A stretch of DNA of 25,768 nucleotides from a virus. The translations under genes and the position numbers were made by a program. Of this stretch, positions 1 to 25,768 are shown piece by piece. The first letter of the stretch is position 1. Each line of letters opens with the position of its first letter. Location of the stretch: positions 1 through 25,768 of the IMG/VR virus record IMGVR_UViG_3300032605_000125. One strand, given 5' to 3'. The notes under the pieces were generated by a model, which was given only the letters and a program-made list of their open reading frames with translations, did not search any database and was not told the origin of the DNA.

Positions 1-208
1 TTGGTAATGTTTCTAAACGCCATTGGCTAACTGGATAATCTTTTTTAATGCCCTGCATCCAATCTGCCAACTCTGCCGAATCAGTGATGCCTTTGGCATT
101 TTTATATAACCAATCATTAACCACATAAGCTGGCCAGTTAGGAAACTGTTGCTGTAGATAATCCTGCAACTTGTTTCTTAATTCAGTTATAAATTCTTTT
201 GATCTCAT
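1..208 (-). CDS. Putative head-targeted protein, partial
   Basis: Partial gene whose 3' end lies beyond the left edge; 69 residues are visible. It starts MRSKEFITE, close to the opening peptides of several downstream neighbours (MRASEFIVE, MKINEIIVE, MKPSEFINE) and to the T4 internal head protein capsid-targeting peptide (MKTYQEFI-x-E). Cleavage after E9 by a T4 gp21-like protease would be expected if the analogy holds. The visible remainder is soluble and aromatic-rich (FPNWPAYVVNDWLY, residues 23-36) with no enzyme motif I recognise. The ATG overlaps the preceding gene's stop codon in a TAATG junction, so translation is probably coupled. Function beyond possible head packaging is unknown. 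Confidence 0.72.
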   Translation of the reverse strand, partial: MRSKEFITELRNKLQDYLQQQFPNWPAYVVNDWLYKNAKGITDSAELADWMQGIKKDYPVSQWRLETLP

Positions 209-837
209 TAGCAGTTCCAGCGACGGCGTGCTTTACAAATTGCTTTATCTGGAGTCTTGGCACAGCTGATATTGTGCATCTTCATCTGTCCCTTACTACG
301 TGAACAGTAACTCTTACGACGCTTGCTAGCCTTACTACCTTTTTTAAGTTTGCTAGGTTTAGTAGTAACGGCTGTTTTTAGTTTACTGCCAGGATGTTCA
401 CGACGATAAGCATTAACGGCTTTCTTACTCATACCATCTGTTTTGTCTTTCTTGTTGACCTTTTGCCAATCTTCGTTCACTGGCTCTTGTGTTACAGCAA
501 ATACATATAGTTCATCATCACTAAGTGATTCTAAGTCTTCCCAAACAACTTCACTATCAACATTATTTTTAGCGGCAATATGCTCAACCATTGTTTCAAT
601 CATGTCAAACTCTTGATCTAGTTCTTCGTTGATGCCTGCTTTTTTCTTTTTAGCAATAGCAATAGCGGCCTGCTGTGCTGGGTTAGCGGCTTCTTCCACG
701 CTTTCATTTGGCACACAGTTATTAACACGAACACCACCTTTGATCTTAGTGCCTTCTTTGTGTTTACCTTTCCAACATTTAGCATCTAAACGTTGTTTAA
801 CTGCCTTAGCTTCTACAATGATTTCATTAATTTTCAT
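208..837 (-). CDS. Basic putative internal head protein with Cys-rich tail
   Basis: 209 residues starting MKINEIIVE|A, matching the capsid-targeting consensus with a likely prohead-protease site after E9; a second possible site is VEE|A at 47-50. Three parts are visible: a short motif with CWKGKHKEGTKIKGG and paired Cys (residues 21-41); an acidic helical middle (about 70-125); and a Lys/Arg-rich C-terminus (about 133-209) containing KKAVNAYRREHPGSKLKT, RRKSYCSRS and a final RRRWNC. From memory, such Cys/basic tails recur in hypothetical proteins of marine T4-like phages, but I cannot verify this here. The charge suits DNA binding inside the capsid, like T4 IPI-IPIII. It overlaps both neighbours in the operon. 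Packaging role inferred; molecular function unknown. Confidence 0.8.
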   Translation of the reverse strand: MKINEIIVEAKAVKQRLDAKCWKGKHKEGTKIKGGVRVNNCVPNESVEEAANPAQQAAIAIAKKKKAGINEELDQEFDMIETMVEHIAAKNNVDSEVVWEDLESLSDDELYVFAVTQEPVNEDWQKVNKKDKTDGMSKKAVNAYRREHPGSKLKTAVTTKPSKLKKGSKASKRRKSYCSRSKGQMKMHNISCAKTPDKAICKARRRWNC

Positions 838-1028
838 TTCTTTTTCCCTGATTTCATATTAGCTAGCCAATGTGCCATACGAGCTTTTTCACCTGTTGAG
901 TGTTTGGCTGTTTTACGTAGACTACTTACGCTAGCTTTAGTATTTACACCACTGCGTTTGGCTAGGCCCTTACGTCCTGGCTTCTTACCATCGGCAAAAT
1001 TTTCTACAATAAATTCACTGGCTCTCAT
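834..1028 (-). CDS. Small very basic putative internal head protein
   Basis: 64 residues, MRASEFIVE|N start, then an almost wholly basic, Gly/Ser/Lys-rich body (KKPGRKGLAKRSGV, then RKTAKHSTGEKARMAHW, ending KSGKKK). Size, charge and leader resemble T4 internal proteins IPI-IPIII, which are cleaved by gp21 and injected with DNA. No catalytic motif is visible. The start lies inside the end of the upstream gene and the stop overlaps the next start by 4 nt (ATGA), so it is embedded in the operon. A DNA-condensing or injected host-modifying protein are both possible. Confidence 0.78.
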   Translation of the reverse strand: MRASEFIVENFADGKKPGRKGLAKRSGVNTKASVSSLRKTAKHSTGEKARMAHWLANMKSGKKK

Positions 1029-1336
1029 ACTAGGTCTTCTTTAGTTAACTTTAATATATTGTCGCCAGCGGCTATAAAATTATTATCTTTTGCATAATCC
1101 CAATGTAATTTGGGCCACACAGGATTAGTTTCATCCGGTATATCGCACCAACAAGTTTCTGACATTGGTCTACCATCGGGAAAAAATTCAGGTATTTCTT
1201 CGTGATTGTAGTTACTTCTGTGTTCTTTAACATTAAATGTTTCTATAGTAGAACCTAGCAATTCTTCTAGATATTTATGGTGACTAGTATTATCTAGATA
1301 GTCAGCGTAACATGCGTAGAATAACATTAATCTCAT
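1025..1336 (-). CDS. Hypothetical protein, 103 aa
   Basis: Not recognised. 103 residues starting MRLMLFYACYADYLDN, rich in His, Tyr, Trp and acidic residues, with a CWCDIP motif near residue 63. Unlike its neighbours it lacks the MRxxEFIxE leader, so it may not be packaged, or may act with the nucleotidyltransferase encoded just upstream. It overlaps that gene by 4 nt (ATGA) and its stop overlaps the start of the 64-aa basic protein, which supports a real coupled gene. No transmembrane segment is convincing. Confidence 0.7.
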   Translation of the reverse strand: MRLMLFYACYADYLDNTSHHKYLEELLGSTIETFNVKEHRSNYNHEEIPEFFPDGRPMSETCWCDIPDETNPVWPKLHWDYAKDNNFIAAGDNILKLTKEDLV

Positions 1337-2052
1337 AGTTGTTCGTCTAAGCTCAGTTCTTGGTCAAACTTTTGTGTTTTTGATTTGTACAGCTTGTCCA
1401 TGTAACCTTTGTTACGTAGGATTTTAAATGCCAGATTCTCTGTTGAGAATTCGCCGTTGGCATCTAGGCCAGCTTGACGCATTGACTTAATTTTATCTTT
1501 AAGACGATCTAGGTCTTCTACGCTACCTGATCGAATAGCGCGATTAACCTGTGTGATTAAATCACGGGCCTTGGCATTAACAGCACGATCATCGATGCTA
1601 GGTTCTTCATGTTTAGGAATACTAACCCACTTATCATCTAAGACATCGTATGTGCCTGAGCTGATGTTTTTAGCATCGACATCTTCTACATAGAGTTCTA
1701 CTTCATAGCCTTTGATAGTAATGTCATGTTCGTCATTCCATATCTTTTTCTTGGCCATGTAGAACTGTTCTGTGATATCACATCCTAGATCAGCATAATT
1801 AGTAACTAGATGTAGATCAAAGTCACTATAAGGAGTATAGTTGTAGTTAGCCAGGCTACCACGTAGTAAGATACCTGATAGTTTGAAGTTAGGTACTTCT
1901 AGGTATTCAATAAAACGATGTGCTATTTCTAATAGCCTATAGCGTACATCAATACGAAGTTTATAACCTTTGCCAAATACATCATCCCATACTTCGGGAT
2001 TTAGTTGATCATGGTAAGCAATATTACCTTTGACTAGATCCTTGGCTCGCAT
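1333..2052 (-). CDS. Pol-beta-type nucleotidyltransferase, putative head cargo
   Basis: 239 residues. Residues 60-82 carry the nucleotidyltransferase signature: G65-S66 followed by SDFDLHL with D77 and D79 as metal-binding carboxylates. A later beta strand (EVELYVEDV, 117-125) supplies a plausible third acidic residue. The family transfers NMP groups to nucleotides, nucleic acids or proteins; the substrate cannot be read here. The N-terminus MRAKDLVKG is close to the MRAKQFT and MRASEFI leaders of neighbours but lacks the terminal Glu, so cleavage is uncertain. The start overlaps the preceding stop by one base. In context it may be an injected host-modifying enzyme, functionally comparable to (not homologous with) T4 Alt. 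Confidence 0.8.
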   Translation of the reverse strand: MRAKDLVKGNIAYHDQLNPEVWDDVFGKGYKLRIDVRYRLLEIAHRFIEYLEVPNFKLSGILLRGSLANYNYTPYSDFDLHLVTNYADLGCDITEQFYMAKKKIWNDEHDITIKGYEVELYVEDVDAKNISSGTYDVLDDKWVSIPKHEEPSIDDRAVNAKARDLITQVNRAIRSGSVEDLDRLKDKIKSMRQAGLDANGEFSTENLAFKILRNKGYMDKLYKSKTQKFDQELSLDEQL

Positions 2053-3245
2053 TATTTTAAACCAGATAGTTTACGAATTGCGTCTACGCTTTCATTAACG
2101 TCGTCTTCGCCTGGGAATTTATGTGCTCTACCAGCATGACCCATATAATAACCTTGCTGTGCAGCCTTTTCAGCTTCACTGGCTTTCCACGCACGTAGAT
2201 GTTTCAATCTACTGGTCATTTTAGGATCGTCTTTGTGTTTTTCTAAAGTCTTGTCCCAATCACTTTGTTGTTCTGCGTGACGAGCATTGGCCGCATCAGC
2301 ACCCCACCCTTCACTTAGTGCTGAACGCATTTCTGCTTTAGTTTTTTTGTATTTTTTAAGAAATTCTTCGTCAGATAATTCTTTAAGGTCAATAGCAACA
2401 TCTTTAACACGACCTTCAGTAATTTGATGTTCTTCGCCGATGGTGTAGTAAGTATTTGCGGCACCATTGCTAGCACCGTTGCTAGCGGCTTTGTTTAAGT
2501 TGTCAACTAGACTCTTAATGTTTTTAGGAGTCATGTTGATTTTGTAACGACCACGTTCGTGTTCGTATGCTTTACCAACTTCTAATGTATAACCAAAGTA
2601 GTCTAACAACTCAGGAATAGTGCCTGATGTCGAACGAGTTCTATCTTCACGGCCAAAGCCACCACGTTTTGTAATGTTTACTACATAGGTCTTTTCAGCA
2701 CTTGCTTCTTCTAAGTCGTCATCTTGACCTAAATGTTTGCCAAAATCTTTAGCCAGATCTTTAGTAAATTTTTTAGTATCTTTTACAGGTTTACCTTGAA
2801 CAGCTTTTTGTCCTGGCTCTAAATCCTGTGATCCCCATGGTTTGTAATCTTCTTGATCTCCATGTTCGTTTAATTCGCTCTCACCTAGTCTAGAACGACT
2901 AGCGGCACGTGCTGCCATGTTTGCTACTCCTGCTTCGGACTTTTCTTTAGCTTTAGCAGGATCTTCATTTTTAACTGTTAAGATATCTGTTGAGAACTTA
3001 ATCTTGCTTGGATTGATACTGTCGATGTAGTGTTGTAGTTCTGGGCTAGCATGGTTAACTGCTACTAGATCTTTAAGCATGAACGGATGACCTAAGGCCG
3101 CCGATACTTTGGTAGTGATAACATCTGGACTTACTTCTGTATGTCCTTCTCCAATAAGTTTAATAACTTCTGCTACTACAGCATTGGCTTCATCACTATC
3201 ACCCATACCTTCATTAACTCTACGTGTAAATTGTTTTGCTCTCAT
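2052..3245 (-). CDS. Modular putative head precursor with several protease-like sites
   Basis: 397 residues, MRAKQFTRRVNE|G start. Apparent hydrophobic-x-E|small-residue sites recur: VNE12|G, LGE122|S, LEE180|A, ITE277|G, LSE312|G and VNE385|S, which fits the T4 gp21 consensus (I/L-x-E|A/G). They separate blocks of different composition: a helical 13-120 block; a linker with NEHGDQE and PGQKA (126-156) also found in the protein at 8204-9514; an alpha/beta block (185-250); an Asn/Ala/Gly stretch (251-264); a charged helical block (280-311); and a basic C-terminal block ending in AIRKLSGLK. No enzyme motif is evident. It could be a polyprotein-like core or scaffold component, or several injected peptides made as one chain. 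Confidence 0.8.
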   Translation of the reverse strand: MRAKQFTRRVNEGMGDSDEANAVVAEVIKLIGEGHTEVSPDVITTKVSAALGHPFMLKDLVAVNHASPELQHYIDSINPSKIKFSTDILTVKNEDPAKAKEKSEAGVANMAARAASRSRLGESELNEHGDQEDYKPWGSQDLEPGQKAVQGKPVKDTKKFTKDLAKDFGKHLGQDDDLEEASAEKTYVVNITKRGGFGREDRTRSTSGTIPELLDYFGYTLEVGKAYEHERGRYKINMTPKNIKSLVDNLNKAASNGASNGAANTYYTIGEEHQITEGRVKDVAIDLKELSDEEFLKKYKKTKAEMRSALSEGWGADAANARHAEQQSDWDKTLEKHKDDPKMTSRLKHLRAWKASEAEKAAQQGYYMGHAGRAHKFPGEDDVNESVDAIRKLSGLK

Positions 3246-3254
3246 GTTGATTTC

Positions 3255-3995
3255 CTAAATATCACCTAATTGCCATGCGCGGAACCAAGCACCTGTGCCT
3301 GGCAACGGACTACTTTCCGGTAGCTGAATTCCGTCTCTACCTAATGTTTCTTTAGCGTCTGCTATTAGTCGTTCAAAATCTGGACGACCTTTAATCTTTT
3401 TAATAATACTTTCTACAGAATTTAAATCATTGGGTGTACCGTTGATTAATTTCTGTGCTATTTCTTTTGGATCTAAACTAATAACTTCATTAGTAGTACG
3501 ATCCATAAGTCCAAACTTTGGGCTCCATTTCATGTTCTGTGCTTTGGCAATACTGCTTAACAGAATATGGCGGTGTAGTCCTTTATATGGGCTATTTGGT
3601 TGCCCACCCATTAATGAGAAATGCTGAAAACCAGGATTCTCAGTAAACATAAAATCTGTTTGTACAAAACCATTGTTTGGATCACCTAAAATAGGAGTTT
3701 TTACATGTACAGCATCACCAGATTTTCTGATATCATTCTTATTTACACCTTTGCGCAATAGTTGTTGTATTAGAACATCCTTGCTGACTTTAGTACTATC
3801 GACTCCTACGTCTAGGTCTCCGCTGGTTTCTGCGCGGCCAGTTGAGCCTAACATATTATCTACTAGATTAAGACCGGTTAGGCCTTCTAACCACTGTAGC
3901 GTAGGCACAACATTGTCGCGAGTAATGCGAATAGTTACAGGGCGACCCTCCGAGTCTTTAAATACATTACCGCCTTCAAATAAATTACTTGCCAT
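3255..3995 (-). CDS. Second nucleotidyltransferase-like putative head cargo
   Basis: 246 residues. G50-S51-T followed by SGDLDVGVD (D60, D62) and a strand VQTDFMF with D114 form a Pol-beta nucleotidyltransferase-type catalytic triad. The overall fold prediction differs from the neighbour at 1333-2052, so the two are distant relatives at best rather than a recent duplication. It opens MASNLFE|G, a shortened version of the targeting and cleavage signal with E7|G8 as the candidate site. The ATG lies 11 nt inside the end of the upstream gene with no clear ribosome-binding site, suggesting coupling. Substrate unknown; tRNA, NAD-linked or protein-AMP targets are all conceivable. Confidence 0.77.
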   Translation of the reverse strand: MASNLFEGGNVFKDSEGRPVTIRITRDNVVPTLQWLEGLTGLNLVDNMLGSTGRAETSGDLDVGVDSTKVSKDVLIQQLLRKGVNKNDIRKSGDAVHVKTPILGDPNNGFVQTDFMFTENPGFQHFSLMGGQPNSPYKGLHRHILLSSIAKAQNMKWSPKFGLMDRTTNEVISLDPKEIAQKLINGTPNDLNSVESIIKKIKGRPDFERLIADAKETLGRDGIQLPESSPLPGTGAWFRAWQLGDI

Positions 3996-4539
3996 ATGCT
4001 TTTACTAGTCCTTTTGCTACTACATCTAGAGAATTTTCGTCAGCTTGATATTTAATACCAATACCACCACGAGCATTCCATTTGTCGATATTTGTACCAC
4101 GATCATCAATTAAGATGTTAGGACTGCCATCTGCATTTACAGCGTGGGTTTCTTTTGTACCTGTGATAACAATATCTTGTGGCATAGGTCTTAGATGTGT
4201 ACTAATCCATTCACGCTTCCAATGTTCGCTGTTCTTGTGATCACCACGTAGGGGACTTGAACAGATGTTATAGTGTGGCACGTATTTTAATACTAATTTA
4301 ATTAGCGCATCTGCTGTGCTAAATTTGGGTAAACGTAAAAAGAAATCAGTGCCTACCATTTTGTTTAGTGTGGGATCTTCCTTAGCAGGTGGAATTGAAC
4401 GGTAGTCATGCTTACCATACTTGTTGGCTGGCACACCTGCTAGTTTAGCATATTCATGGAAAAAGTCGGCCAGCACACCATCCATATCTAAATAGATTTT
4501 GGTGTTCTTTGTTGCTCTAGTTAATTCGTCTGCTCTCAT
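3985..4539 (-). CDS. HAD-family 5'-nucleotidase-like phosphatase
   Basis: 184 residues. HAD motif I is YLDMDGVLADF with D18 as nucleophile and D20 as acid/base; motif II is SSPLRG (94-99); a Lys (109 or 129) could be motif III; motif IV is LIDDRGTNIDKW (D145, D146). This arrangement matches 5'(3')-deoxyribonucleotidase-type HAD enzymes, which dephosphorylate nucleoside monophosphates. The N-terminus MRADELTRATKN resembles the MRA-type leaders of neighbouring proteins but lacks a clear x-E|A site. It is the first gene of the left cargo operon, with two promoter-like elements just upstream. Possible roles are nucleotide salvage from host DNA or 3'-phosphate processing; specificity is not visible. 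Confidence 0.85.
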   Translation of the reverse strand: MRADELTRATKNTKIYLDMDGVLADFFHEYAKLAGVPANKYGKHDYRSIPPAKEDPTLNKMVGTDFFLRLPKFSTADALIKLVLKYVPHYNICSSPLRGDHKNSEHWKREWISTHLRPMPQDIVITGTKETHAVNADGSPNILIDDRGTNIDKWNARGGIGIKYQADENSLDVVAKGLVKAYGK

Positions 4540-4544
4540 TGTAG

Positions 4545-4552
4545 TATTTATC
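4545..4552 (-). promoter_or_regulatory. T4-type late promoter-like GATAAATA
   Basis: Minus-strand GATAAATA, one base from the T4 late consensus TATAAATA. The same octamer sits before several other units here. Only five bases separate it from the ATG of the HAD gene, so a transcript from this site would be nearly leaderless. Confidence 0.5.
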
Positions 4553-4570
4553 GTAGTTTAATATATGAGC

Positions 4571-4599
4571 ATTATACATGAATTTGGTTAAAAAGTCAA
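4571..4599 (-). promoter_or_regulatory. Sigma70-like promoter, TTGACT-17-TATAAT
   Basis: Minus strand: -35 TTGACT at 4599-4594, a 17-nt spacer, and -10 TATAAT at 4576-4571. It lies between the terminator at 4601-4627 and the HAD gene, giving a leader of about 25 nt. It would allow host-polymerase transcription of the left cargo operon in addition to the late-type element. Confidence 0.7.
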
Positions 4600-4600
4600 T

Positions 4601-4627
4601 AAAAAACCGCCACTTGGACGGTTTTTT
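4601..4627. terminator. Bidirectional intrinsic terminator
   Basis: Inverted repeat AAAAAACCG (4601-4609) and CGGTTTTTT (4619-4627), extendable by CC/GG with one bulged base, with A/T tracts on both sides. It lies 16 nt beyond the stop of the glycine-rich gene and upstream of the cargo operon promoter, so it insulates the two units. Confidence 0.82.
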
Positions 4628-4642
4628 GGTTTGGATTTCCGA

Positions 4643-7240
4643 TTAGAAACTAATAATAGCTATGCCACCACCACCAGCTGCATACAATGATCCACCATTG
4701 TTAGAGGAAGTTTGTACCCACCCTGTCGGTAATAAATTAGTACCATTTGATCCTGAGTAACCGCCACTGTCTCCACCAACAGTTGCTCCGCCTGCTCCGC
4801 CGTCGGCTCCACCGCCACCACCGCCTGATCCACCGCCATCTCCGCTATGGTCGATACCTTGTCCGCCATAAATTTGTCCAGTGTAGCTAGGCGTACCTTG
4901 ACCTTGACCATTAGAGTAGTTACCACCGCCACCACCACCACCACCGCCTCCTGCTATGGCAACAGTAGTTCCATTTTTCTGTATAACTGTAGCGGCGCCA
5001 CCACCACCGCCTTCGCCTGACCAACCACTTGTTCCTGGATAGCCGCCGCGGCCACCTACGTAGCCTAAGGTAGAAATACCACCGATCGCGCTGTATTGTC
5101 CCGGAGTTGAAATACCAGTTCCTTGACCTGAGCCACCGCCACCGCCACCTGACCCAACTGACACAGTAATAACATCTCCGGGACTAACTGATAAATTACC
5201 TGTAATAATTGATCCAGCAAATCCTGGATAGCCGATATGACTATCGTTACCGCCACCACCACCTCCGCCACCAGCTAGATAAACATTTATTAGAGAAACG
5301 CCAGATGGAATAGTTATTGTATGTGTAACTTGATCTGTAAATACCTGAGCTGGAAGAATTTGGCTATTGCTCAATATAGGAGTCCACGTACCATTATTTT
5401 TAATCCATGCTTGTTCGATTGATTTCCAACCTGATTGCGATACAACTTCAATTGGGGCATTAGGTGTTGAATATGTAATAGTGATTAGGCCATTATTACC
5501 ATTTACTAAATGATCTTGTGTATCAGCGCCTTGTCCGCCTGCTGAACCAGCACCTGAAGTGTCAACGAAACCGGCTGGAACATAGCCTGTTCCTCCTGTG
5601 CCACCACCGCCACTATATCCGCCGCCTGCTCCACCTGCGGCAGCTACTAATACTGTTGATCCTAGTAATATACCAGATGATCCACCACCGCCACCTCCAG
5701 CTGGATAAGCACCTTGACCGCCATAATTATCACCTGCGCCACCTGCGTTAACACCAGAGCCACCGTTACCGGCAGTACCTTGCTGTCCAGCTCTGTAAAC
5801 CCAAGAATCTGTACCTGTTATACCGCCTTGGCCAACTACCATGAATAATATTTCACCTGGGGTAACTGACAATGTACCTGTGACTAAATCACCTGCTGAA
5901 CCAGACTGATTAGGTAATACCCATACATCACTGCCGTTACTCATACCGCTTGTACCACCACCAGCACCTGCTATAGAAACTGCGATAGATGTTACATTAT
6001 TGGGCACAGTCCAACCAGTTGCTCCGACTGTGTTAAATGTCACAGTGTTGACCGTTGGTGGTGGTGTAACTAAACTTGTAGATGTTGGAACTTTAACATA
6101 TCCTTCTAGTAATTGTTTCCACGCACCAGACTCTTTAATATAACCACTGAATTTGCGAGTGAATACTAGTACAGCATATCCAGGATATCCTGCCCATCCG
6201 GCATTTTCTGGAGGAGCATATAGTTGTCCAATGCCACCACTATGTATACCGTTCCCTGGAACAGTCACTTGTCCTAGTTGTAGGCCACCAGATCCGCCGT
6301 AATTTGCAGCACCGCCTAGGCCTCCGCGATATCCACCACCTCCGCCACCACCAGCAAGAGCACCCCCACCACCTAATGAGTTTGAATTTAATGCTGGGAA
6401 GTTTACTGGTAATCTCGAATCCCATAATTCAGATGTGTCTGGATTTAATATTTGTGCACCAATACCGGCAGGGCCACCTGTATTTGTAATACTTAATGTT
6501 ACTGTATGTGTACCAGCTGAAATATAAGTAGTAGCAGAGTCTACACTGGTATAGCTACTAGATGTTACAATAACATTGCTGTCAACCGAAAGTGTTCCGT
6601 AGTTATCGGTCGACAAATAAAATGTATAACCCGAGGTTGTTGGAAAATTAACCGTAGTTTGATATGTGTTAGTAGTTACATCATTACTACCGCCGGTCCA
6701 AATGCCGTAGGTATTTAAGAAATTACACCAAGCACCATTACTTACTGGATACCAACCTGACGGTTGTGCTTGTACTCCACCAGGTAACCCGCCGTATCCG
6801 GCTCCGCCATCATCAAATAAGCCGCCACCTCCACCGCCACCAGCGGCTACAGCTATTGGAACTCCGTTGACTAAAACTGCTGTGGCAGCACCGCCACCTC
6901 CACCTGCCCAAGGGCCATCACCATCTCCGTCACTGTCGTATCCACTTCCACCATTGCCGCCAGCAAATTGACTTGGTAAATTACTTGTTCCACCTGCGCC
7001 ACCAGAGTAGGCACTAGCAGCATCTTGTCCAGCACCGCCTACATCTACTTGTACAAAATCGCCTTGGTTAACAGCAATGGTTGACTGTACAAATCCACCG
7101 CCCGCTCCAATACCTCCACCCCATCCTTGTCCGCCACCTGCTCCCCAAAGATAAACTTGAACGTTCGATTGGAATCCTTGCGGCATCGTAAACGAGAATA
7201 ATTCAGGTGTTGCGATTGTATATACGTATTGCAGACTCAT
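4643..7240 (-). CDS. Giant glycine-rich tail fibre or adhesin-like protein
   Basis: 865 residues, dominated by Gly-rich runs with interspersed Ser, Ala, Asn and Tyr. Three similar units are visible, each starting with a beta strand plus AGGGG (NVQVYLWGAGGG near 27; TSIAVSIAGAGGG near 417; LINVYLAGGGGGG near 650) and continuing with a V-x-P/Q-G-D/E-x strand. Between units 1 and 2 lies a non-Gly segment (about 165-275, from NFLNTYGIWTGG to DTSELWDSR), a beta-sandwich-like region that could bind glycans. Short Trp-containing linkers (SGAWKQLLEGYVK, QAWIKNNGTWTPI) separate the units. Gly-rich domains of this kind occur in phage tail-fibre tips and receptor-binding proteins. Many other-frame ORFs in the region are composition artefacts. 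Confidence 0.8.
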   Translation of the reverse strand: MSLQYVYTIATPELFSFTMPQGFQSNVQVYLWGAGGGQGWGGGIGAGGGFVQSTIAVNQGDFVQVDVGGAGQDAASAYSGGAGGTSNLPSQFAGGNGGSGYDSDGDGDGPWAGGGGGAATAVLVNGVPIAVAAGGGGGGGLFDDGGAGYGGLPGGVQAQPSGWYPVSNGAWCNFLNTYGIWTGGSNDVTTNTYQTTVNFPTTSGYTFYLSTDNYGTLSVDSNVIVTSSSYTSVDSATTYISAGTHTVTLSITNTGGPAGIGAQILNPDTSELWDSRLPVNFPALNSNSLGGGGALAGGGGGGGYRGGLGGAANYGGSGGLQLGQVTVPGNGIHSGGIGQLYAPPENAGWAGYPGYAVLVFTRKFSGYIKESGAWKQLLEGYVKVPTSTSLVTPPPTVNTVTFNTVGATGWTVPNNVTSIAVSIAGAGGGTSGMSNGSDVWVLPNQSGSAGDLVTGTLSVTPGEILFMVVGQGGITGTDSWVYRAGQQGTAGNGGSGVNAGGAGDNYGGQGAYPAGGGGGGSSGILLGSTVLVAAAGGAGGGYSGGGGTGGTGYVPAGFVDTSGAGSAGGQGADTQDHLVNGNNGLITITYSTPNAPIEVVSQSGWKSIEQAWIKNNGTWTPILSNSQILPAQVFTDQVTHTITIPSGVSLINVYLAGGGGGGGGNDSHIGYPGFAGSIITGNLSVSPGDVITVSVGSGGGGGGSGQGTGISTPGQYSAIGGISTLGYVGGRGGYPGTSGWSGEGGGGGAATVIQKNGTTVAIAGGGGGGGGGGNYSNGQGQGTPSYTGQIYGGQGIDHSGDGGGSGGGGGGADGGAGGATVGGDSGGYSGSNGTNLLPTGWVQTSSNNGGSLYAAGGGGIAIISF

Positions 7241-7250
7241 TTATGTTTTC

Positions 7251-7691
7251 CTATGTAGACAGTTTAACTGCCTTTTGGTGTACGGCTGTGCTATAATCTT
7301 TACCGTATTTGTCTCTTAGATATTTAAGAAATTCAAAATATTCGTGTTTATTTGCTAGTTTGTTGTCTATAGCACGTCTGATTAATCCACGTGCTGTTAA
7401 AATATGCTCGATACTAACAGGCTCTTCGTCATCTGTAATAAGATTCGCTACAGCCATATCTTCGTTAGTTTCACCATGCCATTGATCATCTCCGTTATAC
7501 CATTCATCAGCATCACTTTGTGGGCCTGTATAAGGATCTTGATCGGGACTATGGAACATACTATGGCCGTCGTACCATTGGCCTTCATCGTTGTGCCATT
7601 CGCTATCAGCTTCTTCCAAATTATCACGGTTTCTTTCTGGGTGATAAGGGACTACAGAATCGTTGTATTTAAAAAGTTCACATATAAACAT
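7251..7691 (-). CDS. Acidic putative head-targeted protein with Trp repeat
   Basis: 146 residues starting MFICELFKYND, similar to the MFLNELFE start of the protein at 10247-11149. LEE|A at 25-28 is a likely prohead-protease site. An imperfect repeat follows: EWHNDEGQWYDG (31-42) and EWYNGDDQWHGE (63-74), 32 residues apart. The C-terminal 95-140 region is helical with a charged face (RGLIRRAIDNK, FLKYLRDKYGKDY). No catalytic motif. A GATAAATA element lies 8 nt upstream of the ATG. Function unknown; head association is inferred from the leader and gene position. Confidence 0.72.
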   Translation of the reverse strand: MFICELFKYNDSVVPYHPERNRDNLEEADSEWHNDEGQWYDGHSMFHSPDQDPYTGPQSDADEWYNGDDQWHGETNEDMAVANLITDDEEPVSIEHILTARGLIRRAIDNKLANKHEYFEFLKYLRDKYGKDYSTAVHQKAVKLST

Positions 7692-7699
7692 AATAAAAC

Positions 7700-7707
7700 T
7701 ATTTATC
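7700..7707 (-). promoter_or_regulatory. T4-type late promoter-like GATAAATA
   Basis: Minus-strand GATAAATA ending 8 nt before the ATG of the 7251-7691 gene. It sits in the 88-nt divergent intergenic region next to the plus-strand sigma70 promoter. Confidence 0.5.
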
Positions 7708-7718
7708 TAACTTTTCGG

Positions 7719-7747
7719 TTGACAACTACAAACTAAGAATGTATAAT
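7719..7747 (+). promoter_or_regulatory. Perfect consensus sigma70 promoter
   Basis: TTGACA at 7719-7724, exactly 17 nt, then TATAAT at 7742-7747. Both hexamers match the consensus at every position. The expected start is about 7754, leaving a leader of about 26 nt with AAGG 8 nt before the ATG at 7780. Confidence 0.88.
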
Positions 7748-7779
7748 TCACATATTATCAACAATTCAAGGTATAGTTA

Positions 7780-8217
7780 ATGTCAATGATTAGTGATGTA
7801 GTAGATTTAATAAATGATCCATACAATGGTCCAGAGGAAGGTGTAGATTTTTGGGTAGATGAACAGGGTCTAATACAGGTTAGCGACACTCGCACTGCTG
7901 GATTGATCATGCGCACAGTTAATACCAGTGGTAATTTTACCAGTCAACTGGTTAAAATCGGCCAAAAAGGCGATAGTGTACTCTTAGGATTTGATGAGTT
8001 ATTGAATATTGAGCCAGTATATGCTGCCCGTATTGGATATAAACATGACACCCAGGTTGAAGTAAAGAGCGATACAGTTGATAAATTCTTTATTTACGTC
8101 AATAAAAAACGTCTAGCTCGTACTTTTAAAAAACTAGCACAGGCTAAACGTTATATTAAACAATTAGACAAAGATCTACAACAAGAAGCTACTGAACCAG
8201 AAGCTACTGAGGATTAG
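7780..8217 (+). CDS. Unknown 145-aa protein, likely early-expressed
   Basis: Not recognised. It starts MSMISDVVDLINDP and continues as an alpha/beta protein with a central GDSVLLGFDELLNIEP stretch, a basic patch (KKRLARTFKKLAQAKRYIKQ, about 108-127) and an acidic tail with a short EATEPEATED duplication. No signal peptide, transmembrane segment or catalytic motif. It is the only plus-strand gene within the large minus-strand head region and is served by a perfect sigma70 promoter, which suggests expression immediately after infection rather than with late structural genes. A host-takeover or regulatory role is an inference from position only. Its 3' end overlaps the convergent gene at 8204 by 14 nt. 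Confidence 0.85.
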   Translation: MSMISDVVDLINDPYNGPEEGVDFWVDEQGLIQVSDTRTAGLIMRTVNTSGNFTSQLVKIGQKGDSVLLGFDELLNIEPVYAARIGYKHDTQVEVKSDTVDKFFIYVNKKRLARTFKKLAQAKRYIKQLDKDLQQEATEPEATED

Positions 8218-9514
8218 TTTTTGTCTGTTGTTGTTTTTGTTTTTGTTGAACCTGTTGCGTTTGTTGTGCTAAGGTCTTAAATTGATTTGCTAACTGTGGA
8301 TTTTGTGCTACAGTTGACATATCTTTCATTAGTGGTTGTATAGCCTTCATGTCATTGGCCGCAACAGGTTTGCCCTGACTAGCCGCATCTAATGCTTTTG
8401 ATATATTAGGTGCTGGAGCGGTACTTTGTGTAGCTGATTTTACCGCTTGAGTAGCTTGAGTCATATCTTGTACTTGTTTAGGATCCACTGCCGCTTGTCC
8501 TTGTGCCGGAGCACCTGACTGTGCTGGTTGCCCTGGTTGAGGCATACCTCCAGCTTGTGGGTTAGCCATAGGCTGTAGATCTTCGTCTACAGCTTTACCT
8601 TTTACTTTATCCGAATATGCTTGTGCGTTCTTGTGAAATTCAGCACTTAGGCGATCAAATGCTGCTTGTTTATCTTGATTACTCATTCCGCTGTTAGCAA
8701 TCTTTTCCATGCCACGTCTGAACGCTGAAATAACAGGAACATCACCTTTAGCTTCATCTATATCTTTCTTACCATTCCATTCCCAGATTTTCTTATGGGT
8801 ACTTAGGTCAGTAACTTCGATGTGTTTATATTCTTTTTCACCATGATAGATCATATACTGCGCACTGTAGATAGCATCGTTTTTATCAACAAAGTTACCT
8901 TTGTCGTAGCCATCGCAGGTTACTTTATAGTTAAATTCTTCTTTAGCTTCATCTAGATCATAAGGATGTGGATTGTCTTCATCATCGTGTTCTTGGCTCA
9001 TATCACTAGGCACTTCTTTAGGCCATGGAATAGATTTTGCAACATCTCTAGCCTTCATAGGCGTACCTTTTAAGGCTTTTTGTCCTGGTTTTAAGAAAGG
9101 GTTTTGACCACGAGGATCATAACCTTCTTGGTCTCCATGTTCATTCACACTAACTGTATTGTAACGCTTGCTTGGTTCACCAGTTTTACCGTAGTCACGA
9201 CTCGGACGACTACCTTTACGTTGTGGACGTTTTTCTTCCACACCTAGGTTATCTTCTTCTAATGTTTCTAAGAATTCATCAAATGCTTCTGCTAGCTCTT
9301 GTTCTTTGGTTTTAGGTTTAGGACCTTTACTTAGATCTTTAAGAATGCTTTCTTCACAACCGCCTACACCTTCACCTGGTTTTGGAGGATTAGGATTCTT
9401 ACCAGACCAATAACCTTTAAACTTAGGACCCGCTGGGTTATGCTCAGCTTTTTTCATGCTAGAGCCAGCACCCTCAAACAGGTCAATTTTAGCTAGTATT
9501 TTTTTAAAATCCAT
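8204..9514 (-). CDS. Modular putative head precursor with Q-rich tail
   Basis: The ATG at 9514 is preferred (MDFKKILAKIDLFE|G, directly after the upstream TAA) over an earlier in-frame start at 9556 inside the neighbour; this gives 436 residues. Candidate protease sites are LFE14|G, LAE76|A, LDE189|A and IDE254|A. Recognisable blocks: PAGPKFKGYWSGKNP with a Pro/Gly stretch (28-53); an acidic helix (70-95); the NEHGDQE...PGQKA linker (124-157) shared with the protein at 2052-3245; an alpha/beta module with YKVTCDGYDKGNF (195-246); a helical region (260-305); and a Pro/Gln/Ala-rich low-complexity tail. No enzyme motif. Its composition and multiple sites fit a head core component processed into fragments. 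Confidence 0.8.
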   Translation of the reverse strand: MDFKKILAKIDLFEGAGSSMKKAEHNPAGPKFKGYWSGKNPNPPKPGEGVGGCEESILKDLSKGPKPKTKEQELAEAFDEFLETLEEDNLGVEEKRPQRKGSRPSRDYGKTGEPSKRYNTVSVNEHGDQEGYDPRGQNPFLKPGQKALKGTPMKARDVAKSIPWPKEVPSDMSQEHDDEDNPHPYDLDEAKEEFNYKVTCDGYDKGNFVDKNDAIYSAQYMIYHGEKEYKHIEVTDLSTHKKIWEWNGKKDIDEAKGDVPVISAFRRGMEKIANSGMSNQDKQAAFDRLSAEFHKNAQAYSDKVKGKAVDEDLQPMANPQAGGMPQPGQPAQSGAPAQGQAAVDPKQVQDMTQATQAVKSATQSTAPAPNISKALDAASQGKPVAANDMKAIQPLMKDMSTVAQNPQLANQFKTLAQQTQQVQQKQKQQQTKTNPQ

Positions 9515-9515
9515 T

Positions 9516-9899
9516 TTATTTCTTCTTAGATCTTTTTTGTGTATATGTGCCGCCAAATAATGATCCTACTTGGCTTTTAGGTTTTCCTCCAGCCATTCCT
9601 GGAGTAGCAGCAATAGCACCTGAACCTGTACCACCAGCACTGGCATTTTCTGCTATGTGTGGTTGAACACCTTGTTCATGTTGGCTAAGAATATAATCAC
9701 CTACAGCAACAATCATACCTTTAGCTACCGCAATCTTTTCTTGACACCATTCAGGTAAGTCTTCGTTATCGTCTAGATTTTTAGCTAGCTCTAATGACAT
9801 ACGAATTGTTGTTAATAAATTATCTTTAACCATGCCTGCTTCGTCGTCATATTCTTCATGGCTGTATTCTGATTCGTTAATAAATTCTGATGGTTTCAT
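9516..9899 (-). CDS. Putative internal head protein, MKPSEFINE leader
   Basis: 127 residues. The MKPSEFINE|S leader is close to T4 internal protein leaders. Residues 15-77 form an acidic helical domain with LPEWCQEKIAVAKGM and GDYILSQHEQG; the C-terminal third is Gly/Ala/Ser-rich (SAGGTGSGAIAATPGM) and ends in a basic QKRSKKK. A late promoter TATAAATA lies 20 nt upstream, with AGGA before the ATG. The next gene starts one base after the stop, so the two are probably co-translated. Packaging is inferred; the function of the helical domain is unknown. Confidence 0.78.
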   Translation of the reverse strand: MKPSEFINESEYSHEEYDDEAGMVKDNLLTTIRMSLELAKNLDDNEDLPEWCQEKIAVAKGMIVAVGDYILSQHEQGVQPHIAENASAGGTGSGAIAATPGMAGGKPKSQVGSLFGGTYTQKRSKKK

Positions 9900-9919
9900 A
9901 ATGTGTTCCTAATATAGTG

Positions 9920-9927
9920 TATTTATA
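9920..9927 (-). promoter_or_regulatory. Consensus T4-type late promoter TATAAATA
   Basis: Minus-strand TATAAATA, an exact match to the T4 late consensus, overlapping the TAA of the upstream gene (9923-9925) and 20 nt before the next ATG at 9899. It is the best late-promoter candidate in the window. Confidence 0.68.
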
Positions 9928-10243
9928 CTGTTACTATAAATGATAGTTGAGTTCTATTAATATTATCATCTGGAGTAATAGAATTGTTAATAGTTAAACC
10001 TTTAAGGACAAATTGAGCAGTGGAATTGCTGGGATTTAAGATTGGTTCTATTTTAATTATATTTTCAACACCGTGTTCCAATTCAACCCAGATGTCTTCT
10101 CTAATATAATGACTGATTTCCCATATCCAATTACGTTCGGTAACCATGTCATCGTTTACATATAATCTATATTTGTTAGATTCTATCGTTACCCATCTGG
10201 GGCCCAGACAATGGACATCTACTTTTATATTCTTAACAGCCAT
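9923..10243 (-). CDS. Small beta-rich protein, 106 aa
   Basis: Not confidently recognised. 106 residues of alternating hydrophobic strands (VKNIKVDVHCLG, KYRLYVNDDMVTER, IWVELEHGVENIIKIEP, QFVLKGLTINN), suggesting a beta-sandwich. The order of strands, including a Y/W-x-V/F-N/D-D/E-x-x-M turn and a final I-D/N-D/N strand, resembles the 147-aa protein at 11180-11623, so the two may be distant paralogues. Calcium-dependent carbohydrate-binding modules have a similar layout, but this is weak. It starts 3 nt after the cytidylyltransferase-like gene ends. A decoration or host-binding role is possible. Confidence 0.68.
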   Translation of the reverse strand: MAVKNIKVDVHCLGPRWVTIESNKYRLYVNDDMVTERNWIWEISHYIREDIWVELEHGVENIIKIEPILNPSNSTAQFVLKGLTINNSITPDDNINRTQLSFIVTV

Positions 10244-10246
10244 AGA

Positions 10247-11149
10247 TTAAACAGGCTTAACACCTTTGCCTACATCTTTACCAACTTTAATCTGTCTTGT
10301 TGCTGGGCTTTTTCGTCCTACTAGACCAAATGCTTTCATTTCTTTACCCAAAGTCTCGGGACGAACATCTACAGTTAATCCCATTACATATCGTGGATCA
10401 TTGCCACCTTTAACAACACCCGAAGCCTCATCCATGTGTTTAAAGTATTCTACTTCACGTTCATGTTTTTTAGCGGCCGCTTTACTTGGAAAGTCTCCAA
10501 GATTCTTACCTGTCTTTTTACTAACTAATCTATAACCACTACCATGTTTAACAATGTGTTCTAATAACATACCTTTACGCACTGCGTGGAATAATGGTTT
10601 AGCTAGTTCGCCTGCGCCAGTTGCTTGAGCAAATGCTGCTATATCGTTGGCTTTGGCTGCAGCACGGGCGGCACTAGCACTTACTCCGGCTATTCCTTCG
10701 TCGTCAGGATCACGATCCCCACTACTAATAAAATTAATAGCGTCAAATTTATAATAAACATTACCGCCTTCTGCTCCATTGTATTTTTCTAATAATTCTT
10801 TAAAACTGTCTAGTCGATCACTACCTGCTACGAACGTAACAGAGCGATAGCCTTTATTATATAACCATTCGGCAATCTGCATTATGGTTCTTAGTCTAAG
10901 ATCCTGTACAATGTGCCCTGCTTGGTTGGGAAATAATGCTTTAAGGAATTTTACTTTTGTTTGGTAATCTAAAGGATTTTTCTTAGCGTCATGACTTTGG
11001 CTAGAAAAGATAAAGTAATCGCCACCGTGTGCCGATCTAACCACTGTGTCAATTAACTGAGCATGCCCGATAGTAGGCGGATTCATACGGCCGAAACAGA
11101 AGCTCGCATGTCTTTTGTCTATTGCTTCAAATAATTCATTTAGGAACAT
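10247..11149 (-). CDS. Cytidylyltransferase-fold enzyme, putative head cargo
   Basis: 300 residues, MFLNELFE|A start (candidate cleavage after E8). The next 180 residues are a nucleotidylyltransferase domain: FCFGRMNPPTIGHAQLID with the TIGH (T/HxGH) nucleotide-binding motif at 26-29, and GVSASAAR at 155-162 where the family has the ISSTxxR motif. This superfamily, which includes NMN adenylyltransferases and glycerol-3-phosphate cytidylyltransferases, transfers NMP with release of pyrophosphate; the acceptor is not readable here. A basic module, HGSGYRLVSKKTGKNLGDF (202-220), and a possible MDE241|A site follow, so the C-terminal part may be released as a separate peptide. GATAAATA lies 22 nt upstream. 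Confidence 0.83.
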   Translation of the reverse strand: MFLNELFEAIDKRHASFCFGRMNPPTIGHAQLIDTVVRSAHGGDYFIFSSQSHDAKKNPLDYQTKVKFLKALFPNQAGHIVQDLRLRTIMQIAEWLYNKGYRSVTFVAGSDRLDSFKELLEKYNGAEGGNVYYKFDAINFISSGDRDPDDEGIAGVSASAARAAAKANDIAAFAQATGAGELAKPLFHAVRKGMLLEHIVKHGSGYRLVSKKTGKNLGDFPSKAAAKKHEREVEYFKHMDEASGVVKGGNDPRYVMGLTVDVRPETLGKEMKAFGLVGRKSPATRQIKVGKDVGKGVKPV

Positions 11150-11171
11150 AGTAAATCCGTAATATTTACTA

Positions 11172-11179
11172 TATTTATC
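11172..11179 (-). promoter_or_regulatory. T4-type late promoter-like GATAAATA
   Basis: Minus-strand GATAAATA immediately after the stop codon of the 11180-11623 gene and 22 nt before the ATG at 11149, a geometry compatible with a normal leader. Confidence 0.58.
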
Positions 11180-11623
11180 TTAGATTTTCTCTAATAACCA
11201 GATGTAAAACGGACTGGTAAATTTAAGCGTATATGCACCATTCCAGCCCAAATTTATACAGCTATCTAAATGATTAATCATTTCCCCTTTATACATACAG
11301 GGAGTATCTAATATATATTCAGCTGACCAAAGCAAGTTGCCTAGGCTAATATCGTCGATAGTGATATCATCAATATTTAATAACATGTCGTTAATGATGT
11401 TATTGTTTTCTAATAATGTGTCATCGTCGGTTTTATTATCTAAACGAATTTTTAAAACGTGATCGCCTTCAGATACCTCTCGTTCAAAAGTAAAAGTTTT
11501 AGTTGAAGAATCTGCTTCACCACTGATCATTAACTGTTCGTCAAACCAGATAGAAAAAGCGGGCAGTTTTTTCCAAACTGTCCCACTTAGTGATATATCA
11601 AATTTGAGATTTTCTATTTCCAT
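11180..11623 (-). CDS. Beta-rich acidic protein, 147 aa
   Basis: Not confidently recognised. Predicted strands alternate through the whole chain (LKFDISLSGTVWKKL, AFSIWFDEQLMIS, TFTFEREV, HVLKIRLDNKTDDD, LLNIDDITIDDISLGNLLW), followed by a Trp/Gly/Tyr-containing C-terminus. The many Asp/Asn residues in loops near LDNKTDDD and NIDDITIDD could bind calcium, as in some carbohydrate-binding modules, but this is a guess. It starts on the last base of the glycosyltransferase stop (TAATG) and is therefore coupled to it; a glycan- or virion-surface role would fit. Possible distant relative of the 106-aa protein at 9923-10243. Confidence 0.7.
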   Translation of the reverse strand: MEIENLKFDISLSGTVWKKLPAFSIWFDEQLMISGEADSSTKTFTFEREVSEGDHVLKIRLDNKTDDDTLLENNNIINDMLLNIDDITIDDISLGNLLWSAEYILDTPCMYKGEMINHLDSCINLGWNGAYTLKFTSPFYIWLLEKI

Positions 11624-12453
11624 TATTGGGCTTGTTTAGCAGCTGTTTGTGCTGGAGTGATATCTGGCATTTCTGCTGGTTTTTGACCAGTTAATACGCT
11701 TAGATCACCAGCAAATTCATAATGCCCGCTGTGGTTTAGCAACACTTTGGCATGAGCATAGATCTCACCACCTAGTTTAGCCCAACGACGACAGAATGTC
11801 CAGTCTTCACTTAGATAGTGACCTTTTTCATCAATTTCGCAATCAAAAATCGCATACATAGTTGGCTCATATTGTTTACCTAGACCGACATCATCCACGT
11901 ATTTTGTTTCTGGATGAGCAGCACATAGTTTTTCATATACATGACGTTTGAACATCATAAAACCTGTGCCCATGGTATCCACTGGGAAAATGTCATTCAT
12001 AATAACAGTACCAGGTTTAACGTTGATAACATAGCTAATTGGCAAGGCTTTCTTAGGATACAATCCACCAATAACATCTTTGTCAGTGGCCAACATCATA
12101 AAGATCGCTTCTGGTTGGAAACGGATGTCTGCGTCGATGAACATAAAGTGTGTAGCCGCTTGATTGGTCATCATTTTAGCCATTAAGTTGTTACGAGCAC
12201 GTGTAACTAATGATTCGTTAACCATAGTGTCTAGTGACCATTGTAAGCCAGTTTTACTTGCCATTAAGATAAAACGCAAGAAGCTAGTAAAACAAGGTTC
12301 TGTAATCATACCACCATATGCTGGAATACCAAAGTGAACATGTACTTTACTAAAGTCAAATTGCTGTGGTTGTCCTTGTTGCGGTTGTTGTAATGCGTTT
12401 TGCATTAACGCAGGTGAATTGGGTTTAATACGTTTTGATTGTTTGGTTGCCAT
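11623..12453 (-). CDS. GT-A glycosyltransferase
   Basis: 276 residues. A Gln/Pro-rich N-terminal 35 residues precede a GT-A catalytic domain: strand VHVHFGIPAYGG (37-48), a helix with TRARNNLMAKM (84-94), and FIDADIRFQPEAI with the metal-binding DxD at D107-A-D109. SEDWTFCRRW (about 218-227) matches the acceptor-side E/D-D motif of family 2-like enzymes. It would transfer a sugar from a nucleotide-sugar, perhaps to virion proteins, phage DNA or the host surface; the acceptor is unknown. ATG is preceded by an AGAGAG purine run. The downstream beta-rich protein is translationally coupled. Confidence 0.83.
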   Translation of the reverse strand: MATKQSKRIKPNSPALMQNALQQPQQGQPQQFDFSKVHVHFGIPAYGGMITEPCFTSFLRFILMASKTGLQWSLDTMVNESLVTRARNNLMAKMMTNQAATHFMFIDADIRFQPEAIFMMLATDKDVIGGLYPKKALPISYVINVKPGTVIMNDIFPVDTMGTGFMMFKRHVYEKLCAAHPETKYVDDVGLGKQYEPTMYAIFDCEIDEKGHYLSEDWTFCRRWAKLGGEIYAHAKVLLNHSGHYEFAGDLSVLTGQKPAEMPDITPAQTAAKQAQ

Positions 12454-12476
12454 TGAAAATCTCTCTTTTAATTGAA

Positions 12477-12641
12477 TTATGCTACTGTTATTTCTACAAG
12501 TGTACCTGCCCCAGCAAGCTCTTGTACTACTGCTTCTAAACCGTCAACGGTATCACTAGTAAAAATGTCAGTTGCGTCTTCATCATTTCTTAACATTTTA
12601 CTTACAGTAATTACTATTGTTTCTTCGTGTAACTTTGCCAT
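12477..12641 (-). CDS. Small acidic hypothetical protein, 54 aa
   Basis: A short minus-strand gene. AGGAG precedes two adjacent ATG codons (12644 and 12641); the second has the better spacing (6-7 nt) and gives MAKLHEETIVITVSKMLRND, ending in GTLVEITVA. Strand-helix-strand pattern, acidic, no Cys, no transmembrane segment. A GATAAATA element lies about 28 nt upstream. It sits between the ClpA-like gene and the glycosyltransferase. Function unknown; ribosome-binding site and promoter support its being real. Confidence 0.72.
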   Translation of the reverse strand: MAKLHEETIVITVSKMLRNDEDATDIFTSDTVDGLEAVVQELAGAGTLVEITVA

Positions 12642-12668
12642 CATAGGCTCCTAATAATATACTACTAT

Positions 12669-12676
12669 TATTTATC
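12669..12676 (-). promoter_or_regulatory. T4-type late promoter-like GATAAATA
   Basis: Minus-strand GATAAATA in the 54-nt gap after the ClpA-like gene, 24-27 nt before the start of the 54-aa gene. It would drive the small protein, the glycosyltransferase and the beta-rich protein late in infection. Confidence 0.6.
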
Positions 12677-12698
12677 GGAGCCTAGTTAGGCTATAAAA

Positions 12699-15011
12699 TT
12701 ATTCTACAACAATGATACCGTTCTCGTCAACAGTTTTATTTTCTAATAGATCTAACATTGGTGCTACCGCATCAAATGCTATAGCATCATTTTTATAATC
12801 TACAGAAATAATAGTACCACTGGCAATGTGATCGAATAAGATCTTTTTACTTAGTGGTACTTTAATAAGTTCGTTGATCTTACGTGCTAGTGGACGTGCG
12901 CCCATCTTAGGATCAAAACCAACGTCAGTTAAGTGGTCTACTAGAGGTTCAGTAAAGCGTAAGGTAATGGATTTTTCAGCAAGTAATTCATTAAGCTCGC
13001 TTAGGAATTTAATTACAACTTTCTTCATCGAAACTTTATCTAGTTTATTGAACTTGATCACAGCATCTAAACGATTGCGGAATTCTGGTTTAAAGAATTT
13101 TTGTGCCGCAGCATCATCAGTGCCTTCTTTTTGTTGACTGCGTCCAAAACCAATTGCGTTTTGTTCAGCATCACTAGCACCCAAGTTACTAGTTAAGATA
13201 ACAATACAGTTGCGGCAATCTGCTTTCTTACCATTACTTCCAGTAATAAAGCCCTCGTCCATGATGCTCAATAATAAGTTATTGATATCAGGATGTGCTT
13301 TTTCGATCTCATCTAACAAGATAATACTGTGTGGGTTGCGTTCAACTTCACTAATCAGCAGTCCACCACCTAGGTTACCATCTTCATAGCCCACATAGCC
13401 CGGAGGAGCACCAATAAGTTTAGCCATACTATGTTTTTCTTGATATTCACTCATATCAAAGCGAATTAGTTTCATAGCTAAGTTTTCACTTAATAGTTTA
13501 CATAGTTCTGTTTTACCAGTACCAGTTGGTCCTAAGAACAAGAAATTACCCACTGGTTTGTTGTGTGATTTCATACCAGCTTTGGCTACATAGATTTTTT
13601 CTAATACGCTGTCAACTGCGGAATCTTGCCCATACAAACGTTCTTTGATATTAGTATCAAGATTAATTAAGTTGGTGCTGGCTTTTTCTGTTAGCAAATG
13701 ATCACGTGGGATCTTAGTTGCTTTGCTGATAGTATCAACAATTTCTTCTTTACCGATAACAAAGTCTGCGTTCTTGATCTTCAAACGAGCACAGCTCATA
13801 TCAATTAGATCAATGGCCTTATCTGGTAAACGTTTGTCAGTTTGGTGACGAACACTTAGATCAACTGCGGCTTCAACAGCTTCGTCTGAAATAACGCCAC
13901 CATGGAATTTTTCAAAGTGATTGCGTAGACCGTATAAGATATCTTTAGCCACTTCAGGAGTAGGCTCATCAACATTTAGTTTATAAAAACGGCGCATTAA
14001 AGCACGATCTTTTTCGAAACTCTGTGTGTATTCTTCAAATGTAGTGCTAGCAATAACTTTAATACCACCTTTGGCCAATGCTGGTTTAAGCATGTTAGCA
14101 AAGTCTACTGAACTACTACCACCTGCGCCAGCACCCTGCATTTGATGTGCTTCATCAATAAACAGGATAGTTTTACCTTTTTGACCTAGAGCAGTAAGAA
14201 CTTCTTTGAGTTTTTCTTCAAACTCGCCACGATATTTACTACCAGCAAGCAAGCTACCAATTTCTAAATTGTATACTGTGTATTCTTTTAGATATTCAGG
14301 TACTTCTTTGTGTATAATCTTATAAGCAAGACCTTCGGCAATAGCAGTTTTACCTACACCAGGATCACCAATCATTAATACGTTTGATTTATTACGGCGA
14401 GCAAGTACTTGAGCAATTTCTTCTAGTTCATATTCACGCCCGATAACTGGATCAATTTTTCCTTCTTCAACATGTTTGTTAAGATCAGTACAATATTCTG
14501 CTAGGATCTTATCGGCGTAATCTTTCTTAGCCGATTCTCTTTTATTAGATGTAGGTTTAGTTAACCTATCAGCATTTTCCTCGGCATAGAATGATACAAG
14601 TTGCTTACGATTAATACCCCACTTGAGTATAAAATAACTAGCATGACTGTTTGGTTCTTGTGTTAGACTTAAGAACAAGTCAATAGGCTCGAGTTGTTCA
14701 CGGGCACTAAAGATAACCTGTGTAAACGCACGATTAAACACACGTTCTAAACTGTGTGTACGCATTGGAGCAATATCTTCTTTTTCCAAATTGACTAAAT
14801 GATCTTGCTTGCCTAAAAAGTCATATAGATCCCTTAAAAGATTTTCAACATCTGCGCCGTAATCGACTAATAATTTATTAAAGCTGGGGAATTCTACTAG
14901 ACCTGTTAATAAATGTTCTAGTGTAACGTATTCGTGTTTGTAGTCTTTAGCAAGAGCACAAGCATGGTTAATAATTTTTTCAATATCTGGATTTGTGTGC
15001 ATTTCAGACAA
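12699..15011 (-). CDS. clpA: ClpA-type AAA+ protein unfoldase
   Basis: 770 residues, close to bacterial ClpA and lacking the ClpB middle coiled coil. The N-domain (about 1-145) has the Clp repeat pattern (EYVTLEHLLTGL). AAA-1: Walker A GDPGVGKT (215-222), Walker B TILFIDEAH (281-289). AAA-2: Walker A GPTGTGKT (494-501), Walker B IILLDEIEKAHP (563-574), pore-loop-type GYVGYEDG (538-545). In ClpA the segment before FxPEFRNRLD holds the IGL loop that docks on ClpP; here it reads AIGFGR (619-624), an IGF version as in ClpX. I chose TTG at 15011 because AGGAG lies 5 nt upstream; the next ATG at 15002 is too far. Probably unfolds substrates for host ClpP. Starts 22 nt after dnaJ. Confidence 0.93.
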   Translation of the reverse strand: MSEMHTNPDIEKIINHACALAKDYKHEYVTLEHLLTGLVEFPSFNKLLVDYGADVENLLRDLYDFLGKQDHLVNLEKEDIAPMRTHSLERVFNRAFTQVIFSAREQLEPIDLFLSLTQEPNSHASYFILKWGINRKQLVSFYAEENADRLTKPTSNKRESAKKDYADKILAEYCTDLNKHVEEGKIDPVIGREYELEEIAQVLARRNKSNVLMIGDPGVGKTAIAEGLAYKIIHKEVPEYLKEYTVYNLEIGSLLAGSKYRGEFEEKLKEVLTALGQKGKTILFIDEAHQMQGAGAGGSSSVDFANMLKPALAKGGIKVIASTTFEEYTQSFEKDRALMRRFYKLNVDEPTPEVAKDILYGLRNHFEKFHGGVISDEAVEAAVDLSVRHQTDKRLPDKAIDLIDMSCARLKIKNADFVIGKEEIVDTISKATKIPRDHLLTEKASTNLINLDTNIKERLYGQDSAVDSVLEKIYVAKAGMKSHNKPVGNFLFLGPTGTGKTELCKLLSENLAMKLIRFDMSEYQEKHSMAKLIGAPPGYVGYEDGNLGGGLLISEVERNPHSIILLDEIEKAHPDINNLLLSIMDEGFITGSNGKKADCRNCIVILTSNLGASDAEQNAIGFGRSQQKEGTDDAAAQKFFKPEFRNRLDAVIKFNKLDKVSMKKVVIKFLSELNELLAEKSITLRFTEPLVDHLTDVGFDPKMGARPLARKINELIKVPLSKKILFDHIASGTIISVDYKNDAIAFDAVAPMLDLLENKTVDENGIIVVE

Positions 15012-15030
15012 GATAGCTCCTAACTAAAAA

Positions 15031-15038
15031 TATTTATT
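15031..15038 (-). promoter_or_regulatory. Weak late promoter-like AATAAATA
   Basis: Minus-strand AATAAATA overlapping the dnaJ stop codon and about 19 nt before the TTG start of the ClpA-like gene. First base differs from both TATAAATA and GATAAATA, so this is only a candidate for separate late expression of clpA. Confidence 0.3.
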
Positions 15039-15885
15039 GAATTGATCTAATGTTTCTAAGTATGTTTAATTCTTGTTCAGACAGCATAGGTGTTTTAATT
15101 ATTACATTAACAATTAAATTACCGCGAACATTGCTGTTCATTTGATATAGTCCTTGGTTTTGTAAACCAAATTTAGTACCAAATTGACATCCTTGCGGTA
15201 TCTTAATATTAAATTCCTTGTTGTCTATTCCTTGAATTATTTTATCACATCCAAGCATAGCATCTATACTGTCAATTTCTAAATTCTGTACAAGATCTAT
15301 TCCATGTATTTCGAATCTAGCATCAGACTGTACATTAATTATAACATAAAGATCTCCTCTTGTCAAGGTATCAAACATGTTATCACCCATTTGACTGTAC
15401 TTAATAGTAGTGCCATTGCTGACCCCTCTTGGGATATTGACATCTATATTAAATCGATCACCTTTGGTTGTTTGTACGCTGATTGATTTTTGTTGTGAGT
15501 CTAAGGTGCTAGCTAAATCAATTGCTAATTGAACACGTAGATCTTTATTTCTACGCGGTTGTTGATGCCTTTGGAAAGGATTTTGTCCACCGAATCCCTG
15601 ACTAAAGAATTGTTGGAATATGTCATCACCACTGCCAAAGTGGAATTGAAATCCTCCAGGGGCTCCACTAAAATCGTGGAAACCTTGAAAAGGATTTGGA
15701 TTATCGTGTTGTGCTCTTTTCTGAGGATCTGTGAGAGTATCGTAAGCGTTTTGTATCTCTTGAAACTTAGCAGTATCACCGCCACGATCTGGGTGATGTT
15801 TACCTGCTAGTTTTCGATACGCTTTCTTGATGTCTTCATCAGATGCCCCTTTAGGCACACCTAATATTTCATACGCATTTGCCAT
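15034..15885 (-). CDS. dnaJ: DnaJ-like co-chaperone, class B
   Basis: 283 residues. J domain at 1-62 with YEILGV at the start and HPD at 31-33, which stimulates DnaK ATPase; Gly/Phe-rich linker (about 66-108, [17 protein letters not shown]); C-terminal substrate-binding beta domains (about 115-283) with [20 protein letters not shown]. No CxxCxGxG zinc repeats, so it is of the CbpA (class B) type. It would recruit host DnaK. Expressed just ahead of the ClpA-like unfoldase, suggesting a joint proteostasis module. No ribosome-binding site precedes the ATG and the sigma70-like -10 ends only 7 nt upstream, so it may be read from a nearly leaderless mRNA. Confidence 0.94.
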
Positions 15886-15892
15886 ATTGTTT

Positions 15893-15921
15893 ATTCTACA
15901 AGAAAACTATGATTTTGTCAA
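15893..15921 (-). promoter_or_regulatory. Sigma70-like promoter, TTGACA-17-TAGAAT
   Basis: Minus strand: TTGACA at 15921-15916, 17-nt spacer, TAGAAT at 15898-15893. The -35 is perfect, the -10 differs at one base. The dnaJ ATG begins at 15885, about where transcription should start. An AATAAATA at 15923-15930 just upstream is a possible weak late element. Confidence 0.72.
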
Positions 15922-15925
15922 GTAT

Positions 15926-16642
15926 TTATTTCTTAGATTTAGCCGCACGTTTAAGTTCGGCTTCATACCATTCTTCTTCTTTAACATAAATGTCATTGAA
16001 GTGTTCGTCTAGGTTACACTGCTCGTCAATGGCCTGAGGAATAGTAGCAAAGCCACGTTTAACCAGCATGCTAACACCAGTTCTGCGATCAACTACTGCT
16101 CCATTGCCATATACCATACTACCAAATGGGAAAGTAACAATGTCAAATGTGCCATCCCAAAACTTAGTGCGTAGGTCAATAATAAATTCACGGCAACCAT
16201 CGATACTCATAGTATCGTGGAATACAATAATACCTGTTTCGCTTAGTTGTGGATAGATAGCATCAAAGTCATTTTTGATACCTTCGTAGCTGTGACAACC
16301 ATCAATAAATGCTAGGTCAATTCTAGGATGTTTTGACTTAATTAGTTCATGAAACTCAGGAGTTTTGCTGTTAATTTTAGTTAATTCAAAATTAAAGTGA
16401 CCTTCGCTACGTAGATATTCTTCACACTTCTCTTGGCTTGACCAATGTTCAAATTGATTTTGTAAACCATGTGTGTCCCAGATGTCGTATCCGTATACTT
16501 TGCCACCTACACGGGCAGCACCACGACACAAAAAGCTAGTAGTCTTAGCTTCTGCTACTCCTACTTCTACTACTACTTTACACTGATTAAGATAAATCAA
16601 TGCTTCTAAAAACGGACTATGTTCTTCTACTGTTACAGCCAT
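15926..16642 (-). CDS. Class I SAM-dependent methyltransferase
   Basis: 238 residues. Rossmann motif I is VVVEVGVAEAKTTSF (about 18-33); the acidic end of strand 2 is VYGYDIWD (about 50-57); DLAFIDGCHSYEGIKNDFD (about 128-146) and GIIVFHDTMS (157-166) are typical of the Methyltransf_24-like O-methyltransferase group, which often acts on sugars or small molecules. Ribosome-binding site AGGAG lies 6 nt before ATG. A terminator/promoter overlap precedes it and dnaJ follows. Substrate unknown; phage or host glycan or a small metabolite is possible. Confidence 0.82.
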   Translation of the reverse strand: MAVTVEEHSPFLEALIYLNQCKVVVEVGVAEAKTTSFLCRGAARVGGKVYGYDIWDTHGLQNQFEHWSSQEKCEEYLRSEGHFNFELTKINSKTPEFHELIKSKHPRIDLAFIDGCHSYEGIKNDFDAIYPQLSETGIIVFHDTMSIDGCREFIIDLRTKFWDGTFDIVTFPFGSMVYGNGAVVDRRTGVSMLVKRGFATIPQAIDEQCNLDEHFNDIYVKEEEWYEAELKRAAKSKK

Positions 16643-16665
16643 TGTAACTCCTAATTGAATATGAA

Positions 16666-16701
16666 AAAAGGTAAACTATATGTTATTATAGCTTACCTTT
16701 T
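16666..16701. terminator. Bidirectional intrinsic terminator
   Basis: Inverted repeat AAAAGGTAA-A-CTATA (16666-16680), six-base loop, and TATAG-C-TTACCTTTT (16687-16701) with one mismatch. On the minus strand it ends in TTTTTT. It lies 20 nt after the holin-like gene and closes the lysis operon. Confidence 0.78.
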
Positions 16702-16713
16702 ATTTAATGTCTA
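16685..16713 (-). promoter_or_regulatory. Sigma70-like promoter inside a terminator, TAGACA-17-TATAAT
   Basis: Minus strand: TAGACA at 16713-16708, 17-nt spacer, perfect TATAAT at 16690-16685. The -10 falls within the stem-loop of the lysis-operon terminator. The predicted start near 16678 gives a 35-nt leader for the methyltransferase gene, and read-through could reach dnaJ and clpA. Confidence 0.62.
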
Positions 16714-16720
16714 GAGTTAA

Positions 16721-17260
16721 CTAGCCAATTTTTCTACGGCGCATTGGTGCGTTTGGATCTACAGTTGGATCTGGATGTGGAACAGTATCTGGATCTACTG
16801 AGACATTAATTGTAACAGGTTGTGGCTGTTGAGCAGGCTGTACGTATGAATTAGCCACAGGCTGTGCTGCATATGATTGTGGAGCAGGAGGCGGAGTATA
16901 TGGTTGAGCTACAGGCTGTGCTGCTGTACCTGCCGGAGGTTGGTATGTAGTACCCATTCCTGGGCCAAATCCTACAGTAGTAGGAGTTGATGTAGCACCA
17001 CCCAATTTCTCTTGTGTACGACCATAAGCACTAATACCAATAATAGCACCCATGGCCATATGGAATAATCCACCGCCTTGTAAGGTCAATGGTTGCCATT
17101 GGCTGGTTACTGTGCCATGATCATGTGCTTGTAGTAGGCTCCATAATACTGGAAATCCTATAAAATCCATAAAACAGACCAGCATATATAACCAGCCCAT
17201 CATTGGACGCCACTTAGTGGTCATCCAATGTTCTTGTTGTTTTTCATCTCTAGTTGACAT
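16721..17260 (-). CDS. Holin-like membrane protein
   Basis: 179 residues. A polar N-terminus with KWRPMMGWLYMLVCFMDF (16-33) leads into a first hydrophobic segment (about 20-44); a second follows LTLQGGGLFHMAMGAIIGISAYG (58-80). The remainder is Pro/Ala/Gln-rich and ends in basic MRRRKIG. A W-R-P motif opening a hydrophobic hairpin is typical of the 3-TM holin group of gene-transfer agents and marine phages. It is the last gene of the lysis operon and is followed directly by a terminator. Holins set lysis timing by permeabilising the inner membrane. The long disordered tail is unusual and presumably cytoplasmic or regulatory. Confidence 0.72.
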   Translation of the reverse strand: MSTRDEKQQEHWMTTKWRPMMGWLYMLVCFMDFIGFPVLWSLLQAHDHGTVTSQWQPLTLQGGGLFHMAMGAIIGISAYGRTQEKLGGATSTPTTVGFGPGMGTTYQPPAGTAAQPVAQPYTPPPAPQSYAAQPVANSYVQPAQQPQPVTINVSVDPDTVPHPDPTVDPNAPMRRRKIG

Positions 17261-17283
17261 CGTCTCGCTCCTTATTGATTTTG

Positions 17284-17532
17284 TTATGCTACGCTAGATA
17301 ACGCAATTAAGCCTTCAATAACTGCGTACATTAATTCTTGCGTTTGTAGATCGCCAGCAGCCTCACTAATTGCTGAACTGTCTTTTAAATCGTCTACTAA
17401 TTCGTTATATTCTTCAGCTGATAATTCGCCAGCTTGGAATTTTGTTAGGTAATCATTAGCATCTGCGGCCCAGTTTGCTACGTCATCACTTGGGTGGCTG
17501 TTTAATTGTTGTAATTGGTCTTGTAAACTCAT
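17284..17532 (-). CDS. Small helical protein in the lysis operon
   Basis: 82 residues, strongly acidic and helical (MSLQDQLQQLNSHPSDDVANW; AGELSAEEYNELVDDLKDS), with a hydrophobic C-terminus LMYAVIEGLIALSSVA. No signal peptide. The F/L-x-x-G-E-L-S-x-E-E-Y-x-E-L-x-x-D-L pattern resembles short helical-hairpin motifs seen in phage tail and lysis regions, but I cannot assign a family. It overlaps the upstream lipoprotein gene by 4 nt (ATGA). An antiholin or regulator is possible from position only. Confidence 0.75.
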   Translation of the reverse strand: MSLQDQLQQLNSHPSDDVANWAADANDYLTKFQAGELSAEEYNELVDDLKDSSAISEAAGDLQTQELMYAVIEGLIALSSVA

Positions 17533-17930
17533 CTTGGTTTAGCTCCTATAGCTGTTTGAATAGTTGTTGCGTCTTTTTCAATTGCGGTTAATTTAAGCTC
17601 GCAATAGGCTTTACTTACTTCTGCTCCTGAGGCATAACGATCATTAAGTTCTACAACAATCTTAGACAGCTCAGTGGTCATTTTAATTGCTGGATCGTTA
17701 TGTGGAATAGCTGAACTATAGTTCTTTAGTTCTTCAGCGTCAAATGCTAGGCTATTGGCCACAGCAGGCATACTGTTTGTGCCACATTTAGCTTTGCCTA
17801 AACTAGCCAAGGTTCTAATAGCATTGATCTGTGCATATTCGTTGTTATCAAAGTGTGCTTGAAGATATGAGTCAACTAACACACAGCTTGGCAATGTTGC
17901 TAATGTTAACGCTAATAATAGTTTTTTCAT
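17529..17930 (-). CDS. Lipoprotein in the lysis operon
   Basis: 133 residues. Signal MKKLLLALTLATLPSC with a usable lipobox (LPSC, Cys16), so the mature protein should be lipid-anchored, probably in the outer membrane. The mature part is helical with two further Cys (C54 and C109) that might form a disulfide. It overlaps the spanin-like gene upstream and the acidic protein downstream by 4 nt each. It is a second lipoprotein after the probable o-spanin, so an accessory envelope or superinfection-exclusion function is possible. Family not recognised. Confidence 0.78.
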   Translation of the reverse strand: MKKLLLALTLATLPSCVLVDSYLQAHFDNNEYAQINAIRTLASLGKAKCGTNSMPAVANSLAFDAEELKNYSSAIPHNDPAIKMTTELSKIVVELNDRYASGAEVSKAYCELKLTAIEKDATTIQTAIGAKPR

Positions 17931-18196
17931 TTGATCCCCTCATTAATTTTCTTCTGTGCGTTGTACCATTCGATCCAGGCATCAACCTTAACCTGGCATT
18001 CGTGGTATTGACTATAATTGTCTGCTACTACTTCTAATACTTCACTTAGTTTAGTAGTACCTTCTTTAACTTCTTGTAGTCCTGGACAAGCTAATTTTAA
18101 ATCAGCTGGTACATCTGGCCACTTGGCTGTAACTGGAATATCCTCTTCACAACCTAATAAGAACAAGAAAGGAATTAAGATTAATAAACGTTTCAT
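17927..18196 (-). CDS. Probable outer-membrane spanin (Rz1-like lipoprotein)
   Basis: 89 residues. Lipoprotein signal MKRLLILIPFLFLLGC with lipobox LLGC (Cys16). The mature part begins with a Pro-containing stretch (PVTAKWPDVPADLKLACPGL) and ends in a helix with YHECQVKVDAWIEWYNAQKK, as in Rz1-like o-spanins of T4-like and marine phages. It overlaps the end of the i-spanin-like gene by 4 nt, the classic adjacent Rz/Rz1 layout. It would pair through the periplasm with the i-spanin to fuse inner and outer membranes at lysis. Confidence 0.8.
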   Translation of the reverse strand: MKRLLILIPFLFLLGCEEDIPVTAKWPDVPADLKLACPGLQEVKEGTTKLSEVLEVVADNYSQYHECQVKVDAWIEWYNAQKKINEGIK

Positions 18197-18708
18197 TTCT
18201 TTTCTCCTTCTACTTCAACAGGCGGAATTGATAAGTTTAATTTAGGTTTCTCGCCACGTGCTGCCGCATTAAGAATAGTAATTGCGTCAGCATCTACTTT
18301 ACATTCTTTGTCAATTTCTGTAGCAACTTCTTTAATAACCTGTTGAGTAACTACTTTTGTATCGTGGATCGTTTTAATCTTAGTTACGATTTTAGTTTGT
18401 ATTTGTACGTTGGCCTGTTGACTTTGAACAGCAGCGGCATCTACTTTGGCTTGTAGTGCTGCCACTTTAGCACGCCACTCTTCCTCTACACCATAGCCAC
18501 CTTTGAAATATGCGCCAGCAACTAATAATATAAGTCCAACTATTTGTAACACTAATTTATATGGGTGTAGACCTGTACTCCATTTAAAGAATGTTCTTGA
18601 AATGAATCCGGCTAAAAAGCTAACAATAATACATACTGCGCCAGCTAAAATGATGATATTAATTACTAATTCTAAAAAACCGTCTGGAAGGAAATGTAGT
18701 AAAAACAT
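18193..18708 (-). CDS. Probable inner-membrane spanin (Rz-like)
   Basis: 171 residues. Two hydrophobic segments (about 12-37 and 50-68) are followed by a long periplasmic coiled coil (EEEWRAKVAALQAKVDAAAV, about 76-95, continuing with Gln/Thr/Lys/Ile heptads to about 140) with a Cys near 135, and a Pro-containing tail. Classic Rz has one transmembrane segment; the additional one is atypical but occurs in other phages. Position between the endolysin and the Rz1-like lipoprotein supports the call. Confidence 0.75.
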   Translation of the reverse strand: MFLLHFLPDGFLELVINIIILAGAVCIIVSFLAGFISRTFFKWSTGLHPYKLVLQIVGLILLVAGAYFKGGYGVEEEWRAKVAALQAKVDAAAVQSQQANVQIQTKIVTKIKTIHDTKVVTQQVIKEVATEIDKECKVDADAITILNAAARGEKPKLNLSIPPVEVEGEKK

Positions 18709-18714
18709 AATTGA

Positions 18715-19326
18715 TTATCCTAGTAATTGTTTAGCAGTTTCATATTTGGCTTTGCGTTCTTCTAAGCCAATAGTACCACCGTTGACACGTTTAGTCATCG
18801 CAACAATATCATCGCGATCACAAATTTCATTTAAGCCATGAGTTTTCCAAAACCACATAGCCGACTCTAATGCGCCGTCTAAGGTTTCCATGTCTGCCAC
18901 ACAGTCATCTAAACTCATGCCTTGACTTTGAGCAAACTTAGTATAGTTATCACGACCAGTTAACTGTATAGCACCACGACCACGGAATTTGTAGCCATCG
19001 CCGCTTGATTCAGGGCCATTACCCATGCGGTTAGCATAGATCTTATTGGCAATTGCTTCTGGATTGTGTGCGTAAGGTTGTGCGTCTGCCACTGTTGGAA
19101 AGTACTTGTGGAAAATCTTGTTTAGACCTTCTGCCTTGTAGTTTAAGTTTTCTTTAAGGATAGTAAAGCCATTTGATTCATGTCCGCACTGTGCTAAGAA
19201 ACCAGCGGCACGATTAACGGTATTAATTTCAAACTTGTCGAAAGCACTGTTAAGCACTTCTGCTAGGTCATCTGAGTGTTTATATTGTGGGAATAGTTGT
19301 CGTAATTGATCTGCTGTAATCTGCAT
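18715..19326 (-). CDS. GH19 (chitinase-like) endolysin
   Basis: 203 residues. Chitinase class I/GH19 domain: AGFLAQCGHESNGF with the catalytic E50 in the HES motif, ENLNYKAEGL with a second acidic residue E59, and YKFRGRGAIQLTGRDNY (about 111-127), the conserved substrate-binding strand. It cleaves the glycan strand of peptidoglycan. No signal peptide, so export depends on the holin. AGAGGA upstream of the ATG. First gene of the lysis operon (endolysin, i-spanin, o-spanin, lipoprotein, acidic protein, holin). Confidence 0.92.
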   Translation of the reverse strand: MQITADQLRQLFPQYKHSDDLAEVLNSAFDKFEINTVNRAAGFLAQCGHESNGFTILKENLNYKAEGLNKIFHKYFPTVADAQPYAHNPEAIANKIYANRMGNGPESSGDGYKFRGRGAIQLTGRDNYTKFAQSQGMSLDDCVADMETLDGALESAMWFWKTHGLNEICDRDDIVAMTKRVNGGTIGLEERKAKYETAKQLLG

Positions 19327-19345
19327 AATTGAAATCCTCTTGTAA

Positions 19346-19930
19346 TTATTTTAGTCCGGCTGCTATGCGTAAGCTCTCCGTATATTCGTTTTTTGGTGCC
19401 TTAGTATCTACTTTAACACCAGCTGTAGCCTTCATATGATCTAGATCACGTTGATGTTCTTTGTCATCTTTGGGTTCTTCTTCCTCACTACCGAATTTAG
19501 CGTTATATGCTTCTGGCGATAGAGGAATCAATTTGGCTAAATTTTCTTTACTAAATTCATGATCTTCTGTAGACTTTTGATATCTTAAACGCCAGTCTAC
19601 TAATTTCTGATCAGTTAGATTCATTACCTCATCCATCATACGATAGATATTCTCTGGTAGATTTTCGTTACGTTGTAGTTCAACAAATACTAAGTAGTCG
19701 CCACCTTCTTTTTCACCTGAACTAACATCAGCATCCAATACCCAATCATAGCCTTTTTCTACAAAGCTAACTAAATCAGCACTTGGTTCCTTACCGGAAA
19801 CTTTGAAACTAACTACACAGACATCAGCATCACTGCCCATTTTACTTTTATATTCATCAACATGTAATTCGGGATGAACTAGGCGTTTTAAATTGCCTTT
19901 TTCTAAGTTTTCATTAATCGAATTGTTCAT
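19346..19930 (-). CDS. Unknown acidic protein, 194 aa
   Basis: Start chosen at 19930 (MNNSINENLEKGNLKRLV) because AGGAG lies 8 nt upstream; an earlier in-frame ATG at 19963 lacks this and lies deeper in the neighbour. The protein has an alpha/beta N-terminal domain (ADVCVVSFKVSG, YLVFVELQRNENLPENIY) and an acidic, helical C-terminal half with EEEEPKDDKEHQRD, ending SLRIAAGLK. The tail resembles AIRKLSGLK at the end of the modular head protein at 2052-3245, each preceded by an E-S pair. No enzymatic motif. It overlaps the upstream gene by 17 nt. Confidence 0.77.
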   Translation of the reverse strand: MNNSINENLEKGNLKRLVHPELHVDEYKSKMGSDADVCVVSFKVSGKEPSADLVSFVEKGYDWVLDADVSSGEKEGGDYLVFVELQRNENLPENIYRMMDEVMNLTDQKLVDWRLRYQKSTEDHEFSKENLAKLIPLSPEAYNAKFGSEEEEPKDDKEHQRDLDHMKATAGVKVDTKAPKNEYTESLRIAAGLK

Positions 19931-20456
19931 CTGAAAACTCCTGCTGTTCTTGTTTTTCATCAAAACTCATTGCTTGATCGTCACCTTCTTCGTAGGCTTT
20001 GTTAACATCCTCTAAATCAAGAGTTTGACTTTCTAAGTCCAAACTACCCTGTTGTATTTCCTGCATTAATTTCTTAGGCATTACAATAGTCACTAACCAT
20101 ACAGGTTTTTTAGCCATCTTAGGCATTTTAGTACCTGGTTGGAAATCTTCTGGTTTTTTAACTTTGATGGGATATTCTAATTCTTCTTTAGCATAGTATA
20201 CTTCGCAGTCGTAGTCTAGTAGACGCTGGCCACCGCGTGGATCGGGCATCATTTTATAAGGCCACATAAACGTACAAGTCACAAAATATTTTTCATAAAT
20301 TGGACCTTCTACCAATTCACCTTGTTGCCAGTTATCAAACACATATAGATCAAGTTCGTCTAATACACGCTCAAAGTCTAATAGAGAGGACAGACTACTG
20401 TCTGACATATACAGTTCTTTGGTATTATCAATTATATCTTTAAGGGCTTTGCTCAT
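19914..20456 (-). CDS. Unknown acidic protein, 180 aa
   Basis: Not recognised. An N-terminal helix (MSKALKDIIDNTKELY) is followed by an alpha/beta core with aromatic strands (KYFVTCTFMWPYKMMPDPRGG; VWLVTIVMPKKLM) and a very acidic C-terminus (about 138-180). A GATAAATA element lies 25 nt upstream, suggesting late expression with its partner at 19346-19930, whose start is embedded in this gene. The two are likely to work together, perhaps in virion assembly; this is inference from coupling only. Confidence 0.77.
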   Translation of the reverse strand: MSKALKDIIDNTKELYMSDSSLSSLLDFERVLDELDLYVFDNWQQGELVEGPIYEKYFVTCTFMWPYKMMPDPRGGQRLLDYDCEVYYAKEELEYPIKVKKPEDFQPGTKMPKMAKKPVWLVTIVMPKKLMQEIQQGSLDLESQTLDLEDVNKAYEEGDDQAMSFDEKQEQQEFSDEQFD

Positions 20457-20480
20457 AAGTTATATCACTAGTTCTTTATG

Positions 20481-21134
20481 TTATTTATCTAATCCGCGAG
20501 CACTCTTAGGCTGTACACCGTGCCATACTTCTTGATCTAACCAATATTCATCTACGTGTCTAACATATTTGGCATTAGGATTCACATCTATAAAGTTAAA
20601 GATATTAGAGTCAGTAACATCAATTGGAAATGCCAAGATGCGACTTAGATACTGTAGATAGTGTACACGATGTAGGAACAGTGCTTCTGTGCTAATAAAA
20701 TGTACAGGAAAGTCGCTAGGCAATAGAGTATTGTAGTAATATTCTTGTGCTATAGGAGTTGTATGTTCCTTACGTACTCTCAGTTGTTGCTCTCTATTAA
20801 TGTCTCGATCACGACAAATAATAGCAATTTTAACATCTACACCTAGCCCTCTAGCCTGTTGTGCTAGTTCAAGTATTTTGGGTACATAGCGTGTGCCATC
20901 ATAATAAAATGGACAGCTAACATTAGCCAGCCAATAGTCATAGCCTTCGAACGACTCGGCAGTAAGACGCTCAGGGTAGACCCAATATTCAGCAAAAGGT
21001 TCTTCGTCGCTAGGTACCCAATACTTGTCTAGTAAACTTTTCCATCCACCTACTGATTTTGTAGCACTCAACATGCGACTGAATAGGTGATTGCCACTGC
21101 CTTGTGGCCCTGTGATAATTAGTAGTTTTTTCAT
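20481..21134 (-). CDS. P-loop protein, sulfotransferase-like, copy A
   Basis: 217 residues. KKLLIITGPQGSGNHLFSR holds a P-loop (G9-H16) in which the usual Lys is replaced by Asn-His, as can occur in sulfotransferase-like folds rather than ATPases. Further conserved blocks are GWKSLLDKYW, EPFAEYW, and CRDRDINREQQLRVR (about 107-121), which may bind a phosphosulfate-type 3'-phosphate. All recur in the neighbour at 21131-21760, so the pair is a tandem duplication. Likely transfers sulfate (from PAPS) or binds a nucleotide; the substrate is unknown. Overlaps the upstream gene by 4 nt. Confidence 0.72.
   Translation of the reverse strand: MKKLLIITGPQGSGNHLFSRMLSATKSVGGWKSLLDKYWVPSDEEPFAEYWVYPERLTAESFEGYDYWLANVSCPFYYDGTRYVPKILELAQQARGLGVDVKIAIICRDRDINREQQLRVRKEHTTPIAQEYYYNTLLPSDFPVHFISTEALFLHRVHYLQYLSRILAFPIDVTDSNIFNFIDVNPNAKYVRHVDEYWLDQEVWHGVQPKSARGLDK
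20482..20489 (-). promoter_or_regulatory. T4-type late promoter-like GATAAATA
   Basis: Minus-strand GATAAATA overlapping the stop codon of the P-loop gene at 20481-21134 and 25 nt before the ATG at 20456. Same stop-overlapping geometry as the TATAAATA at 9920-9927. Confidence 0.6.
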
Positions 21135-21760
21135 GGTTTATTCTTTAGAGGTTTACCTGTTTTATTACATTCATCTAAGAAATACTCCTCAACATAATGT
21201 ACATACTTGCTATTGCTATCATCGGCTAAAAACTCGTCAATTTTGGCGTCATTATAGGCAATTGGAATATTAAAATTAAGTGTTTTGAGATATTCTTGAC
21301 GGTATAATTGAAGTAATTCATAGCTGACGAACTTAGGTGTTATAAATGAATTTTTTATTGAATCTAATAGCATAGGTGTAGTATATTCCCCACGTAAGCG
21401 TGTTTGTTGGTTGTGTAGAATATTTTGATCACGACCACATACTACTAGTTCTGTATCGATACCAATATTCATTAGAGTTCGAATAAACATTTTTATATCC
21501 GGAGTCCATTTAGCATCACCTATGCCTAATGGCACACTAATACTAGTAAAATAGTAATTGCTTTGTGTCCAATCAAATTCTTTTAGTAAACTCAAATCTT
21601 TCCAACATTCAGCAAATGGTTCTGCGTAACGATGTGCTTCCCAATAATTATCCAACAATGTTTTCCAACCAAATACTTCTGGATGTAAGCTGAATATCTT
21701 ACTCCATAAGTGATTACCGGCACCTTGTGGGCCTGTTAAGACTAACATTTTTTTAGACAT
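21131..21760 (-). CDS. P-loop protein, sulfotransferase-like, copy B
   Basis: Start chosen at 21760 (MSKKMLVLTGPQGAGNHLW), giving 209 residues; an earlier in-frame start would add a long hydrophobic extension lying in the neighbouring gene. Shares with copy A the GPQGxGNHLxS P-loop, GWKxLLDxYW, EPFAExW, a GRDxxIxxxQQxRxR block and a YVxxVxEYxLD C-terminal block. Sequence has clearly diverged, so this is an old duplication. The start overlaps the upstream gene's stop by 8 nt. Confidence 0.72.
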   Translation of the reverse strand: MSKKMLVLTGPQGAGNHLWSKIFSLHPEVFGWKTLLDNYWEAHRYAEPFAECWKDLSLLKEFDWTQSNYYFTSISVPLGIGDAKWTPDIKMFIRTLMNIGIDTELVVCGRDQNILHNQQTRLRGEYTTPMLLDSIKNSFITPKFVSYELLQLYRQEYLKTLNFNIPIAYNDAKIDEFLADDSNSKYVHYVEEYFLDECNKTGKPLKNKP

Positions 21761-22427
21761 TTGATTTACCAAAAGTGTCAATAATATTTGTATATTTTTG
21801 AAAATCATCACTAGATAAAAATAAACTAAAGTCCTTAGCGGATTTAATCCTAGCTTCATAATACCATCTATTGATTAAGTTAGCTTCTTTATAATGATCA
21901 TCAAATTTAAAGAAATCTATAATAGATCGATAGATATTAATATCTAGCTGTTCTCCGAATATATTAAATTCTGTTATTAGCCAATTATTGGATTTTATAT
22001 CACTATTAGCTATCACATTTAATTCTGTATTCCAGGTATATAATTTTTCTCTAAATTCAACAAATGATATCGAATTCAAAGAGGAATTAATATGAAAATA
22101 ATGTGCTATTGTTTTATCAATATCAGTTGACTTTAGAAATAGGATTTTTCTGTTTTTATATGTTTCATTAGTTTCCCAATCGTATAGTTCATGTTCGATT
22201 TTAATCTGATCATCTAATTGATTTCGAAATTGCCATTCGATCTGTAACCAATTGTTCCACGTTCTTTTTTTATTATAGACTTCTGTTTGGATAAAATCTA
22301 ATTTATGATCGATAGATTGTCCATTTGTATATGGATTATGAATTGAATTATCTAAAAATAATAACCATCTAACATGGTTGCCACCAGCTCCCCACGGAAA
22401 TGAAATAATAGGAGTTTGTTTATCCAT
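21753..22427 (-). CDS. P-loop-like GNH protein, divergent third copy
   Basis: Start chosen at 22427 (MDKQTPIISFPWGAGGNHVR) because it forms a TAATG junction with the amidotransferase stop; 224 residues. The segment PWGAGGNH (11-18) echoes the GPQGxGNH P-loop of the next two genes, but the remainder (Trp/Asn/Ile/Asp-rich, AT-rich codons, e.g. RTWNNWLQIEWQFRNQ) has little else in common. Base composition is noticeably more AT-rich than its neighbours. Sulfotransferase-like folding is a tentative reading; function unknown. Confidence 0.68.
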   Translation of the reverse strand: MDKQTPIISFPWGAGGNHVRWLLFLDNSIHNPYTNGQSIDHKLDFIQTEVYNKKRTWNNWLQIEWQFRNQLDDQIKIEHELYDWETNETYKNRKILFLKSTDIDKTIAHYFHINSSLNSISFVEFREKLYTWNTELNVIANSDIKSNNWLITEFNIFGEQLDINIYRSIIDFFKFDDHYKEANLINRWYYEARIKSAKDFSLFLSSDDFQKYTNIIDTFGKSNV

Positions 22428-22960
22428 TATAGCATATCCCATATCTCAGGTGGTATAAATCCTTCAGCACGTTCTGGATGCCACACTGTACCCCATATAG
22501 GTAGTTGACTATGCTTAAATGCTTCAACTGTGCTGTCGTGTGGACAAGTTGCTAGAGGCATTAGATCACGGCCCAACAAGGCAATGCTGTTGGTGTGGAA
22601 ACTGTTTACGTAATCTATGGCACCATCAATTTCAATTTCGTGTGCGGTATTTTGATGTCCTTCTATAGGTTTGTTTATTCCACCGTGAGTTTCATTGATA
22701 AAAAACGCACCGTGGCAAACACCTAAGATTGGCACACCTTTTAGTAAAGCAATATTGTAGTATATGGTTTCTGTATGAGTGCGATTAGGAGTCGCATCGC
22801 CGCCTGATAAGATTAACATATCAAAATCAGTTTCAGTATTTGAAGTATTAGGAATAGGAACCACTTGATGACTATTAAGTAGCCCATGCCAGCCTTGTTC
22901 TAGACAATCATAGGTAATGTTGTTGTGAACTATTTCACGTTGGCTAATAGCTATTTTCAT
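22427..22960 (-). CDS. Class I glutamine amidotransferase-like hydrolase
   Basis: 177 residues. LILSGGDATPNR (49-60) and LGVCHGAFF (79-87) with nucleophile C82, plus WHPER with H161 and E163, make a complete Cys-His-Glu triad of class I GATases. The form (YDCLEQGWH start, GVCHG nucleophile elbow, terminal WHPER) is that of stand-alone gamma-glutamyl hydrolases (peptidase C26/PuuD group). One known relative group, Cj1417-type enzymes, releases ammonia or phosphoramidate-linked groups for surface glycan decoration in Campylobacter, but this assignment is only suggestive. Sits at the head of the run of GNH P-loop genes, so a joint modification pathway is possible. Confidence 0.85.
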   Translation of the reverse strand: MKIAISQREIVHNNITYDCLEQGWHGLLNSHQVVPIPNTSNTETDFDMLILSGGDATPNRTHTETIYYNIALLKGVPILGVCHGAFFINETHGGINKPIEGHQNTAHEIEIDGAIDYVNSFHTNSIALLGRDLMPLATCPHDSTVEAFKHSQLPIWGTVWHPERAEGFIPPEIWDML

Positions 22961-23187
22961 TTGAAGTATGCGAAGTAGATTAATCCAGCAATAATCATAA
23001 AGATCTGTGGAAGGAAGTTAGTGATTAAACTTTTTTCATTCCATTTAAATCCTACGTAAACCCAACCACAGGCACCAATAATTTGTAAGATACTATTCCA
23101 CGGAGTAATGCCTAGGATATGTAAAGGCATAGCACACAGGATCATTGTTGCCGAGAACCACTTAACTACTATTGTATAATCTTTCAT
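22957..23187 (-). CDS. Small three-helix membrane protein
   Basis: 76 residues with about three hydrophobic segments: VVKWFSATMILCAMPLHILG (7-26), SILQIIGACGWVYVGF (32-47) and FLPQIFMIIAGLIYFAY (58-74). No signal peptide or catalytic motif. AGGG lies 5 nt upstream of the ATG, just after the terminator at 23203-23226. The stop overlaps the amidotransferase start by 4 nt. Similar tiny membrane proteins with P-x-x-I-x-G-x-T-P-W-N are familiar from marine phages, with no known function. Not a typical holin, given its distance from the lysis cassette. Confidence 0.8.
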   Translation of the reverse strand: MKDYTIVVKWFSATMILCAMPLHILGITPWNSILQIIGACGWVYVGFKWNEKSLITNFLPQIFMIIAGLIYFAYFK

Positions 23188-23202
23188 AAACCCTCGTCAA
23201 TA

Positions 23203-23226
23203 AAAAAGGAGCCTAAGCTCCTTTTT
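23203..23226. terminator. Bidirectional intrinsic terminator
   Basis: Perfect 10-bp stem AAAAAGGAGC (23203-23212) and GCTCCTTTTT (23217-23226) with a CTAA loop. It lies 22 nt beyond the ferritin-like gene and ends that unit; the membrane-protein gene starts 15 nt further on, so either read-through or an unseen promoter must serve it. Confidence 0.87.
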
Positions 23227-23248
23227 CTGCTTATAAAATTAATTATGC

Positions 23249-23938
23249 TTAGTGTGCAACAGCCATTAATTTTTCAGCTTCTGCTGTAGCAGTTGTATTC
23301 ATACAGCTGATTGCGAACAAGTCCATACGCATTGTACGAGCAATTTCTTCAACACGTGCTTGTGTAGTTTCGTCTGTAACTAACAACTCTAATGCGCGAC
23401 GACCGATGTTGCTGTGGAAGCCTTCATCTTTAGCAATCTTAGCGTATGTTGTTGAGATGAATTCATCTTGAATACATTCAGCCATTTTAGCCCAAACACG
23501 CTCAGCACGACCTTCAGCAATAAATTGGTAAGCCGCAAGTGCTAGTGGATCATTTTGTGCTTCATACTTAGCTAATAGAGCAGCACCTTTAGCTGTTGGT
23601 TTAGCAGCTTCGGCGGCTATTGCTGCTTCAACGTCAACTTTTTCGCCTGTGATGTGTTCAATAACTTCTTTTACCATACGGAAGTGATTAGCTTCGTCAA
23701 GTGCCTGTTTGCTTAGTAATGCTAGGTCTTCTACCGATGTATTAGCAGGTGCTGTAGCTACTTTACCAGCAATTTCAACCATGTTCATACGCTCGTTAAC
23801 CATACGACCAGTGAAGTGTTCTACTAGTTGTTCTTGGCTTGGGTTGCTAGCAAAATAAGCTTCTACGTTCATTTCACTTGCTTGAAATAGTGCTTCATTG
23901 TCTTGTGCTAATTTAGCAACAAATTGTTTTGAGTTCAT
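23249..23938 (-). CDS. Ferritin-like diiron-carboxylate protein
   Basis: 229 residues, all-helical. Metal-ligand pattern of a four-helix diiron protein: E49 (RMVNERMNMVE), E82-x-x-H85 (LDEANHFRMVKE), E142 (FIAEGRAERVW) and E172-x-x-H175 (KDEGFHSNIGRR). This E / ExxH / E / ExxH order matches ferritin-like oxygenases and rubrerythrin-type proteins; its length argues against a mini-ferritin (Dps) or bacterioferritin cage. Possible activities are hydroxylation of a small molecule or tRNA (MiaE-like), or peroxide/iron handling. AGGAAAAT upstream of the ATG and a strong terminator downstream, so it is expressed as a defined unit with the P-loop gene upstream. Specific substrate unknown. Confidence 0.8.
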   Translation of the reverse strand: MNSKQFVAKLAQDNEALFQASEMNVEAYFASNPSQEQLVEHFTGRMVNERMNMVEIAGKVATAPANTSVEDLALLSKQALDEANHFRMVKEVIEHITGEKVDVEAAIAAEAAKPTAKGAALLAKYEAQNDPLALAAYQFIAEGRAERVWAKMAECIQDEFISTTYAKIAKDEGFHSNIGRRALELLVTDETTQARVEEIARTMRMDLFAISCMNTTATAEAEKLMAVAH

Positions 23939-23955
23939 TTTATTTTCCTATAACG

Positions 23956-24534
23956 TTATTTTATCAATGTAACTAGAATATCTGGCCAGACGTTAGTTAC
24001 ATTAACTTCTGCGTTGAAGTTCTCTTTAATCCACCCGGATGTGAAATACTCCCACTTACAATTATTTATCATTGCAAATTCCAAAATAGCTTTATTCTGT
24101 GCGGTTATCTCTGCTAGCATTCCTACGCTATCCTTGTAAGCATCATAACATGGGTATTTAATCTGGAACCCACCTGCTTCGTGCCACCAAGCGTAGCTTG
24201 ACATGTCTGGACGATAGACTAACATGATCCACGCATCTGCACAGTGTTGCTTAATATAGTCTAATTTGTATGCCCAGTCGTGACTTTTAACTAATTTACA
24301 GCCGCCTGTTTTTGTCCATGCTTGGTCTACATAGTCTGCATCCGCTAGTGCTTCAAATTCCATACTGCGCCCAAAGTATGCTCCTACATGCCCTGTATAG
24401 GTGTGGTGCGTATACGTGCGAGCTGGTGTGCGGTCACTAGTATTCATGTTGGGTATAGTTTCTAGCACTTGCGCTATACCGCTCCAGCGTGATCCAGGTA
24501 CCCCTGTAAAATAAATGTGATTAGGTAAGGTCAT
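23956..24534 (-). CDS. Sulfotransferase-like P-loop protein
   Basis: 192 residues. HIYFTGVPGSRWSGIAQVLE (6-25) matches the 5'-phosphosulfate-binding loop of sulfotransferases (strand, G-x-P-x-S-x-x-S/T, helix). ADAWIMLVYRPDMSSYAWWHEAGGF (139-163 approx.) has the R-x-x-x-x-S-like arrangement used to bind the 3'-phosphate of PAPS (YRPDMSSY). The protein is Trp/Tyr/His-rich, cytosolic. It lies 17 nt upstream of the ferritin-like gene and is divergent from the plus-strand methyltransferase. It could sulfate a host- or phage-derived glycan or metabolite; the target cannot be read. Confidence 0.74.
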   Translation of the reverse strand: MTLPNHIYFTGVPGSRWSGIAQVLETIPNMNTSDRTPARTYTHHTYTGHVGAYFGRSMEFEALADADYVDQAWTKTGGCKLVKSHDWAYKLDYIKQHCADAWIMLVYRPDMSSYAWWHEAGGFQIKYPCYDAYKDSVGMLAEITAQNKAILEFAMINNCKWEYFTSGWIKENFNAEVNVTNVWPDILVTLIK

Positions 24535-24564
24535 AAATAATATTATCTGCGTATATTATTACTT

Positions 24565-25092
24565 ATGAAACAAGAACAACTCAACAAATATTTTTCAACT
24601 ACATGGCGTAGCAACCTAAACCAATACAAATATTCTGGTTACGACCTAGTTAATAAAATTAATCCAGGTGAACTAGTATTAGATGTAGGGTGTGGATACA
24701 ACGAATTTAAATCACATATCCCTAACCTAATAGGCGTTGATCCTGCTAATGACTTTGCTGACGTTAAACTGCCTATTGAATTCTTTGCTGCTGACAACGA
24801 TAACCAAGGTAAATTTGATGTGGCATTTTGTTTAGGTAGTATTAATTTTGGAAATGAAAATAATATCTTGATTCAGATTGCTAGTGTGGTTAGTTGCTTA
24901 AAACCCAAGGCAAGAATCTATTGGCGATGTAACCCTGGCCTAGCTGATCACAATAATGAAGCTTGTAAAGATATAGAATTTTTTCCTTGGACCTTAGACA
25001 AACATGTCAAGTACAGTGAACTATCTGGATTTAGATTGATAACTTGTAAGTGGGATAGTAATAATAGACTCTACGCTGAGTGGTCCAGGTAG
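24565..25092 (+). CDS. Class I SAM-dependent methyltransferase, small
   Basis: 175 residues. Motif I is LVLDVGCGYNEFKSHI (37-52, with D40 and GxG), followed by IGVDPAND (56-63) at strand 2, FDVAFCLGSINFGN (83-96) at strand 4 and KPKARIYWRCNPGL (111-124) at strand 5. The layout matches a minimal Methyltransf_11/25 Rossmann domain. Substrate not evident; no DNA-methylase DPPY-type motif, so it more likely acts on a small molecule or protein. It lies in a 30-nt divergent gap with the sulfotransferase-like gene; I see only an AT-rich TATATTATT just upstream and no convincing -35. phoH follows 120 nt downstream. Confidence 0.83.
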   Translation: MKQEQLNKYFSTTWRSNLNQYKYSGYDLVNKINPGELVLDVGCGYNEFKSHIPNLIGVDPANDFADVKLPIEFFAADNDNQGKFDVAFCLGSINFGNENNILIQIASVVSCLKPKARIYWRCNPGLADHNNEACKDIEFFPWTLDKHVKYSELSGFRLITCKWDSNNRLYAEWSR

Positions 25093-25163
25093 CTTAATAT
25101 TTAGTCTTTAGAATTTCTTTTTAACTGTTAACTTATTTCATAAACTCTGCTCCTTAAATACCT

Positions 25164-25191
25164 GTGTACATGATGCCTTTAATCTGTACAC
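25164..25191. repeat. Inverted repeat upstream of phoH
   Basis: GTGTACA (25164-25170) and TGTACAC (25185-25191), a perfect 7-bp inverted repeat around a 14-nt spacer, in the 120-nt gap before phoH. The second arm ends 5 nt before AAGGGAG, the phoH ribosome-binding site. CTGT also recurs at 25162 and 25184, 22 bp apart, which is faintly Pho-box-like. Could be an operator or an mRNA hairpin. Confidence 0.5.
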
Positions 25192-25212
25192 TATTCAAGG
25201 GAGCATTATCAA

Positions 25213-25768
25213 TTGCCTAGACATCGTAGAAGTAGTAGCCGTAGTAGCAACGCACAAGCATTTGTAGTAGATAATACAGTAGTAAGTTTTAATAGTTATG
25301 TCCAGCAACGTAAATCAGTAACACTGATTCCTAAAAGTTTAAACCAAGAAGAATATATTAGTTTATTGACTGATGATAGCAAGAGTATTGTTTTTGCTAC
25401 AGGTCCAGCCGGTACGGGTAAAACCATGTTAGCCGTGTTAGCCGGCATTAAAGCCTATAAAGAAGGGGAGGTGAAGAAGATTGTATTAACTCGTCCAGCG
25501 GTAGGGGTGGATGATGAGAAGCATGGTTTCCTACCAGGTGATATTAACGCTAAGATGGAACCGTGGACTAGACCTCTGTTTGATGTATTTGCAGAGTACT
25601 ATAGCCCAAGGGACATAGCCAGAATGATAGACGAACAAGTGATAGAGATTTCTCCACTAGCATTCATGAGAGGCCGAAATTTTCGCGATAGTTGGATTAT
25701 TGCAGACGAAATGCAAAATGCAACCGCTGGACAGATAAAGATGCTCCTAACACGGCTTGGCGAAGGTT
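25213..25768 (+). CDS. phoH: PhoH-like ATPase, partial
   Basis: Runs off the right edge; 185 residues visible. The start is TTG at 25213: the frame has a TAA at 25180-25182 and no ATG between, while AAGGGAG lies 9 nt upstream of the TTG. A basic, Ser/Arg-rich N-terminus (MPRHRRSSSRSSNAQ) precedes the ATPase: Walker A GPAGTGKT (64-71), VLTRPAVGVDDEKHGFLPGD (91-110) typical of PhoH, and Walker B WIIADEMQNA (161-170). PhoH proteins are linked to the phosphate regulon in bacteria and to RNA metabolism; they are very common in marine phages. Co-directional with the upstream methyltransferase. Confidence 0.93.
   Translation, partial: MPRHRRSSSRSSNAQAFVVDNTVVSFNSYVQQRKSVTLIPKSLNQEEYISLLTDDSKSIVFATGPAGTGKTMLAVLAGIKAYKEGEVKKIVLTRPAVGVDDEKHGFLPGDINAKMEPWTRPLFDVFAEYYSPRDIARMIDEQVIEISPLAFMRGRNFRDSWIIADEMQNATAGQIKMLLTRLGEG

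Follow-up and report, generated by a model that had tools for sequence, protein, structure and literature searches.

Which peptidase, if any, is served by a Clp unfoldase that a phage encodes? The question is raised by the open reading frame at 12699..15011 (minus strand) of the window, by which we mean the whole stretch of 25,768 nucleotides analysed here, a 25.8-kb fragment whose carrier is a large freshwater-type virus of bacteria. The reading frame encodes 770 amino acids without an internal stop, from a TTG start with a GGAG ribosome-binding site, and its product shows the Pfam order Clp_N, AAA, AAA_lid_9, AAA_2 and ClpB_D2-small. The TIGR02639 profile for ClpA matches it over its full length (E=5.5e-249) with 828 bits, a score below the curated equivalog cut-off of 993 bits, whereas the ClpB profile scores lower (663 bits); the profile phrog_4871 covers residues 6-748 with 804 bits, a full-length match to the phage ClpA family (PHROG 4871). 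The Clp N-domain (aa 8-145, 14577..14990), delimited by Pfam and by alignment with E. coli ClpA, is followed by the D1 ring with Walker A motif GDPGVGKT (aa 215-222, 14346..14369) and pore loop KYRG (aa 259-262, 14226..14237), and by the D2 ring with Walker A motif GPTGTGKT (aa 494-501, 13509..13532) and pore loop GYVG (aa 538-541, 13389..13400), all on the minus strand and placed by alignment. The Walker A/B motifs of both rings, the two pore loops, sensor 2 and an IGF loop are all intact in this alignment, and the middle region has the length seen in ClpA (48-57 aa in bacterial ClpA-type proteins, 103-110 aa in ClpC-type ones), without a long middle domain. An AlphaFold2 model (pLDDT 80.4, pTM 0.52) found its best Foldseek matches among ClpC/ClpA entries, including ClpAP-ClpS complexes, and the top PDB match of a profile built from 41 relatives was E. 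coli ClpA. Judged from its sequence, the gene product is a functional-looking two-ring AAA+ unfoldase of the ClpA type, in line with the full-length double AAA+ ClpA homologue that an earlier note had described here. With E. coli ClpAPS (PDB 1r6b, 7uiv) it has in common the domain order, Walker motifs, pore loops, docking-loop position and presumed ClpS-binding residues of the N-domain, but clpA is paired with dnaJ instead of clpS and the phage clade lies outside bacterial ClpA. Two AAA+ rings and a Clp N-domain are likewise shared with ClpC and ClpB (Hsp100), but the middle region is of neither ClpC nor ClpB length.

Phage ClpA is less uncommon than the earlier note had supposed. A relative was found in 153 phage records, some of which are contaminated or consist of bacterial sequence without annotation, and in at least 597 IMG/VR contigs. 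The protein has also been reported in jumbo phages (PMC7824862), adjoining DnaJ in Atu_ph07 (PMC6102473) and as a core gene of the moraphages, large freshwater phages that also carry DnaJ, DnaK and Hsp20 (PMC12619734). Jumbo-phage ClpAs (PHROG 4871; Atu_ph07 ClpA, PA5oct EST35_0298, GAP32_229) are full-length two-ring proteins like that of the window, are often found beside dnaJ and occur in large genomes also encoding ClpP and ClpS (PMC6102473, PMC7824862). The moraphages resemble the lineage of the window in combining ClpA with chaperone cargo, but the relatives of the window reach 374 kb against 307 kb for moraphages. In a FastTree phylogeny of D1 and D2, 33 phage ClpAs, that of the window among them, were monophyletic (local support 0.99) and outside the sampled bacterial ClpA; hence phage ClpA appears, within a limited bacterial sampling, to be an old phage lineage rather than a recent capture from a host. 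The protein of the window falls in a separate, well-supported clade of phages from IMG/VR (local support 1.0). ClpA of isolated phages shares at most about 42% identity with it. The top match in the phage collection, from 'Acinetobacter phage MD-2021a' (43.5% identity), was rejected as bacterial contamination: clpS-clpA lies there among argC/aroF on what is apparently a bacterial chromosome (CAKLQF020000008.1), and the protein groups with Acinetobacter in the tree.

The segment AIGFGR (aa 619-624) does lie at the position of the ClpP-docking loop, as had been claimed, since its tripeptide IGF (aa 620-622, 13146..13154, minus strand) aligns column for column with IGL 617-619 of E. coli ClpA. 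This putative docking tripeptide, which follows the pattern of I, L, V or M, then G, then F or L, is IGF in 74 of 80 phage homologues (with identities of ~51% or more), VGF in two, and IGM, IGI, LGF and MGF in one each. Its glycine is invariant (80/80), and the three positions have entropies of 0.36, 0 and 0.19 bits, compared with values as high as 2.7 bits in the loop around them. Residues 621-628 are below 50 pLDDT and are predicted to be disordered, as expected of a flexible docking loop. An invariant glycine and a tripeptide conserved beyond chance amid variable flanks indicate that the loop is probably under strong purifying selection for ClpP docking, and such a loop in a functional-looking ClpA makes a ClpP-coupled protease likelier than a pure disaggregase. 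The suggestion that IGF is a ClpX-like or special form does not hold: among 80 bacterial ClpA/ClpC relatives sampled by similarity to the phage protein, IGF was the commonest tripeptide (47/80; xGF 77/80) and IGL was found once, in Erwinia, which makes the IGF form look ordinary for ClpA and devoid of special meaning.

We consider it reasonably probable (about 0.62) that the ClpA of the window powers a ClpA-ClpP protease of the phage's own, with ClpS as adaptor and a J-protein feeding it. Pfam and PHROG profiles detected neither clpP, as the earlier note had correctly observed, nor ClpS in the window; in a 25.8-kb fragment a missing clpP means little, and both proteins are present in the closest long relatives. 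ClpP, ClpS and DnaJ all accompany the ClpAs of L005, L049 and L061 (80%, 76% and 75% identity, on contigs of 201-329 kb), and their occurrence in the window's own phage is deduced from such relatives. A ClpA 99.9% identical to that of the window occurs in L059. Over the 22 records longer than 100 kb that carry a ClpA relative, all of which may be fragments, ClpP was above cut-off in 7, ClpS in 11 and DnaJ in 22; beyond 300 kb the numbers were 4/5 for ClpP and 5/5 for ClpS. A ClpP match was missing in 15 of the 22, which may be incomplete, including L072 at 338 kb, and neither ClpP nor ClpS was detected in L024 and L027, which have non-IGF loops. All eight ClpA-bearing isolates examined (Atu_ph07, Phosso, PA5oct, GAP32, RaK2, Vibrio 2.275.O, SCTP-2 and XaC1) encode ClpP and ClpS, the ClpS of XaC1 being sub-threshold at 18.4 bits; since they share lineages and represent about 5-6 independent ones, the association is given as counts without a p-value. 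ClpS was found in none of eight ClpA-less control phages. PBECO4 was rejected as such a control and counted as a positive, as it carries ClpA, ClpS and ClpP. As a marker, ClpP by itself is less telling than ClpS, because ClpP-like matches occur in some controls, namely a canonical ClpP adjoining a ClpX-like match in phage G and divergent matches in KVP40 and phiR1-37. Canonical ClpX was discarded as a general partner, being above cut-off in only 2 of the 22 long records, and Leu/Phe-transferase, a possible source of N-degrons, was found in 0/22.

The best-surviving alternative, although we judge it unlikely, is that phage ClpA couples to the ClpP of the host and diverts host proteolysis, as the earlier note had deduced from the missing clpP. 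It retains some weight because a loop of the commonest bacterial form should also fit the ClpP of a proteobacterial host, and no ClpP was seen in the window or in the 338-kb record. Its original ground is nevertheless weakened by the ClpP encoded in the closest long relatives and in every isolate, and the interacting surfaces speak against it as well. In RaK2-like phages, in which the docking tripeptide has become IGV, IGM or LGM, the ClpP cleft shows polar changes, the degron pocket and K84 of ClpS are lost, and so are the presumed ClpS-binding residues of the ClpA N-domain. That these surfaces degenerate together argues for phage ClpA working with the ClpP and ClpS of the phage. A point against a phage-owned protease is that the divergent ClpP-like proteins in these phages could be head-maturation proteases.

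In the clade of the window, by contrast with RaK2-like phages, the surfaces are largely kept. The catalytic triad S97, H122 and D171 is kept in every phage ClpP, the cleft residues L48, Y62, F82, I90 and L114 are kept with Y60 replaced by Leu, and ClpS retains N34, D35, H66, E79, K84 and its short N-terminal extension. The N-domain of ClpA keeps, by alignment, the positions of E. coli ClpA E23, E28, T81 and R86, which we take to be ClpS contacts (these numbers and those of the ClpP cleft are the ones we presume), and its E32, T85 and R90 are invariant. A literature search for the ClpS-contact residues of ClpA returned no residue list. The N-domain is present, as had been noted, but the further proposal that it is of phage type, with a specificity that may have changed, is too simple in view of these kept positions, the surface having decayed only in RaK2-like phages, together with their ClpS. 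ClpA and ClpP distances correlate overall (Mantel p 0.0002) but weakly within the clade of the window (0.35, p=0.07), where two types of ClpP, told apart by the presence or absence of a handle-region insert, have a distribution that does not match the ClpA tree. ClpP may therefore be exchanged and need not be tied to one ClpA as its dedicated partner. The insert, of about 10 residues near His122, is found in the ClpP of L085, L086, L087 and L088 and also of PA5oct; it may influence mixing with the ClpP rings of the host.

The pairing of clpA with a J-protein gene bears on a second, improbable alternative, a ClpP-independent disaggregase or remodeller (ClpB-like or ClpG-like) that would act with the adjacent DnaJ on virion parts or host aggregates. 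The dnaJ-like gene (15034..15885, minus strand), identified with Pfam and further profiles, encodes a J-domain with HPD and a DnaJ_C region without zinc finger. It lies directly upstream of clpA, and the two genes, a near-universal pair in the clade, directly adjoin each other in at least 62 of 76 loci as well as in Atu_ph07 and PA5oct. One gene separates the two in Phosso; it encodes a peptide deformylase and may have to do with N-terminal processing and N-degrons. Relatives also carry a DnaK-Hsp20-ClpS cassette: of 80 ClpS loci, some of them truncated, all have Hsp20 and 70 have DnaK. The cassette as such is present in 70 of these 80 loci (L305-L384; region of around 2.5 kb upstream of ClpS) and is usually followed by a nucleotidyltransferase-like gene. 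These chaperones, and the translocase or assembly roles proposed for jumbo-phage ClpA (PMC7824862), would suit a disaggregase, but the protein has neither the coiled-coil middle domain of ClpB nor a middle region of that length, the conservation of its IGF loop would be without reason, and ClpS tracks with ClpA.

A near-consensus sigma-70-like promoter (TTGACA-N17-TAGAAT, 15893..15921, minus strand) is predicted before dnaJ, its -10 element ending 7 nt before the ATG. The same arrangement, with a distance of 6-8 nt, is seen in the window, L002, L005, L061, L031, L038 and others, and promoters scoring at least 10/12 precede 40 of 70 dnaJ starts versus 0 of 49 dnaK starts, against a background of about 4 in 283 other ORFs and 0.4% of random positions. 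Such spacing suggests a leaderless dnaJ mRNA, and dnaJ and clpA are probably co-transcribed as an operon. Within dnaJ, at 15338-15366 (minus strand) and about 330 nt upstream of clpA, there is a perfect 12/12 promoter sequence (TTGACA-N17-TATAAT, its -10 preceded by TG), possibly a promoter of clpA alone.

The least probable alternative, that the machine acts late in infection as a virion-assembly factor, removing or reshaping structural or scaffold proteins, draws on the location of clpA among structural genes in GAP32, XaC1 and PA5oct and on the virion-structural family member, endolysin and holin-like protein of the window (PHROG profiles), but the promoter before dnaJ suggests early transcription by host RNA polymerase, and the proposal concerns substrates and is compatible with a phage-owned protease. 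Many unrelated ORFs of the window have a short motif in common at the N-terminus (MRASEFIVEN, MKPSEFINES, MFLNELFEA and others), namely those at 2-208, 208-837, 834-1028, 1333-2052, 2052-3245, 3985-4539, 7251-7691, 9516-9899 and 10247-11149 (minus strand). The motif resembles what we take to be the capsid-targeting sequence of the packaged internal proteins of T4, and these ORFs may encode proteins injected with the DNA. Two adjacent paralogous ORFs (20481-21134 and 21131-21859, minus strand) begin with a P-loop-like motif GPQGxGNH and are possibly sulfotransferase-like.

For the preferred phage-owned protease, we propose that a hexameric ClpA unfoldase, co-transcribed with the J-protein, would engage the clefts of a ClpP tetradecamer through its IGF loops, that a ClpS adaptor of the phage would deliver substrates to its N-domains, and that ClpA would thread these into ClpP for degradation during infection. 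DnaJ, with host DnaK or with the phage DnaK and Hsp20 found in relatives, probably maintains clients in soluble form and passes them on. Going by its nearest relatives, this phage most likely carries clpP and clpS elsewhere in its genome, beyond the 25.8-kb fragment. The motifs, loop conservation, gene pairing and co-occurrence in relatives are read from sequences, while co-transcription, assembly, the ClpP used, delivery by ClpS and the substrates are deduced from them. More tentatively, at slightly less than even odds, the window may belong to a lineage of large phages with a self-sufficient proteostasis machine of the N-degron type (their own ClpA, ClpS and ClpP with DnaJ, to which many relatives add a DnaK-Hsp20-ClpS operon) that stands beside the host system and makes its own choice of substrates. 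The parts had been listed for Atu_ph07 and in a survey of 224 jumbo phages that treats ClpP and ClpS as alternatives; in the literature searched, we found no description of a systematic ClpA-ClpS-ClpP trio.

To conclude, phage ClpA was already known, and the ClpP and ClpS encoded by its relatives indicate that these phages probably bring a whole protein-shredding machine with them and do not depend on that of the host alone. If these phages do bring a complete ClpAPS, they would inherit, and not borrow, the module by which they control protein turnover in the host. The pocket of ClpS suggests that this control follows N-degrons, and the targets could then be proteins exposing certain N-terminal residues.
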